Below are positions 1 to 64,000 of a stretch of DNA of 64,000 bases, piece by piece; within the stretch, counting starts at the first letter, position 1; every line of letters starts with the position of its first letter. The notes under the pieces are model-generated. The model saw only the letters and a list, made by a program, of their open reading frames with translations, made no database searches and was not told where the DNA came from. The translations under genes and the position numbers were made by a program. Location: assembly GCF_023205095.1 (NCBI RefSeq), contig NZ_CP046242.1, positions 2,159,001-2,223,000 on the forward strand, in the 5' to 3' direction. The stretch is from Bizionia sp. M204 (GTDB taxonomy: Bacteria > Bacteroidota > Bacteroidia > Flavobacteriales > Flavobacteriaceae).

Positions 1-2
1 GT

Positions 3-242
3 ATGTTTAAGTTAGATATTATTAAACGAAATATGGGATATATTCATAAAAGTATTTCTAATTATTTAATTGATGGCAACATCCGGCAAAACTTAAATAT
101 ACCAGAGGTCCGATTTAAGAATATCATTCCGAAAGCCGTGCAATTGAAGAATCAATTAATTATAAACACAGAACGGGAAATTCAGGAAGGAAGAGCAAAT
201 CAGAAAAGTATATTGCATGATTATAAAAATGCCATCACTTAA
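3..242 (+). CDS. Hypothetical protein, possibly 5'-truncated by the window edge
   Basis: An open frame of 79 codons begins two bases inside the window and ends in TAA. The product is charged and rich in Ile, Asn and Lys, with no signal peptide, membrane segment or motif that I recognise. Because the frame is open to the window edge, the ATG used here may be an internal Met of a longer protein. It precedes about 260 bp of AT-rich sequence without a clear gene. It could equally be the remnant of a decayed gene. Confidence 0.35.
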   Translation: MFKLDIIKRNMGYIHKSISNYLIDGNIRQNLNIPEVRFKNIIPKAVQLKNQLIINTEREIQEGRANQKSILHDYKNAIT

Positions 243-500
243 CAGGTCATTTAAAATTCTAAATACAACATTTAGAAAATTATCCTCTCGTGGAATATTC
301 TTAAAAGCAATTCACGATGGAGTTATGAACTAGTAGCAAGGTCTATAAACCTATTTATCCTGCAAGCTATCGGAAATAAATTGCTTTATTTAATTTTACC
401 TAACTTGGTTGCTATAATAAACAAACCAGCTCATCAATTTGCATGTAATGTGGACGTGTAGTCTGGATTCTAACTTAGCACCTTTATAAATTATTTTTTT

Positions 501-725
501 ATGAAATTAAACTTATTGTCCTGTGAAGCTCAAAAACCAGACAGACGAGCGATAGCCAAATGTATGGTTGAAATTTCAAATAACATATCTGAATCTCTAG
601 CTAATGAACTCACCGATATTCTTTTAGAAGGCGATGCTGTTGCTATTGCCGTATCTGATAAAAACTCGGGTTCGGCATTAAGAGCTTTGCGAAAATTGGA
701 TATTGATTATGAGATTATAGAGTAA
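501..725 (+). CDS. Small hypothetical protein, 74 aa
   Basis: The frame starts at an ATG after a T-rich stretch and encodes a soluble, acidic alpha/beta-like protein of 74 residues. The second half (residues 40-74) alternates helix-like and strand-like segments and ends in an acidic strand, which loosely recalls small ribosomal-L7/L12-type or ACT-like folds, but no diagnostic motif is present. There is a single-gene context: a degraded recombination-site-like sequence follows at 803-851. Function unknown; the composition and clean stop suggest a real gene. Confidence 0.5.
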   Translation: MKLNLLSCEAQKPDRRAIAKCMVEISNNISESLANELTDILLEGDAVAIAVSDKNSGSALRALRKLDIDYEIIE

Positions 726-802
726 GTTTATAATTCGTAATAGCTTATCATTTAGCAGAATAGTTAAAGCTTGACTTTCTTAAAAAAATTAACGAACTTC
801 GT

Positions 803-851
803 TTACAACTGATATAAAACATTCAAACGGTTCCATATCATATCGTTGTGA
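803..851 (+). repeat. Short attC-like site left of the 907-1377 gene
   Basis: The left box ttacaac (803-809) and right box gttgtga (845-851) form inverted ends, and the adjoining bases (gatat on the left, atatc on the right) also pair. At about 49 bp it is much shorter than the ~130-bp sites at 58-63 kb, but the right end has the same cGTTGT form. If cut as G|TT, the cassette on its right would begin at 846. Confidence 0.45.
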
Positions 852-906
852 GAATTGCTAAACGATTTGGAACATAAAAACGATTATCTTTACCAAAAGC
901 CAATAC

Positions 907-1377
907 ATGAGACATTTAATTTTTAGTTTATTAGTTTTTATTTCTTTCAGTAATGCGAGTGCTCAAAAAATTGAGAATAATAATTTCAGTTATGAAGAAG
1001 ATGTAACATTTACCATAAAACGATTTAATAATTCCAAAACAACACAATACGGAAACGGCACTGATAATAGAGTCTATATTGCACAGGGAGCGCGATTTAA
1101 GACGGCATGGATAGAAATATCCAATAATACAAAAGAAGATAAAGAAATTAATTTTGAAACGTTTTACTTAATTGACTCACAAGGAAAGAAATATCACGTC
1201 CATATTGTAGTACAATCAGGTAAAATGGGTACAACTGTCGAACGATATAAACAACAATTAAAAGCTGGAAAAGAGCGATTGTTTTTCGCAGAATTTTGGC
1301 CTCCATATCCTAAAAATGAAAAAATTGAGAGTATGGAAGTGAATGGAAAAATCATTAAGTTAAAAGAAGTCGAATAA
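907..1377 (+). CDS. Secreted hypothetical protein, DUF4352-like beta-sandwich
   Basis: A signal peptide (hydrophobic residues 4-19, cleavage after ASA-Q) leads a 156-aa exported protein. The middle contains a stretch of the type 'W-I-E-I-S-N-N-T' followed by a 'F-Y-L-I-D-S-Q-G-K-K-Y' strand pair, as in immunoglobulin-like DUF4352 domains, which act as extracytoplasmic ligand or stress domains. It sits between two degraded attC-like sequences: the 13 bases from 846 match the reverse complement of 1379-1391 at 11 of 13 positions, the relation seen for the cassettes at 57-63 kb. It may therefore be an old cassette gene. The assignment to DUF4352 is a guess from pattern only. Confidence 0.7.
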   Translation: MRHLIFSLLVFISFSNASAQKIENNNFSYEEDVTFTIKRFNNSKTTQYGNGTDNRVYIAQGARFKTAWIEISNNTKEDKEINFETFYLIDSQGKKYHVHIVVQSGKMGTTVERYKQQLKAGKERLFFAEFWPPYPKNEKIESMEVNGKIIKLKEVE

Positions 1378-1378
1378 A

Positions 1379-1510
1379 GCACTTCTCACCACAATGGCTA
1401 ATCGTAATATAGCTGTATTTTGCCTTCCGGAACATCGTTTTCCATTAAACTTTCTAATTTGTAGAAAATACTCAACTGACCAAGTCGCCACTATAGTTAG
1501 CCGAAAACGA
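1379..1510 (+). repeat. Degraded attC-like site right of the 907-1377 gene
   Basis: The sequence gcacttctcaccac (1379-1392) directly after the stop codon is nearly the reverse complement of the cassette start at 846 (ttgtgagaattgc). The rest is decayed: an imperfect pairing remains between ggctaat near 1396 and ttagccg near 1497, and a ccttccgg element lies at 1424-1431. No intact GTTG right end remains. Confidence 0.35.
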
Positions 1511-1573
1511 TAATGAAATTAAAAACTCACATTAAAAATTGCTTATCTAATAAAGTAAAGACCCAATATTCTT

Positions 1574-1861
1574 TTAAAGTTTCCGCCTCACAGACCCCGT
1601 AAAATCCTCCAATTCGTCTTTTACTTTATTCAGTTCGTCTTGAACATCTTTGGTAACGCTGGTATCAATGCCATTTTTTTCGGCACTTTTGGTGATTTCA
1701 GATTTCAGGTCGTTGGACGCATCTTTAAGCATGCGCATACCTTTACCCATTCCGCGAGCTATTTCAGGAATTTTATCGGCACCAAAGACCATGACTACTA
1801 TAAATAGTATAAACATGATTTCGGTAGTACCTATAAATAAGTATATGGCTTGTTGTATCAC
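1574..1861 (-). CDS. tatA: Sec-independent translocase subunit TatA/TatE
   Basis: This 95-aa protein has the TatA architecture: a short periplasmic N-terminus, one hydrophobic helix (about residues 12-29), then the hinge with F-G and an amphipathic helix beginning 'IPEIARGMGKGMR', followed by a charged tail. TatA oligomers form the pore through which TatC passes folded twin-arginine proteins across the inner membrane. The usual hallmark F-G-x-x-(K/R)-(I/L)-P-E is visible as 'FGADKIPE'. It is transcribed away from the M1 peptidase terminator and stands alone here; tatC is not in the window. Confidence 0.92.
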   Translation of the reverse strand: MIQQAIYLFIGTTEIMFILFIVVMVFGADKIPEIARGMGKGMRMLKDASNDLKSEITKSAEKNGIDTSVTKDVQDELNKVKDELEDFTGSVRRKL

Positions 1862-1896
1862 GATGCAAATATAGTAAGTAGTTTGATACGAATAAA

Positions 1897-1924
1897 AAAA
1901 GCCGACTGTTAAAAGTCGGCTTTT
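1897..1924 (-). terminator. Rho-independent terminator of the M1 peptidase gene
   Basis: A perfect 10-bp stem, aaaagccgac (1897-1906) with gtcggctttt (1915-1924), encloses an 8-base loop. On the minus strand it ends in a U-run just after the peptidase stop codon. Confidence 0.85.
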
Positions 1925-1942
1925 AATAAAATATTATAATAA

Positions 1943-4252
1943 TTAATCTTTTTTCTTATCCTTGAACTGATCAAACTGGCTTTGTTTCACTTCTCGTGGC
2001 CACGAATTGTTTGATGTATCTACATCAGCTGTCTCTAAATTAGGATCGACAGTAATTTTAACAATCTCCTTATCAGACGCTACTGCTTTGCTTACTTCTT
2101 TATCATTTAAGCGCCAGATTTGTGCTGGATATTTTTCCATTTTGGTTGTACCATCGGCATAGGTATACTCCACTATAATTGGCATGACTAATCCGCCTGG
2201 CTTCTCAAACGTTACGCTGTAGAAATATTTAGGTTGTTTAATTTTAGCACGTTCTTCAGGTGTAAAATTATCCATTACATATTCCTTTAAAGTTGGTGAG
2301 TTTTCTAAAAGCGTCCCATTTTTCATGTCTTCAGTAAATTCCTCACTTCCTTCTTCAACCATATAAACCAAAGGTGGTAAATCGCTCATTTTCATGCCAC
2401 GTTGTTTTACCATTTCTTTAATACGTGCATTAGGTTCCGATGAAACATAATATTTTTTCACCTCTTTAACACCCATATCTACATAATCTGTTGTATAAAA
2501 CCAACCTCTCCAAAACCAATCTAAATCGAATGCCGATGCATCTTCCATAGTTCTAAAGAAATCTTCTGGTGTTGGGTGCTTAAACATCCAACGGTTTGCA
2601 TATTCCCTAAAGGCATGGTCAAACAACTCACGCCCCATAACGGTTTCTCTTAAAATGTTTAGAGCTGTAGCCGGTTTTCCATAAGCATTATTTCCAAACT
2701 GATAGGTGTTTAAACCTTTAGTCATAATAGGCGCAATATAATCTTGATCGCCACCCATATAAGGTACAATGTTAGCGGCTGGTCCACGACTTGATGGATA
2801 TTTATCATGTCCTTCAGATAAGGCGGCTGGATACCACTCACCAAAATCTTGTTCAGCTACATATTGAGCAAAGGTATTTAAACCTTCATCCATCCAAGTC
2901 CACTGACGCTCATCACTATTTACAATCATTGGGAAATAGTTATGGCCTACTTCATGGATAATAACACTAATCATCCCGTATTTAGTACGATCGCTGTATT
3001 TTCCATCTTTATCTGGACGTCCGTAATTAAAACAAATCATTGGGTATTCCATTCCTTGTTGCTTGGCATGAACCGAAATAGCTTTATGGTATGGATAATC
3101 AAATGTCATACGTGAGTATGTTTTTAATGTACTTGCCACGGCATAGGTGGACCACTCTTCCCATAACGGGTTTCCTTCTTTCGGGTACATAGAAACAGCC
3201 ATGACATCTCTGTCGCCAATTTTAACTGCCATCATATCCCAAATGTATTTTCTAGACGTTGCAAATGCAAAATCTCGAACATTTTCTGCCGAATATTTCC
3301 AGGTTTTACTCCCTGTTGCACGACCTTTTTCTGCCTTTTCAGCTTCTTCCTGTGTTACAATAAAAACAGGCTTATCATAGGATTTTTGCGCTTGTTCGTA
3401 ACGCTTCATCATGTCTTTTGAAAACACCTCTTTACGGTTGGTTAAAACACCCGTTGCATCCATAATATGATCTGAAGGCACCGTAATATTCACTTCATAA
3501 TTACCAAACGGTAAAGCAAATTCATCACGTCCCCAGAATTGGGAGTTTTGCCAACCTTCTACATCACTGTAAACAGCCATTCTTGGAAAGAACTGTGCAA
3601 TAATATAGTTTCTATTACCATCTTCTGGGAAAAATTCATATCCAGAGCGTCCACCCATATTTACATAATCATTAATATTGTACCACCATTTGATAGAGAA
3701 TACAAACTTATCACCTGTACCCATTGCTTTTGGCAATTCAACACGCATCATGGTACGATTTATCATGTGTGGCAATGCTTTTCCGCTAGCATCTGTAACG
3801 GCTTCTATTTTAAAACCACCATCAAAACCGTCTGTCATATATTCTGAAGCAAAGCTACCAGCTTGTTGTGCTCCACGTACACCACTACCTTCAATTAAAG
3901 GCGACTGTGAATCTTTAGCACGCATATTTTGATCTAGCTGCACCCATAAATACTTTAAAGGATCCGGTGAATTATTAGTGTATGTAATAGTTTCAAAACC
4001 GGATATTGTGGCTTTGTCATCATCCAACGTTAAATCCATTTTATAATCTGCTTGCTGCTGATAATAAGCTGGACCTGGTGCTCCCGATGCTGTACGGAAC
4101 ATATTTGGTGTTGAAAATTCATCATACAATTGTTTGAATTTATTATTGTTTGTATGACCTGGTTTGCGTTCTGGTTTCTGTTCCTCATCTTGAGCAAATG
4201 CTCCAAGGGAAACAAATAAAGCAGATAGAAAAAGATACTTTAGTTTTCTCAT
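1943..4252 (-). CDS. Secreted M1-family zinc metallopeptidase
   Basis: A signal peptide (residues 1-20, ending A-F-A-Q) is followed by a 769-aa M1 (gluzincin) peptidase. The zinc motif HEVGH is at about residues 433-437 and the third zinc ligand, Glu in 'MDEGLN', lies 19 residues after the second His (about 456), exactly the HExxH-x18-E spacing. The N-terminal beta domain precedes the catalytic domain, and a C-terminal region of about 150 residues ends in a Lys-rich tail. The family cleaves N-terminal residues from peptides in the periplasm or outside the cell. The GAMEN motif of classical aminopeptidases is replaced by a Q-G-M-E-Y stretch ('KQQGMEYP'), as in this Bacteroidota subgroup. The DUF6702 gene lies 64 bp upstream on the same strand, a common pairing in flavobacteria, so cotranscription is likely. 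Confidence 0.92.
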   Translation of the reverse strand: MRKLKYLFLSALFVSLGAFAQDEEQKPERKPGHTNNNKFKQLYDEFSTPNMFRTASGAPGPAYYQQQADYKMDLTLDDDKATISGFETITYTNNSPDPLKYLWVQLDQNMRAKDSQSPLIEGSGVRGAQQAGSFASEYMTDGFDGGFKIEAVTDASGKALPHMINRTMMRVELPKAMGTGDKFVFSIKWWYNINDYVNMGGRSGYEFFPEDGNRNYIIAQFFPRMAVYSDVEGWQNSQFWGRDEFALPFGNYEVNITVPSDHIMDATGVLTNRKEVFSKDMMKRYEQAQKSYDKPVFIVTQEEAEKAEKGRATGSKTWKYSAENVRDFAFATSRKYIWDMMAVKIGDRDVMAVSMYPKEGNPLWEEWSTYAVASTLKTYSRMTFDYPYHKAISVHAKQQGMEYPMICFNYGRPDKDGKYSDRTKYGMISVIIHEVGHNYFPMIVNSDERQWTWMDEGLNTFAQYVAEQDFGEWYPAALSEGHDKYPSSRGPAANIVPYMGGDQDYIAPIMTKGLNTYQFGNNAYGKPATALNILRETVMGRELFDHAFREYANRWMFKHPTPEDFFRTMEDASAFDLDWFWRGWFYTTDYVDMGVKEVKKYYVSSEPNARIKEMVKQRGMKMSDLPPLVYMVEEGSEEFTEDMKNGTLLENSPTLKEYVMDNFTPEERAKIKQPKYFYSVTFEKPGGLVMPIIVEYTYADGTTKMEKYPAQIWRLNDKEVSKAVASDKEIVKITVDPNLETADVDTSNNSWPREVKQSQFDQFKDKKKD

Positions 4253-4316
4253 AGTTGGTTTGTATTACTATATAATTGATTGGAAAATTAACACTTTTTT
4301 AAGGTAATGAATTACA

Positions 4317-4820
4317 TTAATTAAAGTTTAACATTCCTTTATCATTTTGTTTTATCAGTATAAAGCTATTATTCTCATCATTAATATTGGTTCTTACAAT
4401 ATTTTTCTGGTCAGGAAACAAATCGAATAATACTTGATTACTAACTTCAAATGATTGGATTGAAGGCACATTTGTAATTTCTAAATAACAATACACAATG
4501 TCATTTTCATATTCTTTACCTAAAAACACCATATTAGCGTGCTTGCCATTGATGGTTATCGCCATTTTTTCAACAAGATATTTTCCAATATATTGGTTTA
4601 CATTTTTAGACTCACTTTTGGCTGCTAATGTTACAGTTTCGTCATATCTTGTGCGAATTAAACGCTCGAAATCATCTACAAATATTCGGGTTATAATTTG
4701 AACGGATTGTTTTTCTTTTACATATTCAATTTGCGTAATACTCACATAATATTTGTGTGCTGACGAAAAAGCTAGAAGTGGAATAATGGCTAAAATGAAT
4801 AGGTATTTAAGTAATTTCAT
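4317..4820 (-). CDS. DUF6702 family exported protein
   Basis: This 167-aa protein begins with a hydrophobic signal segment (residues 4-20) followed by 'AHKYYVSITQIEY', a typical start of DUF6702 proteins. The family is found in Flavobacteriaceae beside M1 peptidases and is predicted to be periplasmic or surface exposed; its role is unknown. The gene lies just upstream of the M1 peptidase and in the same direction. It has no catalytic motif. Confidence 0.8.
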   Translation of the reverse strand: MKLLKYLFILAIIPLLAFSSAHKYYVSITQIEYVKEKQSVQIITRIFVDDFERLIRTRYDETVTLAAKSESKNVNQYIGKYLVEKMAITINGKHANMVFLGKEYENDIVYCYLEITNVPSIQSFEVSNQVLFDLFPDQKNIVRTNINDENNSFILIKQNDKGMLNFN

Positions 4821-4886
4821 TTATTTGTGATTTTTAAAATGCTAATGTAGTTATTCATTGGGTTCAAAAATTATTCCATCTTAAAA

Positions 4887-5690
4887 TTACGGATACTTTA
4901 TGTTTTTATTAGCATAATAAATAAACAGCTTTTCTTTAAGATACTCATAGTGATTAACCGCTGATTTGTTTTTACAACGTTCTAGAAAGTCTGGTTGTTC
5001 TGAAACAAAAAAGAGAAATTCCATAACATATACATCCTCCAAAGGGTAATCGGCAAAAACAGTTTCCGAAATATGGGTTCTTAAATGATACATAAGCGCT
5101 TCTTTTTCTTCTAATTGCACATACGTTTTCATTTCTTTGGTTCTACCGGTGATAGCATTAATAACCGGAACCAACCTAATTGAAGCTCCTAAACCTCCTA
5201 AAGAGCCACCGAGTTTTGGGTGTAAATCGCCAGCATCTTTTAAATGTCGTTGTGTCTGTGTTAATGGTTTGCCTTGATAACTGGGAATACCCGCTTTTTT
5301 AGATGTCATGGGTTCGCCTTCCACATTAGCCACATCAGAATTCATATTTCCCGTTAAAACTTTTCCAACGATTACCTCATCTAGTTTATTTACGTGTTCC
5401 AATAAGGTAATAACTACTGTTCCGTTTTTATAAGTTTCTTGGTCCACCATAAGCATTTGCAATTCATGCTGAAGGGACGAAAAAATTAAGGTATCCTGTA
5501 ACTTGACTTCAATTTCAAACAGTCCAAAACTATTAGTAATAGTGTTCTTTTTTGATGATTTATTAATAACATGAACATTCTCGGCATCTTGAGATGTTAG
5601 TACTTTTCCCCGAAGCATTTTAGTTTGCGCAACCACATGGTGCTGCGTAAAACCACAAACCAAAATCAGGATGCATAGGAATTTACCCAT
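4887..5690 (-). CDS. Carboxypeptidase-regulatory-like secreted protein, paralogue 1
   Basis: This 267-aa exported protein has a signal peptide (residues 1-21) and a beta-sandwich of the CarboxypepD_reg-like type with 'NVHVINKSSKKNTITNSFG', the repeated signature of the SusC/TonB plug-preceding domain. A second, conserved region contains 'VVGKVLTGN' and 'MTSKKAGIPSYQGK'. The C-terminal ~60 residues are helical and contain 'FLERCKNKS'. The domain is usually a surface or periplasmic binding module; a receptor barrel is absent here. It is the last of four tandem paralogues, with a 7-bp gap to the previous one, so the four form one operon. Confidence 0.82.
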   Translation of the reverse strand: MGKFLCILILVCGFTQHHVVAQTKMLRGKVLTSQDAENVHVINKSSKKNTITNSFGLFEIEVKLQDTLIFSSLQHELQMLMVDQETYKNGTVVITLLEHVNKLDEVIVGKVLTGNMNSDVANVEGEPMTSKKAGIPSYQGKPLTQTQRHLKDAGDLHPKLGGSLGGLGASIRLVPVINAITGRTKEMKTYVQLEEKEALMYHLRTHISETVFADYPLEDVYVMEFLFFVSEQPDFLERCKNKSAVNHYEYLKEKLFIYYANKNIKYP

Positions 5691-5697
5691 AACACGT

Positions 5698-6441
5698 TCA
5701 CCTTTTTATATTTTGTTTATAGCGTTCCAATTTTTCAACTAAAAACTGCAAAACATCAATTCCATTTATACTTTTACAACGCTCTAAAAATTTCGTATCT
5801 TCAGAACAAAAGTAAAAATAATCCATACGCAAAGCTGGTTCTAATGGATAATTAGTAAACAAATCAGCCTCATGAGCCACGCGAATTTTGTGCAAAAGCT
5901 CATCTTTCTCTTCGAGTTCTGCTTGCCTTTTATAGCGTTCAATGTTGCCATTAATGGTGTTTACCAGCATGCCAATCATACCACTTTTAGCATAACTTAA
6001 ACGCCTTTCGGTTTGGGTGGGCATTTTTCCTTGAAAACTAGGAATACCTGCTTTTTTAGCTGTCATGGGTTCGCTTGCTATGGATTGAACATCTTGCAAT
6101 AAATTACCTGAAAGCACTTTTCCTACCACGACTTCATCCAGCATATTTACTAAAGGCTCCAAAAACACCTGAATTTGTTTCTCCTGAAGCATTTCAGCGT
6201 CTACAACCAAAGAAATTAATTGATGCTGAATAGATGAAATTATAATGACATCATTCAGCTTTCCCGGAATTACAAACGCGCCAGAAGCATTGGTAATGGT
6301 GAATTTTTTTGATGTTTTATTAATAATATGAATATTTTCAGCATCTAAATTTGTGATAACCTGACCTTCCAAATCTATAGTTTGAGAAAACATATTTGCG
6401 GTGAAAATAAATAGTAAGAATCCAAATCTAATCGCTTTCAT
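5698..6441 (-). CDS. Carboxypeptidase-regulatory-like secreted protein, paralogue 2
   Basis: A 247-aa paralogue with signal peptide (to about residue 19), the beta-sandwich signature 'NIHIINKTSKKFTITN', the central 'VVGKVLSGNLLQDV' and 'MTAKKAGIPSFQGK' blocks and the C-terminal 'FLERCKS' helix. It lacks the Gly/Leu-rich segment present in paralogue 1 between the two halves. Its start codon lies inside the end of the upstream gene (14-bp overlap), which indicates translational coupling. Function is unknown; a role in envelope assembly or binding is only inferred from the domain. Confidence 0.82.
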   Translation of the reverse strand: MKAIRFGFLLFIFTANMFSQTIDLEGQVITNLDAENIHIINKTSKKFTITNASGAFVIPGKLNDVIIISSIQHQLISLVVDAEMLQEKQIQVFLEPLVNMLDEVVVGKVLSGNLLQDVQSIASEPMTAKKAGIPSFQGKMPTQTERRLSYAKSGMIGMLVNTINGNIERYKRQAELEEKDELLHKIRVAHEADLFTNYPLEPALRMDYFYFCSEDTKFLERCKSINGIDVLQFLVEKLERYKQNIKR

Positions 6442-7207
6442 GAGTATGAGCGATTTTTAGATTTTGTTTGAAAACGCGTAATTTTTCAATTAGATAATTC
6501 AAAATTTCAATAGATGATTTGTTTTTGCAACGCGCTAAAAAATCTGGTTGTTCGGAAGCAAAGTAAAAATACTCCATAACATATTCATCTGGTAACGGAT
6601 TTTCAGTGAACAAATCGTTAGAAAGCTCGTTCTTTATACTAAACATTAAATCGTCCTTCTCCTCTAATTTAACCTGTTTTTTCAACTTTTTGGTTCTACC
6701 CGAAATGGCATTTAAAATAGGATTGAGCGGAATGATCCCGCCTCCCGTAGTCGCTTCGTTTAATTTGCGTTCGCTTTGGGTTTTAAGCGGTCCTTGATAA
6801 CTGGGAATGCCTGCTTTCTGAGATGTCATCGGTTCCTCTTCAACACTAGAAACATCTAACACCATGTTCCCTGTTAATATTTTTCCAACGACTACTTGAT
6901 CCAATTCATTTAATTGCTCTTCTAAAGTAACCACCAAGGTTTTATTTTGTATAATTTCAGCATCTATTAAAACAGATGTAATTTTATGTTGAATAGATGT
7001 AAAAATCAACGTATCATTTATAGTTGCAGAAATCTGAAACGCCCCATCAGCATTAGTGATCGTAAATTTTTGTGCCGTTTTATTAATAACGTGAATGTTC
7101 TCTACGTCTGTTGTACTTTGCACTTTCCCGGATAGCACTATAGTTTGTGAGTAACTTTGTTGAACTGTAACCAACAGCAATAAAAGAAATAATTTAATTC
7201 TGCCCAT
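6428..7207 (-). CDS. Carboxypeptidase-regulatory-like secreted protein, paralogue 3
   Basis: A 259-aa paralogue, closest by eye to paralogue 1: signal peptide, 'NIHVINKTAQKFTITN', 'VVGKILTGNMVLDV', 'MTSQKAGIPSYQG' and 'FLARCKNKS'. It overlaps its downstream neighbour by 14 bp and its upstream neighbour by 14 bp. The two equal overlaps suggest that the gene was duplicated together with its junction. No catalytic residues are evident. Confidence 0.82.
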   Translation of the reverse strand: MGRIKLFLLLLLVTVQQSYSQTIVLSGKVQSTTDVENIHVINKTAQKFTITNADGAFQISATINDTLIFTSIQHKITSVLIDAEIIQNKTLVVTLEEQLNELDQVVVGKILTGNMVLDVSSVEEEPMTSQKAGIPSYQGPLKTQSERKLNEATTGGGIIPLNPILNAISGRTKKLKKQVKLEEKDDLMFSIKNELSNDLFTENPLPDEYVMEYFYFASEQPDFLARCKNKSSIEILNYLIEKLRVFKQNLKIAHTHESD

Positions 7208-7979
7208 TAGTTTGTTTTAAAAACAATTCGCTTTGTTCCTGCAAGAACTCCATACGATTCAATTCGTTTTTCTCTCCTAACATGCTGACTTCAAATCCGT
7301 TTTCCAAACAAAATGCAAAAAATGGTTCAACCTGTTTTAAAGGAATATTGTACGTTTCATTAATGTATTGTGGTGAATAAATATCGGCTAAATCCAATGG
7401 TCTTTTATCACGAAGTAATTGAACAGATTCTTTTTTTAAAGATGCATTTAATAATTTATTGATTCCAAAAATATTTGCAAAATTCAACCCATTATAAAAA
7501 ACACCAGGATCGGCAGCTATATTTTGTGGTTTTGTAAATTCATCTTCACCAAATTCCAAATTGCTCAAATCGCCAAAACTCATAAGAATTGCTTTTTGAG
7601 TTTCGGCATTTTTAATATCAACTAATAAATCGCCTGTTAACTTGGATGGCAACAAAATTACTTCGCTTAAGGTATTAATAGCTTCCACTAAAAATAAGCG
7701 CAGTTTTTTAGAATCAATAACATCTTGAGTTATCACAACTGTTCGTGCTTCATATTGTAAAGCCGAAACCTCCAACACATCTTTAATAGCCACTTCCATG
7801 ATAAAATCACCATCAATATCCGCAATGGTTCCTTTGTTAGATGAAATATTAAAAATGGTAACACCTTCCACATCGCTATTCGCTATAATTTTCCCTTCCA
7901 CTTCAACACGTGTTGTATTTTGAGAAAAAACAGTTCCAATTGTAAATAAGAAGAGAAATCCGAGTAATTGATGTTTCAT
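7194..7979 (-). CDS. Carboxypeptidase-regulatory-like secreted protein, divergent paralogue 4
   Basis: The first gene of the four-gene operon encodes 261 aa with a signal peptide (to about residue 19) and a recognisable beta-sandwich ('GVTIFNISSNKGTIADIDGDF'-like pattern), but the second half is much diverged: the 'VVGK..GN' block reads 'ILLPSKLTGDLLVD' and the C-terminal Cys motif is 'AFCLENGFE'. It probably represents the oldest copy or a partner with a different ligand. About 110 bp separate it from the divergent pepE, leaving room for both promoters. Confidence 0.78.
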   Translation of the reverse strand: MKHQLLGFLFLFTIGTVFSQNTTRVEVEGKIIANSDVEGVTIFNISSNKGTIADIDGDFIMEVAIKDVLEVSALQYEARTVVITQDVIDSKKLRLFLVEAINTLSEVILLPSKLTGDLLVDIKNAETQKAILMSFGDLSNLEFGEDEFTKPQNIAADPGVFYNGLNFANIFGINKLLNASLKKESVQLLRDKRPLDLADIYSPQYINETYNIPLKQVEPFFAFCLENGFEVSMLGEKNELNRMEFLQEQSELFLKQTNGQN

Positions 7980-8092
7980 AGTGGTAGGTTTAGTTGTGAT
8001 AAAGAAACTATTTCAAATCTTAATTAAAATGCAAATAGTAGATAAACTTTTGTTAAATCCAATGTTTACTTAAATTTACAAAAATTTGGCTT

Positions 8093-8800
8093 ATGAAACA
8101 ATTACTTATTGCAAGCACATCAACTATTCATGGTAGTGGATATTTAGATTATTTATTGGAAGAATTGCAGGTGTTTTTTAAAGATTGCCAAACTATTTTA
8201 TTTATTCCTTATGCACGACCAGGCGGTATGTCGCATGATGAGTATACCCAAAAAGCACGTGAGGCTTTTCAAAAAATTAATAAAAACGTGATTGGGATTC
8301 ATGAGTTTGAATCGGCTACCGAAGCAATAAATCAAGCTGAAGGTATTTTTACAGGTGGAGGTAATACCTTTGTTTTGCTTTCTCAATTGTATAAAAACAA
8401 CTGTATGGAAGCTTTAAAAAATGCCATTCATGCCGGCATACCATATTTAGGAACTAGCGCTGGCAGTAATATTTGCGGTTTAACTATTAATACCACCAAT
8501 GATATGCCTATTGTATATCCGCCAACGTTTAAGGCACTAGCCTTTGTACCATTTAATATTAATCCTCATTATCTAGATCCCATCCCGAATACCAAACACA
8601 TGGGTGAAACCCGCGAAACACGAATTAAAGAATTTCATGCATACAACACATTTCCTGTTGTTGGATTACGTGAAGGTAGTTGGTTAGAAGTAAAAGGTAA
8701 ATCCATCACCTTGAAAGGAACTTTAGATGCTCGAATTTTTGAATATGAAAAGGAACCTTATGAAATTAAAACGGATACTAGCTTACAGCATTTAACATAA
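8093..8800 (+). CDS. pepE: Dipeptidase E (peptidase family S51)
   Basis: The 235-aa length and the motif G-T-S-A-G-S-N with Ser122 as expected nucleophile identify peptidase E, which hydrolyses dipeptides with N-terminal Asp in the cytoplasm. Other family marks are 'LFIPYARPGG' near residues 36-45, 'GIFTGGGNTF' (84-93) and 'NINPHYLDP' containing the catalytic His. The family has a Ser-His-Glu triad. It is followed after 2 bp by a GNAT gene, which suggests cotranscription. Confidence 0.94.
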   Translation: MKQLLIASTSTIHGSGYLDYLLEELQVFFKDCQTILFIPYARPGGMSHDEYTQKAREAFQKINKNVIGIHEFESATEAINQAEGIFTGGGNTFVLLSQLYKNNCMEALKNAIHAGIPYLGTSAGSNICGLTINTTNDMPIVYPPTFKALAFVPFNINPHYLDPIPNTKHMGETRETRIKEFHAYNTFPVVGLREGSWLEVKGKSITLKGTLDARIFEYEKEPYEIKTDTSLQHLT

Positions 8801-8802
8801 GT

Positions 8803-9282
8803 ATGACAACTAATTTCCATAAAATAGACCAATTTAACTATTGTGTTAAGCCTATTTCTGCTGAAGAAACCTATGCTGTTAGACAACCGGTTTTAAGAGC
8901 CGGTAGACCTATTGAAGATTGTGTTTTTGAAGGTGACAAGTTAGCATCAACATGCCATTTAGGATTATTTTATAAGGAAACTATTATTGGCGTTGCCACG
9001 TATATAAAAAATAAAAACGCCGTTTTTCCTGAAGAACTACAGTATCAATTACGAGGTATGGCTATTTTAAAAAATCATCAACAAAAAGGCTTGGGAGCAC
9101 TTTTAATTCGGGCAGGTGAAGCGAAATTATTAAAAATGAAGGTTGACAGATTATGGTTTAATGCGCGCGAAGTGGCCACCAAATTCTATGCAAATCATGG
9201 CTATCAAATTGAAGGAGACAGCTTTAATATTGAAAGTATTGGTATTCATTTTTTGATGACTAAAAAACTTTTTTACGTGTGA
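8803..9282 (+). CDS. GNAT-family N-acetyltransferase
   Basis: This 159-aa protein shows the GNAT core: an N-terminal beta-alpha region, the beta-bulge 'LRGMAILKNHQQKGLG' with the acetyl-CoA pyrophosphate-binding Q-Q-K-G-L-G turn (about residues 96-101), and a C-terminal 'ARKFYANHGY'-like segment ('ATKFYANHGYQ'). The substrate cannot be predicted. It directly follows pepE and probably shares its transcript. Confidence 0.88.
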   Translation: MTTNFHKIDQFNYCVKPISAEETYAVRQPVLRAGRPIEDCVFEGDKLASTCHLGLFYKETIIGVATYIKNKNAVFPEELQYQLRGMAILKNHQQKGLGALLIRAGEAKLLKMKVDRLWFNAREVATKFYANHGYQIEGDSFNIESIGIHFLMTKKLFYV

Positions 9283-9352
9283 AAAACAATTTAAAGCAAC
9301 CTGCTGTTTTTAGACCTCAATTATAAACTCACGAGCATTTTCAGGCTTAATT

Positions 9353-9386
9353 TTGAAACCAAAGAAATAATAAACGCCTATCTTTG
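9353..9386 (+). promoter_or_regulatory. Candidate Bacteroidota promoter of gpmI
   Basis: A TTTG (about 9353-9356) and TATCTTTG (9379-9386) are separated by about 22 bp, which fits the Bacteroidota consensus TTTG / TAnnTTTG. The gpmI start lies 26 bp downstream. Confidence 0.55.
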
Positions 9387-9412
9387 TGCTTTAAATTATT
9401 AGCATTTTTACC

Positions 9413-10930
9413 ATGGATAAAAAAGTGATATTAATGATTTTAGACGGTTGGGGGAAATCTCCCGACCCTAAAGTTTCCGCTATAGATCATGCCAACACAC
9501 CATTTATAGATTCTCTATATTCTAAATATCCACATGCTAGTTTACGAACCGATGGCTTGCATGTTGGACTCCCTGAAGGTCAAATGGGAAATAGCGAAGT
9601 GGGTCACATGAATCTTGGCGCTGGACGCATTGTATATCAAGATTTGGTGAAAATTAATTTGGCCGTAAAGAATAATACCCTCAAAGACGAGCACACCTTA
9701 ATGGATGCCTTTAACTACGCAAACATTCATAACAAACCTGTTCATTTTGTAGGTTTGGTAAGTGATGGTGGTGTGCATTCTCATATTAATCATTTATACG
9801 GATTAGTTGATGCGGCCAATCAAGCCGGTGTTACCAATTCGTATGTTCATGCCTTTACAGATGGTCGTGATGTGGACCCAAAGTCAGGTTTTGATTTTAT
9901 TTCAAAATTAGAAAATTTTATAATTAATTCACCAACCGAATTAGCCAGTATTACGGGTAGATATTATGCCATGGATCGGGATCAACGTTGGGAGCGTATT
10001 AAGTTAGCGTATGATGTTTTGGTGAATGGCATAGGAACTCCAGCAAAAAATGCCACGGACGCTATTCAACAAAGTTATGATGCCGGTATTACAGATGAGT
10101 TTATAAAACCTATAGTTATGGTTGATGGGCAAAATCAACCAAAAGCAACCATCAAGGATGGCGACGTAGTAATCTTTTTCAATTTTAGAACAGATAGAGG
10201 TCGTGAGTTAACGGAAGCACTTTCGCAAGTGGATTTTCATGAGCAAAATATGCATAAGCTTAATTTGTATTTTGTAACCATGACGAGTTATGATGACACT
10301 TATAATAACGTTCACGTCGTGTATCATAAAGACAATCTAAATAATACGCTTGGCGAAGTTTTAGAAAAGCACAATAAGAAACAGATTCGGATTGCCGAAA
10401 CTGAAAAATATCCACACGTAACATTTTTCTTTTCTGGTGGTCGTGAAACACCGTTTACAGGTGAAACTCGAATTTTAAGAAACTCCCCAAAAGTAGCTAC
10501 CTACGATTTAAAACCCGAAATGAGTGCCTACGAATTGCGTGATGCTTTAATTCCAGAATTGCAGAAAGGCGATGTAGATTTCGTCTGTTTAAATTTTGCA
10601 AATGGAGATATGGTTGGTCATACAGGTGTTATGGCTGCAGCAATAAAAGCTTGTGAAGTGGTGGATACGTGCGTTAGAGATGTTATAACAACAGCGCTTG
10701 AAAATAACTATACCACATTACTAATTGCCGACCATGGTAATTGCGAGACCATGATAAATCCAGATGGCTCACCAAATACAGCACATACCACAAATCCAGT
10801 TCCAATAATTTTAATTGACAAGGATTTAAAATCTATTAAAGATGGGGTTTTGGGCGATTTAGCACCAACAATTTTAAAACTCATGGGAGTTCCACAACCG
10901 GAAGCCATGACGCAACATCCTCTTATATAA
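9413..10930 (+). CDS. gpmI: 2,3-bisphosphoglycerate-independent phosphoglycerate mutase
   Basis: At 505 aa this matches the usual iPGM length. It belongs to the alkaline phosphatase superfamily: 'LMILDGWG' near residues 7-14 carries the first Asp metal ligand and 'GNSEVGHMNLGAGR' (59-72) carries the phosphorylated Ser61. Later ligands appear in 'FANGDMVGHTG' and 'IADHGNCE'. The enzyme interconverts 3- and 2-phosphoglycerate in glycolysis using two Mn2+ ions. It has its own promoter candidate and is followed after 35 bp by a HAD phosphatase gene. Confidence 0.97.
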   Translation: MDKKVILMILDGWGKSPDPKVSAIDHANTPFIDSLYSKYPHASLRTDGLHVGLPEGQMGNSEVGHMNLGAGRIVYQDLVKINLAVKNNTLKDEHTLMDAFNYANIHNKPVHFVGLVSDGGVHSHINHLYGLVDAANQAGVTNSYVHAFTDGRDVDPKSGFDFISKLENFIINSPTELASITGRYYAMDRDQRWERIKLAYDVLVNGIGTPAKNATDAIQQSYDAGITDEFIKPIVMVDGQNQPKATIKDGDVVIFFNFRTDRGRELTEALSQVDFHEQNMHKLNLYFVTMTSYDDTYNNVHVVYHKDNLNNTLGEVLEKHNKKQIRIAETEKYPHVTFFFSGGRETPFTGETRILRNSPKVATYDLKPEMSAYELRDALIPELQKGDVDFVCLNFANGDMVGHTGVMAAAIKACEVVDTCVRDVITTALENNYTTLLIADHGNCETMINPDGSPNTAHTTNPVPIILIDKDLKSIKDGVLGDLAPTILKLMGVPQPEAMTQHPLI

Positions 10931-10965
10931 GCTTAATTTTGTATTTTAGGAATTAGATGTAATCT

Positions 10966-11379
10966 ATGAATTTCACCGATAAACTTATTATAGCCGTCGA
11001 TTTTGATGGAACCATTGTAGAAGATGCCTATCCAAAAATTGGAAAGCCTAAACTATTTGCTTTTGAAACACTTGAACGCTTGCAAAAAGAAGGTCACAGA
11101 ATAATTTTATGGACATATAGAAGCGATATTCGTTTAGCAGAAGCTGTTGCGTTTTGTAAAGAAAATGGCTTGGAATTTTATGCTGTAAATAAAAGTTTTC
11201 CGGAAGAGCAATTCGATTATACGAAAAGTCGAAAAATCCATGCGGACATTTTTGTAGATGACAGAAATATAGGTGGTCTTTTGGGTTGGGGTGAAATTTA
11301 TCAATTGCTTGCCAACCCAAAGTACCATCCTCATAAACTTCCAAAAAAGAAAGGATTATTTTCCTTTTTTAGAAGATAA
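10966..11379 (+). CDS. Small HAD-superfamily phosphatase (BT0820-type)
   Basis: The 137-aa protein starts with a HAD motif I 'AVDFDGTIVED' (nucleophile Asp12, general acid Asp14), followed by 'ILWTYRS' (motif II Thr/Ser) and 'HADIFVDDRNIGG' (motif IV Asp pair). The size and motif spacing match the small cap-less hydrolases of Bacteroidota represented by BT0820. It ends in a basic tail 'KKKGLFSFFRR'. Substrate unknown. It probably shares the gpmI transcript. Confidence 0.88.
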   Translation: MNFTDKLIIAVDFDGTIVEDAYPKIGKPKLFAFETLERLQKEGHRIILWTYRSDIRLAEAVAFCKENGLEFYAVNKSFPEEQFDYTKSRKIHADIFVDDRNIGGLLGWGEIYQLLANPKYHPHKLPKKKGLFSFFRR

Positions 11380-11382
11380 AAT

Positions 11383-12654
11383 TTATCCTCTTATTAATTC
11401 AAAGTAACTTTTATCAACAGTCTCTTGATGATCAGGATGTGCTATATTTACTAATGCTTTCACGCGTTCTTTAATAGTTTTCCCGTACAAATTGGCAATA
11501 CCATATTCCGTAACCACATAATGCACATGCGATCGGGTTGTTACCACACCAGCTCCAGGTTTTAAACTTGGAACAATTCTACTAATTCCAGATTTTGTTG
11601 TAGATGGCAAAGCAATAATTGCTTTTCCGCCTTCACTTAAGGAAGCACCACGAATAAAATCCATTTGCCCACCAACACCGGAGTACATGTGTGCTCCAAT
11701 AGAATCTGCACAAACTTGTCCCGTAACATCCACCTCTATAGCAGAGTTTATAGCCACCATTTTAGGATTTCGTTTTATAATAGACACATCATTTGTGTAA
11801 TTAGAAGCCCGCATTTCTACAAATGGATTATCATCTACATAGTCATAAAGTCGCTTGGAACCCATTAAAAAGGTTGTTAAAGCGCGACCACGATTAATGC
11901 CTTTATAGTTTCCGTTAATGACATCGTTCAAAATTAAATCAATAACACCATCGGAAAACATTTCCGTATGCAGGCCTAAATCTTTATGATTCGTTAAGCG
12001 TGTTAAAACGGCATTTGGAATATTACCAATTCCCATTTGAAGTGTACTTCTATCTTCAATTAAACCCGCTACATGGGTTCCAATTTTACTTTCAATTTCG
12101 GAAGGCGTTACCATGTCATGCGTTGGTAAAGCTTCATCACAATCTACAAAAACATCAATTTCAGAATGGTGAATAATTCCCGCGCCATGGGTTCTTGGCA
12201 TTTGTACATTTACTTGTGCTATAACAACATCTGCATTATCAATAGCGGCTAACGTTGCTTCAACAGAAACACCTAAAGAGCAATAACCATGTTTATCAGG
12301 TACGGACACATGAATAAAAGCATATTGTAAATCCACAATATTACGTTTAAAAAGCAAAGGTAATTCACTTAAAAAAACAGGCGTATATGAACCGTTTCCT
12401 GCTTTCAAGGTGTGCCGCACATTTTTTCCTATAAAAAAGGAATTCACATGAAAACTATCCCGATATTCTGGGTTCGCATAAGGGGCATCACCTTCGGTGT
12501 GTAGCTGACAAATTTCTACATTGCGTAATTCTTCATGTCTTTCTGTTAAAGCACGAAGTAAAACTTGCGGTGCTGCGGCAGCTGCTTGAATATAAATTTT
12601 ACTATTTGATTTTACGATTTTTACGGCCTCTTGCGCCGAAACTGACTTATACAT
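11383..12654 (-). CDS. Acetyl-CoA hydrolase/transferase family protein
   Basis: A 423-aa CoA transferase of the acetyl-CoA hydrolase/4-hydroxybutyrate CoA-transferase type. Visible family blocks are 'GIGNIPNAVLTRL', 'HTEMFSDGVIDL', 'GVGGQMDFIRGA' and 'YVVTEYGIANLYGKT'. It moves CoA between acyl groups or hydrolyses acetyl-CoA in the cytoplasm. The frame is open 21 codons further upstream (to 12717), but that extension is hydrophobic and the Met at 12654 starts the normal 'YKSVSAQEAV' N-terminus, so I prefer 12654. It is convergent with the HAD gene (3 bp apart) and divergent from map. Confidence 0.9.
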   Translation of the reverse strand: MYKSVSAQEAVKIVKSNSKIYIQAAAAAPQVLLRALTERHEELRNVEICQLHTEGDAPYANPEYRDSFHVNSFFIGKNVRHTLKAGNGSYTPVFLSELPLLFKRNIVDLQYAFIHVSVPDKHGYCSLGVSVEATLAAIDNADVVIAQVNVQMPRTHGAGIIHHSEIDVFVDCDEALPTHDMVTPSEIESKIGTHVAGLIEDRSTLQMGIGNIPNAVLTRLTNHKDLGLHTEMFSDGVIDLILNDVINGNYKGINRGRALTTFLMGSKRLYDYVDDNPFVEMRASNYTNDVSIIKRNPKMVAINSAIEVDVTGQVCADSIGAHMYSGVGGQMDFIRGASLSEGGKAIIALPSTTKSGISRIVPSLKPGAGVVTTRSHVHYVVTEYGIANLYGKTIKERVKALVNIAHPDHQETVDKSYFELIRG

Positions 12655-12751
12655 AGGTTCCAATTTTAAAGTGCAAAGTTCGAGAAAAAGAATGAAATAA
12701 AAGCTGTCAAAAGTCATATTCCTAAAGATTACATAGCTTGTTTAAATTAAG

Positions 12752-12759
12752 TATCTTTG
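12752..12759 (+). promoter_or_regulatory. Candidate -7 box of map
   Basis: The sequence TATCTTTG matches TAnnTTTG exactly and lies 16 bp before the map start codon. A well-placed upstream TTTG is not evident. Confidence 0.45.
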
Positions 12760-12775
12760 CCCATATTTTTGAATT

Positions 12776-13594
12776 ATGATTATAGTAAAAACAAGAGAAG
12801 AGATAGAATTAATGCGTGAAAGTGCTTTAATTGTATCTAAAACTTTAGGAATGCTTGCCAAAGAGGTAAAGCCGGGTGTTACCACATTACAATTAGATAA
12901 ATTGGCCGAAGATTTTATTAGGGAGCAAGGTGCTATACCTGGATTTTTAGGCTTGTATGATTTTCCAAATACGCTTTGTATGAGTCCAAACTCACAAGTT
13001 GTCCATGGGTTCCCAACAAATGAACCTTTGCAAGAAGGCGATATTATTTCTATAGACTGTGGTGCCATAAAAAACAACTTTTATGGTGATCACGCCTACA
13101 CATTTGCTGTTGGCGAAATAGCTCCTGAAATTCAAACGCTTTTAGATGTTACCAAGCAATCTTTATATGAAGGGATTCGTGAATTTAAAGTTGGTAATCG
13201 TGTTGGAGATGTTGGTTATGCTATTCAAAAATACTGTGAAGACAGAGGTTATGGTGTGGTTCGTGAATTAGTAGGACACGGCATAGGCCGTAAAATGCAT
13301 GAAGATCCCGAAATGCCAAACTATGGTAAACGTGGTCGTGGCAAGAAGTTTGTGGAAGGCCAAGTAGTTGCTATTGAACCTATGATAAACATGGGAACTC
13401 ATAGAATAAAACAACATCGTGATGGTTGGACCATTACTACTTTAGACAATAAACCGTCGGCTCATTTTGAACATGATGTAGCTATTGTTGATGGCAAACC
13501 TGAATTGCTTTCTACGTTTGGATATATTTATGAGGCTTTAGGGATTGTGAGTGATGAGGAGGATGCGTTTAGACAGAAGGCGTTAGTGCTTTAA
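12776..13594 (+). CDS. map: Type I methionine aminopeptidase
   Basis: The 272-aa protein is a M24 'pita-bread' peptidase that removes the initiator Met from nascent proteins. Metal and catalytic residues are visible: His77 in 'QVVHGFP', Asp94 in 'ISIDCGA', Asp105 in 'YGDHA', then 'GHGIGRKMHEDP' with the next His, and Glu residues in 'AIEPM' and 'FEHDV'. It lacks an N-terminal zinc finger, as in bacterial type Ia enzymes. It is separated by 2 bp from the methyltransferase gene downstream. Confidence 0.96.
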   Translation: MIIVKTREEIELMRESALIVSKTLGMLAKEVKPGVTTLQLDKLAEDFIREQGAIPGFLGLYDFPNTLCMSPNSQVVHGFPTNEPLQEGDIISIDCGAIKNNFYGDHAYTFAVGEIAPEIQTLLDVTKQSLYEGIREFKVGNRVGDVGYAIQKYCEDRGYGVVRELVGHGIGRKMHEDPEMPNYGKRGRGKKFVEGQVVAIEPMINMGTHRIKQHRDGWTITTLDNKPSAHFEHDVAIVDGKPELLSTFGYIYEALGIVSDEEDAFRQKALVL

Positions 13595-13596
13595 TA

Positions 13597-14361
13597 ATGA
13601 AGCAACTTTTTAAAACAATTCTTAACGTTATTCCTAGACCTATATTAATTAGGTTAAGCTATTTAGTACGTCCTATTTTAGCTTTTCTCATGAAAGGCAA
13701 TACCTATACAGACCCTATTGATGGCAAAAGTTTTAAAGCGTTTCTACCATACGGTTACGGGAACCAGCGTGATAATGTGCTATCACCTTCTACCCTTTCT
13801 TTAGAACGCCATAGATTACTTTGGCTTTATTTACAAAATGATACCGAATTTTTTACCGCTAAAAAAAGTGTGCTTCATTTTGCACCAGAACAATGTTTTT
13901 TAAAACGCTTTCAAAAACTTAATAACCTCAACTATACAACAACAGATTTAGAGTCGCCAATTGCAGATGTGAAAGCAGATATTTGCAATCTTCCCTTTGA
14001 AGACAATAGTTATGATATTATTTTATGCAATCATGTTTTGGAGCATATTCCAGATGATACTAAAGCCATGCAAGAATTGTTCAGAGTTATGAAACCTGGT
14101 GGTTATGGCATATTTCAAATTCCACAAGATTTAAATCGCGATAGTACTTTTGAAGATGATAGCATTACCGATAAAAAAGAACGTGCTGCCATTTTTGGGC
14201 AATATGATCATGTTAGAATTTATGGTCGTGATTATTTTGATAAACTCCGAAACGTGGGATTTAAAGTTGAAGAATTGGATTATACGTCTACACTTTCTGA
14301 TCCTGAAATAGAACGCTATTGCTTGGCCAAAGGCGAAATTATTCCGGTTGTTTATAAATAA
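13597..14361 (+). CDS. Class I SAM-dependent methyltransferase
   Basis: A 254-aa protein whose second half has the Rossmann methyltransferase signature: 'VLHFAPEQ' in place of motif I, 'ADICNLPFEDNSYDIILCNHVLEHI' across motifs II-IV and 'ELFRVMKPGGYG' (motif V). The N-terminal 70 residues are hydrophobic and basic and may associate with the membrane. The absence of a Gly-rich E/DxGxGxG motif I is typical for this Methyltransf_11-like subgroup in flavobacteria. Substrate unknown. It starts 2 bp after map, so the two are probably cotranscribed. Confidence 0.85.
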   Translation: MKQLFKTILNVIPRPILIRLSYLVRPILAFLMKGNTYTDPIDGKSFKAFLPYGYGNQRDNVLSPSTLSLERHRLLWLYLQNDTEFFTAKKSVLHFAPEQCFLKRFQKLNNLNYTTTDLESPIADVKADICNLPFEDNSYDIILCNHVLEHIPDDTKAMQELFRVMKPGGYGIFQIPQDLNRDSTFEDDSITDKKERAAIFGQYDHVRIYGRDYFDKLRNVGFKVEELDYTSTLSDPEIERYCLAKGEIIPVVYK

Positions 14362-14523
14362 AGATTGAATGACAACTTATCATAGGATAAAAGCCGAAAT
14401 GTGCGCAGAATTTTACAGAGAAATCTTGCCTTTTTTTTTAATAACTAATACTGATTTTATAGTTAGAAAATTTTAACTATTAATTTAAATAGTACTTAAA
14501 CTGAACTTCTAAAACCAACTAAA

Positions 14524-14904
14524 ATGACACATCAAATTATAACTGCAACAGCTGCAATTTTTGGAATGTTAGCCGTAATTTTTGGTGCCTTTGGCGCACA
14601 TGCTTTAAAGAAAACATTATCTCCAGATCAATTACAAAGTTTTGAAGTTGGCGTGAAATACCAAATGTATCATGCCATTGTATTATTAGCATTAGGTTTT
14701 AGCCCTTACACCGTAACCGCCACAACCTACTGGTGCTTTACTATTGGTATTATTTTATTTTCTTTCAGTATTTATGGATTGGTATTATCTGATGCTATAG
14801 GAAAAAAGCTTCGGGTTTTAGGACCAATCACACCTATTGGCGGCTTGCTTTTAGTTGCTGGCTGGTTTTTGATACTGGTTAATGCGTTTTTATTGGTAAT
14901 TTAA
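14524..14904 (+). CDS. DUF423 family inner-membrane protein
   Basis: The 126-aa protein consists of four hydrophobic segments (about residues 7-25, 48-64, 70-90 and 100-124) with the DUF423 hallmark 'FGAFGAHALKK' near the N-terminus and 'YQMYHAIVLLALG' in helix 2. The family (YgdD-like) is a widespread small integral membrane protein of unknown function. It stands alone, 162 bp after the methyltransferase. Confidence 0.9.
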   Translation: MTHQIITATAAIFGMLAVIFGAFGAHALKKTLSPDQLQSFEVGVKYQMYHAIVLLALGFSPYTVTATTYWCFTIGIILFSFSIYGLVLSDAIGKKLRVLGPITPIGGLLLVAGWFLILVNAFLLVI

Positions 14905-14937
14905 AGCGGAATGATAAATAAATGCTGTTTAAGCTAT

Positions 14938-16245
14938 TTATTTTTGAGCTCCTGAATTTCCAACATTATTTTTAATTAAAAAATCTTCCAAAACTACCAA
15001 GGACTTATCTTTAAAAATTAAATGGTCCTTTCCGTCCACTTCCTTAAGAATTTGAAAAGTGCCATTCGTGTTTTTGACAAATTTCGAATTCCCAGAATAT
15101 GTACCACTTTTATTTTCTAAAGTTTCAAATTTAACGCCTTCAGTATCCATCCATAAACTATTACCGTCCTCAATAATTTGATATTTCCCAGAACAAAAAG
15201 GCCCTACAAATTTGTAATACGAGGCATCAAACATTTTTCCATTGTAAGTGTTTAAAAACCCATGAAGTTCCTTTTTACTATTATAAATAGGATGTAAACC
15301 TCCACCAAGCGCATTTCCTATAGTGTACCAATTTTTATCCATTCTAATTTCCAAATCACTATTGAATCTATCAATAATATCATTTTTCTTCATGGTCTTT
15401 AATTGATCTTCCATATTGGGATTGGCCATATATTTTTTCGTGTTTAAATCGTAAATAAACACATTGTTGGCATTACTTGGGTAGGTTACTAGCATACCAT
15501 TTGAGCGCGGTAACATAACATGTCCAAAATCATAAGCTTGCGGTAAAAATTGGGTAACGCTTGGTAATTGGTAACCGTCTTTAGAAGCTGCGTTATATGC
15601 ATATATTCGTGTAGGACGCTCCACATTATCTAATAAAAGAACAAAGCCATCATATTCTATAGCTTCTTTATACGTATTTGCCTCTACCAAAACCTGACCT
15701 AAATGATCCATAATTCCAACGTTTCCACCCTTAAAATAAACAGCTATATTATATGAATTAAAGGCACTAATACTATCCATATTAATTAAAAAGGTTTCGT
15801 ATTCTGCGGTCCAAATGGCTGTTAAAGAATCTAACCGTCGTTGTTGTCTTTCCTGCTCCAATTTTTCAAGTCGCAATTTTTCATCTTCAATAGCGATGGC
15901 TTCCATAGCTTCTTCAATATTTACATACATTAATAACATATCCTGATATTCGGAGGTTTTGTTATCTGGATTCAAATCAAAATACAGTTGGGTTAAAATT
16001 TTAGCTTTTGTATAATCGCGAACCTCATTACTAACCATAGCGCCAACTCGGGCTACATTACTATCTTCAATTTCCTTAATATAGCGTCTAGCTTTACTAA
16101 AGTATTCCAATGCGCTATCTAAATCGCCTTCCAATAAACTTGCTTCGGACTTCTCGACATAAATAGCACCAATTTCGGCATCAGATTGTGAAAAAACAGG
16201 CAATGCTAAAAACAACAGGAATACAGGAGTAAATAAAAATTTCAT
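14938..16245 (-). CDS. Secreted protein with TPR and WG-like repeats
   Basis: A 435-aa exported protein with a signal peptide (residues 1-19). Residues about 20-110 form TPR-like helices ('AEIGAIYVEKSEASLLEGDLDSA' pattern), residues 110-145 a charged coiled coil ('EKLRLEKLEQERQQRR'), and the remainder resembles WG/beta-propeller repeats, with short aromatic-Gly turns such as 'VGIMDHLGQV' and 'WMDTEGVKF'. No enzymatic motif is seen. It may be a protein-interaction scaffold in the periplasm. The gene is monocistronic by spacing (about 200 bp upstream to apbE). Confidence 0.75.
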   Translation of the reverse strand: MKFLFTPVFLLFLALPVFSQSDAEIGAIYVEKSEASLLEGDLDSALEYFSKARRYIKEIEDSNVARVGAMVSNEVRDYTKAKILTQLYFDLNPDNKTSEYQDMLLMYVNIEEAMEAIAIEDEKLRLEKLEQERQQRRLDSLTAIWTAEYETFLINMDSISAFNSYNIAVYFKGGNVGIMDHLGQVLVEANTYKEAIEYDGFVLLLDNVERPTRIYAYNAASKDGYQLPSVTQFLPQAYDFGHVMLPRSNGMLVTYPSNANNVFIYDLNTKKYMANPNMEDQLKTMKKNDIIDRFNSDLEIRMDKNWYTIGNALGGGLHPIYNSKKELHGFLNTYNGKMFDASYYKFVGPFCSGKYQIIEDGNSLWMDTEGVKFETLENKSGTYSGNSKFVKNTNGTFQILKEVDGKDHLIFKDKSLVVLEDFLIKNNVGNSGAQK

Positions 16246-16444
16246 ACAAACGATTTAATTAGAAAATATACGGGATACGTATCGGAGCAGATGTGTATCA
16301 ACATGTTATAATCTAAAATAACAAGAAGTTTACAAAGAAAAAATGTGTAACCAGAAGTTTTCGTTAATATGTTAAATTATTACTATAAAAAACACGTTAT
16401 ATAACTATAAACTTAATTTTCAGAAGGTTGAAGGTGTAAAAACA

Positions 16445-17422
16445 CTAATTTTCAGGAAAACCATTTATAGAAACCGTTTCGAATTCGTTTAGGTCATTCT
16501 CAAAAATTAAAAACACTTTTAATTCGGGATGTGCTTTTAAAAATTCCTCAACTTTTTCTATTCCCATGGCTTTAAAAGCGGTAGCATACGCATCAGCAAT
16601 CATACAATTTTCTGCAATGACTGAAATACTCAGCAAATTGGTTTTACTAGGATATCCTGTTTTGGTATCGATAATATGAGAGTAGCGATTTCCTTGGTCA
16701 TCAATTTTAAACTTCCGGTAAGTTCCTGATGTTGCCATAGACTCATTTTTTAAGCTTATGGCGTTTAAAATGGATTGTTCACCATCAAAATGTGGCATTT
16801 CTACACCCACTTTCCAACTGCTTTGTTTTTCTATATTGGTACCACGCGTTCGGATTTCACCACCAATTTCAACTAAATAATTTTTAACATTTTTTGATTC
16901 TAAAAATAAACCAATTACATCCACGCCATACCCTTTGGCTATGGCATTAAAATCTATAAAAGTACTAGCGGGTTTGGTAATGGTATTATTTTTAATGGAA
17001 ACCTTATTAAAACCAACACCAAGCATGAGGCTATCAATTTTAAGACTATCTAAAGCCATTATTTTTCCTTCAGGACCAAAATCCCAGGCGTTTACAACTG
17101 CTCCAATTGTAGGATCGAAAGCTCCATTAGTTGCGTGATAAATTGTTTTTGCGTTGTTGAAAACATTCAGAAAATGATCATCTACTGAAACGGTTTCATT
17201 ACGGTTTAATTTTGAAATATCTGAATCTGAGATGTAGGTAGACATAGATGAATTGATAACCGCAAACAGACTATCAAATTGTGGCTGATAATTGACTTCC
17301 GAATCGTAAATAACCGAATACATGGTTCCAAAAACTGGTCCTGATAACTTGGTATTTGTGGGTTCTTGTTTACAGGAAACCAATATAATGAGCATTAAAA
17401 ATAGAAACCCTAATTTTTTCAT
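16445..17422 (-). CDS. apbE: FAD:protein FMN transferase (ApbE), lipoprotein
   Basis: The 325-aa protein begins with a lipoprotein signal ending 'LILVSC', so it is predicted to be anchored at the outside of the inner membrane. Family marks are 'GTMYSV' near the start, 'DPTIGAVVNAWDFGP', 'NAIAKGYGVD' (the ATP/FAD-binding loop) and 'GYPSKTNLLSISVIA'. ApbE attaches FMN from FAD to a Thr of NqrB and NqrC. Its position close to the nqr operon in the same direction fits this role. The frame is open 12 codons further upstream, but the Met at 17422 yields the proper lipoprotein signal. Confidence 0.94.
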   Translation of the reverse strand: MKKLGFLFLMLIILVSCKQEPTNTKLSGPVFGTMYSVIYDSEVNYQPQFDSLFAVINSSMSTYISDSDISKLNRNETVSVDDHFLNVFNNAKTIYHATNGAFDPTIGAVVNAWDFGPEGKIMALDSLKIDSLMLGVGFNKVSIKNNTITKPASTFIDFNAIAKGYGVDVIGLFLESKNVKNYLVEIGGEIRTRGTNIEKQSSWKVGVEMPHFDGEQSILNAISLKNESMATSGTYRKFKIDDQGNRYSHIIDTKTGYPSKTNLLSISVIAENCMIADAYATAFKAMGIEKVEEFLKAHPELKVFLIFENDLNEFETVSINGFPEN

Positions 17423-17502
17423 ATTGAAATTTATTTTTTCATTTTTTGAAGTTGCCACGTCCTAGATTCCTGTTTGCCAACAACTAGGATCGCCATGACC
17501 GT

Positions 17503-17880
17503 TTAATTTAAGTTGGTTTCAATTACTTGAATTCCGTTGTATTCAATAAGGTACTCTTCGTTTAAATAGATAGGTAAATCTTCGCCATTTGGATTGCCTA
17601 ACCCAACGCCAGCGTAGAGAACTTTAGCATCTTTTTCAGCTGCGTGTTTTTTAAAGGTTTCCATCCAAACTATGTCATAATTATTCGGGTTATCAGGCAA
17701 TAAAACCGCCCGAATTATCACAAAAAAATATTGATTATTTTTATCAATACATACAAATTGCGGATGCCTTTTTAACTTACTATTAATGGCTACAAATTCA
17801 AAACCACGTTGCTCCAAATCTTTACCAACATGGTTCATGGCTAAATTATGACGCTCTTGTTCTGTGAGTTCTTTTTTCAT
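17503..17880 (-). CDS. Small conserved protein next to nqr, function unknown
   Basis: A 125-aa soluble protein with an N-terminal charged helix and a central 'HPQFVCIDKNNQYFFVIIRAVLLP' beta-strand region. The fold could be related to restriction-endonuclease-like or PD-(D/E)XK-fold proteins (it has 'FVAINSKLKRHPQFVCID' and 'YFFVIIRA'), but no catalytic set is clear. In flavobacteria a homologue commonly sits between apbE and nqrF, so a role in Nqr assembly is possible but unproven. Confidence 0.65.
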   Translation of the reverse strand: MKKELTEQERHNLAMNHVGKDLEQRGFEFVAINSKLKRHPQFVCIDKNNQYFFVIIRAVLLPDNPNNYDIVWMETFKKHAAEKDAKVLYAGVGLGNPNGEDLPIYLNEEYLIEYNGIQVIETNLN

Positions 17881-17975
17881 AGTGCAAAATTACAAATTAT
17901 TAAAAAACCAAAGAGAATAATTGCATTGAAACTTAAATCTCTATTGGATTTCTATGCTGACAGTTATTCCAAATA

Positions 17976-18005
17976 AAAAACCCAACATGACGATGTTGGG
18001 TTTTT
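17976..18005 (-). terminator. Terminator of the nqr operon
   Basis: The stem cccaacat (17981-17988) with atgttggg (17993-18000), loop gacg, is flanked by A and T runs. On the minus strand it follows the nqrF stop by about 30 bp; the flanking runs would let it work in both directions. Confidence 0.85.
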
Positions 18006-18035
18006 AAATTTATATACGTTTTAATTTTACGGATA

Positions 18036-19343
18036 TTATCCTCCAAAATCATCAAAACGAATGTTTTCATCTGGAATACCGAAATCCTCACCCATTTTTT
18101 GAACCGCTTGGTTCATTAATGGAGGTCCACAGAAATATAATTCGATATCTTCTGGTGCCTCATGATGATTTAAGTAATTATCAATTACACAGTTGTGAAT
18201 GAATCCTACGAAACCATCACCAGGGGCGTCAATATTTTCTTTTACTTTCCAATTATCTTCTTCCATTGGTTCCGATAACGCTAAATAGAACTTAAAGTTA
18301 GGGAAATCTCTTTCCAACTCATTAAAGTGCTCTAAATAAAATAACTCACGTTTAGAACGTCCACCATACCAATAGGTTACTTTTCTACCTGTTTTTAAGG
18401 TTTTGAATAAGTGATATAAATGAGAACGCATTGGCGCCATTCCTGCTCCACCACCAACATACAGCATTTCTGCTTCAGATTCGTTGATAAAGAATTCACC
18501 ATAAGGGCCTGAAATAATTACTTTATCGCCTGGTTTTTGAGCAAATATATATGACGACGCAATACCTGGATTTACATCCATCCAATCGTTTTTAGCTCGG
18601 TCAAAAGGTGGTGTTGCAATACGTACGTTTAGCATAATTTCGCGTCCTTCAGCTGGATAAGAAGCCATAGAATAGGCACGCTCTACGGTTTCAGTGTTTT
18701 TCATCACTAATGGCCATAATGCAAATTTATCCCATTCGGCTTGAAACTTATCTGGTGTGTCATGTTCTTCTGGATGCGCTGTGATATCCATATCTGAAAA
18801 TTTAATTTCACAGCTAGGAATTTCAATCTGGATATAGCCACCCGCTTTATAACCCATATCTTCAGGAATTTCAACAACAAACTCCTTGATAAATGATGCC
18901 ACGTTATAATTACGAACAACGGTAGCTTCCCATTTCTTTATTCCAAATACTTCTTCTGGAATTGAAATTTCCATGTCTTGTTTCACTTTTACCTGACAAG
19001 ATAAACGTGCTCCTTCAGCCAATTCTTTTCTAGAGAAATGTGGGGTTTCTGTTGGTAATGCTTCACCACCACCTTCTAATACATGGCACTCACATTGAAT
19101 ACATGTTCCACCACCACCACATGCAGATGGTAAGAATATTTTGTTAGCTCCTAAAGTAGATAATAAGGTATCTCCAGAAGCTACTTCAATTTCTCGTTCT
19201 CCATTAATTAAGATCTTTACGGGACCTGAAGGAGATAATTTTTGTTTGACAACTAATAGTAAAGTTACCAGTAGTAAGGTTATGATTAAAAACGCTATTA
19301 CTGTCGTTATTACTGTTCCTAATGTTCCTGTTGCTAAAATCAT
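18036..19343 (-). CDS. nqrF: Na+-translocating NADH:quinone reductase subunit F
   Basis: The 435-aa subunit has one N-terminal membrane helix (about residues 5-32), a [2Fe-2S] ferredoxin domain with '[13 protein letters not shown]' and a further Cys in 'RLSCQV', then FAD-binding ('RAYSMASYP') and NADH-binding ('[13 protein letters not shown]') domains and the C-terminal '[12 protein letters not shown]'. It is where NADH electrons enter the sodium pump. It is the last gene of nqrABCDEF and starts 1 bp after nqrE. Confidence 0.97.
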
Positions 19344-19344
19344 A

Positions 19345-20082
19345 TTACTCTATTACTTTAGTGTTTTCAGCTAATTCTTTAGCGTCTTCAGTTTGTATTT
19401 CTTGTACTTGTGCTGTTGGCTCTGTTGATGGTTCCCCTTCTTCATCTCCACCGGTTAACATACCACCAAAACTTAAAAATCCAATGCCCATTAAACCTGT
19501 AATTATAAACGTAATTCCTAGGCCTCTTAATGGCGCTGGCACATTAGAATATCTAATTTTTTCACGAATGGCTGCAATGGCTAAAATAGCCAAGAACCAA
19601 CCAATTCCAGAAGATATTCCATAGTTAAGTGCTAAACCAAACGTTTCAATTTCACGAGACTGCATAAATAATGAACCACCTAAAATAGCACAGTTTACTG
19701 CAATTAATGGTAAAAATATACCTAGTGAATTATATAAAGATGGTGAAAACTTTTCGACAATAATTTCTACCAATTGTACCATTGTTGCAATGGTTGCAAT
19801 AAACATTATAAAGGAAAGAAAGCCTAAATCCATTCCAGAGAAACCTTCTCCGTTGGCACTTCCATCTATCCAAGCTAATGCTCCTGGTTGTAATAAATAC
19901 TGATCTAATAACCAGTTTAAAGGTACGGTTATAGCTAATACAAATATTACAGCTGCTCCAAGACCTACGGCCGTTGCAACTTTTTTAGATACTGCTAAGT
20001 ATGAACACATACCTAAGAATACCGCAAAGACCATGTTATCTATAAAAATGGACTTGAAAAATAATTCTAAATGCTCTATCAT
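19345..20082 (-). CDS. nqrE: Na+-translocating NADH:quinone reductase subunit E
   Basis: An integral membrane subunit with six hydrophobic helices and the conserved '[14 protein letters not shown]' and '[15 protein letters not shown]' segments; the Cys residues in these help to hold the membrane iron-sulfur centre together with NqrD. At 245 aa it is longer than the usual ~200 aa because of an acidic tail of about 40 residues rich in Glu and Thr, a variant also common in flavobacteria. It is 63 bp after nqrD. Confidence 0.96.
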
Positions 20083-20145
20083 TTTTTTATTCTTTTAAAT
20101 TTTCTACTGTAGTTTTTTAAGGTCTTTTAAAAACGACTAACTAAT

Positions 20146-20805
20146 TTAGTCTTCTATTAAATCTTTATTTCTACTACGTTGTACCCAGATAATAAGTCCC
20201 ACAATAATTAACGCCATTGGTGGCATTAGCATAAAACCATTATTTTCATATCCAAATGCATATACCCCTGTTGGTCCCGTTTCTGGACTTCCAATGGGAT
20301 CTCCTAAGACTGGAATGCCAAACAGTGTCCCTGAACCTAAAAGCTCTCTAAAGAAACCCACTATAACCAAAATTACAGCGTAACCTAATGCGTTTCCAAC
20401 ACCATCTAAAAAGGATCTCCATGGCTTGTTTGCTAAAGCGAATGCTTCAAAACGTCCCATAATGATACAGTTAGTAATAATTAAACCAATAAATACGGAT
20501 AGTGTTTTACTTAATTCGTATTGAAAAGCCTTTAAAACCTGATCTACAATAATAACTAAAGATGCAACAACAACTAGTTGTACAATAATTCTAATTTTAG
20601 ACGGAATGATATTTCGCATTAATGAAATAACAACGTTACCAACACCCATAACAAAAAGTACAGCAATACTCATTACTATAGATGGTTTAAGCTCTGCTGT
20701 AATTGCTAATGCAGAACAAATACCTAATACTTGAATGGTAATTGGGTTATTATCTGATAACGGATCCGTAATTAACTTTAGGTCTTTTTTTGTAAGTAGT
20801 GCCAT
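20146..20805 (-). CDS. nqrD: Na+-translocating NADH:quinone reductase subunit D
   Basis: This 219-aa membrane subunit has six hydrophobic helices with the family segments 'GICSALAIT' and 'TNCIIMGRFEAFALA', whose Cys residues mirror those of NqrE. Together NqrD and NqrE form the membrane-embedded electron path and part of the sodium route. The C-terminus ends in a short charged tail. Gap to nqrC is 2 bp. Confidence 0.96.
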   Translation of the reverse strand: MALLTKKDLKLITDPLSDNNPITIQVLGICSALAITAELKPSIVMSIAVLFVMGVGNVVISLMRNIIPSKIRIIVQLVVVASLVIIVDQVLKAFQYELSKTLSVFIGLIITNCIIMGRFEAFALANKPWRSFLDGVGNALGYAVILVIVGFFRELLGSGTLFGIPVLGDPIGSPETGPTGVYAFGYENNGFMLMPPMALIIVGLIIWVQRSRNKDLIED

Positions 20806-20807
20806 AA

Positions 20808-21617
20808 TTAATTGTTGTTATTTTTTAAGTTCGTAAAGTATGGTAAGTACAATTTCAAATCCTTCTTAATCATTGCAGTTACACCATCTCCTGTAATTGT
20901 AGATCCTGCAATAGCATCAACTGCGTGATCATTTTTATCAGCATTTACAGGGTCATTATTTCCTTTGGCAACGGTAATTCCTTTAAATACCCCTGCATCC
21001 GTCAATAATCTTTCGCCATAGAAATCATCCATGAAATAACGTTGTTTAATGTTTGCACCTAAACCAGGTGTTTCACCAGCGTGATCAAAAAACACACCTC
21101 TAACAACCATTTCTTCATCTAGAGCTACAAAACCCCAAATAGCATCCCAAAGTCCTTTACCTCTAATTGGCACAACATAAACCGTTTTACCGTCCTGCTG
21201 ACCTTTAAATAGTGGCAAGTATCTTGATTCACCATTTTTAGCTTTAGATTGCTCTTTTTTAATGTCTATTAAATAAGGTTCTTTTCCAGCACCTTGTTCT
21301 TTAGAACTCATGAATTCCTCACGATTCATTTCTTTTAAGATTTTGCCATCTTTTACTTCTAAAACAATTTGTTCAGAAATATTAGCTTCAAATGCTTCTG
21401 CAACTTTACTGGTAGATACAAAAGCGATATCTCCTGTACCTTCATTTTCATTTACTCCTAAAGCATACAATATATTCTGCTGCTTTTCTTTTCTTTCATT
21501 TTCTTCAATATTAGGTCTTAAAGACGATGCTGTAAACGCTAATAATGAACCTACAACGACTACCATTGCAATTGCAAAAAATATCGTGTATGAATTTTTA
21601 TCTGTATTAACTGCCAT
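20808..21617 (-). CDS. nqrC: Na+-translocating NADH:quinone reductase subunit C
   Basis: A 269-aa subunit with an N-terminal membrane helix (about residues 12-30) and a periplasmic FMN-binding domain. The flavinylation motif near the C-terminus reads D-A-I-A-G-S-T-I-T, with Thr as the expected FMN attachment site for ApbE. The usual 'GLWD' ('GKGLWDAIWGF') and 'GETPGLGANI' blocks are present. It lies 2 bp downstream of nqrB. Confidence 0.96.
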   Translation of the reverse strand: MAVNTDKNSYTIFFAIAMVVVVGSLLAFTASSLRPNIEENERKEKQQNILYALGVNENEGTGDIAFVSTSKVAEAFEANISEQIVLEVKDGKILKEMNREEFMSSKEQGAGKEPYLIDIKKEQSKAKNGESRYLPLFKGQQDGKTVYVVPIRGKGLWDAIWGFVALDEEMVVRGVFFDHAGETPGLGANIKQRYFMDDFYGERLLTDAGVFKGITVAKGNNDPVNADKNDHAVDAIAGSTITGDGVTAMIKKDLKLYLPYFTNLKNNNN

Positions 21618-21619
21618 AA

Positions 21620-22825
21620 TTATGCTGTTTTAACTTTTAAACGCTTCATTCTACGTTTCACATTACCTTGTACCACATAATGGTCAATAGTAGGAGCAAA
21701 AACGTTCATTAATAAAATTGCTAAGAATACACCTTCTGGGTAAGCTGGATTAAATACACGAATCATAATAGATATAAATCCTATTAAGAAACCATAAATC
21801 CATTTTCCTTTATTGGTTTGTGAAGCTGTTACTGGATCGGTTGCCATATAAACGGCTCCAAAGAGTATACTACCTATGATTAAATGTTGCCAGAATGGAA
21901 CACTCATTAACCCGTAGAATTTACTTGATTCTGATATCCAACCAGCATCTACAACACCGTTGAATATTAAGCCCATAACTAAAGCACCAATAAGCGTACT
22001 TACTATAATTCTCCAGCTTCCTACTTTTGTGAAGATTAAGAATAAGGCACCAATAATTATTAAGACTTTGGAGGTTTCACCAACCGAGCCTGGAATAATT
22101 CCCCAAAACATATCCCAATAGTCATACATTACTGAATTATTTTGAGCATATGAACCCAAAATGGTTTCACCTGAAATAGCGTCTGGTGTCCCTTCTAAAG
22201 CTTTTGCTCCATGAACCCAAACCTTATCTCCCGACATCCAAGTAGGATAGGCAAAAAACAAAAAGGCACGAATAGTTAATGCTGGGTTCAGGATATTCAT
22301 TCCTGTACCACCAAAAACTTCTTTACCAATTACAACACCAAAAACAACGGCTGTTGCTAACATCCATAATGGAATATCCACTGGAACAATTAATGGCACT
22401 AACATGCCTGTTACTAAATAGCCTTCTTCTACTTCGTGACCTTTAATTACAGCAAATAAGAATTCTACTGCAAGACCTACACCGTAGGAAACGATTACCA
22501 ATGGTAATACCGTCCAGGCTCCGATAATCAAGTTATCTAAAGTCCAAAACGATGCTCCTAAAAACCCTTTAGCCGATTCAATTTCTCCTAAAGCTAAATA
22601 ATGCTGATAACCGGCATTAAAAATTCCAAATATTAAACATGGCACCAAAGCCATAATTACAATATTCATGGTTCTTTTTAAATCATCGGCTGCTTTAATA
22701 TGAGTCCCATTATGCGTGGTCTCATTCGGCAAATACAAAAAAGTATGAAGTGCGTTAAACGCAGGAGCCATTTTGGTTCCTTTGTACTTCTCCTTTAAGT
22801 TATGTAAACTACTTTTTAAACTCAT
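21620..22825 (-). CDS. nqrB: Na+-translocating NADH:quinone reductase subunit B
   Basis: A 401-aa membrane subunit with about ten hydrophobic helices. The family blocks 'GGTGMNILNPALTIRAFLFFAYP' (split here: GTGMNILNPAL, TIRAFLFF) and 'ATDPVTAS' are present. The covalent FMN site is most likely the Thr in 'DAISGETIL', which matches the ApbE target form D-x-x-S-G-x-T. NqrB also binds riboflavin and quinone and carries the sodium channel. It follows nqrA by 39 bp. Confidence 0.96.
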   Translation of the reverse strand: MSLKSSLHNLKEKYKGTKMAPAFNALHTFLYLPNETTHNGTHIKAADDLKRTMNIVIMALVPCLIFGIFNAGYQHYLALGEIESAKGFLGASFWTLDNLIIGAWTVLPLVIVSYGVGLAVEFLFAVIKGHEVEEGYLVTGMLVPLIVPVDIPLWMLATAVVFGVVIGKEVFGGTGMNILNPALTIRAFLFFAYPTWMSGDKVWVHGAKALEGTPDAISGETILGSYAQNNSVMYDYWDMFWGIIPGSVGETSKVLIIIGALFLIFTKVGSWRIIVSTLIGALVMGLIFNGVVDAGWISESSKFYGLMSVPFWQHLIIGSILFGAVYMATDPVTASQTNKGKWIYGFLIGFISIMIRVFNPAYPEGVFLAILLMNVFAPTIDHYVVQGNVKRRMKRLKVKTA

Positions 22826-22864
22826 CTTTATATATATTTTTCATTTTACAGTGAAAATGAATCA

Positions 22865-24220
22865 TTATCCAATTTCTTTTATCATCACGTCCAATCCTTT
22901 TCTGATAATGGCTTGGTGTGGTTGTTTAGACACGCAAACAAATTCAGTTAAAGCAAAATCTTCTGGAGCAACTTCGTACATACCTAAAGCTTCCATTTCG
23001 TCTAAATCCTCATACATACAAGATTTTAAAATCTGCAGTGGGTAAATATCTAATGGAAAAACTTTTTCATACGTACCTGTTAGCACAAAATTCCTATGTT
23101 CTCCATTTGTATTGGTATTTAAATCGTATTTTTTGTTTGGTGTTAACCATGAGAATGTTAACGCTCTAGATGTTGATATTTTATTGAAAACGGGCTTATT
23201 CCATCCAAAAAACTCATAATCATCACCTTCTGGAATTACGGTAATAGTATTACTGTAATAATCCAAGCTTCCGTCTGGTTTCACCTGTTTTCCAGATAAT
23301 ACGTTTCCAGAAATAATACGATCGTTTCCATCTTTATCAACGCCATTATCATAAACCATCGTGGCAACTTCACTACCAATTTTAGTTTTAAAATAACGAG
23401 GCTTTTTAACAGACGAGCCAACTAATGCTACCAAACGTTCTGCATTGAATTTACCTGTTAAAAGTAACTCACCAATAATGACTAAATCCTGCGGATTAAT
23501 AGTCCAAACGGTTTCACCTTTATTTACAGGATCAATTTTATTGATTTGTGTTCCCACGTTTCCTACTGGATGTGGACCAGAAACCTTATGAATTGTAACA
23601 CCTTTTAAACCTGCTAATGGCGAAGCCCCATTTTTAGCAACTGAAACGTGTACTTGGCCTTCCGTTAATTTTCCTAAAGCATTAACCGCCGCTTGCAGTT
23701 CCGCTTCTTTTCCTTGAAGTACGTAATCATAATCTGCAACTAAAGGCGCAGAAGCATATCCTGAAATAAAAATAGCTTTTGGCGATCTTTCTGGATTTGC
23801 AATAACATCATACGGTCTTTGCTTAATAAAAGGCCAACATCCTGATGCTAGTAAATGTGCTTTAATAGCCTCTGCGGTTGCAGATTCTACATTAAACACA
23901 CCGTGATCAAGATAAACTTGCTCTTTATCGGCTTGGATTTTTAATGCTAAAATGCGACGTTTATCACCTCTTGGAATGTCCACTATTTCCCCTGATACAG
24001 GCGAAACAAACATAACAGCGTCTTGAGCTTTATTATAAAAAATAGGCTCTCCTGCTTTTACTTTGGTTCCAACTTTAGCAATTAATTTTGGCGTAACACC
24101 GTGGAAGTCTTCTGGTCTAACAGTGCAAAAATTACTAATAATAGCATTTTCAGTCGCCTTTTCAGCAGCACCTTTAAGCTTGATGTCTAGACCTTTTTTA
24201 ATGGTAATGTCGTTTGACAT
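22865..24220 (-). CDS. nqrA: Na+-translocating NADH:quinone reductase subunit A
   Basis: The first gene of the operon encodes the 451-aa peripheral subunit NqrA, which has a fold related to complex I Nuo F/RnfC and contacts the quinone site. Family marks are the N-terminal 'KKGLDIKLKG', 'HGVTPKLIAKVGTKVKAGEP', 'SGPHPVGNVGTQI' and 'DPLDIYPLQILKSC'-like end ('FPLDIYPLQILK'). It has no membrane helix. A TAnnTTTG box on the minus strand lies 67 bp upstream. Confidence 0.97.
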   Translation of the reverse strand: MSNDITIKKGLDIKLKGAAEKATENAIISNFCTVRPEDFHGVTPKLIAKVGTKVKAGEPIFYNKAQDAVMFVSPVSGEIVDIPRGDKRRILALKIQADKEQVYLDHGVFNVESATAEAIKAHLLASGCWPFIKQRPYDVIANPERSPKAIFISGYASAPLVADYDYVLQGKEAELQAAVNALGKLTEGQVHVSVAKNGASPLAGLKGVTIHKVSGPHPVGNVGTQINKIDPVNKGETVWTINPQDLVIIGELLLTGKFNAERLVALVGSSVKKPRYFKTKIGSEVATMVYDNGVDKDGNDRIISGNVLSGKQVKPDGSLDYYSNTITVIPEGDDYEFFGWNKPVFNKISTSRALTFSWLTPNKKYDLNTNTNGEHRNFVLTGTYEKVFPLDIYPLQILKSCMYEDLDEMEALGMYEVAPEDFALTEFVCVSKQPHQAIIRKGLDVMIKEIG

Positions 24221-24286
24221 ATTTATAAATCTATTTGTTAATAGTAAAAAATATCATTCTGATTTTAATTGAGGTAAAAATCGGTG

Positions 24287-24294
24287 CAAATTTA
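24287..24294 (-). promoter_or_regulatory. Candidate -7 box of the nqr operon
   Basis: On the minus strand the sequence reads TAAATTTG, matching TAnnTTTG, 67 bp upstream of the nqrA start. The -33 element is not clear. Confidence 0.45.
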
Positions 24295-24415
24295 CGAAAT
24301 TATACATCATTTTATACCAGACTTCCATGAAGTTTGTTATTTATACCTATTCTAAATAAGTAAAATTATTTAGGCATAAAAATTGTTTATCTTTATCCCT
24401 TAAAACAATTATTGC

Positions 24416-25669
24416 ATGTTTAAATCTTTTCTATCGGTATTCCTTATAATTTGTGGTCAATCCGTTTTTTCTCAAATAGCACAGGAAGTGAACCCTCCGG
24501 GTTATATTAAATCCATCACCTTTCAAGGTCAAACACGCGAAAGTCAACTTCCTATTTTAGAATTAGGCCAACAATTAATCTTGGAGTTTGATGCTCTAAA
24601 TGGTGATGAGGATGATTTCTATTATAAAATTGAACATTTTGATTATGATTGGACACCTTCGCAGCTCATGCAAACCGAATATTTAAACGGTATTGACAAT
24701 CAACGTATTCGTAATTACGAAAATTCGTTTAACACCTATCAAATATATTCACATTACACCTTACGGCTTCCAAATCAGCGAACTCGCGGCTTAAAAGTTT
24801 CGGGTAATTACATGATTAAGGTTTACAATGATTTAGATGAACTGGTTTTCTCTAGAAAATTTATGGTTCAGGAAAATTTAGCAAACGTTGGTGTTTCCAT
24901 TAAACGCTCCCGCGATGTTAGGCAAGTGGAGCGTATGCAAAGTGTAGATATTGTTATTAACTCTGGGAATTTGCAATTTAACAATCCGCTACAAACGGTA
25001 AAAACCTTAATTATTCAGAATAATAATTTAAATTCCGCCATTAGCAATGTTCCACCACAATACACATTAGGTAACGAATTAATTTACAAATACACCAAAG
25101 AAACCTTATTTGAAGGTGGCAACGAGTATTTTTACTTTGAAAATAAAGATGTTCGCGGTGCCAATGCTGCCATTCAATATATAGAGTTATTTGAATTGTA
25201 CAGCAATTATTTATTTACCAATGTGCCGCGTTTTAATAAGCCCTATACGTACAATCCAGACATTAATGGCAACTTTTTAATTACGGCTATTGATGCCGAA
25301 AAACCAACCATAGAAGCAGATTATGCATGGATGCACTTTTCATTACTATTGGACGAATTACCACCAAATCAATCCGTTCATGTTTATGGTAATTTTAATA
25401 ATTATGCCGTTGATGAGTTTACTAAAATGACTTTTAATCCTACAAAAGGTATTTATGAAGTGCCTATTATATTGAAACAAGGGTTTTACAACTACAAATA
25501 TGTAATTGTAGACAATCAAACCGGTAAAATAAATGAAAGTGCCATAAGTGGTAGTTTTTGGCAAACGGAAAATGACTATAAGGTATTGGTTTATTATCGC
25601 GATTTAGGCGCCAGATACGACCGTATAATAGGTATAGGTGAAGGAAATTCCGTTAATATATCCAATTAA
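24416..25669 (+). CDS. T9SS plug protein, DUF5103 family
   Basis: A signal peptide (to about residue 19) leads a 417-aa protein with the DUF5103 arrangement: 'YIKSITFQG' at the mature start, 'YYKIEHFDYDW', 'LRLPNQRT' and the C-terminal carbohydrate-binding-like sandwich containing 'VHVYGNFNNYAVDE'. DUF5103 proteins are described as plug proteins of the type IX secretion translocon, closing the SprA channel on the periplasmic side. It is divergent from nqrA and followed by apaG. Confidence 0.85.
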   Translation: MFKSFLSVFLIICGQSVFSQIAQEVNPPGYIKSITFQGQTRESQLPILELGQQLILEFDALNGDEDDFYYKIEHFDYDWTPSQLMQTEYLNGIDNQRIRNYENSFNTYQIYSHYTLRLPNQRTRGLKVSGNYMIKVYNDLDELVFSRKFMVQENLANVGVSIKRSRDVRQVERMQSVDIVINSGNLQFNNPLQTVKTLIIQNNNLNSAISNVPPQYTLGNELIYKYTKETLFEGGNEYFYFENKDVRGANAAIQYIELFELYSNYLFTNVPRFNKPYTYNPDINGNFLITAIDAEKPTIEADYAWMHFSLLLDELPPNQSVHVYGNFNNYAVDEFTKMTFNPTKGIYEVPIILKQGFYNYKYVIVDNQTGKINESAISGSFWQTENDYKVLVYYRDLGARYDRIIGIGEGNSVNISN

Positions 25670-25765
25670 GCCGTCTGTTAATCGACTATAAACTAATTTT
25701 TTTTATTCTCGAGTAATATTTATTACATTAGCAAACATCTAAACCCTTGAAAACCCATTAATAGC

Positions 25766-26152
25766 ATGGTTCAACAAGTTACAAAAGGCATCAAAATTTC
25801 TGTAGAAACCCATTTTGAAGGCACCTTTTATAAAGATTATAAAATTCAGTTTGCTTTTGGTTATAAAGTGACTATTGAAAATCAAAGCAAAAGCACCGTT
25901 CAATTATACGCTAGAGAATGGACTATTTTAGACGCACTAAATAATGTTGAAATGGTTTCAGGCGAAGGTGTTATCGGTAAAAAACCAATTTTAAAACCCG
26001 GCGAATTGCATACCTATACCTCTGGCTGCCTACTTACATCGCCATTTGGAGCTATGAAAGGATTCTATAATATGATTAATTTAGAAACGGAGAAGAAATT
26101 TAAAGTGGCTATTCCTACTTTCAGATTAAGCGCGCCTTTCGCATTAAATTAG
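25766..26152 (+). CDS. apaG: ApaG protein
   Basis: At 128 aa it matches ApaG, a fibronectin type III-like fold. Family marks are 'VETHFEGTF' at the start, 'YKVTIENQSKSTVQLYAREWTI' in pieces across residues 30-55, 'GEGVIGKKPILKPGE' and 'SGCLLTSPFGAMKGFY'. The function is not settled; it has been linked to divalent-cation and Ap4A phenotypes. It is convergent with the NRDE gene, with only 15 bp between stops. Confidence 0.94.
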   Translation: MVQQVTKGIKISVETHFEGTFYKDYKIQFAFGYKVTIENQSKSTVQLYAREWTILDALNNVEMVSGEGVIGKKPILKPGELHTYTSGCLLTSPFGAMKGFYNMINLETEKKFKVAIPTFRLSAPFALN

Positions 26153-26167
26153 TTTTAAATTATTAAT

Positions 26168-26875
26168 TCAAAAAAGCATTTCCTTTTCAACAACCTTTTC
26201 AGCTTGTAAATTTGTGTATCGCATATTAACACGTGAGTACCGTTTTTCAACTTGGGTAATACTAGTAGTTTTAACAAATCCGCGGTCCATAATCAATCCA
26301 AATTCAGCATGCTGATAACCTGCTGTTTTATGAAACCGCATGATAGATTCTCCCTGATAATTAGTTTGCTTTTTAAAAGTATTAAACCATTCTAATCGCA
26401 ATTTTTTCATGGACTCATCGTACAACGAGGAGGAAGACCAAATTCGCGGTTCATTTGGTAATTTCTCTAGATGTTTTTGATTCCCATCCCAAACCAATTG
26501 ATAAAGATTTAAGGTTCTTTCCCAATCCACAATAAGCATAGTAAAAGGCTCAATATTCGTAAAACTATAGGTCTCAATTATCTTTAAAAAATTGGGCGCT
26601 ACTAAAACATCTTTAACCACAACGCCTCTACTCAATCTGTAATAATCCTCTTGTTTATGAGCTGTAAAACCACCATTCAATAAACAAACTAATCGGCTTT
26701 TTTCGCTGACACCAATCCAGGTACCTCCAGCTTTTTTATCCTTCGGATAAAGTAGGGTTACATCATGCTCCAAATAGAAATCAGGCGCTAGCGTTTCACG
26801 TGTTAGCGACTCATCCCGATTTGAAGTAAATATAAAATCCGTATTGTTTTTAGGAATAAAGGTTACTGTACACAT
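26168..26875 (-). CDS. NRDE (TANGO2-like) family protein
   Basis: The 235-aa protein starts 'MCTVTFIPK' and has the naming motif N-R-D-E at residues 18-21, followed by 'GGTWIGVSEKSRLVCLLNGG', which is typical of the NRDE/TANGO2 family with an N-terminal-nucleophile-like Cys2. The family is linked in eukaryotes to haem or lipid handling; the bacterial role is not known. It is divergent from pruA with about 150 bp between. Confidence 0.88.
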   Translation of the reverse strand: MCTVTFIPKNNTDFIFTSNRDESLTRETLAPDFYLEHDVTLLYPKDKKAGGTWIGVSEKSRLVCLLNGGFTAHKQEDYYRLSRGVVVKDVLVAPNFLKIIETYSFTNIEPFTMLIVDWERTLNLYQLVWDGNQKHLEKLPNEPRIWSSSSLYDESMKKLRLEWFNTFKKQTNYQGESIMRFHKTAGYQHAEFGLIMDRGFVKTTSITQVEKRYSRVNMRYTNLQAEKVVEKEMLF

Positions 26876-26974
26876 AATTAAACGGTTTCTAAATAAAAAT
26901 GAAACTTACAAAAATAGACAAACTTTTAACGTGTTTTTAAGAGCCTTTCTATCAAAAAAATAGTTAAAAAATCG

Positions 26975-26982
26975 TACATTTG
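26975..26982 (+). promoter_or_regulatory. Candidate -7 box of pruA
   Basis: TACATTTG matches TAnnTTTG exactly, 41 bp upstream of the pruA start, and is followed by the common 'TTTGCA' continuation. The -33 region is A-rich with no clear TTTG. Confidence 0.55.
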
Positions 26983-27023
26983 CAGCTCGAAAACAACATA
27001 AACAATTAAATACCAATATATTC

Positions 27024-28652
27024 ATGGGAAAAGGATTCTTTAACGTACCACTAGCAGTAAATGAGCCTGTAAAAACTTATGCTCCAGGATCGCCAGAGCG
27101 CGATGAAGTTTTAAAAGTTTATAAAGACATGTACAACAGTAAAGTTGATGTAGGCATGTACATCAATGGGAAAGAGGTGAAAACTGGAAACACGAGAACA
27201 ATGTCTCCTCCACATGATCATCAACATATTGTTGGAACCTATCATTTAGCCGAAAAATCTCATATTGAAGAAGCCATTTCTACAGCTTTAGAAGCTAGAA
27301 AAGAATGGTCTCAAATGCCATGGGAACAACGCGCAGGAATATTTTTAAAAGCTGCCGAATTAATTGCAGGTCCTTACAGAGCTAAAATTAATGCTGCAAC
27401 CATGATTGCACAATCTAAAAATATTTACCAAGCTGAAATTGATGCAGCTTGTGAGTTAATTGACTTTTTACGTTTCAACGTACAATTCATGTCAGATATT
27501 TACATGGACCAACCAGAAAGCACAAGCGATGCTTGGAATCGTGTAGAATATCGTCCACTAGAGGGTTTCACCTATGCCGTAACACCTTTTAACTTTACTG
27601 CTATTGCTGGAAACTTGCCGTCTTGTATGGCATTAATGGGGAATGTTGTTGTTTGGAAACCAAGTAACAACCAGATTTTCTCTGCTAAAGTTATTATGGA
27701 TGTCTTTCAAGAAGCTGGTGTTCCAGATGGCGTAATAAACGTTGTTTTTGGTAATCCAGGTATGATTACAGATACAGTTATGGCTAGTCCAGATTTTTCT
27801 GGTTTACATTATACAGGTTCAACACCAGTGTTTCAAGATTTATGGAAACAAATTGGGAATAATATAACAAATTATAAAACGTACCCAAGAATAGTTGGTG
27901 AAACGGGTGGGAAAGATTTTGTTGTAGCGCACAAATCTGCAAACGCTAAACAAGTAGCAACAGCTATTTCTAGAGGCGCTTTTGAATTCCAAGGTCAGAA
28001 ATGTAGTGCAGCTTCTAGAGGTTATATTCCAAGCAACCTTTGGGAAGATGTTAAAAAATATATAATTGAAGACGTGAAGTCCTTTAAGATGGGATCTCCA
28101 GAAGATATGGGGAATTTTATTACAGCGGTTATTAACGAAAGTTCATTTGATAAATTAGCGAAGTATATTGACAACGCAAAATCAGATAAAGATGCTGAAA
28201 TTATTGTTGGTGGAAATTATGATAAATCCAAAGGATACTTTATTGAGCCTACGGTTATTGTAACAACCAACCCACAATATACAACGATGGTAGAGGAGTT
28301 ATTTGGCCCAGTTATGACCATTTATGTATATGATGAAAACGACTTTTCAGAAACATTAAAACTAGTAGACCAAACTAGCGAATACGCTTTAACAGGCGCT
28401 ATTTTAGCTACATGTCGTTATGCAGTTCAAGAAGCTACCAACGCGCTTCAAAATAGTGCTGGTAACTTTTATATTAATGATAAACCAACAGGAGCTGTTG
28501 TTGGTCAGCAACCATTTGGAGGTGCCAGAGCATCTGGAACAAATGATAAAGCTGGATCAGCACAAAACTTGTTACGTTGGGTATCACCTAGGTTAATTAA
28601 AGAAACATTTGTAACACCAGTTGATTACAGATATCCATTTTTAGGAGAATAA
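27024..28652 (+). CDS. pruA: L-glutamate gamma-semialdehyde dehydrogenase
   Basis: The 542-aa aldehyde dehydrogenase of the P5CDH type oxidises glutamate semialdehyde to glutamate in proline breakdown, using NAD+. The catalytic Cys lies in 'FQGQKCSAASRGY' and the Glu general base region in 'VGETGGKDFV'. The monofunctional length and 'AVTPFNFTAIAGNLP' motif fit the class found in Bacteroidota and mitochondria. No proline dehydrogenase gene is adjacent. It has its own promoter and a strong terminator, so it is monocistronic. Together with proCBA at 53-56 kb the window holds both proline synthesis and part of its degradation. Confidence 0.96.
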   Translation: MGKGFFNVPLAVNEPVKTYAPGSPERDEVLKVYKDMYNSKVDVGMYINGKEVKTGNTRTMSPPHDHQHIVGTYHLAEKSHIEEAISTALEARKEWSQMPWEQRAGIFLKAAELIAGPYRAKINAATMIAQSKNIYQAEIDAACELIDFLRFNVQFMSDIYMDQPESTSDAWNRVEYRPLEGFTYAVTPFNFTAIAGNLPSCMALMGNVVVWKPSNNQIFSAKVIMDVFQEAGVPDGVINVVFGNPGMITDTVMASPDFSGLHYTGSTPVFQDLWKQIGNNITNYKTYPRIVGETGGKDFVVAHKSANAKQVATAISRGAFEFQGQKCSAASRGYIPSNLWEDVKKYIIEDVKSFKMGSPEDMGNFITAVINESSFDKLAKYIDNAKSDKDAEIIVGGNYDKSKGYFIEPTVIVTTNPQYTTMVEELFGPVMTIYVYDENDFSETLKLVDQTSEYALTGAILATCRYAVQEATNALQNSAGNFYINDKPTGAVVGQQPFGGARASGTNDKAGSAQNLLRWVSPRLIKETFVTPVDYRYPFLGE

Positions 28653-28672
28653 ATATTTAAATATAAGTTTCC

Positions 28673-28706
28673 AAAAACCCTTAACAGTACCTGTTAGGGG
28701 TTTTTT
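28673..28706 (+). terminator. Terminator of pruA
   Basis: A long stem pairs aaaaacccttaacag with ctgttaggggttttt around a 3-base loop (tac), with one G-U pair, and ends in a T run. It lies about 20 bp after the stop codon. Confidence 0.88.
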
Positions 28707-28780
28707 TATGTCGTTTATCCAAAGTTTTAGTACTAATCCATTTCAGGCAGTATATTTAAACAATCAATACATCTATACAT

Positions 28781-31156
28781 ATGAAAATAAACTACTTTTT
28801 ATTAGTCGCGCTGCTTACCATATCAGCGTTTTCGCAAAACAATAAAACTTTCGAAAAATTTGATACAAAGGGAATGGAAACAAGCATTTTGGTTCCACAA
28901 TCTCCCATTGTTAATATTACAGATTACAATAACAAAACGCTAAACACCTATAGTTTTTACCAGGCGTATAAAACCATAGCACAAAACGATTTCCAAGACC
29001 GTTTTAAGCCACTTTCTAGTTTAAAAGAAGACAGTAAACAAAGCCATTTCACGAATTATATTCCATTGGCAATTTTGCTTTCAGATTTTGAATCTATTAC
29101 CGAACAAGCTTTCCGAAATCAAGTAGTAACAAGAGATGCGCAAGGCTTCATTATTCGTAGAAACACAAGTGAGGCTATTTTTGAAAAAAGAAACCTGTCT
29201 ATTGCCGCGCCGCTTAGAGCAAAGCACAAAGGATTAGAAACGACGTTTTCAATAGCGTCAAAACATATTTTTAATGCAACAGAAAATGCCATTGAAGCCA
29301 TTGCCATTAATTTTGATGATGGTCAAGATTTCAGGCCAATACCAACTAATCAAAATATACAAGTTTCCTATTTAGAGGCTGGAGATAAAACACTAACATT
29401 TCAAATAACATTAGCTGATGGATCCATTATTTACCGTCAAGCAACTATAGAGATAGCTTATTCTAATGCCGATTTAGAACGAAATTTTAATCGTGTAATA
29501 TCAACATTTAATTCAACTATTACACCAGACCTTTCGCCTTACGGAGAAACCACATCTTATCCTGGAACAGGTGAATACGAACTATTTTTAAGCGCTGATA
29601 ATATTTTAGACAAACCTATTATTTTAGTCGACGGTTTTGATCCTGCTGATGGACGTGACATTGCTGGAATTTATGAACTACTAGATTTTGAAGAAAATGG
29701 GACCACCTCTAATTTAGGGGATTTGGTAAGGGACGAAGGTTTTGATGTGGTCATTCTGAATTTCCCAGTGTATACGCGCGCAGCTGATAATAAAGTTATT
29801 GATGGTGGCGTTGATTTTATTGAACGAAACGCCATGCTTTTAGTAGAATTAATTAATAGCATAAACGCACAAAAAATTGGCGTGGAAAACAATGTCATTA
29901 TTGGGCCAAGTATGGGTGGTCTAATTTCAAGATATGCCATAAATTATATGGAGAATAATAATTTAGATCATGAAACTAGGTTATGGATTTCTTTTGATTC
30001 ACCTCACCATGGTGCCAATGTGCCCATCGGGTTTCAACACCAGTTTAATTTTTTAGCTTTTGGACTTGATGATTTTGCTGTTTTAGGCGATCAAAATGTG
30101 GAAGAATTGCAACCTATTATTGATGGTATGTTACGCTCTTCTGCTGCTAGACAAATGTTGGTAGATCAGTTTGAACCGCATATTACAAATAGCGATGGTG
30201 TTACTTTTAATAGCGCTTTAAATTTACCGCAACAACATCCTTACAAAGCCATTTTGGACACGAGAATGAATAGTTTAACCGCATCTGGATTTCCAGAGTT
30301 AACACGAAATATTTCAATTATTAATGGAAGTGGTATAAATTCTAGATACCAAGATAATACAGCAGCTGCAAATAATTTAAATCCTGGCAGTCGTATTCTT
30401 AATGCAAATATTGATGTAATAACAGGTGCCGAATTAAAAGCCGAAACACGTTTTACACCTAATGCAGGTTCACAAGTTTATAGTAGTAAAGTACATTTGG
30501 ATTTTGCTTGGTGGTTTCCTTTAGCCAACGACCGTATTAACAATGCCACATCCCGAGCCCCAAGCTTTTCTAATGGTGTGGACGCTGCTTCTGGTGGATT
30601 ATTTGACATTTTGAGCTTGACTGAAGATTTATCCACAGATGGTTTGGTGGGCGATTTTCTAAACGCGCTCTCCACAGATTATTTTAATTTTATTCCAAGC
30701 GTCAGTTCTATGGCTTTTGAAATTACTAATAATGAAATCGATTGGTTTCATACGCCAAGTAATGTTACAACCGCTCGTGCAACAACCAGCACCACACCTT
30801 TTGATGCTTGGTATATGCCAAATGAAAATGAACCACACGTAACATTAACACCTCAAAATGTTGATTTTGCTATAAACGAAATTATTCTAGAAACATTACA
30901 TACAGATTCATTTTCTGAAAACTTTATGAAACTGGAACAAAATCCGGTTTCACAAAGTTTTACAATTTTAAGTTCACAAACCTATAACAATGCCAATATA
31001 TCCATAGTAGATATTACCGGGAAAACAGTTTTACAATTAACTTTAAATGTAACCCAACGTACTAACGTTCCGTTCCAAATGGCTTCGGGATTGTACATTT
31101 TAAATGTAGAAAGCGACGGCAATCAAATTTTAAAAACAAAATTATTAGTTAAGTAA
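28781..31156 (+). CDS. T9SS-exported alpha/beta-hydrolase-like protein
   Basis: The 791-aa protein has a signal peptide (to about residue 19), a large N-terminal region of beta type and then an alpha/beta-hydrolase-like domain with 'KPIILVDGFDP' and the nucleophile elbow G-P-S-M-G-G ('VIIGPSMGGLISRYAI'), an esterase/lipase pattern with Ser as nucleophile. The last ~75 residues form a type A T9SS sorting domain: 'LEQNPVSQSF', 'NISIVDITGKTV' and 'SGLYILNVESDGNQILKTKLLVK' (in parts). It is thus expected to be carried across the outer membrane and processed there. Substrate unknown. The spacing to both neighbours indicates a single-gene unit. Confidence 0.85.
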   Translation: MKINYFLLVALLTISAFSQNNKTFEKFDTKGMETSILVPQSPIVNITDYNNKTLNTYSFYQAYKTIAQNDFQDRFKPLSSLKEDSKQSHFTNYIPLAILLSDFESITEQAFRNQVVTRDAQGFIIRRNTSEAIFEKRNLSIAAPLRAKHKGLETTFSIASKHIFNATENAIEAIAINFDDGQDFRPIPTNQNIQVSYLEAGDKTLTFQITLADGSIIYRQATIEIAYSNADLERNFNRVISTFNSTITPDLSPYGETTSYPGTGEYELFLSADNILDKPIILVDGFDPADGRDIAGIYELLDFEENGTTSNLGDLVRDEGFDVVILNFPVYTRAADNKVIDGGVDFIERNAMLLVELINSINAQKIGVENNVIIGPSMGGLISRYAINYMENNNLDHETRLWISFDSPHHGANVPIGFQHQFNFLAFGLDDFAVLGDQNVEELQPIIDGMLRSSAARQMLVDQFEPHITNSDGVTFNSALNLPQQHPYKAILDTRMNSLTASGFPELTRNISIINGSGINSRYQDNTAAANNLNPGSRILNANIDVITGAELKAETRFTPNAGSQVYSSKVHLDFAWWFPLANDRINNATSRAPSFSNGVDAASGGLFDILSLTEDLSTDGLVGDFLNALSTDYFNFIPSVSSMAFEITNNEIDWFHTPSNVTTARATTSTTPFDAWYMPNENEPHVTLTPQNVDFAINEIILETLHTDSFSENFMKLEQNPVSQSFTILSSQTYNNANISIVDITGKTVLQLTLNVTQRTNVPFQMASGLYILNVESDGNQILKTKLLVK

Positions 31157-31175
31157 ACAATACTGAATTTTAATT

Positions 31176-31314
31176 AAAAGAGGCTGTTTTAATAATAGCA
31201 ACTTAATGTCCAACTTAGCGCAGTAGAAGTTTTCATGTTTTTATAACACAAACATTTCCACTGTACTCAATGTGACATTTAGAATGAAAATTTACTTTTC
31301 AGACAGCCTCTTTT
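31176..31314. repeat. REP-like inverted repeat pair and probable bidirectional terminator
   Basis: A perfect 12-bp inverted repeat, aaaagaggctgt (31176-31187) and acagcctctttt (31303-31314), bounds a 139-bp element between convergent genes. The inner parts also match imperfectly as inverted copies: on the left 'taatgtccaacttagcgcag', on the right, read on the minus strand, 'aaatgtcacattgagtacag'. The core resembles the REP-like 'TGTCACATTGAGCGCAGT' palindromes common in flavobacteria. It holds no ORF; a long hairpin with T runs would end both transcripts. Confidence 0.7.
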
Positions 31315-31355
31315 TTATTTTTGTAAAATTTTATTCCAATTCAAAATTAAACATA

Positions 31356-31985
31356 TTACCCTTTAAACTTAATGGGTAAATGCACCACCTTTTTAGTCTC
31401 GAAAAATGCTTCCGAATAAAAATCGGAAATATTATAAATCGTTGCTAATTTATAGTCTTGGAGTTCTTCCGATAAATCGCCTCCTTTTAAATACAAAATC
31501 CCATTTTTAAGTTCATGGTTTTGTTTCTTGGCAACTTTACCTTTTATCCAGTGCACAAAAGTTGGCATGGCAGCCACGGCTCTGCTAATAATGAAATCGT
31601 AGGTATCTTTGATTTCCTCAACTCGGGAATGCGTAGTTTTTACGTTAATCAGCTCTAATCCAGCAACAACCTCATCCACCACTTTCAATTTTTTAGCAAT
31701 ACTATCTACCAAATGAAATGTGCATTCTGGATATAAAATAGCTAGTGGAATACCTGGAAAACCACCTCCAGTTCCAACATCCATTAATTTAGTTCCTGGT
31801 TTAAAATCAATCACTTTTGCAATGGCCAAAGCGTGCAAAACATGGCGTAAATACAACTCATCAATATCCTTTCTCGACACAACATTTATCTTCAAATTCC
31901 AGTCTTGATATAAGGCTTCTAATTGCGTAAATTTAGCAATCTGATCTTCCGTTAGGTCGGGAAAATACTTTAAAATGAGTTCCAT
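31356..31985 (-). CDS. rsmG: 16S rRNA (guanine527-N7)-methyltransferase
   Basis: The 209-aa length, the SAM-binding motif 'LMDVGTGGGFPGIPLAI' (about residues 66-82) and 'FIISRAVAAMPTFVHW' identify RsmG (GidB), which methylates N7 of G527 in 16S rRNA. It is transcribed alone and is divergent from the desaturase gene. Confidence 0.96.
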   Translation of the reverse strand: MELILKYFPDLTEDQIAKFTQLEALYQDWNLKINVVSRKDIDELYLRHVLHALAIAKVIDFKPGTKLMDVGTGGGFPGIPLAILYPECTFHLVDSIAKKLKVVDEVVAGLELINVKTTHSRVEEIKDTYDFIISRAVAAMPTFVHWIKGKVAKKQNHELKNGILYLKGGDLSEELQDYKLATIYNISDFYSEAFFETKKVVHLPIKFKG

Positions 31986-32126
31986 ATTCTTCGATTTTCG
32001 ACAAAAATAGGTAATTTTTTGTGCATATTTTTATGAAAACTTTGTGTTCATAACGGCTCATTATAATTATATTTGCATAAATATGTGTTACAACCTGGTT
32101 TGTAAGTACATTTTAAATAACACAGT

Positions 32127-33221
32127 ATGACAAATAAAACCCTTTCTTTCTCAAGAAATGATTCTGCAAAATTCTTCAGAACATTGAATAAGCGCGTGAA
32201 TGATTACTTCAAAGAAAATAATATAAAAAAAACAGGTAATTGGACTTTATACATAAAAGCCATAATCATGTTTACCCTACTTTTAGGGCCTTTAGTCCTT
32301 TTATTAACCGTAAGCATGCCTGGCTGGTTGCAAATAATTTGTATGGTAGTCATAGGAATTGGAATTGCTGGTGTTGGAATGAACGTGATGCATGATGCTA
32401 ATCACGGATCTTTTTCTAGTAAAAAATGGGTAAATACCTTAATGGGAAGTAGTATCCATATTTTAGCTGGAAACGACTACAATTGGAAAGTTCAACATAA
32501 TGTTTTACACCATACCTACACAAATATTCAAGGTCATGATGAGGATATTGATGCAGGACGAATTATCCGATTCTCAAAACATTCTAAATGGATGAAAATC
32601 CACCAATACCAAAAGTATTATGCATTTTTACTTTATGGACTATTAACAGTAAACTGGGCAATTACAACCGATTTTAAACAGACCTATGTTTACCTGAAAA
32701 GAAAATTATCTTATGGTGATTTTCCTAATCCAGCAACACAATGGACGAAATTAATTATTGGTAAAATATTATATTATTCACTTTGGGTAGTTTTACCATT
32801 AGCTTTAGGCTTTGCCTGGTGGAAAGTGTTAATCGGATTCTTAATTATGCATTATACAGCTGGTGTAATTTTAAGTGTTATTTTCCAATTAGCGCATGTC
32901 ATGCCAAATACGGAAATGCCTTTACCTGATGAAGAAGGAAACATGAAAAACACATGGGCTATTCATCAATTATTTACCACCTCTAATTTTTCACCAAAAA
33001 GTTGGATTGTAGAGTTTTACACAGGCGGTTTAAACAGACAGGTAGAGCACCATTTATTTGCTCATATTAGTCATGTTCACTATAAAAACATTGCTAAAAT
33101 AGTGAAAGAAACGGCGCATGAATTTAGCTTACCTTATAATGAATACAATTCTATTTGGACAGCTATAGCAGAACACTACAACCAATTAAAAACACTTGGT
33201 GCAAAACCGAGTATGGCTTAA
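32127..33221 (+). CDS. Membrane fatty acid desaturase
   Basis: The 364-aa protein contains the three His boxes of acyl desaturases: H-D-A-N-H (about residue 89), 'HNVLHHTYTN' (about 124-133) and 'QVEHHLF' (about 305-311), which bind a di-iron centre. Hydrophobic stretches (about 45-90 and 180-260) span the membrane. It introduces a double bond in acyl chains; the 'QVEHH' third box is typical of front-end or delta-5/6-like and linoleoyl-type desaturases of this family, but the regiospecificity cannot be read from sequence. A fused cytochrome b5 domain is absent. The short gap to the aminotransferase gene (30 bp) allows cotranscription. Confidence 0.9.
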   Translation: MTNKTLSFSRNDSAKFFRTLNKRVNDYFKENNIKKTGNWTLYIKAIIMFTLLLGPLVLLLTVSMPGWLQIICMVVIGIGIAGVGMNVMHDANHGSFSSKKWVNTLMGSSIHILAGNDYNWKVQHNVLHHTYTNIQGHDEDIDAGRIIRFSKHSKWMKIHQYQKYYAFLLYGLLTVNWAITTDFKQTYVYLKRKLSYGDFPNPATQWTKLIIGKILYYSLWVVLPLALGFAWWKVLIGFLIMHYTAGVILSVIFQLAHVMPNTEMPLPDEEGNMKNTWAIHQLFTTSNFSPKSWIVEFYTGGLNRQVEHHLFAHISHVHYKNIAKIVKETAHEFSLPYNEYNSIWTAIAEHYNQLKTLGAKPSMA

Positions 33222-33251
33222 TTTTCATTTACTTTTAAAAAGATATTTCTA

Positions 33252-34439
33252 ATGAATGTACTTTCAGATAGAGTTTTAAACATGGCCACGTCTGCCACAT
33301 TAGCTATGGCAGCTAAAACGCGCGAATTACGTGCGGAAGGCAAAGATATTATTGGTTTGAGTTTGGGTGAACCAGATTTCAATACACCAGATTATATTAA
33401 AGAAGCGGCTGTTCAAGCCATTCATGATAATTACAGTTCCTACACACCAGTTGATGGTTATGTAGAACTAAAACAAGCCATTATCACCAAATTTAAGCGT
33501 GATAACAATTTAACCTATACCTTACCACAAATTGTGGTGTCTACAGGTGCTAAACAAGCACTTTACAATGTGGCACAAGTAATGATTAATAAAGGTGACG
33601 AAGTTATTTTACCATGTCCATATTGGGTAAGTTATGCAGATATTGTTGAGCTTGCCGAGGGCGTTCCTGTAGAAGTACAAACCAGTATTGCCACCGATTT
33701 CAAAATGACACCTGCACAATTGGAAGCAGCTATTACACCAAGAACAAAAATGATTTGGTATAGCTCTCCTTGTAATCCAAGTGGCTCGCTTTACAGCAAA
33801 GAAGAATTACGTGCTTTAGCCGATGTGCTTCAAAAACATCCAAATATTTATGTGGTTTCTGATGAAATTTACGAGCATATTAACTTTACAGAAAACGGTC
33901 ATGCTAGTATGGCCCAATTTCCAGATATGTTTGATAGAACCATAACTATAAATGGCGTTTCTAAAGCGTTTGCTATGACAGGCTGGCGAATTGGGTATTT
34001 AGGTGCGCCAGAAAACATAGCACGTGCTTGCAACAAAATGCAAGGTCAAGTAACTAGTGGTGCTAACAGTATTGCACAGCGTGCGGTAATTACAGCTTTA
34101 AATGAATCGCCAACGCGCGTTAAGTTCATGATAGATGAATTTCATATTCGTCGCGATTTGGTTTTAACCTTATTGGATGATGTGCCTGGGTTTATAAATA
34201 ATACCCCAGAAGGTGCTTTTTATGTATTCCCTAATATTTCGGCTTTCTTTGGAAAAACCCTAAAAGGAACCACCATTAACAATGCAACCGATTTCTCATT
34301 ATTCTTATTAGAACACGCCTTGGTAGCAACGGTTACAGGTGATGCGTTTGGCGCACCAGATTGCATTCGCTTATCTTATGCAGCGAGTCAAGCACAAATT
34401 ATTGAAGCTATTAAGCGAATTAAAGAGGCTGTGACTTAA
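33252..34439 (+). CDS. Class I/II aminotransferase, aspartate aminotransferase type
   Basis: The 395-aa PLP enzyme belongs to fold type I subgroup Ib. PLP-lysine is expected in 'NGVSKAFAMTGWRIGYLG', and the carboxylate-binding Arg in 'CIRLSYAAS'. The N-terminal 'LSLGEPDFNTP' and 'SSPCNPSGSLYSKEEL' blocks support aspartate aminotransferase. It converts aspartate and 2-oxoglutarate to oxaloacetate and glutamate. Related enzymes act on aromatic or other amino acids, so the exact substrate range is open. Confidence 0.93.
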   Translation: MNVLSDRVLNMATSATLAMAAKTRELRAEGKDIIGLSLGEPDFNTPDYIKEAAVQAIHDNYSSYTPVDGYVELKQAIITKFKRDNNLTYTLPQIVVSTGAKQALYNVAQVMINKGDEVILPCPYWVSYADIVELAEGVPVEVQTSIATDFKMTPAQLEAAITPRTKMIWYSSPCNPSGSLYSKEELRALADVLQKHPNIYVVSDEIYEHINFTENGHASMAQFPDMFDRTITINGVSKAFAMTGWRIGYLGAPENIARACNKMQGQVTSGANSIAQRAVITALNESPTRVKFMIDEFHIRRDLVLTLLDDVPGFINNTPEGAFYVFPNISAFFGKTLKGTTINNATDFSLFLLEHALVATVTGDAFGAPDCIRLSYAASQAQIIEAIKRIKEAVT

Positions 34440-34465
34440 AGATTAATAGCATTTATTAGTTGAAT

Positions 34466-34502
34466 AAAAAAAATCCACTTCGCTTGAAGTGGATTTTTTT
34501 TA
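34466..34502. terminator. Bidirectional terminator between aminotransferase and trkH
   Basis: aatccactt (34472-34480) pairs with aagtggatt (34487-34495) around a 6-base loop; A and T runs flank it on both sides, serving both convergent genes. Confidence 0.88.
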
Positions 34503-34510
34503 TTTTTAAA

Positions 34511-36004
34511 TTACCTATTCCTCCAAAAGAAAGGTGTTAATAAAATCAAAACTGTAAACAACTCCAAACGCCCAATTAGCATTAAAAAAGCGGCCCACCA
34601 TTTACCCAAAGCTGGTAAGGCAGCGTAATTATTAACTGGGCCAAAATCGCCAAAAGCTGGACCCACGTTTCCTAAACTAGAAGCTGCAATTCCTATGGAA
34701 GACATGAAGTCTAATCCAAACATAGAGAACACTAAAGAACCTACAATAAAGGACAGCATATATAAGATAAAGAAGGCAAGAATATTAAAAACAATATCTC
34801 CTGAAACCGCTCTAGAATTATAACGAACAGGCAAAATAGCATTGGGATGCAAAGCACGCTTAAATTCTAAAAAACCATTGCGTATTAAAATTAAATGGCG
34901 CACTACTTTTACCCCACCCGATGTGCTTCCTGCTGAACCACCTAAAAACATCAACCCAAAAAAGAATACCACTAAAAATGGTGACCATAAGGTATAATCG
35001 GCTGTAATAAAACCTGTGGTTGTTACAACACTTAAAACTTGAAACATGCCATGTCGTAGGGCACTTTCTGCTTCACCCCAAACCATGGGATGTGCTATGG
35101 ATGATATTGTTGGATCTGCTTTAAAATAAATAATGGTACTCGCAATGATGGTAAAAATCACAATAAAAGACAGATAGAGCTTAAACTCGTCATCTTTTAG
35201 TATTTTCTGAACCTTCCCTTTAAAGGCAAAATAGCTTAAAACAAAATTAGTTCCAGCTAAAAACATAAAAAGGATAATGATATACTGAATAACCGGTTGA
35301 TCATTCCAATAGGCAACACTCGCATTTTTGGTTGAAAACCCACCAGTAGATAAGGTACTCATAGCATGATTCATGGCGTCAAACAAATTCATTCCGGCCA
35401 CTTTTAACAAAATAGTTTCTGCTACGGTATACCCAAAATAAATGAGCCATAACCGTTTGGCTGTATCGGTAATTCTTGGATGTAACTTATCGGCATTAGG
35501 TCCTGGCGCTTCAGCCGCAAACAACTGCATACCTCCTATTCCTAACAAGGGCAAGATAGCTATGGCTAAAACAATTATTCCCATCCCGCCTATCCAATGT
35601 GTCATACTACGCCAAAAAAGAACCCCTTTTGGAATAATTTCAATATCATTCAAAATGGTGGCACCTGTTGTAGTATAGCCAGACATAGTTTCTAGAAAGG
35701 CGCTGGTAAAATCCGGAATAGCACCTGTAAAAACATAAGGTAAACAACCTGAAAGCGCCATGATTAGCCAGCCAAATGTAACGACCACATAGCCTTCACG
35801 CTTATCCATGATTTTTTTATGATCACGCGTGGCATACATCAACGAAACGCCTAATAAAAGCGTACTAATACCCGCTAAAAATAATGGAAACGTAACGCCA
35901 TCTTTATAAATATAGCTGATGAGTGTAGACACGAGCATAAAGCCACCATTAAATAAAAGCAGCAAACCTAAAAAGTGAAAAATGATTTTATAGTTCAGTT
36001 TCAT
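34511..36004 (-). CDS. trkH: Trk/Ktr potassium transporter, membrane subunit TrkH
   Basis: The 497-aa protein has about ten membrane helices with the four pore-loop motifs of TrkH, e.g. 'TTTGATILN', 'LSTGGFSTKNAS' and 'VTTTGFITADY', the last containing the selectivity Gly, and 'ASSLGNVGPAFG'. It forms the K+ channel that TrkA gates from the cytoplasm. It lies 2 bp after trkA on the same transcript. Confidence 0.95.
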   Translation of the reverse strand: MKLNYKIIFHFLGLLLLFNGGFMLVSTLISYIYKDGVTFPLFLAGISTLLLGVSLMYATRDHKKIMDKREGYVVVTFGWLIMALSGCLPYVFTGAIPDFTSAFLETMSGYTTTGATILNDIEIIPKGVLFWRSMTHWIGGMGIIVLAIAILPLLGIGGMQLFAAEAPGPNADKLHPRITDTAKRLWLIYFGYTVAETILLKVAGMNLFDAMNHAMSTLSTGGFSTKNASVAYWNDQPVIQYIIILFMFLAGTNFVLSYFAFKGKVQKILKDDEFKLYLSFIVIFTIIASTIIYFKADPTISSIAHPMVWGEAESALRHGMFQVLSVVTTTGFITADYTLWSPFLVVFFFGLMFLGGSAGSTSGGVKVVRHLILIRNGFLEFKRALHPNAILPVRYNSRAVSGDIVFNILAFFILYMLSFIVGSLVFSMFGLDFMSSIGIAASSLGNVGPAFGDFGPVNNYAALPALGKWWAAFLMLIGRLELFTVLILLTPFFWRNR

Positions 36005-36006
36005 AC

Positions 36007-37356
36007 TTACAAGAACAGTTTTTCAACTTCTTTAATAGAACGTGGTAATCCGCAAATGACGACCAAATCTCCTTCCTGGATCTTAAAATCTCCCAATGCA
36101 ATATTTCCAATCCCATCTCTTATAACGCCCGCAATAATAGCAGATCTTGGAAAGCCCGCATCTTTAATTAATTTATTGCAAATTTTTGAACGCGCTTTCA
36201 CTTTAAATTCTAAAAGCTCGGCATCCATATTATTTAATTTGGTCATAGCTAATACTTCACCACGTCTCACGTATCTAAAAATGGTATTAGCAGCTAATAA
36301 TTTTTTATTTATTAGAGTATCAATACCTATGGATTGCGACAACTCAAAATAATCCATGTTTTCAACCAAGGAAATAGTTTTTTTAACACCTTTTGATTTG
36401 GCTACTAAACTCGACATAATATTAATTTCGCTATTCCCTGTTACGGCAATAAAGGCATCCATTGCACCCATGTTTTCTTCATTCAATAAATCAACATTCC
36501 GGCCATCACCATTTATAACTAGTACATTTGGCAATTCATCCGCAATATCAAACGCGCGGTTTTTGTCTTTTTCAATCAGCTTCACGTTAAAACCATTAGC
36601 CGATAAATCACGAGCTGTTTTATAACCAATTTTACTACCACCAAGAATCATTACATTCTTAATTTCTGTATTGGTTTTACCTGTAATTTTACATAATTCT
36701 TCAGCACCACCTTCCGATGTTATAAACACTACGTGATCGCCTTCCTTTAATTGGGTATCACCTCTTGGAATAATAGTATATTGTGTTCCAAAGCGTTGAA
36801 TTGCGATTGGCACAAAATGTATATCTGGAAATATTTCGGCTGCTTCCTGAACCGTTTTCCCTGCAAAAGGCATGGTTCTAGATAGATCTAATCCCACCAT
36901 AGTTAGTGCACCATCTTCAAAAGCATAGGTATCACTAAATGCAGACTGGGATAGTAATAATCTAATTTCAGCCGCGGCTAAAGCTTCTGGTGAAATTAGT
37001 TCATCAATACCAAATTTAGTAAAACCTACTTCATCTTTATGTTGTATAAACTCGGTGTTGGAAATCCTGGCAATGGTTCGTTTGGCTCCTAACTGTTTTG
37101 CCAATACACAAACCGTAATGTTTGTTGTTTCTGAAGATGTTACGGCAATTACCAAATCACTTTGGGCAACACGTGCATCTTTTAAAATAGAAATGGAAGT
37201 TGCATCGCCTTTCATAACCTTTATATCCAAATGATTATCTGCATTAAGCAAACTTTCTTTGTTGGTATCTATCAGCGTAATTTCTTGCGATTCAAAGGAT
37301 AATAGTTTTGCTAAATGAAATCCAACTTCACCAGCACCCGCAATAATAATTTTCAT
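36007..37356 (-). CDS. trkA: Trk potassium transporter regulatory subunit TrkA
   Basis: The 449-aa protein has the two-fold repeat of TrkA: RCK_N (Rossmann with 'IIIAGAGEVGFHLAKLL' near residue 2 and 'VMILGGSKIGYKTARDL' near 232) each followed by an RCK_C domain. It binds nucleotides and controls TrkH opening. The second Rossmann motif is intact, as expected for a full-length gating subunit. It is the first gene of trkAH. Confidence 0.96.
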   Translation of the reverse strand: MKIIIAGAGEVGFHLAKLLSFESQEITLIDTNKESLLNADNHLDIKVMKGDATSISILKDARVAQSDLVIAVTSSETTNITVCVLAKQLGAKRTIARISNTEFIQHKDEVGFTKFGIDELISPEALAAAEIRLLLSQSAFSDTYAFEDGALTMVGLDLSRTMPFAGKTVQEAAEIFPDIHFVPIAIQRFGTQYTIIPRGDTQLKEGDHVVFITSEGGAEELCKITGKTNTEIKNVMILGGSKIGYKTARDLSANGFNVKLIEKDKNRAFDIADELPNVLVINGDGRNVDLLNEENMGAMDAFIAVTGNSEINIMSSLVAKSKGVKKTISLVENMDYFELSQSIGIDTLINKKLLAANTIFRYVRRGEVLAMTKLNNMDAELLEFKVKARSKICNKLIKDAGFPRSAIIAGVIRDGIGNIALGDFKIQEGDLVVICGLPRSIKEVEKLFL

Positions 37357-37549
37357 CTGTTTACGTTTATTGTTTTTTCAATGGTCAGATGGAACCTTAA
37401 ATAATTAAACCTAGTATTACCTCGCATCTTAATGCAAAAATTTAATCAATTTCAGTTTCACGTAGTTTTTTTCTAAAAAGTAGTACAAAGATAAAGCAAA
37501 AAATAGGACTTCTATAAATTTCCATGGGTTATAATAAATTACCATGTAG

Positions 37550-37581
37550 TTGTTTAATGGTTATGTAATAGTTTATATTTG
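37550..37581 (+). promoter_or_regulatory. Candidate Bacteroidota promoter of ubiE
   Basis: TTG (37550-37552) and TATATTTG (37574-37581) are 21 bp apart, close to the Bacteroidota TTTG/TAnnTTTG arrangement. The start codon follows 16 bp further, giving a very short leader. Confidence 0.6.
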
Positions 37582-37596
37582 CAAAAAAAATAAAAG

Positions 37597-38322
37597 TTGT
37601 CGAAAGTAAATCCATATAAAGATAGTAACCTAGGAAAGAAAGAACAGGTTACAAAAATGTTTGATACTATTTCTGGAAATTACGATGGTTTAAATCGTGT
37701 TATTTCCTTTGGTATTGATGTGTCTTGGCGAAAAAAAGTACTCGCTATTATAAAAGCAAGTAATCCTGAAACCATTTTAGATATTGCAACGGGAACTGGC
37801 GATTTGGCTATTATGCTTGCTCAAACCAATGCCAAAAAAATTGTGGGTTTTGATATTAGTAGCGGTATGCTAGAAATAGGCAAACAAAAAGTAGCTCATA
37901 AAAATCTAGATAATAAGATAGACATGGTTTTAGGCGATTCTGAAAACATGCCGTTTGAAGATAATTCTTTTGACGCCATTACGGTTGCCTTTGGTATTCG
38001 AAATTTTGAAACCCTAGAAAAAGGCTTATCTGAAATTCATCGTGTGCTAAAACCTGGAGGCACTTTTGTGATTCTTGAAACCTCCATGCCAACCAAAACA
38101 CCTTACAAACAAGGTTATAAATTTTACACTAAAAATATTTTACCAGTTATTGGTAAATTGTTTTCAAAAGACAAAACAGCCTATGCTTATTTATGCGAAT
38201 CTGCTTCTGTTTTTCCTTTTGGTGAGGAATTAAACAATATTTTGCGTAAAATTGGGTTTACTAATGTGAATGACTTGCCACAAACATTTGGTGTGGCTAC
38301 TATTTATACATTATCAAAATAG
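37597..38322 (+). CDS. ubiE: Demethylmenaquinone/ubiquinone C-methyltransferase
   Basis: The 241-aa protein has the UbiE/MenG features: 'MFDTISGNYDGLNRVISFGID' (split: FDTISGNYDGLN), the SAM motif 'ILDIATGTGDLAIML' and 'VAFGIRNFE'. Flavobacteria use menaquinone, so it most likely methylates demethylmenaquinone (also called menG). I take the TTG at 37597 as the start, because no ATG precedes the conserved N-terminus and the promoter lies just upstream. The next gene (porT) overlaps only slightly in spacing and is cotranscribed in many relatives. Confidence 0.95.
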   Translation: MSKVNPYKDSNLGKKEQVTKMFDTISGNYDGLNRVISFGIDVSWRKKVLAIIKASNPETILDIATGTGDLAIMLAQTNAKKIVGFDISSGMLEIGKQKVAHKNLDNKIDMVLGDSENMPFEDNSFDAITVAFGIRNFETLEKGLSEIHRVLKPGGTFVILETSMPTKTPYKQGYKFYTKNILPVIGKLFSKDKTAYAYLCESASVFPFGEELNNILRKIGFTNVNDLPQTFGVATIYTLSK

Positions 38323-38326
38323 TTTT

Positions 38327-39040
38327 ATGAGAAAACACCTTGTCCTTTTTGGGTTTATTTTACTATCGCAAGTAGCTTCGGCACAATTATTTTCAAAAGA
38401 AAAAATCAGGAATCTGGAAACTGAAGATAAAAGGCTTTTAAGTTATGGTTTCTTTTTAGGGTACAACAGTTATGATTTTAATTTTGATTATAATACGGAT
38501 CAGGCTGATATTTTAGTAGAAAAAACAGGAGGCTTTAGTGTTGGTTTAATTGGAAATCTGCGTATTATGGAATACATGGATCTACGTTTTGAGCCTGGTT
38601 TATATATTACAACACGGAATTTAGTTTACGATGAAAGTTATTTTCAAGGTATGGAATTTACGGATACGGATTTAAAGCGCGAAGTAAAATCTACCTACAT
38701 CCATTTTCCGTTGTTAATGAAATTTTCTACCAAACGTATCAATAATTTTAAGCCGTTTGTGGTTGCGGGATTATCTACAGCTTTAAATTTATCGAGTAAC
38801 GAAAATAATCCAGACGATAATAGCAGCGGACAATTTAGAACTAAAAAGAATATGTTCTTTTACGAAGTTGGCTTTGGGGTGGACTTTTATCTTTACTTCT
38901 TTAAATTTACACCATCTATCCGCGGCGTTTTTGCACTTAATGACGAAATTATTCAAGATAAGGACCCTAACAGTCCTTGGACAAGCAATGTAAATACTAT
39001 GAAAACGCGTGGTGTGTTTTTAAACTTTACGTTTCAGTAA
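38327..39040 (+). CDS. porT: Type IX secretion outer-membrane protein PorT
   Basis: A 237-aa outer-membrane beta-barrel protein with signal peptide (to about residue 19, ending A-S-A-Q). The pattern of alternating strands, 'LRIMEYMDLRFEPGLYI' and the C-terminal Phe-rich end 'GVFLNFTFQ' (aromatic terminal residue) fit the PorT/SprT family of the T9SS. The gene starts 4 bp after ubiE, the arrangement conserved in flavobacteria, with the ATG at 38327 rather than an upstream frame start because it precedes a proper signal peptide. Role in T9SS secretion and gliding is inferred from family. Confidence 0.82.
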   Translation: MRKHLVLFGFILLSQVASAQLFSKEKIRNLETEDKRLLSYGFFLGYNSYDFNFDYNTDQADILVEKTGGFSVGLIGNLRIMEYMDLRFEPGLYITTRNLVYDESYFQGMEFTDTDLKREVKSTYIHFPLLMKFSTKRINNFKPFVVAGLSTALNLSSNENNPDDNSSGQFRTKKNMFFYEVGFGVDFYLYFFKFTPSIRGVFALNDEIIQDKDPNSPWTSNVNTMKTRGVFLNFTFQ

Positions 39041-39101
39041 TTGTTAGTTGTTAAAAAATGGCATAGTTCCCGTTTCAACTCAATAACTAACATCTTAACA
39101 A

Positions 39102-39821
39102 TTAACCCCTTTTAAATTCACTCAACAAAACAGCCGTTGCAGTAGCTACATTTAAGCTTTCAGTAGCTTGAATTGCGCCAAAGCGTGGAATACTAATGCG
39201 TTTTGTGATATGTTTTTCAATAGGTTCAGAAATGCCATTAGCTTCATTTCCCATAACTAAAACGCCTTCTGGAATTAATGCTTCATTATACACATTGTCA
39301 CCATCCATAAAAGCACCATAAATTGGGGATGTAGTCGCGCTCAAATACGCATTCAAATCTGTATAGCTAACTTGCACGCGCGTAATAGAACCCATGGTTG
39401 CTTGAATAACCTTTGGGTTATAACAATCTACGGTTTGTTCACTACAAACTAAATTTTGAATTCCAAACCAATCGCATAACCTGATAATTGTTCCTAAATT
39501 TCCTGGATCACGAATATCATCCAGGGCTAAAATAAAACCGCTTTTTGGTAGCCTTTCAACTTGAGGAATTTTAAAAATAGCCAAAGCTTGGTTGGGTGTT
39601 TTTAAGAAACTGATTTTCTTTAAATCCGTCTCTGAAATAAGCGTTTCCAAATCAGCATCCAAATTACATGTTGAAACGGTATATACGTGATGTAACTCCA
39701 AATTAGAATTTAAAAGCTCCGCTATAGTTTTTATACCTTCAGCCACAAACAATCCATGTTGCTGTCTGTACTTTTTTTGTTTTAAACTCGTTATTAGTTT
39801 TATTTGGTTTTTTGATAACAT
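39102..39821 (-). CDS. SpoU/TrmH-family RNA methyltransferase
   Basis: The 239-aa SPOUT enzyme shows the three motifs: 'DDIRDPGNLGTIIRLCDWFG' (parts: DDIRDPGNLGTIIR), 'GVLVMGNEANGIS' and 'ISIPRFGAIQATESLNVATATAV' (in parts). It methylates the 2'-O of an rRNA or tRNA nucleotide. An N-terminal substrate-binding segment of about 75 residues precedes it ('KQKKYRQQHGLFVAEG'). The frame extends to 39848 but the Met at 39821 matches the family start. It is divergent from the BamA-like gene, a conserved neighbourhood in this family. Confidence 0.92.
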   Translation of the reverse strand: MLSKNQIKLITSLKQKKYRQQHGLFVAEGIKTIAELLNSNLELHHVYTVSTCNLDADLETLISETDLKKISFLKTPNQALAIFKIPQVERLPKSGFILALDDIRDPGNLGTIIRLCDWFGIQNLVCSEQTVDCYNPKVIQATMGSITRVQVSYTDLNAYLSATTSPIYGAFMDGDNVYNEALIPEGVLVMGNEANGISEPIEKHITKRISIPRFGAIQATESLNVATATAVLLSEFKRG

Positions 39822-40003
39822 GAAACCGATTTTAATTGGTGCAAACAAAATTAGAAATAATAAAACACAAACCTTTCAAAATGTGTCATTATATATATGC
39901 TTTATTTCCGTTGAAATAATGTATTTTTGAGGCAATTATTATATTATTTGTCAGTCCAAATTACATACCAAAAGCATCACTAAATTTTTATAAATCAGTA
40001 TCC

Positions 40004-42529
40004 TTGAGAATACATTCTTCAAAAATAGCCTTTTATATTACGTTCGCTCTGTTTTTTGTGTCTTGTAATACCATAAAACATGTTGGAGAAGATCAGCAAC
40101 TACTAACTAGCAACACCGTTACGGTGAATGATAAGGTAAATAATACGGAAACCATTAACAATTTACTTTACCAGAAACCAAACCGAAAACTATTAACAAT
40201 TCCCATTCGGTTACATATTTACAATTTAGCACGGCCAAATATCGATTCTATTTTAAAAGCGAATATTGCTAAAAAACCCAATCGTGAGGAAAACTTGGAG
40301 CGCTTTCTGTCCAAAAAACAACTAGATCAATACATAGAATCTAGAAAAGGTATTAACACCTGGTTAAAAACCACCGGCGAAGCGCCCGTTATTTTAAATG
40401 ATGAAAAAACCAAACGTTCTATAAATCGGTTGGAAGCTTACTATTTTCATAACGGTTGGTTTACAGCCAAAGCAACATCAGAAACCACAAAAATAGATTC
40501 CAGTCGTTCTAAAGTGGATTATTATGTAACCACAGGCGATCCTTATATAGTTGATTCTTTAAGCGTGAAAATAGCATCACCAGCAATAGACACCTTATAT
40601 AATGAATCTAAAAAACAATCCCATATTCAATTAAACAAACAGTATAAAACGTCAACGTTTGAACAAGAAAAGGATCGATTAACAGATTACTTTAGAAATC
40701 ATGGTGTCTATCATTTTAGTGAAGATTATATATACTTTGAAATGGACACCATTGACACAGATAAAAAAGTAAAAGTTGAATTACAAATTCAAGATCGACT
40801 CATAAAAAATGATGATTCCTCCAGGCGTGAACCGTTCACTATTTACAAAATAAAAGACGTTAACATTTATACAGACTATTCCTATCAAGATCGGAATAAG
40901 ATGCAAAAAGACTCTACGAAATTTAAAGGTTACAACTTGTTTAGTAATGACAAATTACGCTTCAAGCCAAAAGCTTTAACAGATGTGGTTTTCATTACGC
41001 CCGATTCCACCTTTAGAGATAGCGACAGGACTTTATCTTACAGGCATATTTCAGAATTACGAACCTTTAAATACCCAAACATTGAATATGTTGAGAATCC
41101 CGATACCACTCTAACCGCCAATGTCTACTTAACACCTTTAAAGAAATTTGGTTTAGAATTTAGTGCTGAAGTATCTCAAAGTAACATTCAAACTATTGGA
41201 CTGTCCTTTAATCCTTCTGTGCTTATGCGAAATGTTTTTGGTGGTGCCGAAACCTTACAACTAACAGCCTTCGGATCCATAGGAGCTTCAAAAGATGGCG
41301 CCAATGATGATGATAAGTTTTTTGATATTAACGAATGGGGTGCCGATTTAAAATTAACGGTTCCGCGTTTATTGCTTCCATTTAATACCCAGAAACTCAT
41401 TCCAAAAAGCATGTCACCCAGCACACGAATGAGTATTTCCACTTCCAGCCAAACCAATATTGGATTGGATAAACAAACGCTTTCTGGAACACTTAATTAC
41501 CGCTGGAAACCGAATTTTAAAGTCACCAACCGATTCGATTTATTTAGTGTTCAATATGTAAAAAACTTAAATCCAGATAATTATTTCAATGTATATAGCA
41601 CATCCTATAATACTTTGAATGACATAGCTCAAGATATTAATTATATTGGGCCTAATGATGAGTTAGGCATACCAGATCAAGCCAATGAATTTATTCAAGA
41701 ATCTATAGGCGACAACCCGCCAAATGGCTTGACTTCAGACAATATTCAGAATATTAACTACATTAATGAACGTCAGGAACGTTTAACAGAAAACAACTTA
41801 ATCATTGCTTCTAGTTATAATTATGTAAGGGATAATAGAACAAGTTTATTCGACGAGAATTTTTCCATTTTTAGAGGAAAAATAGAATCGGCAGGAAATT
41901 TACTTTCTCTGGCGTCCAATGCTTTTGGAAGTCCAAAAAACGCGAATGATAATTACGAGATTTTTGATGTTGCCTATTCACAATATATTAAAACCGAATT
42001 CGATTATATTAAACATTGGGATTTAGGCAAAAAACAAGTTTTAGCACTTCGAAGCTTTTTTGGAATTGCCATTCCTTATGGTAATTCAAACAGTATTCCC
42101 TTTTCAAAAAGTTTCTTTGCAGGAGGTACTAATGACAATCGCGCATGGACTGCCTACAGTTTAGGCCCTGGAAGCTCAGACAGTAATGATGAATTTAATG
42201 AAGCCAACCTGAAGTTAGCCTTCAATTTAGAATACCGGTTTAATGTATTTGGCGATTTTTATGCCGCCTTTTTTGCCGATGCCGGAAATATCTGGAACGT
42301 TTTGGATAATATTGAAGACCCACAAGCAACCTTTACCAGTTTTCAATCTTTAGAAGATATTGCCTTAGGAACAGGATTTGGATTGCGTTACGATTTTGGC
42401 TTTATTATTTTCCGTTTTGACACGGGCTTTAAAACCTACGATCCGTCTTACGAAATGGGCAACCGCTGGCTAAATGATTATAATTTCACCAATGCTGTTT
42501 ATAACATTGGTATCAATTACCCGTTTTAA
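40004..42529 (+). CDS. BamA/TamA-like outer-membrane protein
   Basis: The 841-aa protein begins with a signal ending 'ALFFVSC', so it would be a lipoprotein, and it starts with TTG at 40004. POTRA-like regions occupy about residues 130-380, and the C-terminal half is a 16-strand Omp85 barrel ending 'NIGINYPF' with terminal Phe. The barrel signature is visible in 'KSFFAGGTNDNRAWTAYSLGP' (in parts). Omp85 proteins insert outer-membrane proteins or translocate effectors; the Bacteroidota subgroup with an N-terminal Cys and neighbouring SpoU gene is poorly characterised. It is likely to be one of several Omp85 paralogues rather than the essential BamA. Confidence 0.88.
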   Translation: MRIHSSKIAFYITFALFFVSCNTIKHVGEDQQLLTSNTVTVNDKVNNTETINNLLYQKPNRKLLTIPIRLHIYNLARPNIDSILKANIAKKPNREENLERFLSKKQLDQYIESRKGINTWLKTTGEAPVILNDEKTKRSINRLEAYYFHNGWFTAKATSETTKIDSSRSKVDYYVTTGDPYIVDSLSVKIASPAIDTLYNESKKQSHIQLNKQYKTSTFEQEKDRLTDYFRNHGVYHFSEDYIYFEMDTIDTDKKVKVELQIQDRLIKNDDSSRREPFTIYKIKDVNIYTDYSYQDRNKMQKDSTKFKGYNLFSNDKLRFKPKALTDVVFITPDSTFRDSDRTLSYRHISELRTFKYPNIEYVENPDTTLTANVYLTPLKKFGLEFSAEVSQSNIQTIGLSFNPSVLMRNVFGGAETLQLTAFGSIGASKDGANDDDKFFDINEWGADLKLTVPRLLLPFNTQKLIPKSMSPSTRMSISTSSQTNIGLDKQTLSGTLNYRWKPNFKVTNRFDLFSVQYVKNLNPDNYFNVYSTSYNTLNDIAQDINYIGPNDELGIPDQANEFIQESIGDNPPNGLTSDNIQNINYINERQERLTENNLIIASSYNYVRDNRTSLFDENFSIFRGKIESAGNLLSLASNAFGSPKNANDNYEIFDVAYSQYIKTEFDYIKHWDLGKKQVLALRSFFGIAIPYGNSNSIPFSKSFFAGGTNDNRAWTAYSLGPGSSDSNDEFNEANLKLAFNLEYRFNVFGDFYAAFFADAGNIWNVLDNIEDPQATFTSFQSLEDIALGTGFGLRYDFGFIIFRFDTGFKTYDPSYEMGNRWLNDYNFTNAVYNIGINYPF

Positions 42530-42571
42530 GCTATTAATTTTATTATTTTTGTTTCTTTAAAACCACAAATT

Positions 42572-43639
42572 ATGTCACATTCTATTAAACCAGGCGTTGC
42601 TACTGGACACGAAGTTCAAGCCATTTTTAAGTTAGCTAAAGAAAAAGGCTTTGCCTTACCAGCTGTAAATGTTGTTGGTTCCAACTCAATAAATGGTGTT
42701 CTGGAAACGGCTAGAGATTTAAATGCGCCCGTAATTATTCAATTTTCAAATGGTGGTGGTGTTTTTAATGCTGGAAAAGGCTTAAGTAATGAAAATCAAA
42801 AAGCCGCTATTGCTGGTTGCATTGCAGGTGCTAAACATGTGCATCTAATGGCAGAAGCCTACGGTGTTCCGGTTATTTTACATACCGATCATTGTGCTAA
42901 AAAACTATTGCCTTGGATAGATGGTTTATTGGATGCTAGTGAAGTGCATTTTAAAGAAACTGGTAAACCACTTTACAGCTCGCACATGATTGATTTAAGT
43001 GAAGAGCCAATTGAGGAAAACATAGAAATTTGCAAACGCTATTTAGAGCGCATGAGCAAAATGGGCATGACCCTTGAAATTGAATTAGGTATTACAGGTG
43101 GTGAAGAAGATGGTGTAGATAATACGGATGTGGACGATTCTAAATTATACACACAACCCGATGAAGTTGCTTACGCCTATGAAGAATTAAGTAAAGTAAG
43201 CGATCAATTTACAATTGCGGCAGCCTTCGGAAATGTACATGGTGTTTACAAACCTGGGAATGTAAAATTAACGCCAAAAATTCTTAAAAATTCGCAAGCA
43301 CATATTTCAGAAAAATTTAATGTAGAACATAACCATATTGATTTTGTTTTTCATGGAGGATCTGGAAGTACAGTTGAAGAAATTCGCGAAGCCATTGGTT
43401 ATGGTGTTATTAAAATGAATATTGACACGGATATGCAATATGCCTTTACATCTGGCGTTCGTGATTACATAATAGAAAAACAAGCCTATTTACAAACACA
43501 AATAGGAAATCCAGATGGCGATGATGTGCCAAATAAAAAATATTACGATCCGCGCGTTTGGTTACGTAAAGGTGAAGAAACATTTGTTGCACGTTTAAAG
43601 AAGGCTTTTGAAGACTTGAACAACGTGAACACTTTATAA
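42572..43639 (+). CDS. fbaA: Class II fructose-bisphosphate aldolase
   Basis: The 355-aa length and motifs place it in the class II-A aldolases: 'VILHTDHCAKKLLPW' with the zinc-binding His and catalytic Asp region, 'TLEIELGITGGEEDGVD', 'FGNVHGVYK' and 'FHGGSGSTVEEI'. It cleaves fructose 1,6-bisphosphate into dihydroxyacetone phosphate and glyceraldehyde 3-phosphate in glycolysis. It is followed after 125 bp by accD. Confidence 0.96.
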   Translation: MSHSIKPGVATGHEVQAIFKLAKEKGFALPAVNVVGSNSINGVLETARDLNAPVIIQFSNGGGVFNAGKGLSNENQKAAIAGCIAGAKHVHLMAEAYGVPVILHTDHCAKKLLPWIDGLLDASEVHFKETGKPLYSSHMIDLSEEPIEENIEICKRYLERMSKMGMTLEIELGITGGEEDGVDNTDVDDSKLYTQPDEVAYAYEELSKVSDQFTIAAAFGNVHGVYKPGNVKLTPKILKNSQAHISEKFNVEHNHIDFVFHGGSGSTVEEIREAIGYGVIKMNIDTDMQYAFTSGVRDYIIEKQAYLQTQIGNPDGDDVPNKKYYDPRVWLRKGEETFVARLKKAFEDLNNVNTL

Positions 43640-43764
43640 AATAAAAGCGCAAAAAACACGCATTTCAAATTAAACGTGTAATTTTGCTTGTCTAACTAAC
43701 GCGAATACTAACGGCTTTTAATAGTGAAAACCGTTACTCGCATAACTTAAAATCGTTAAGCACT

Positions 43765-44622
43765 ATGTCTTGGTTTAAACGAAAAGAAAAAGGAATTCAA
43801 ACCTCTACGGAGCAAAAGAAAGACACACCCAAAGGGTTGTGGTATAAATCGCCAACAGGAAAAATTGTTGATGCTAAAGAATTAGAGCAAAACTTTTACG
43901 TGAGTCCTGAAGACGGTTATCACGTAAGAATTGGGAGTAACGAATACTTCAAAATCTTATTTGACGATAATAAATTCAAGGAATTAGATGCTAAATTAGA
44001 ATCTAAAGATCCTTTGAAATTTGAAGACACTAAAAAGTATCCAGACCGTTTAAAAGCGGCTCAAGAAAAAACCAAACTTCAAGACGCTGTTCGTACAGCC
44101 GTTGGAAAATCTAAAGGAAACGATTTAGTCGTTGCCTGTATGGATTTCTCATTTATAGGAGGTTCTATGGGATCTGTGGTTGGCGAAAAAATAGCACGAG
44201 CTGGACAATATGCTTTAAAGAAAAAAATACCGTTCATGATTATCTCCAAATCTGGAGGTGCACGTATGATGGAAGCCGCTTTATCCTTAATGCAATTGGC
44301 AAAAACCTCGGTTGTTTTGGCACAATTAGCAGATGCTGGCATACCGTATATATCTTTATGTACAGATCCAACAACCGGCGGAACAACCGCCTCTTTTGCC
44401 ATGTTAGGCGATATTAATATTGCAGAACCAGGTGCTTTAATTGGATTTGCTGGACCACGCGTAGTTCGTGATACCACAGGACAAGATTTACCAGAAGATT
44501 TCCAAACATCGGAGTTTTTATTAGAACACGGTTTCTTGGATTTTATTTCACACCGTAAAAATTTAAAAAACAAAGTGAACTTATATATTGATTTAATTGC
44601 CAATCAGCCATTAAGAGCATAA
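43765..44622 (+). CDS. accD: Acetyl-CoA carboxylase carboxyltransferase subunit beta, zinc site lost
   Basis: The 285-aa subunit transfers the carboxyl group from carboxybiotin to acetyl-CoA together with AccA. The crotonase-like core is normal: '[17 protein letters not shown]', '[15 protein letters not shown]' and '[13 protein letters not shown]'. The N-terminal zinc ribbon, which in most bacteria has four Cys in two C-x2-C pairs, here reads '[11 protein letters not shown]' and '[15 protein letters not shown]': all four Cys are replaced while the surrounding sequence is retained. Related flavobacterial proteins show the same change, so it is a lineage trait, not damage. Confidence 0.95.
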
Positions 44623-44707
44623 TTAGGGTTACTAATTAGTAGCTAATGCCCTAAAAAACAGCGTGGGACTTTTTCAAACAAAAAACGGCTGAATAATTAA
44701 AATTTAC

Positions 44708-44715
44708 TATATTTG
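44708..44715 (+). promoter_or_regulatory. Candidate -7 box of rpsO
   Basis: TATATTTG matches TAnnTTTG exactly and is followed by the usual 'CAGC'. It lies 54 bp upstream of the rpsO ATG, a leader long enough for autoregulation by S15. Confidence 0.55.
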
Positions 44716-44769
44716 CAGCTTGAAAGAAAAACTTTCATATACATAACAATCATTTACAATAATATTAGA

Positions 44770-45039
44770 ATGTATTTATCAAAAGAAGAAAAGCAAGAGC
44801 TTTTCGCAAAACACGGTAACGGAAAAACCGATACTGGAAGCGCAGAAGGCCAAATTGCATTATTTACACAACGCATCGAGCATTTAACACAGCACTTAAA
44901 AACGAATCGTAAAGATTACAATACGGAGCGTTCATTAGTAATGTTAGTTGGTAAGCGTCGTGCATTACTAGATTACTTAATTAAGAAAGATATCTTAAGA
45001 TATCGTGCTATTATTAAGGAATTAGGATTAAGAAAATAA
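44770..45039 (+). CDS. rpsO: 30S ribosomal protein S15
   Basis: The 89-aa product is the canonical length of S15 and contains 'TGSAEGQIALFTQRIEHLT', 'HLKTNRKDYNTERSLVMLVGKRRALLDYL' (in parts) and the C-terminal 'RYRAIIKELGLRK'. The ATG at 44770 gives the true N-terminus 'MYLSKEEKQ'; longer frames upstream lack conservation. It is followed by a terminator and then pnp, the usual rpsO-pnp order. Confidence 0.96.
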   Translation: MYLSKEEKQELFAKHGNGKTDTGSAEGQIALFTQRIEHLTQHLKTNRKDYNTERSLVMLVGKRRALLDYLIKKDILRYRAIIKELGLRK

Positions 45040-45047
45040 TCACATTT

Positions 45048-45066
45048 AAGAGGCTTCGCGCCTCTT
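45048..45066 (+). terminator. Terminator of rpsO
   Basis: aagaggc (45048-45054) pairs with gcctctt (45060-45066) around ttcgc, followed by a T run, 9 bp after the stop codon. Confidence 0.85.
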
Positions 45067-45222
45067 TTTTGTTTTAAACATAACGCAATCGTAAGCGTAT
45101 AAAATTCGTAAATAAGAAGCTAGATCCCGAAATAAGTTTGGGACTAAAGGTTTTTCATTGGTCACATACACACAACAACTACAACAACACAACGACCATT
45201 GTTTAATTAGAATTAAAAATTT

Positions 45223-47478
45223 ATGATTCCAAAAGTATTTAGAGAGGTCATTGACCTTGGTGATGGCAGAGAAATTTCCATCGAAACAGGAAAATTAGCA
45301 AAACAAGCTCACGGTAGCGTTGTTGTGCAGTCAGGAAAATGTATGTTATTATGTACAGTTGTTTCCAACTACGAACAAAAAGACCTTAATTTTTTACCCT
45401 TAACGGTAGATTATCGTGAAAAATTTGCTGCTGCAGGTCGTTACCCAGGAGGCTTCTTTAAAAGAGAAGCAAGACCTAGTGATGGCGAAGTATTAACCAT
45501 GCGTTTAGTAGATCGTGTTTTACGTCCATTATTCCCAAAAGATTATCATTCTGAAACACAGGTGATGATTCAATTAATGTCTCATGACGAAAATGTTATG
45601 CCAGACGCTATGGCTGGATTAGCTGCTTCTGCTGCTATTCAATTATCCGATTTACCTTTTGAATGTCCAATCTCTGAAGCACGAGTTGGCCGTATTAATG
45701 GTGAATTCATTATTAACCCAACATTGGCGCAATTAGCAGAATCTGATATTGACATGATGATTGGTGCTTCTGCTGACTCTGTAATGATGGTGGAAGGTGA
45801 AATGGATGAAATTTCTGAAGAAGAAATGGCAGATGCTATTAAATTTGCCCATGAAGCTATTAAAATTCAATGTGAAGCTCAAGTAAGGTTAGCTGAAGCA
45901 TTTGGAAAAAAAGCCGTTCGTGAATATGAACCAGAAAGAACCGATGAAGATTTAGAGAAAAAAGTGTATGACATGGCTTACGATAAAGTGTATGCTATTG
46001 CAAAAGCTGGATCGGCTAAACATGAAAGAAGTGATGCATTTCAACAAATAAAAGAAGATATTAAAGCCACATTTTCTGAAGAAGAATTAGAAGATTACGG
46101 CGGATTAGTATCTGAATATTACCACAAAGCTGAAAAAGCAGCTATTCGTGATTTAACCTTAAATGAAGGATTGCGTTTAGATGGTAGAAAAACGGATGAA
46201 ATTAGACCAATTTGGTGTGAAGTAGATTACTTACCATCTACACACGGTTCTGCTCTTTTTACACGTGGAGAAACACAAGCTTTAGCTACAGTAACTTTAG
46301 GAACATCTAGAGATGCTAATCAAATAGATATGCCATCGCAAGAAGGTGAAGAGCGTTTCTATTTACATTATAACTTCCCACCATTTTGTACAGGTGAAGC
46401 AAGACCAATTCGTGGAACTTCTCGTAGAGAGGTAGGTCATGGTAACTTGGCGCAACGTGCTTTAAAAGGAATGGTACCAGATGAAAGTCCGTATACTGTA
46501 CGTATAGTTTCAGAAGTATTGGAATCTAACGGCTCCTCTTCTATGGCAACTGTTTGTGCAGGAACTATGGCACTAATGGATGCTGGTGTACAAATGATTA
46601 AGCCTGTATCTGGTATTGCTATGGGATTAATTTCTGATGCTGCTTCTGGTAAATATGCTGTATTATCTGATATTTTAGGTGATGAAGATCATTTAGGAGA
46701 TATGGATTTTAAAGTAACAGGAACTGCAGATGGTATTACTGCTTGCCAAATGGATATTAAAGTAAAAGGTCTTTCTTATGAGATTTTAGTAAATGCATTA
46801 AAACAAGCTCGTGAAGGCCGTTTACATATTTTAGAAAAACTAGTTGAAACAATTGCTAAACCAAATGCAGAAGTTAAGGAACATGCTCCAACTATGGTAA
46901 CCAGACGTATTCCTAACGAATTCATTGGGGCTTTAATTGGACCTGGTGGAAAAGTGATTCAGGAAATGCAAAAAGAAACCGATACAACCATTGTTATTAA
47001 CGAAGATCCTGTAACGGAAGAAGGTATTGTTGAAATATTAGGCGTTGGTAAAAAAGGTATTGATGCGGTTATGGCAAAAATTGATGCTATTCTATTCAAA
47101 CCTACAGTTGGCAGCATATATGAAGTAAAAGTCATTAAAATGTTAGATTTTGGTGCCGTTGTGGAGTATACAGATGCACCTGGAAACGAAGTGTTATTAC
47201 ACGTAAGCGAATTAGCTTGGGAACGTACAGAAAATGTATCTGATGTGGTAAACATGGGCGATGTTTTTGATGTGAAGTATTTCGGGATAGATTCTAGAAC
47301 ACGTAAAGAAAAAGTATCGCGTAAGGCTATTTTACCAAAACCAGAAGGGTTTGTAGAAAGACCACCAAGAGACGACAAACGTTCAGGTGGACGTGATAAC
47401 AGAGGTTCTCGTGACAACAACAGAGGTCGTGATAATCGTCGTGATGACAGAAAACCAAGAGACGACAAGAAGGACTAA
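45223..47478 (+). CDS. pnp: Polynucleotide phosphorylase
   Basis: The 751-aa 3'-5' exoribonuclease has two RNase PH domains (about residues 1-215 and 300-540), a KH domain with '[18 protein letters not shown]' (about residue 566) and an S1 domain (about 625-700). The phosphate-binding and catalytic stretches '[15 protein letters not shown]' and '[16 protein letters not shown]' are present. The C-terminal tail of about 40 residues is an Arg/Gly/Asp-rich low-complexity region ('[16 protein letters not shown]'), common in Bacteroidota. It degrades mRNA by phosphorolysis. Confidence 0.97.
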
Positions 47479-47502
47479 TAATTCTTTTTATAATCTATAT
47501 AT

Positions 47503-47534
47503 AAAAGCCTATTCAAATTAATGAATAGGCTTTT
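47503..47534 (+). terminator. Terminator of pnp
   Basis: aaaagcctattca (47503-47515) pairs perfectly with tgaataggctttt (47522-47534) around a 6-base loop and is followed by further T residues. Confidence 0.9.
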
Positions 47535-47640
47535 TTTATTTAAAATGTTTACCAAAAGCCAATTGGAGAATGCCATAAATAAAATTATCTTTACGTTGTA
47601 ACACATTTAACCGAACCAAGAAAATAAACAATTTGAAAGT

Positions 47641-47648
47641 TATATTTG
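47641..47648 (+). promoter_or_regulatory. Candidate -7 box inside cassette A
   Basis: TATATTTG fits TAnnTTTG and lies within the cassette, 79 bp before the CDS start. The unusually long leader of this cassette (132 bp, against 24-53 bp in most array cassettes) would accommodate its own promoter. No TTTG at the right distance is visible. Confidence 0.35.
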
Positions 47649-47727
47649 AGAATGTAGTTTCTATTTTTACCAATTAAAAAATAATTTGAAATACCAAAAG
47701 TATATTAATCCATTTAAAATACACATT

Positions 47728-48132
47728 ATGAGAAAAAGCATATTATTTATCGTTTTAGCGTTAGTTAGTAATGTCTTCTTTGCACAAGAATCGAATTCTA
47801 GTAATTCTTTCTATATTAATATCTTTATAAATCAGAACAAAGATGTTAGAGTAGAATCTAACCTCGTAACAATGAATGACATTGGAGATGAAGTAAAAAA
47901 TCTTATATATAATCATCGGTTCAAAGTAGATGAGAAAATAACTTATAGGATTTATGCCGACAAAGACTTGGATTTAAGTTACATAATGGATACTGAACAA
48001 AAAATATTAGAAGCATACAGTTATAACGTAAAAAGAGAAAGATATCTTTTAGAAACCGTAAAAATGAATATAGATGGTCCGAATTGGTTAGAAAAATTAG
48101 ATGGTTTTGATATTAAACCCAAAAAAGGCTAA
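47728..48132 (+). CDS. Secreted hypothetical protein, cassette gene (ExbD-like region)
   Basis: A 134-aa exported protein with a signal peptide (residues 1-19, ending F-F-A-Q). The middle 'YRIYADKDLDLSYIMDTEQKILEAY' (in parts: RIYADKDLDLSYIMD) resembles the periplasmic domain of ExbD/TolR ('ADKDLxYxxV'), but the membrane helix anchor of ExbD is replaced by a cleavable signal, so it would be a free periplasmic version. The frame opens at 47686 but the ATG at 47728 gives the clean signal peptide. It is the only gene of cassette A. Function unknown. Confidence 0.72.
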   Translation: MRKSILFIVLALVSNVFFAQESNSSNSFYINIFINQNKDVRVESNLVTMNDIGDEVKNLIYNHRFKVDEKITYRIYADKDLDLSYIMDTEQKILEAYSYNVKRERYLLETVKMNIDGPNWLEKLDGFDIKPKKG

Positions 48133-48151
48133 TTGAGAAATAAAAAACGTG

Positions 48152-48284
48152 TTACAACACTATGTATATTAAATGCTTGTTTTAATATTTAATTAATAGG
48201 AAGTGCATGTTTGCTTTAATCTGATTTTCGGAACGAAAATCCTCTGATACAAATTCGCATTATTCTTAAACATAAACATTGTAG
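48152..48284 (+). repeat. attC-like site of cassette A (R' partly mutated)
   Basis: The 133-bp site runs from ttacaac (48152-48158) to attgtag (48278-48284). Its arms pair imperfectly (atgtatattaaatgc with gcattattcttaaacat). A central gattttcggaacgaaaatc hairpin takes the place of the gattttcc/ggaaaatc stem of the main array. The expected G of the right GTTG box is A here, which may disable it. Confidence 0.65.
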
Positions 48285-48304
48285 TTGATGCGAAAAACCT
48301 GCAT

Positions 48305-48901
48305 ATGAAAATAATATTTATAGTTATTGGAATTATTATTCTGTTTATACTTTACAGATATTTTGCATTCAAAAAAGAAAGCGCAAAAACTCACAAGTTG
48401 AGATTTGCTAGAATTAAACCACTTGTCGAAAAATTAGAAAACAAAGAAAAAATAAAAGAAGAAGATGTTTTGAATTATGCGAAAGATAATAAGACTCGTG
48501 AATTGACTTACCAAATACTATCTAAACATAATAAAACGGAGCTGTTCCCTAAAGAATATTTGACAATTGAAAGTGGTGCAGAAAGCAAAATGGTCAATTG
48601 GCTTGAATTTCCAACTGAATTAGACAAAGTACCTGATGACATAAAACATCTTGAAAAAGTAAAAATAAATTTTGACGGGAATAATGTATATTATCACGTA
48701 TTTAGGTATATGACAAATAAACCACATTGGGCTGCGGAAAATGGATGGATGCTCGGTGTCGTTGGACCATATTTTGACGATAGTAAACCATATGATTTTC
48801 CAGCAGCAACATTTAGCAGATGTAGCAGTAAAGTTGGGGAAATTGACCCGAAAGATGAAGTTAAATGGGTTCACGAAAATATTGCGCTGAAAAGAAAATA
48901 A
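48305..48901 (+). CDS. Membrane-anchored hypothetical protein, probable old cassette gene
   Basis: The 198-aa protein has one N-terminal membrane helix (about residues 2-20) followed by a basic segment and a soluble cytoplasmic or periplasmic domain with 'YYHVFRYMTNKPHWAAENGWMLGVVGPYF' (in parts: PHWAAENGWMLGVVGPY). I do not recognise the family. It starts only 26 bp after the junction of the previous attC-like site, the short leader typical of the cassettes at 57-63 kb, and a degraded attC-like sequence follows its stop codon. Confidence 0.68.
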   Translation: MKIIFIVIGIIILFILYRYFAFKKESAKTHKLRFARIKPLVEKLENKEKIKEEDVLNYAKDNKTRELTYQILSKHNKTELFPKEYLTIESGAESKMVNWLEFPTELDKVPDDIKHLEKVKINFDGNNVYYHVFRYMTNKPHWAAENGWMLGVVGPYFDDSKPYDFPAATFSRCSSKVGEIDPKDEVKWVHENIALKRK

Positions 48902-48907
48902 AGCACT

Positions 48908-49003
48908 TCTTACAACCACACACATAACCTATTGCAAGTTATAACCTAGTAACTTAAATCCTCTCGGATTTTCACTCAACGAAATCATAGCCTAATCCAA
49001 TTG
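48908..49003 (+). repeat. Degraded attC-like remnant
   Basis: Directly after the stop codon, gcacttcttacaac (48903-48916) has the form of a left R box, followed by acataacctattgc. The central aatcctctcggatttt hairpin (48957-48972) and cactcaacgaaatcatagcc, which resembles the right arm of the 60.7-kb site, remain. The terminal GTTG is lost. Its left box matches the cassette start at 48279 only partly (9 of 13). Confidence 0.45.
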
Positions 49004-49097
49004 GAACCTCATATAAGTTATAGCAATACAAACCCCTTAAACCATGCAGTTTATAAGCCTATTTCCGATTTGGAAGTAAAACCAATGTGGAATTAAA

Positions 49098-51281
49098 CTA
49101 GATTTTAGATGAATACTTTTGGATCATCTGCAATAGTTTTCGCGTATCAAAAGGTTTGGCAATAATATCATCTATTCCGGATGCTATTGCCGTATCATAG
49201 ACTTCTTCTCTTTCAAAAGCTGTTAGAGCAATTATTGGAATTTCAATCCCTTGTTCTCTAATAAGCTTTGTGGTTTCATAACCGTTAATTTTTGGCATAT
49301 TGATGTCCATTAATATAGCATCATAAGTGGTGTTCTTTAACAGTTCCAAAGCCATAAAACCATCATCGGCAATTTCACATGTATAATTATTATTTTCCAA
49401 AAGCTTTTTAGTAACCATTTGGTTTATCTTATTATCTTCCACCAAAAGTACTTTTAAACCAAACTCGTCCAATAAGGGATTATCCGTTTTATTTATGGGC
49501 TTTTCTTGGATGTCCTTTTCATACGCCAACGGAATTGTAAATTCAACCGACGTACCAATGTTTTCTTCACTTTGTAATGAAATGGTTCCTTTAAATAATG
49601 TTACCAAATTTTTAACGATACTTAAGCCTATTCCTGTACCTTGATAATCATCCTCTTTTCTATTAATCTGGACAAATTTCTCGAAAATTTTATCTTGATA
49701 TTCTAATGGAATTCCAACACCAGTATCTGAAATTGTAAAGCAAATATAAACTAAATGTGCCTCTTGGCTTTCCAACTTTGCTGTAATGGTAACCGTACCA
49801 TCGGTAGTAAACTTTAAAGAATTACTTACTAAATTGATAATAATTTGAGATAATCGGATAGAATCTCCTAAAACAAATTGTGGTATTTTAGAGTCCACCT
49901 CGACCACAATTTTATTGCGGTGTTTTTTTGGCAATTACCATAAGTGAATCCTTAATGGTATATAGCTTTTCTTCAATATCAAACAGGTTATTATCCAAAA
50001 CCACCCTATTTTCTTCAAATTTATGAACCTTTAAAACATCATTAACTAATGCTAAAAGGTAATTAGCAGAAAATTTAAGTGCTTTTAAATGCGGGCTATT
50101 TTCTAGTTCTTTGTGCTCGGTTTCAATAATATCTGTAATCCCAATAACGCCATAAAGTGGCGTCCGTAATTCGTGGCTAATGGTAGAAACAAACTGCGTT
50201 TTTAAAAGCGTGGCTTCCTCAGCTTTTTCTTTGGCTACCAATAAAGCCTCGTTGGCATGTGTTAATTCTTCATTAGTAATTTGTCGTATTTTATTCAATT
50301 TAAATTGATAATACAGCAGTAATAGTGTGGCTAAAAAAACGACAATTACTAAAATAGATAGCAATTTTAGATTATTAAATTTTTGATCTTGAATTTCTTT
50401 TTCGGCCTCTACTTTCCCAATTTTTTGTCTTAACAGTCTAATGTTTTCATTCTGTTCTAAATCTTGTAGTACTTTTTGTAAAGAGTCTGATTTATGAGCA
50501 AATTTTTCAGACTTATCAATGGCATTGGTTTTTTTGTAAAAATCCGTTAGCAATTGATAAATTTCTAATTCGTGCGAATTAGGAAAGTTTTTGGCTTTTT
50601 GAAGACAAATTTCATAGGCTTTTAAATAATTTTCTTCTGCTAAAGCATAGAATTTGTGCCATTCATGGTAGTTTCCTGTTAAGTAATAATAATAGTATTT
50701 TAGCTCGCTTTCCGCTTCAAATTCATGTAAATGCGGCTTTATTTCAAGTAATAAAGCTTGAGCTTCTTCATAACTTTCAATGCTAATATACGTAGTTGCC
50801 AAATTTACAAGGTTGTATAAATATTCAACCTTGCTTATATTTTCAGAGTGATTTATTGCCTTTAAATAATATTTTATTCCGGTTTCAGTGTCCTTTTTAT
50901 TAAAAGCGTATAAATTACCAAGGTTGCTATAAACCCAACTTAAAATTGTGTCATTTTGTATCTTGGTTGCGTAAATAAGCGATTTATTAAAATAGTCAAT
51001 AGCATTGCCATCATCAGCTACTTGGGAGAAGTTTAAACCTATTAAGTTATGGCTATCTGTCTATTGTCATTATGCTTAAGTGCTAAAGAAAGTGCCTTTT
51101 TAGCTTTTTCTAAAGATTTATCATATTCAGAAGAATTAAAAAACACTCTTGAAGAGTCAATAAATCTAGTAATTTCTTTATCTACACCTTTTTTTTCGTT
51201 GTTTAATTCCTGGCCAAAAGAAAAAGACAAATTAAAAATAAATGAAAATATTAAGAATATATTTTTAGTAGTTGGAATCAT
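49098..51281 (-). pseudogene. Hybrid sensor histidine kinase broken by two frameshifts
   Basis: Read across three frames the region encodes one protein of about 725 aa: signal peptide and TPR repeats (51281 to about 50450), a membrane helix, a coiled coil, HisKA with 'STISHELRTPLYG', HATPase_c with 'NLVSNSLKFT', 'DTGVGI' and 'GTGIGLSIV', and a receiver domain with 'LLVEDNKINQ', 'ILMDINMP' and Lys in 'IIAKPFD'. The first shift lies at about 51042-51060 after the first ~78 residues, leaving 50803-51041 open in another frame. The second lies at a run of seven T (A on the coding strand) at 49923-49929; one A fewer would join HisKA to HATPase. Either a true pseudogene or two consensus errors. The TPR-HK-REC layout is common in flavobacterial two-component systems. 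Confidence 0.85.
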
Positions 51282-51521
51282 TTCTAATCCTAATTTGGGA
51301 CTTACAAAATAAAGCCTTTTTTTCAGATAAAACGTCGTTAAAATCCGATAAAAGTAAATATTCAGATAGAAATAGGCAGAAAATAAAAATATATTTTGCT
51401 GCTTTTGGTTCCAACCTGCTAAAACGCCGTTTTTTTCTTAAAAAAATACTAAAAAGGGTCTAAAGTTAATTTCTGGTCGTACATACCTAAAAGACATTAA
51501 TTTTAAACAACCCCAAAATAC

Positions 51522-52958
51522 ATGGCTCTAAAAAGTACACGCTCGTCAAAATCGCAACAAATCAAAATAACAAACCTTCAAAAATTAAAAGCTTTTTTAA
51601 GCCAAACATTTATTGGAAGTGATAAAACCCAAAACGTTTATAATAGGATTACATTAATTAGCACGTTGGTGTTTATTGCTATGGGTGTTTATTTATTTAC
51701 CGTTTTTCATAATGATTTTGAGCAATTTAATGCAGACCGTAGAAGCTCCATTATTGGTTTAACATTTATGATTACAGCCGGAATTCTATTTATATTTAAA
51801 GTCTTTTATGTCATTTTTATGGCATATAATTATTTTAAGTATCGCGCTGTGGAATCTGTTTCGGATGAAGAATTACCAACAGTTACCATAATCGTTCCTG
51901 CCTATAACGAAGGCAAACAAGTTTGGGATACCTTAATGAGTTTGTCTAAAAGTGATTATCCCCAAGATAAAATACAGCTTTTAGCTATTGATGATGGGAG
52001 TTTAGATGATACTTGGGATTGGATGGTGGATGCCAAAAAACAGCTTGGAAACCGATTAGAAATCCTTCAACAACCAGAAAATAAAGGAAAACGTCATGCT
52101 TTATATCGTGGGTTTAATTTAGGTACTGGTGCTATTTTTGTAACTGTGGACAGTGATTCTGTTGTAGACCAAAACACCTTACGTAATTTGGTTAGTCCGT
52201 TTATAACCGATGAAAATTGTGGTGCAGTAGCTGGTAATATTCGTGTTTTGAATAATAAAAAAGCCATGCTTCCAAAAATGCTGGATGTGAGTTTTGTAAT
52301 GAGTTTTGAATTTGTCCGTTCTGCCGAAAGCAGGTTAAATTCCGTTTTATGTACACCTGGCGCATTGGCTGCTTATAGAAACACCGCTGTTTTTAAGTGT
52401 TTACCCGATTGGATTAACCAAACATTTATGGGACAACCGTCAGACATTGGCGAAGATCGTGCCATGACGAATATGATACTAAAACAAGGTAAGCATGTAC
52501 TATTTCAGCGAAATGCTGTTGCGTATACAAATGTTCCCGAAGAATATCCTGGGTTATATAAAATGTTTATAAGATGGGGACGCAGTAACGTGCGCGAAAA
52601 TATTAATATGGCAAAATATGTGTTCACCAATTTTAAAAATGAAAGTAAGTTTGGAACGCGACTGTTATTTATTAGTCAATTCTCTAGAATTATCATGACA
52701 TATCCATTCGTGCTATTTATGTTATTCTTTGTTTTAATGCACCCTTTATTATTTTTGGGTTCTACCCTATTAAGTATTTTAGTAACCTCAACATTTTCGG
52801 TTTTATTTTATGCACATCGCTACGAAATAAAAGAATCTTTTTGGGCATATACCTATAGCATTCTTTATACATTTGGTCTGTTTTGGATAGCACCTTATGC
52901 TATTGCAACAGCAAGTAGACGTGGTTGGTTAACACGCGGATTAGCAGAAAAAAAATAA
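51522..52958 (+). CDS. Membrane GT2 glycosyltransferase (BcsA/hyaluronan-synthase-like)
   Basis: The 478-aa protein has two N-terminal membrane helices (about residues 42-62 and 75-105), a cytoplasmic GT-A domain and three to four C-terminal helices. Catalytic features are 'TIIVPAYNEG', D-D-G-S ('AIDDGSLDDTWD'), 'TVDSDSVV' (D-x-D), 'GEDRAMT' (T-E/G-E-D-R) and 'FIRWGRSNVREN' in place of Q-x-x-R-W. This is the arrangement of processive synthases that make and extrude beta-linked polysaccharides. The sugar cannot be predicted; no cyclic-di-GMP PilZ domain is fused. The gene is monocistronic. Confidence 0.9.
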   Translation: MALKSTRSSKSQQIKITNLQKLKAFLSQTFIGSDKTQNVYNRITLISTLVFIAMGVYLFTVFHNDFEQFNADRRSSIIGLTFMITAGILFIFKVFYVIFMAYNYFKYRAVESVSDEELPTVTIIVPAYNEGKQVWDTLMSLSKSDYPQDKIQLLAIDDGSLDDTWDWMVDAKKQLGNRLEILQQPENKGKRHALYRGFNLGTGAIFVTVDSDSVVDQNTLRNLVSPFITDENCGAVAGNIRVLNNKKAMLPKMLDVSFVMSFEFVRSAESRLNSVLCTPGALAAYRNTAVFKCLPDWINQTFMGQPSDIGEDRAMTNMILKQGKHVLFQRNAVAYTNVPEEYPGLYKMFIRWGRSNVRENINMAKYVFTNFKNESKFGTRLLFISQFSRIIMTYPFVLFMLFFVLMHPLLFLGSTLLSILVTSTFSVLFYAHRYEIKESFWAYTYSILYTFGLFWIAPYAIATASRRGWLTRGLAEKK

Positions 52959-52981
52959 TAGATTCTAGATTAAAAACATCA

Positions 52982-53007
52982 AGCCTTACAAGAAATTGTA
53001 GGGCTTT
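52982..53007 (+). terminator. Terminator of the GT2 gene
   Basis: aagccttacaa (52982-52992) pairs with ttgtagggctt (52997-53007), one G-U pair, loop gaaa, followed by a T run. Confidence 0.88.
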
Positions 53008-53012
53008 TTTTT

Positions 53013-53265
53013 GGCACAGCCTTGTGATCACTTGATCAAAAACCAGTGAATTCCCGACAGCCTGTCACCTTTTTGTCAGTTTCAACAAAATTACAAAATA
53101 CATATTTCGCAACAAATATTTGGTTTTTTTATGAATTCACTAAACATTACCCCTAAAACACATGTATATAGGATTTTTTAAAATTAACTTTATTATTCGG
53201 GTCTTCCGTATAGTCCTTGTACACTACACACCAATTAATAATGATAATCAACACCTTACAAAAAC
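53013..53265 (+). other. Leader region of proCBA without a gene
   Basis: The 250 bp between the GT2 terminator and proC hold no credible gene. A tgtcacctttttgtcagt stretch near 53064 and an AT-rich tract suggest promoter DNA, but no exact TAnnTTTG box is found at a suitable place. A possible 16-codon ORF at 53131-53181 carries one Pro and is not evidence of an attenuator. Confidence 0.4.
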
Positions 53266-54072
53266 ATGAAAGTATTAGTAATTGGAGCAGGAAATATGGG
53301 ATTAACGTATTCCGAAGGTATGGCGGCATCGTCTCTTTTAGGAAAACACAATCTGAAGATATATGATACGGATCCTAAAAAAATTACAAGATTAAATAAA
53401 GAACCACATTTTGATGTTTACGATAATTTAGAAGATTGCTTACCAAAAGCAGATATCGTCTTTCTTGCCGTAAAGCCATACCACATTGAAGATTTATTTA
53501 AAACCATGGCACCACAAATTAACGATCAACAAATATTTGTGTCGCTAATGGCTGGTGTAACTATAGACACGATTAAAACCCAACTCGGTGCAACTAAAGT
53601 AGTACGGGCTATGCCAAATTTACCAGCAAAAGTTGGAAAAGGTGTTACATCTTATACCGAATCTCCTGAAGTATCTAAAGTGGAATTGATTATGGTTCGG
53701 AATTTATTAGATACCACAGGTACATCTATTCATGTGAATACCGAAAATTTCATTGATGCCTCAACAGGTATTTCAGGAAGTGGTCCAGCTTATGTATTCT
53801 ACTTCATGCAATCTATGTTGGATGCAGCCTTAAAAATGGGCTTCTCCGCTTACGACTCTAAAGTATTGGTAAGCAACACTTTTGAAGGTGCCATTGAATT
53901 ATTTAATCAATCAGATATTTCACCAGAAACATGGATTAGTCGCGTTGCAAGTAAAGGCGGAACAACACAAGCAGCCATTGACTCCATGGACGATAATAAT
54001 GTAAAACAACTCATTCAAGATGCAGCTTATGCCGCATTTGATAGAGCAATAGAATTAGGAAAAGAAAAATAA
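53266..54072 (+). CDS. proC: Pyrroline-5-carboxylate reductase
   Basis: The 268-aa enzyme reduces P5C to proline with NAD(P)H. The N-terminal Rossmann 'VLVIGAGNMGLTYSEGM' (GxGxMG type), 'VKPYHIEDL', 'RAMPNLPAKVGKG' and the C-terminal 'STGISGSGPAYVFYFMQSM' (in parts) are characteristic; 'SGSGPAY' binds the substrate carboxylate. It is the first gene of proC-proB-proA, with 1 bp before proB, so the complete route from glutamate to proline is on one transcript. Confidence 0.96.
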   Translation: MKVLVIGAGNMGLTYSEGMAASSLLGKHNLKIYDTDPKKITRLNKEPHFDVYDNLEDCLPKADIVFLAVKPYHIEDLFKTMAPQINDQQIFVSLMAGVTIDTIKTQLGATKVVRAMPNLPAKVGKGVTSYTESPEVSKVELIMVRNLLDTTGTSIHVNTENFIDASTGISGSGPAYVFYFMQSMLDAALKMGFSAYDSKVLVSNTFEGAIELFNQSDISPETWISRVASKGGTTQAAIDSMDDNNVKQLIQDAAYAAFDRAIELGKEK

Positions 54073-54073
54073 A

Positions 54074-54853
54074 ATGATGGACGACGACATTAAGCGCGTA
54101 GTAGTAAAAGTAGGAACAAACGTATTAACCAATAAGGACAACCGAATTTTAGGACCTGTTTTAAGAGAATTGGTTCGCCAGATAGCTGTGCTTTATGAGC
54201 GCGATGTTATGGTAGTTCTAGTTTCTTCAGGTTCGGCAATTGCTGGAAAAGAGGTTCTAGGTAAAATGAGTCTCACGGATAAATCTATTAGACGGCAAGT
54301 TTATTCGGCCGTTGGTCAACCAAGAATGATGCGTCATTATTATAGCCTTTTCCATGACTATGGTATGCGCTGCGCACAAGTTTTAGCAACAAAACGCGAT
54401 TTTGACCCTGGCAAACACCGTGAAAATATGATTAATTGTTATGAAGGCCTATTATCTGAAGGTATTGTGCCAATTGCCAATGAAGATGATGCCGTTTCCA
54501 TAACCATGTCTATGTTTACTGATAATGATGAGTTGGCTAGTTTGGTAGCAGAATTAATTGATGCAGACCGTTTAATAATATTATCAGATACGGATGGCCT
54601 TTATACTGGGCATCCAGATGATGAAGATTCCATAAAGATTAATGAGGTTTCGTTTAATCAAAATGTGGAACAATACGTAAAAGCTTCAGGTAAAAAAGAA
54701 GGCGAAGGTCGTGGTGGTATGGCATCCAAATTACGAATTGCAAAAGGCACAGCACAAAAGGATATTCCAACATACATTGCCAATGGAAAACGAGCAAACG
54801 TAATTGTTGATATTCTTGACAACAAGGAAGTAGGAACCAAATTTATTCACTAA
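54074..54853 (+). CDS. proB: Glutamate 5-kinase without PUA domain
   Basis: The 259-aa amino acid kinase fold contains 'RVVVKVGTNVLTN', 'VVLVSSGSAIAGKE', 'NEDDAV' and 'GEGRGGMASKLRIAKG', which bind ATP and glutamate. It is about 100 residues shorter than the E. coli enzyme because the C-terminal PUA domain is missing, a known short version. It phosphorylates glutamate; ProA then reduces the product. Proline feedback sites lie in the kinase domain and are presumably retained. Confidence 0.95.
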   Translation: MMDDDIKRVVVKVGTNVLTNKDNRILGPVLRELVRQIAVLYERDVMVVLVSSGSAIAGKEVLGKMSLTDKSIRRQVYSAVGQPRMMRHYYSLFHDYGMRCAQVLATKRDFDPGKHRENMINCYEGLLSEGIVPIANEDDAVSITMSMFTDNDELASLVAELIDADRLIILSDTDGLYTGHPDDEDSIKINEVSFNQNVEQYVKASGKKEGEGRGGMASKLRIAKGTAQKDIPTYIANGKRANVIVDILDNKEVGTKFIH

Positions 54854-54864
54854 AAACAACACAC

Positions 54865-56064
54865 ATGGAATTATTACATACAGATAAAAAAAATGACGTT
54901 TTAAATGCAATGATTAAAATTATTGATCGCGAACGAGACAACATCATTAAAGCCAACAAGCAAGATTTAGATGCTTTTGATAAAGATGATCAAGCCTTAT
55001 ACGACCGACTAGTGGTTAACAACGCTAAAGTGGATGGTATGATTCAGGCTATTAAAGAAGTACGCGAACAAGACGACCCTGTTGGTGCCACTATTTCAGA
55101 TATGACGTTGGATACTGGTTTACAAATTACCAATAAAACGGCTCCATTTGGGACAATTATGATTATATATGAATCCCGACCAGACGTTACTATTGAAGCT
55201 GCTGTTTTAGCGTTTAAAGCCAACAATAAAATTTTACTAAAAGGTGGAAAAGAAGCTATTAATAGTAATCTCATTTTAGAAAAATGCTGGCATGAAGCAT
55301 TAGAAGAAAATGGCTTATCTAAAGATTGGATTAAACTATTGCATTTAAAGCGTGAAGAAACACAGGAATTTTTAAGAAACCCAACAGAGAAAATCGATTT
55401 AATTGTACCTCGTGGTGGCGAACGTTTAATTAAGTTTGTAAAGGACCACGCTACCTGTGCCGTTTTAATTTCAGGACGTGGTAACAACTTTTTATATGTT
55501 TCTAAACATGCGGACTGGGAAAAAGCCATTAAGGTGATTATTAATGCAAAAACTGATAAAATTTCAGGGTGTAATGCATTAGATAATGTACTGATTGATA
55601 AAAACATTTCTAATTACGAAACAAAAGTGATTGAACTCCAAAAAACATTAGAGCATGTTGGTGTATCGTTAGTTGTGGATAAAAAAATAGGACAGATTTT
55701 AACCAAGGAAACCCAAATACCAAACGAAGATACCTGGTACGAAGAATTCCTAGCCATGAAATTACTCGTGGCTGAAGTGAATGGATTAGATGAAGCCATA
55801 GAAACCATAAACAAATATTCTGGAGGACATTCCTCCACCATAATGACAGAAAACAAAAACGAAGCGGCCACTTTCATGCAGGAAATAGATAGTGCTGCGG
55901 TTTACCACAATGCTTCTACCCGATTTACAGATGGTGGACAAATGGGTGTTGGCGCCGAATTAGCCATTAGCACAGACAAGTTACACCACCGCGGACCATT
56001 AGGTTTAAAACAATTGGTAACCAATAAATATTATGTATTTGGCGATGGCCATGTACGCGTTTAA
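54865..56064 (+). CDS. proA: Gamma-glutamyl phosphate reductase
   Basis: The 399-aa aldehyde-dehydrogenase-fold enzyme reduces glutamyl phosphate with NADPH to glutamate semialdehyde. The catalytic Cys lies in 'KISGCNALDNVLI', with 'IIYESRPDVTIEAA' and 'TDGGQMGVGAELAISTDK' (in parts) as family blocks. It lies 11 bp after proB and ends the operon with a terminator. Confidence 0.96.
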   Translation: MELLHTDKKNDVLNAMIKIIDRERDNIIKANKQDLDAFDKDDQALYDRLVVNNAKVDGMIQAIKEVREQDDPVGATISDMTLDTGLQITNKTAPFGTIMIIYESRPDVTIEAAVLAFKANNKILLKGGKEAINSNLILEKCWHEALEENGLSKDWIKLLHLKREETQEFLRNPTEKIDLIVPRGGERLIKFVKDHATCAVLISGRGNNFLYVSKHADWEKAIKVIINAKTDKISGCNALDNVLIDKNISNYETKVIELQKTLEHVGVSLVVDKKIGQILTKETQIPNEDTWYEEFLAMKLLVAEVNGLDEAIETINKYSGGHSSTIMTENKNEAATFMQEIDSAAVYHNASTRFTDGGQMGVGAELAISTDKLHHRGPLGLKQLVTNKYYVFGDGHVRV

Positions 56065-56085
56065 GTAATAATTTAAACATGTTAC

Positions 56086-56115
56086 AAACGGCATTGGTTA
56101 AAACTGATGCCGTTT
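56086..56115 (+). terminator. Terminator of proCBA
   Basis: aaacggcat (56086-56094) pairs with atgccgttt (56107-56115), loop of 12, followed by a T run, about 20 bp after proA. It separates chromosome housekeeping genes from the integrase/cassette region. Confidence 0.85.
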
Positions 56116-56214
56116 TTTTGTTATACGATATGTAAGAATGTAAACACATAAATTAGACGTTTACTGGCATGACAACAGCCTAGAATATTATAAAAAAGGC
56201 AATTTTATTAAAAA

Positions 56215-56260
56215 TTACACCTTACTATGGATAGGCTTTTTTTCTTATCTTTAGGTGTAA
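56215..56260 (+). promoter_or_regulatory. Inverted repeat over the integrase promoter region
   Basis: ttacacct (56215-56222) and aggtgtaa (56253-56260) are perfect 8-bp inverted repeats 30 bp apart, ending 20 bp before the integrase ATG. Between them TATCTTTA (56246-56253) resembles a -7 box with the last G changed. The arrangement suits an operator for a repressor of the integrase or a recombinase autoregulatory site; this is inference from position. Confidence 0.4.
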
Positions 56261-56277
56261 CATATTAATACACAAGC

Positions 56278-57444
56278 ATGAACGCCATAACTCTAGAACC
56301 ATTTACACATAATGCAAAAAGCTGCATTGCCATAAAATTTGCTTATAATTTTGAAACAAAAGAATATATAAAAAAATTTAAAGGAGTTTATTGGACAAAA
56401 ACACATAGAACATTTTATATTTATTATGATGAAGTTAGACTGGAGGATTTTAAAAACCACCTTAAAAAATCAGGTATACGGCTTTTAGAAAAACAAAATG
56501 AAAGGAGTGTGCCACGTTATAGCAAGGGTTTTAAATTAGAGCTAAAACCTTTAAATCAAGAAAAAACGCTAGTTTATCGACATTTTTTAACATTCCTTAA
56601 AGGTAAAAGATTTAGTGCAAGTACAATAGCTTCGTATGGCGGATTTATACTCGAATTTTTGCGCTTTACAGATTCCAAACCGGTAAACAACCTCAACGAA
56701 AATGACGTGAGGCACTATATTGAATGGGCTGTAGAAAAATTAAATTATGCCATTAGCACACATAGACAAATGGTAAGTGCCTTTAAGCATTTTGCTTATT
56801 TTTATCCAGCGTGCTCCATAGATACAGATAAAATTTTTATGCCTAAAAAAGATAAAAAATTACCTGTTATTTTAAATATTGAAGAAGTGCTACTTATATT
56901 AAAAGCGACTAGAAACTTAAAGCATCGTATTACAATAGGCATGCTATATGGATCTGGATTACGAATTGGAGAAATTATAAACCTAAAACTTTCTGATTTT
57001 GATTTTAATCGGAAATTATTACATATACAAAATTCAAAAGGCAGAAAAGACAGATATACAACCATAGCCGAAAGTTTATTTCCATTATTAAAAAACTATT
57101 ATTCCGCCTACAAACCAAAAACATACTTTATTGAAAACCCAAAAAACGGTAAATATAGTCCGGAATCAATTCGCTCTTTTTTAAGGAAAAGTACTAAAGC
57201 TGCGGGAATAACAAAACATGTCACACCTCATACACTGCGGCATAGTTATGCCACGCATATGTTGGAACAAGGAACAGATATTCGGTATATACAAGAGCTT
57301 TTAGGACACAGCAGGCCAGAAACCACTATGATTTATACGCAGGTTACAAAAAAAGATTTACAGCAAATAAATAGCCCTTTGGATACTGCTGTAAAAAAAT
57401 TATCTTTACGGGATAACGGTAACTCAAAACTTACTATATCCTGA
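56278..57444 (+). CDS. Tyrosine recombinase of the cassette array (integrase)
   Basis: The 388-aa protein carries the tyrosine recombinase active set: Arg229 ('GSGLRIGE'), Lys257 ('KGRKDRY'), His318 and Arg321 ('HTLRHSYATH'), His344 ('LLGHS') and Tyr353 ('MIYTQV'). An N-terminal domain of about 80 residues ('VYWTKTHRTFYIYYD') precedes a SAM-like DNA-binding domain at about 95-175 and the catalytic domain. The ending 'INSPLD' recalls IntI and XerC. The extra segment that integron integrases carry between the Lys and HxxR regions is missing: only ~60 residues without the ALERK/W-W-F motif lie between Lys257 and His318. It points towards the cassettes, whose first junction is 43 bp after its stop. 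I infer that it moves them. Confidence 0.88.
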   Translation: MNAITLEPFTHNAKSCIAIKFAYNFETKEYIKKFKGVYWTKTHRTFYIYYDEVRLEDFKNHLKKSGIRLLEKQNERSVPRYSKGFKLELKPLNQEKTLVYRHFLTFLKGKRFSASTIASYGGFILEFLRFTDSKPVNNLNENDVRHYIEWAVEKLNYAISTHRQMVSAFKHFAYFYPACSIDTDKIFMPKKDKKLPVILNIEEVLLILKATRNLKHRITIGMLYGSGLRIGEIINLKLSDFDFNRKLLHIQNSKGRKDRYTTIAESLFPLLKNYYSAYKPKTYFIENPKNGKYSPESIRSFLRKSTKAAGITKHVTPHTLRHSYATHMLEQGTDIRYIQELLGHSRPETTMIYTQVTKKDLQQINSPLDTAVKKLSLRDNGNSKLTIS

Positions 57445-57495
57445 CATATTTACGGGATATAAGTAATAAAAGTTACTATATAACGAGTTAGCCAC
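57431..57495 (+). promoter_or_regulatory. Candidate attI and junction with the first cassette
   Basis: The first cassette begins at taacgaG|TTAGCCAC (G at 57487). A 9-bp direct repeat, ttactatat, occurs at 57431-57439 (end of the integrase gene) and 57473-57481, 42 bp apart, and the second copy lies within gttactatataac, a small palindrome touching the core. Such repeats could be extra recombinase-binding sites like those of attI1. The site has no long inverted repeat, so it differs from the attC-like sites as attI does. Confidence 0.6.
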
Positions 57496-57589
57496 AAGTT
57501 GAACAGACCACCGAAAATTAGTGATAAATTCAAATTTTTAGAATTTTAATGAACGAATTTCAATCCGAATATATAACTGAAACTGAAAA

Positions 57590-58030
57590 ATGAAATTCCT
57601 GATTAACAAACCGCATCTGATTTTTTTACTCGCAATTCCGATTATAATGCTGATTGGAATTTTGAGCGGAGACGCTGTATTCGATATAAATGTTCACGAC
57701 ACTTACTATATAATTGCTTATTTACATTTAGCAACGTTGATTTCAATACTTTTCGGAATAATTGGAATTGGATATTGGTTTATGCTAAAAGCAAACAGAA
57801 AGCTATCCAAATGGCTGAATTTGATTCACATCACGCTGACTTTTGGTGGAATTTTACTCATATGGATTTTGGCGCAACTTTTCCGAGAATCAATAATGGA
57901 ATATAATTTTAATAATAATCTGACTTTAGCAATATATTTAATAGGTTTAATTGCTATTTTCGGACAGATAATTTATCCGATTAATATTATAAGCGGAATA
58001 ATTAGAAAACGGAATAAAACCAGTGGCTAA
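57590..58030 (+). CDS. Cassette 1: four-helix membrane protein resembling part of Cox1
   Basis: The 146-aa protein has four hydrophobic helices (about residues 9-26, 40-65, 78-98 and 112-135). The segment 'DINVHDTYYIIAYLHLATLISILFG' (in parts: INVHDTYYIIAYLH) looks like the haem-copper oxidase subunit I sequence 'D-x-x-x-H-D-T-Y-F-V-V-A-H-F-H', in which the two His bind haems a3 and a. Here the first of these is Tyr and the second is kept. It is far too short to be an oxidase. Its stop codon lies within the R'' box of the attC-like site (ggcTAAc). Function unknown. Confidence 0.72.
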   Translation: MKFLINKPHLIFLLAIPIIMLIGILSGDAVFDINVHDTYYIIAYLHLATLISILFGIIGIGYWFMLKANRKLSKWLNLIHITLTFGGILLIWILAQLFRESIMEYNFNNNLTLAIYLIGLIAIFGQIIYPINIISGIIRKRNKTSG

Positions 58031-58157
58031 CACCGTATAAAAATAATTGCGGTTTTAGTGCTTAATCAAAGGTCGTTGCGTGTTTGTAACGTCTGATTTT
58101 CCTTCGGAAAATCCTCGCATACAAACCCGCAACTATTCTTATACATAAACGTTGGCA
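58025..58157 (+). repeat. attC-like site 1
   Basis: From ggctaac (58025-58031) to gttggca (58151-58157). Arms: accgtataaaaataattgcgg on the left pairs with ccgcaactattcttatac on the right, with extra unpaired bases on the right. A central hairpin, gattttcc (58095-58102) with ggaaaatc (58106-58113), is perfect. Confidence 0.85.
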
Positions 58158-58226
58158 TTAATTTGACAGAACTGCCTCAAACTGAATAAAACAAATAATA
58201 TTATTATCAGAAAATAAAAAAACTGA

Positions 58227-58517
58227 ATGACAAAACCTACAACGAACAAAATCTTAATAACGAACATTTTAATTATAATTCTTGCATTTCTTGCGGACAA
58301 ATTCTGGACTGAATTAGGACTAACAGAATCTGATAATATTTATTTTGCATTAGTTGGAATAATAATATTCGGAATAAGCATTGGTGGAATTTTTGTCGGA
58401 ATTAAAGAACGGAAATCTAAAGGAAATAAAACTCTGATTGGATTAATTGGAAACTCTATTCTAACTTTACTTTTCTTAATTGCTTTCTTCTATATTGCTC
58501 TGACAATGGAAAGATAA
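58227..58517 (+). CDS. Cassette 2, first gene: small three-helix membrane protein
   Basis: A 96-aa protein with three hydrophobic segments (about residues 9-26, 38-57 and 71-92) and the charged loop 'GIKERKSKGNK' between helices 2 and 3. No family recognised. It starts 75 bp after the junction and is followed at 54 bp by the second gene of the same unit. A sequence resembling the start of an attC site (58553-58566) lies between the two genes. Confidence 0.65.
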   Translation: MTKPTTNKILITNILIIILAFLADKFWTELGLTESDNIYFALVGIIIFGISIGGIFVGIKERKSKGNKTLIGLIGNSILTLLFLIAFFYIALTMER

Positions 58518-58552
58518 ATGAATGATGGCTGAATTGAATCTCAATAAAAAAA

Positions 58553-58566
58553 CTATTACCAACACC
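58553..58566 (+). repeat. Internal remnant of an attC left box in cassette 2
   Basis: ctattaccaacacc resembles the normal left box of this unit, ctaatgccaacacc (58899-58912), at 12 of 14 positions, but is followed directly by the start of the next gene. This suggests that two cassettes fused through deletion of one attC-like site. Confidence 0.45.
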
Positions 58567-58570
58567 TAAT

Positions 58571-58891
58571 ATGACAATTAAGGAGAAGCACGAACAAGCG
58601 GTTATTGAATACAACGATTGTTCAAAAGAAATAATAAAATTAAAAAAGAAAATTCCGTTTTTTATCGGAGTTGTTTTAGTACTTCCCTTTTTTCATCCTT
58701 ATATTCCTGGAAGATGGGGTCGTCCACCCTTAATTGAAAGAATGGAATATCACGAAGCCGTAATATTTGGTTTTATCGTTATGTCAATAACACTTTCAAT
58801 TTTTTATTCTTGGAAAATGGATAAACTGAAAAAAAAATTGCGTGAATTAAAATTAACAAAGCATCTGACAGAAAATAAATTGAATAAGTGA
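58571..58891 (+). CDS. Cassette 2, second gene: two-helix membrane protein with coiled coil
   Basis: A 106-aa protein with a charged N-terminal helix, two hydrophobic segments (about residues 29-46 and 63-80) joined by a loop 'PYIPGRWGRPPLIERMEYH' and a basic C-terminal coiled coil. No known motif. The order coiled coil-membrane-membrane-coiled coil recalls the other cassette proteins of this array, most of which are small membrane proteins. Confidence 0.65.
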   Translation: MTIKEKHEQAVIEYNDCSKEIIKLKKKIPFFIGVVLVLPFFHPYIPGRWGRPPLIERMEYHEAVIFGFIVMSITLSIFYSWKMDKLKKKLRELKLTKHLTENKLNK

Positions 58892-58902
58892 ATAAAAACT
58901 AA

Positions 58903-59033
58903 TGCCAACACCGTGTATAATTAATGGCTAGTTCGAGCTTGCTTACGAAAATCCTCGCGGATTTTCTATTCGGTTTTTATTTGCTAAATTAGGTACTTAA
59001 ACACGCCACTAATCATACACAAACACGTTGTAA
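58903..59033 (+). repeat. attC-like site 2
   Basis: From tgccaac (58903-58909) to gttgtaa (59027-59033). The outer arms gtgtataattaatggc and gccactaatcatacac pair; the central hairpin gaaaatcc (58947-58954) tcgc ggattttc (58959-58966) is perfect. Nearly identical to site 3. Confidence 0.88.
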
Positions 59034-59059
59034 GTAATGCCGAAAAACCCAGAAACCAA

Positions 59060-59854
59060 GTGAATAAAACAATATTTGAAATTACCAAAATGGATTGTCC
59101 TTCAGAGGAAAATCTTATCCGAATGAAATTGGACGGAATTTCAAGCATTGCGAATTTGGACTTTGATATTCCGAATCGAAAATTGACCGTTTTTCACAGC
59201 GGAGAAATTGACCAAATCGAAAAGTCCGTTATCGAATTGAATTTAGGTGGAAAAAAAATCTCAACGGAACAAACCGACCGAACGGAATTTAAAGAAAACG
59301 AAAATCAGAAAAAACTACTTTGGTCTGTACTTGCCATAAATTTTGCTTTTTTCATTATTGAAATGACAACAGGAATTATCTCAAAATCTATGGGACTTGT
59401 TGCCGATAGTTTAGATATGCTTGCGGACAGTTTTGTGTACGGAATTAGTTTGTTTGCGGTTGGCGGAACAGTAATAAAGAAAAAACGGATTGCCAAACTT
59501 GCTGGATATTTTCAAATAATACTTGCGATTATTGGATTTGTAGAAGTCTTGAGAAGATTTTTCGGAAAAGAGAAACTTCCCGATTTTTCAACAATGATTA
59601 TCGTTTCGATTTTTGCACTTATCGCAAACGGAATTTGTCTTTACATTTTGCAAAAGTCAAAAAGCAAAGAAGAGGCACATATGAAAGCGAGTATGATTTT
59701 TACTTCGAATGACGTGATTATCAATTTAGGAGTTATAATCGCTGGACTTTTGGTAAATTGGTTAAGTTCGAGCAAACCTGATTTGATTATTGGAACAATC
59801 GTTTTTATTTTGGTAATTCAAGGAGCGTTTAGGATTTTGAAATTAAGTAAGTGA
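59060..59854 (+). CDS. Cassette 3: HMA-like domain fused to a CDF-type cation transporter
   Basis: The 264-aa protein (GTG start) has an N-terminal ferredoxin-fold domain of the HMA kind, about residues 3-70, whose metal loop is 'TKMDCPSEEN': one Cys instead of C-x-x-C. A six-helix cation diffusion facilitator domain follows (about 85-262) with 'MGLVADSLDMLADSFVYG' in helix 2 and 'FTSNDVIINLGVI' in helix 5. CDF proteins usually export Zn2+, Co2+ or Fe2+ in exchange for protons; a C-terminal cytoplasmic domain is lacking. Here helix 5 has N-D instead of the usual H-D metal pair. It is the only cassette gene with a plain transport function. Start 32 bp after the junction. Confidence 0.85.
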   Translation: MNKTIFEITKMDCPSEENLIRMKLDGISSIANLDFDIPNRKLTVFHSGEIDQIEKSVIELNLGGKKISTEQTDRTEFKENENQKKLLWSVLAINFAFFIIEMTTGIISKSMGLVADSLDMLADSFVYGISLFAVGGTVIKKKRIAKLAGYFQIILAIIGFVEVLRRFFGKEKLPDFSTMIIVSIFALIANGICLYILQKSKSKEEAHMKASMIFTSNDVIINLGVIIAGLLVNWLSSSKPDLIIGTIVFILVIQGAFRILKLSK

Positions 59855-59870
59855 ACTAAAAAAGCACTAC

Positions 59871-60001
59871 TTACAACAACGTGTATAATTAATGGCTGGT
59901 TCTCGCCTACTTACGAAAATCCTCGCGGATTTTCTATTCGGTTTTTATTTGCTAAATTAGGTGCTTAAACACGCCACTAATCATACACAAAACCGTTGTA
60001 G
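59871..60001 (+). repeat. attC-like site 3
   Basis: From ttacaac (59871-59877) to gttgtag (59995-60001). It differs from site 2 in few bases outside the boxes, keeping gaaaatcc-tcgc-ggattttc in the centre, while its left box is specific for the cassette (reverse complement gttgtaagtagtgc against the cassette start ttgtaagtaatgc). Confidence 0.88.
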
Positions 60002-60022
60002 CACATTAGAAAAACAATAAAA

Positions 60023-60412
60023 ATGAGTACAAATAACCAAGGAAATGACACCTTCAATTTAGGCTCTGAACCACCAATAAATGAAAATTTTGTTCAGAAC
60101 AAGATAAAGCTTGAAACTAGTCTTTTAGAGAATAAATATTTTAGATGGATAATTAGTATCGGAGTAGCCTTTATCTTTTTAAAGGTTATTGATACTGCTG
60201 CCGAATTAAAATATATACAAGGTCAACAATCCGCTTTTGACAAGACAATCAATACACTTTTTGATACAAGGGACAGCCAATTGGAAGATCTACAAAAAGA
60301 GAAAACTGAATTAGAAAAAAAGCTATTGGACTTGGATAAAACTAAACTTGAAAACGAAAAGCTTAAGTTTGACAAACTAAAACTAGAGGAACAAATTAAA
60401 AAAAATAAATAA
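60023..60412 (+). CDS. Cassette 4, first gene: membrane protein with long coiled coil
   Basis: The 129-aa protein has one membrane helix (about residues 43-60) and a C-terminal coiled coil of about 45 residues rich in Lys, Glu and Leu ('LEDLQKEKTELEKKLLDLDK'). The N-terminal 40 residues are polar. Its stop codon overlaps the ATG of the next gene (TAATG), so the two are translationally coupled and probably act together. Function unknown; such pairs are found among defence and toxin-antitoxin systems, but no motif supports that here. Confidence 0.68.
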   Translation: MSTNNQGNDTFNLGSEPPINENFVQNKIKLETSLLENKYFRWIISIGVAFIFLKVIDTAAELKYIQGQQSAFDKTINTLFDTRDSQLEDLQKEKTELEKKLLDLDKTKLENEKLKFDKLKLEEQIKKNK

Positions 60413-60621
60413 TGGGAATTTCAATTGGAAATATAGATTTAGGCAAAGCAGTTCTTGAGTTGGAATTTCAAACAAAACTAAATTCAAGATTAATAGAATT
60501 ACTTCTAAATTCAGAAAAACCTGCGGGATTAACACAACAAAGAATAGACGAAATTAAAGAAGAAATAGCTGAAAGTATTAATCAAAAGTACGGAGAAGAA
60601 GTATTTAAAAAAGTAAAATAA
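60412..60621 (+). CDS. Cassette 4, second gene: small helical protein
   Basis: A 69-aa acidic, helical protein beginning 'MGISIGNIDLGKAVLELEFQ' and ending in a Lys-rich helix. It overlaps the preceding gene by one base of the stop/start codon. No known family. It ends 4 bp before the left box region of attC-like site 4. Confidence 0.62.
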   Translation: MGISIGNIDLGKAVLELEFQTKLNSRLIELLLNSEKPAGLTQQRIDEIKEEIAESINQKYGEEVFKKVK

Positions 60622-60625
60622 CGTG

Positions 60626-60758
60626 CTACAACACCGGCTATAGTTCATTGCTTCTGACTTTCCTTTCGGAAAGTCCTCGCAAATTTGCTATCTTCGGTTT
60701 ACGGCGGAAAATCCTCGCGGATTTTCACGCAACGAAACCATAGCCAAACACGTTGCCA
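60626..60758 (+). repeat. attC-like site 4 with two central hairpins
   Basis: From ctacaac (60626-60632) to gttgcca (60752-60758). The arms read ggctatagttcattgc and gcaacgaaaccatagcc, a different sequence from the other sites but still paired. It contains both hairpin types: gactttcc/ggaaagtc (60656-60675) and gaaaatcc/ggattttc (60707-60726). Confidence 0.87.
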
Positions 60759-60785
60759 ACCATTTGAACTCACTCATATGCTAAA

Positions 60786-61262
60786 ATGAATCCAGAATAT
60801 AAAGAGCTTGCCGAAAAAGTAATTGATTTCTTTAAAAAATCAGAAAAGTCAAAATTAATTCCTGCGACTGACTTAAAACATCTTTTACCTGACAATAATA
60901 TAGCTGAAAAAGTTATATATCCTTTAGAAAAAGACTTCGGACTTATTGAACGTTGCGGAAAATATGCTTTTAGATTAACCAATAAAGGTTGGGATTTCAC
61001 TTCTTTCTCTAATTTTAAACAAAGTTCTGATTTCATAAACAATGATTTTAGTAATTCAACGATCGGGCAATTTAATCAAGCGGATTTTTTAAAAAATAAG
61101 AAAACCGAAATAAAACAGACTATCCAACCTAAAACAAACGAAAAACAACAAAACGCAATAATTTCATTTATTGAAAAATTTTGGTGGCAAATATTAATTC
61201 CTTTGGCTATTGGAATAATATTAATATTAATTGAAAAGGGTATAATTGACATTGGAATTTGA
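60786..61262 (+). CDS. Cassette 5: winged-helix-like protein with C-terminal membrane anchor
   Basis: The 158-aa protein begins with about 75 residues resembling a winged helix ('VIYPLEKDFGLIERCGKYAF', 'LTNKGWDF'), continues with a polar linker containing 'NSTIGQFNQADF' and ends with one membrane helix (about 135-152). The 'T-I-G-Q-F-N-Q' pattern recurs in Bacteroidota proteins of unknown function. It could be a membrane-tethered DNA- or protein-binding sensor. Start 33 bp after the junction. Confidence 0.68.
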   Translation: MNPEYKELAEKVIDFFKKSEKSKLIPATDLKHLLPDNNIAEKVIYPLEKDFGLIERCGKYAFRLTNKGWDFTSFSNFKQSSDFINNDFSNSTIGQFNQADFLKNKKTEIKQTIQPKTNEKQQNAIISFIEKFWWQILIPLAIGIILILIEKGIIDIGI

Positions 61263-61295
61263 TTTTTAAAATTAATAATCTGAATAAAAAACGGT

Positions 61296-61428
61296 TGGCA
61301 ACACCGTGTAAAAAAAATTGCTATTTTAGGCTTTTATTAAGGTCATTGCTTTTTTGTTAGCTTCTGATTTTCCTTCGGAAAATCCTCGCACACAAAACCG
61401 CAACTTTCCTTACACATAAACGTTGTGC
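61296..61428 (+). repeat. attC-like site 5
   Basis: From tggcaac (61296-61302) to gttgtgc (61422-61428). Arms accgtgtaaaaaaaattgc with gcaactttccttacacat; central gattttcc/ggaaaatc hairpin perfect. Confidence 0.87.
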
Positions 61429-61452
61429 TTCATTATCACAAACCGCTAACCA

Positions 61453-62235
61453 ATGATAAAATTCTTTAGAAAAATTAGACAAAACTTACTAATGGAAAAT
61501 AAAACTGGAAAGTATTTTAAATATGCCATTGGAGAAATTGTGCTTGTGGTAATCGGAATTTTGATTGCATTACAAATTAATAATTGGAATGAACAACGTA
61601 AAGAAAATATAAAAGAACAAGCTATATTAAAAAGGCTTCAAAAGGAATTTATATCTAATAAAAATCAACTTCAGGAAAAAATAGATTTTAGAATTGATAT
61701 TGTTAAAAATTGTGAGTTACTATTAAATTATTATAATGAACCAAAAAATGGTACACGCAACGACATTATAAATAATCTCACGAGTCTTCAACCATCAACT
61801 TATGACCCTATTAAAAATGACCTAGTTAGTTCTGGAAATATCGAAATTTTAAAAAATGAAAAGTTAAAGCAATTACTGGTTAATTGGAGTACCGACGTTA
61901 TTCAGCTTCAAGAAGTAGAACAGATGTACTTGAGGTATTATGAGCAAGGTATGTCTTATTTAAATGAAGCAGGTCTACAACGTGATATGGCATATGCCTT
62001 TTGGGATCGAGGACCTTCAAATTTATTAGTGAAAAAAGAAATTATTAATAATCCAATACCTGGATTGTCAAGGCTTAAAACAAAAACAAAAGATGAGCTG
62101 TTAACTGACCCAAAATTAGAAGGTATCGTGGCTTGGTCACTAAACTATAATATGTTTAATAATGAAGAATCTGAAACTTTAATGAATAGAATAAATTTTA
62201 TTCTCGAAGTTTTGGATTCAGAAATAAAAAAATAA
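61453..62235 (+). CDS. Cassette 6: DUF6090 family membrane protein
   Basis: The 260-aa protein has the well-known flavobacterial start 'MIKFFRKIRQNLL', then 'KYAIGEIVLVVIGILIALQ' (membrane helix, about residues 23-42) and 'INNWNEQRK', the signature of DUF6090. The rest is helical and charged, probably periplasmic. Members are common in multiple copies in Flavobacteriaceae; function unknown. Start 30 bp after the junction. Its presence in the array suggests that at least part of this large family spreads by cassette movement. Confidence 0.85.
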   Translation: MIKFFRKIRQNLLMENKTGKYFKYAIGEIVLVVIGILIALQINNWNEQRKENIKEQAILKRLQKEFISNKNQLQEKIDFRIDIVKNCELLLNYYNEPKNGTRNDIINNLTSLQPSTYDPIKNDLVSSGNIEILKNEKLKQLLVNWSTDVIQLQEVEQMYLRYYEQGMSYLNEAGLQRDMAYAFWDRGPSNLLVKKEIINNPIPGLSRLKTKTKDELLTDPKLEGIVAWSLNYNMFNNEESETLMNRINFILEVLDSEIKK

Positions 62236-62240
62236 CGAAA

Positions 62241-62372
62241 GCACAACAACGTGTATAATTCATTGCTAGTAAAGGCTTACTTACGAAAATCCTCGCGGAT
62301 TTTCTATTCGGTTTGTATTTGCTAAATTAGTTGCTGAAACACGCAACGAAATCATACACAAACACGTTGTGG
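62241..62372 (+). repeat. attC-like site 6
   Basis: From gcacaac (62241-62247) to gttgtgg (62366-62372). Arms gtgtataattcattgc and gcaacgaaatcatacac; central gaaaatcc-tcgc-ggattttc. Compared with site 2 both arms changed together (aattaatggc to aattcattgc; gccactaat to gcaacgaaat). Confidence 0.88.
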
Positions 62373-62419
62373 TTAATTTAAGAGCCGACACAATAAAACA
62401 TTATACTTAAATTTTTGAT

Positions 62420-62869
62420 ATGCAAAAGTTACTAATCATTATATTAATCTCAAGTTCCTCTATCGGATTTTTTAATATGGAAAACCAATCCGATAAAAGA
62501 ATATTCAACGATACAGAATCTAAATTAATTGGAAGTTGGTCAGCTATGGAACTAATTAGTGAAGGGAATAAAGGCTATTTACGATTTGTTAAACGCAAAA
62601 AAATCAAAAAAAAATATTCAAGCATTAATTATCAATTCAAAGAAAACAAATTGGTACTTTGGCAAATGACTTCTGCTATGTGTGGAGATAGCGAACTTAA
62701 AAAAACTAGAAAAGCAAAACCTCAAAATGGTATAGCTGAATGGAAAATTTCTAAAGACTCTATTTTGGAAATAAAATATAAAAATGAATCTGAAACTTAT
62801 CATTTAGAAAAATATAAACTAAAAGAAATTAATGAATCTGAATTACTTTTAGAGATACTAGAATTTTAG
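62420..62869 (+). CDS. Cassette 7: exported lipocalin-like protein
   Basis: A 149-aa protein with an N-terminal hydrophobic signal (about residues 2-17) and a body of alternating beta strands with 'LIGSWSAMELISEG' near the start, the G-x-W of lipocalin-like domains, and 'YKLKEINESELLLEI' at the end. Two Lys-rich stretches interrupt it ('RKKIKKKYSS'). Predicted to be periplasmic or outer-membrane associated. Function unknown. Start 53 bp after the junction. Confidence 0.72.
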   Translation: MQKLLIIILISSSSIGFFNMENQSDKRIFNDTESKLIGSWSAMELISEGNKGYLRFVKRKKIKKKYSSINYQFKENKLVLWQMTSAMCGDSELKKTRKAKPQNGIAEWKISKDSILEIKYKNESETYHLEKYKLKEINESELLLEILEF

Positions 62870-62900
62870 AAACCTACATTATTTATATAATAAAAACTAA

Positions 62901-63034
62901 CCACAACACCGTGTATAATTAATTGCTTTTTTGAGCCTACTTGCGAATATTCCTTCGGAATATTCACGGGTTCGTAAATGTTTGCTAACTTAGTTGCTTA
63001 ACCACGCAACTAACCATACACAAACACGTTGTAT
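62901..63034 (+). repeat. attC-like site 7
   Basis: From ccacaac (62901-62907) to gttgtat (63028-63034). Arms gtgtataattaattgc and gcaactaaccatacac; the central hairpin gaatattcc (62945-62953) ttc ggaatattc (62957-62965) has its own sequence and still pairs perfectly. Confidence 0.88.
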
Positions 63035-63052
63035 GCAATTAAAACAATAGAG

Positions 63053-63592
63053 ATGGAGATAACCGATAAGGATATTGAAAAACTTGACTTTATTCTAAAT
63101 CGAATGGTCGAGACTGACTGGTTGGTTTCTGCTAATGATTTACACAGAGAGGGTCTTTACGACGAATACAAAAATAATACAGAACTTATAGAAAAAGATT
63201 TTAAGTATTTATTAAGCGTATTTGATAAAATGAATATTGGTATTGTTTCAATGACAGCCGATGCAGAACATATAAACATCAATAGTGATGCTATAATTTT
63301 TCATAGAAACGGTGGTTTTAAAAAATATAAAACAGAAAGACAAGATAAAATAATGTTGGAAACCATTAATAGGGTTGATTCTGATTTTGAAAAACAATTA
63401 GATAATAGAATAAAAGAGCTAACCGCAGAAAATCTTGAATACCAAAAAACACAAAGAAAGAAAGACGAAAAAATAAAACAATTAACTAAAGATAATTTAA
63501 GACTAGGTAATTGGGATATTAGGTTTAGATGGTTGTTTTATATTTTAAGTGCAATTATTGGTTTTATAATAAAATGGCTTATTGACAAGTAA
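63053..63592 (+). CDS. Cassette 8: coiled-coil protein with C-terminal membrane anchor
   Basis: The 179-aa protein is mostly helical: an N-terminal domain of about 100 residues with 'FILNRMVETDWLVSANDLH' (winged-helix-like spacing), a coiled coil (about 110-150, 'KELTAENLEYQKTQRKKDEK') and one C-terminal membrane helix (about 160-176). Its layout resembles that of cassette 5. The frame is open to a TTG exactly at the junction (63029), but the ATG at 63053 is the better start, with the usual 24-bp leader. No attC-like site follows. Confidence 0.72.
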   Translation: MEITDKDIEKLDFILNRMVETDWLVSANDLHREGLYDEYKNNTELIEKDFKYLLSVFDKMNIGIVSMTADAEHININSDAIIFHRNGGFKKYKTERQDKIMLETINRVDSDFEKQLDNRIKELTAENLEYQKTQRKKDEKIKQLTKDNLRLGNWDIRFRWLFYILSAIIGFIIKWLIDK

Positions 63593-63765
63593 TAATGTAT
63601 TTTATGGAAAGTATAATAAACGTTATAAAAATACAATATGTTAGAAACTGAAATATTTTACCACCAATATATTCGATTAAATAAAATAAATCTGACTTAA
63701 AAAAATAACTGACCCTACTCTTGTGTGAATCTGACTTATTACTCATAACTAAAAATTTAAAATAC

Positions 63766-63933
63766 ATGAAATGTTTACTTTACATCGACAATGAAAACAA
63801 AGAAATAGAATACGAAATAGGAGAAAGCATTAGAGTTGGCGACCATTTTCCAATAAACGGAAAAGAATATACTGTTTCCAACATATTACTTGATTCAAAT
63901 CAAGAATACCCTATTGTATATTTAAAACAGTAG
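63766..63933 (+). CDS. Small hypothetical protein at array end
   Basis: From the ATG at 63766 the frame encodes 55 aa, an acidic beta-rich peptide with 'RVGDHFPINGKEYTVSNILL', reminiscent of small SH3-like or DUF-type folds. An upstream frame opening exists, but it crosses the direct repeat tctgactta (63692, 63729) and shows no conservation. It may lie outside the last cassette. Function unknown. Confidence 0.55.
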   Translation: MKCLLYIDNENKEIEYEIGESIRVGDHFPINGKEYTVSNILLDSNQEYPIVYLKQ

Positions 63934-64000
63934 TTTTATCTACTTTAGCCATATTTTCCTCTATTTTTTCTTTTAGTTTAAAAAGGACAAACTTAACATG

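Follow-up and report, generated by a model that had tools for sequence, protein, structure and literature searches.

The polynucleotide phosphorylase gene (pnp) of Bizionia sp. M204 is followed by a unit with a single coding sequence enclosed by short inverted boxes, which raises the question of how a gene cassette came to lie 8.0 kb from the start of an integrase gene (56278). In an earlier note on the 64,000-nucleotide stretch of DNA analysed here (the window), this unit was described as an orphan cassette about 8 kb from the integrase, a distance borne out by the measurement, and its origin was left between insertion at a secondary site and survival from an array. The analysis described below indicates that it is very probably the first cassette of an ancestral, now dead integron that lay between pnp and a glycosyltransferase gene. 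The features on which this reading depends are collected in Table 1.

Table 1. Coordinates of the pnp locus and of the living integron behind proA (window numbering).
Feature	Position	Strand	Basis or remark
pnp (polynucleotide phosphorylase), host gene upstream of the relic	45223..47478	+	ORF
Relic of integrase 3' end and first part of attI, including promoter-like TATCTTTA (47586-47593)	47542..47595	+	
Orphan cassette 1	47596..48278	+	Box pair; B. arctica homology start
CDS of cassette 1, 134 aa, signal-peptide-like start	47728..48132	+	ORF
attC-like site closing cassette 1	48145..48291; core 48156-48280	+	R1, 43.2 bits
Orphan cassette 2, decayed	48279..~49000	+	DNA alignment to G024 locus L135
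CDS of cassette 2, 198 aa	48305..48901	+	
Degraded attC-like site of cassette 2, R' again A-TTG	48914..49000	+	
Glycosyltransferase gene, far side of integron locus	51522..52958	+	Right-hand neighbour of pnp in G004, G022, G024
Half of pnp-type terminator (ATAGGCTTTTTTT) and leader, upstream of window integrase	56231..56254	+	G001 match
Integrase of living integron, downstream of proA, 388 aa tyrosine recombinase	56278..57444	+	
attI region of living integron	57390..57487	+	

Cassette 1 is confirmed as a genuine integron-type cassette. With the cuts assumed at G47595/T47596 and A48278/T48279, it opens downstream of pnp with G/TTGTAACACATTT (47595/47596; a slash within a sequence marks the cut), as a direct reading of the window showed, in agreement with the earlier note. 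Its closing left box is AAACGTGTTACAAC (48145-48158), the reverse complement of which, GTTGTAACACGTTT, matches the start box at 13 of 14 positions; the sole difference falls at position 11 counted from the G, which is the same as the 12 of 13 matches with a mismatch at position 10, counted from the T, given previously. The right box reads ATTG instead of GTTG, the A at 48278 agreeing with the G-to-A change that had been noticed there. A search for pairs of 14-nt boxes with at most one mismatch and a spacing of 200-2500 bp recovered only this pair between 47000 and 52000, and no comparable pair on either strand of positions 1-47000, i.e., in 94 kb of strand sequence.

The cassette 1 protein matched no model when Pfam and NCBIfam were searched, and its gene was found in four of 199 family genomes. 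A homologue with 81% amino acid identity occurs in Bizionia arctica, where it is a cassette of an array with nine strong sites (locus L129) at which no pnp gene is present. DNA homology with B. arctica begins exactly at ACG/TTGTAACA and extends to the site, which fixes the cassette start at ACG/TTG. Estimates of dN (0.094) and dS (0.566) for this gene give a dN/dS of ~0.17.

The site that closes the cassette was characterized using a covariance model, R1, made from nineteen main-array sites aligned on the bottom strand, with the orphan excluded. Alignment of the array sites reveals an inner L-stem of 11 predicted pairs, eight of which have compensating changes on both sides. With E values up to 0.1 accepted, R1 recovered 68 genomic sites, of which the main array holds about 39. 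The orphan site was among those found (E=2.7e-6 over the whole genome), with several of its L-arm stem pairs broken. The boxes of the main array follow a code in which the start box equals the reverse-complemented end box except at position 11, which is A in the start box and G in the end box. This difference was present in 26 of 31 cassettes in correct register, delimited by covariance-model matches rather than by the box rule and counted by hand; seven that were tabulated one base out of register were excluded. Since it corresponds to a G-T pair on the bottom strand, the apparent mismatch is a strand signature. In circular form, the bottom strand folds more stably in 21 of 21 array sites, a result that is supportive and not independent because the position-11 rule had served in part to select them; for orphan site 1 the predicted energies are -20.4 (bottom) vs. 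-17.7 kcal/mol (top). Neither orphan site has an intact right GTT triplet, both reading ATT. The homologue of cassette 2 in G024, a genome of another genus, has ACGTTG where the window has ACATTG, and the G-to-A change is therefore derived. The suggestion in the earlier note that this change may have frozen cassette 1 is plausible.

Read from sequence, two orphan cassettes lie beside pnp, of which the second is the more decayed; neither it nor the integron relic in the left flank had been noticed previously. The start box of cassette 2 is ATTGTAGTTGATGC and its end box GCACTTCTTACAAC (48903-48916), and DNA alignment sets GTTGTAAGTAATGC and GTTGTAAGTAGTGC of G024 against ATTGTAGTTGATGC and GTTGTAAGAAGTGC of the window. 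The G024 copy starts directly after an intact site (98.8 bits), and the protein encoded in this intact-looking cassette (G024:C27) is 92% identical to that of cassette 2, while a homologue in G137 is 55% identical. The gene occurs in five of 199 family genomes, so that both orphan genes show the patchy distribution typical of cassettes, and it gives a dN of 0.040, a dS of 0.336, and a dN/dS of ~0.12. A full attC was considered for the cassette 2 site and rejected, as R1 with filters off produced only a partial, sub-threshold match (48931-48973, 13.2 bits); by eye, the site resembles the one at 60630-60754. The cassette status of this second unit is taken from the G024 comparison.

The DNA between pnp and cassette 1 bears on where the two cassettes came from. 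It aligns locally to 57351-57410, which holds the last integrase codons and the start of attI, with a score of 54 (z 6.2) that none of 500 dinucleotide shuffles reached (mean 25.4, maximum 46). The relic is only ~55 bp long and the alignment needs gaps; taken singly, the shorter attI relics from relatives align less well with the left flank (z 1.8-3.4). The left flank and the window attI share the end AAAATTATCTTTACG, beyond which the attI runs on with GGATAAC for ~75 bp and the orphan enters the cassette directly. The TATCTTTA motif recurs in the attI relics of G001, G002, and G005. Because it resembles the -7 box of Bacteroidota promoters, it may be a retained attI-proximal promoter from which cassette 1 could still be transcribed. 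We also considered whether a cassette and an integrase leader might meet at the left junction, given the resemblance of TTATCTTTAGTTGTAATCC in G001 to TTATCTTTACGTTGTAAC, with GTTGTAA shared between them; this reading was dropped, as the ~55 bp match the integrase 3' end and attI better and B. arctica fixes the cassette start.

Comparison with relatives places further integron parts at the same locus. The pnp gene was located in 59 of 60 genomes, most of the relatives being draft assemblies, and the DNA downstream of it was read; its C-terminal 192 aa are 92-98% identical in same-genus genomes. In four of the five genomes from the same genus, integrase, attI and/or cassettes lie in the interval from pnp to the glycosyltransferase gene. 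In G001, an integrase gene 39% identical to that of the window follows the pnp terminator directly, its aligned stretch being reported with one stop codon. The G003 locus carries a 68-codon integrase start, an N-terminal relic with stop codons that shares 52 of 68 residues with the window integrase and is followed by an apparent insertion sequence. The pnp interval of G001 and of G003 is interrupted by contig breaks and is therefore not readable in one piece; contigs that begin upstream of the glycosyltransferase gene contain four sites in G001 and three in G003. G002 has two cassettes and an integrase relic that runs directly into attI as a fusion, and G005 has attI with cassettes, so that the remnant adjoining the orphan cassettes has parallels in G002, G003, and G005. 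In the remaining same-genus genome, G004, as in the outgroups G022 and G024, the glycosyltransferase gene comes immediately after pnp and there is no integron. The orphan genes themselves were found at pnp in none of the relatives searched. An IS3-like element starting with TGACCCGTCCTGAAATAAGG was also observed just after a cassette start box at L092 and L091 (G001 and G003), and the same start sequence comes after the pnp-locus integrase relic of G003.

The living integron lies behind proA, where attI adjoins the integrase gene and the array starts at G/TT (56278-57487, with the array cut at 57487/57488). The main array, 8-10 kb from cassette 1, has about 39 sites and continues beyond the window. 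A CDF-type cation efflux cassette occurs in it twice (59027-59877 and, beyond the window in the same numbering, 88160-89010), the copies being of the same length and 97% identical including the site. The boxes of the interval 85501-87050, likewise beyond the window, do not match (GTTAGCAAACATTA vs. GTTGTGCGTTCGTT), which suggests a missed site or two fused cassettes.

The integrase of this integron is without the additional (I2) domain specific to IntI: its alignment with the Vibrio integrase 2a3v breaks at that domain, which has 62 residues in Vibrio vs. 19 here. It scores 203 bits against TIGR02249 in two separate stretches (cut-off 265), and its best NCBIfam model is XerA/archaeal (216.4 bits, cut-off 220). 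Because the IntI-defining insertion is missing, the relic at pnp is called "integron-like, relic" and membership of the IntI family is not claimed. Judged by its anatomy, which comprises attI, cassette boxes, structured sites, and an adjacent recombinase, the system would nevertheless work like an integron.

Relics at both loci also inform the relationship between the two integrons. The proA locus carries attI and a cassette in G001 and G002, and in G004 a scrap resembling the integrase C-terminus together with cassettes. Identity to the window attI is 97/99 for the G001 proA relic, 81/99 for G002 proA, 77/97 for G005 pnp, and 54/64 for G002 pnp. The genus thus has pnp and proA as integron homes, which are 8 kb apart and differ in their losses. 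The proA integrase leader includes ATAGGCTTTTTTTCTTATCTTTAG; this is the second half of a pnp-type terminator, and it is attached to the leader exactly as at the G001 pnp-integrase junction. Because of this 24-nt exact match, the proA copy is read as pnp-derived, an origin that the match suggests without amounting to proof.

These observations are best explained by decay of an integron at pnp. While that integron was active, a tyrosine recombinase would have placed circular cassettes into attI, cutting after the G of G/TT, and the start and end boxes of each cassette would have paired into a structured site that was most stable on the bottom strand. A deletion at pnp would then have left only the last ~50 bp of the integrase gene and the promoter where attI begins, and ~75 bp of attI would have been lost. 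The first two cassettes would have been left behind, with their sites decaying through changes that include the G-to-A in both right boxes and probably cost them their mobility, while a sister integron of the same lineage survived 8 kb away behind proA. This reading does not account for a ~2.2-kb histidine kinase region that separates the relic from the glycosyltransferase gene. The region corresponds to a hybrid histidine kinase on the minus strand (49098-51281), divided among three ORFs (49098-49934, 49912-50802, and 51042-51281), and looks frameshifted or decayed.

That ordinary chromosomal genes have acquired accidental inverted boxes is an idea to which we attach almost no probability. 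The shortness of the boxes and the A+T richness of the genome speak for it, but chance resemblance is difficult to reconcile with the emptiness of the 94 kb searched for box pairs, the genome-wide E-value of the site, and cassette homologues that reside in arrays elsewhere, and it is refuted by the boundary matches in B. arctica and G024. Insertion at a secondary site, the first of the two origins offered in the earlier note, would have the proA-locus integrase deliver one or two cassettes to an attG-type GTT site by pnp. Insertion of cassettes at attG sites has been reported experimentally (Loot et al., 2024, as cited in PMC12444791), and about ten further site loci, some with a single site, lie outside the main array. 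This route would require an unrelated intact target, yet neither the flank nor the relatives display one. An empty target, defined as pnp followed by uninterrupted sequence of the ...TTATCTTTACG/TTGG... type without integron traces, had been put forward as the sign of insertion; none was found downstream of pnp in G001-G005, G010, G011, G022, G024, or G034, and the loci of G004, G022, and G024 have no GTTG-type junction. Insertion at a secondary site is disfavoured by the left flank, which is an integrase/attI relic instead of an arbitrary target, and by the integron parts at this locus in four of five relatives. We regard this origin as very unlikely; the alternative of an array remnant is the part of the earlier proposal that stands.

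The two orphans might also make up a small cluster with no integrase of its own, still used in trans by that of the proA locus. They share the site family and box code of the living array, and both ORFs are intact with the low dN/dS values given above. Loss of the G of GTT from both right boxes, the broken L-arm pairs, and the sub-threshold second site speak against continued mobility, and we consider such a reservoir unlikely. It bears on activity and not on origin, and could coexist with decay of the pnp integron.

Cassette sites are also found elsewhere on the chromosome. R1 identified about ten more loci outside the main array on contig G000:C1, several of them with single sites, at 178-185, 348, 811-819, 838-839, 878, 1338, 1895-1897, 2003, 2103, and 3085-3086 kb. 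Site orientation flips near dnaA (514 kb), being + below it and - above it up to 2252 kb, and is + again at 3085 kb, with one weak exception at 878 kb. With a terminus located beyond 2252 kb, the cassettes would face away from the origin; in sedentary integrons, cassettes are directed away from the replication origin (PMC11023631).

Integrons of this lineage thus have fixed chromosomal homes, turnover, and datable fossils, and cassettes that are left behind stay as ordinary genes. One locus in six species provides a natural series of living integron, integrase-only relic, attI relic, cassette relic, and empty site. The orphan also strengthens the case that the host system is real, as its cassette boundaries hold up in comparisons across genera and R1 finds sites in 43 of 60 relatives, among them nearly every one from the same family. 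A survey with IntegronFinder 2.0 reported a single complete integron in Bacteroidetes proper, in Salinibacter ruber (PMC9024848), and in the open-licence literature we found no paper on such chromosomal integrons in Flavobacteriaceae or Bacteroidota. The host system looks new, being widespread in this family and having an integrase without the IntI-specific insertion. On balance, we lean slightly towards a family-wide class of Flavobacteriaceae-type integron that standard searches have missed, with an I2-less recombinase and long wobble-marked sites; in this genus it would have its homes at pnp and proA, 8 kb apart, of which one is a copy of the other, and decay would have been independent in each species. 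The missing I2 domain poses a testable question: is I2 needed for recombination of folded sites outside the IntI family?

Several known systems resemble parts of this locus. Degraded integrons are one proposed origin of CALINs, clusters of attC sites lacking an integrase (PMC8618304; PMC9024848), and the orphans are similar to these in that their cassettes carry attC-like sites while no integrase gene lies next to them. The sites here belong to a different structural family, and where CALINs are defined by at least two recognisable attC sites (the IntegronFinder 2.0 default; PMC9024848), one site here is above threshold and the second is partial. Insertion at attG would likewise leave an isolated cassette far from attI, with the difference that the flank here is an integron relic and that no empty target was seen in relatives. 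The living array shares with sedentary integrons of the Vibrio type its length, its single-gene cassettes, the conservation of sites within the genome, and the favoured bottom strand. Unlike the Vibrio type, its integrase is codirectional with the cassettes and closer to XerA-type recombinases, and its R boxes are 14 nt long with a conserved bottom-strand G-T pair. The closest parallel is in Xanthomonas, where integron decay of this kind is already known: a degraded chromosomal integron lies downstream of ilvD, and X. cucurbitae, which has its integron elsewhere, has kept two former cassette genes at ilvD, the ancestral locus (PMC12444791). Both systems have one conserved home behind a housekeeping gene and repeated integrase loss across species, whereas the Bizionia locus differs in its Flavobacteriaceae-type host, in an integrase without the IntI insertion, and in a relic that retains a recognisable integrase 3' end and part of attI.
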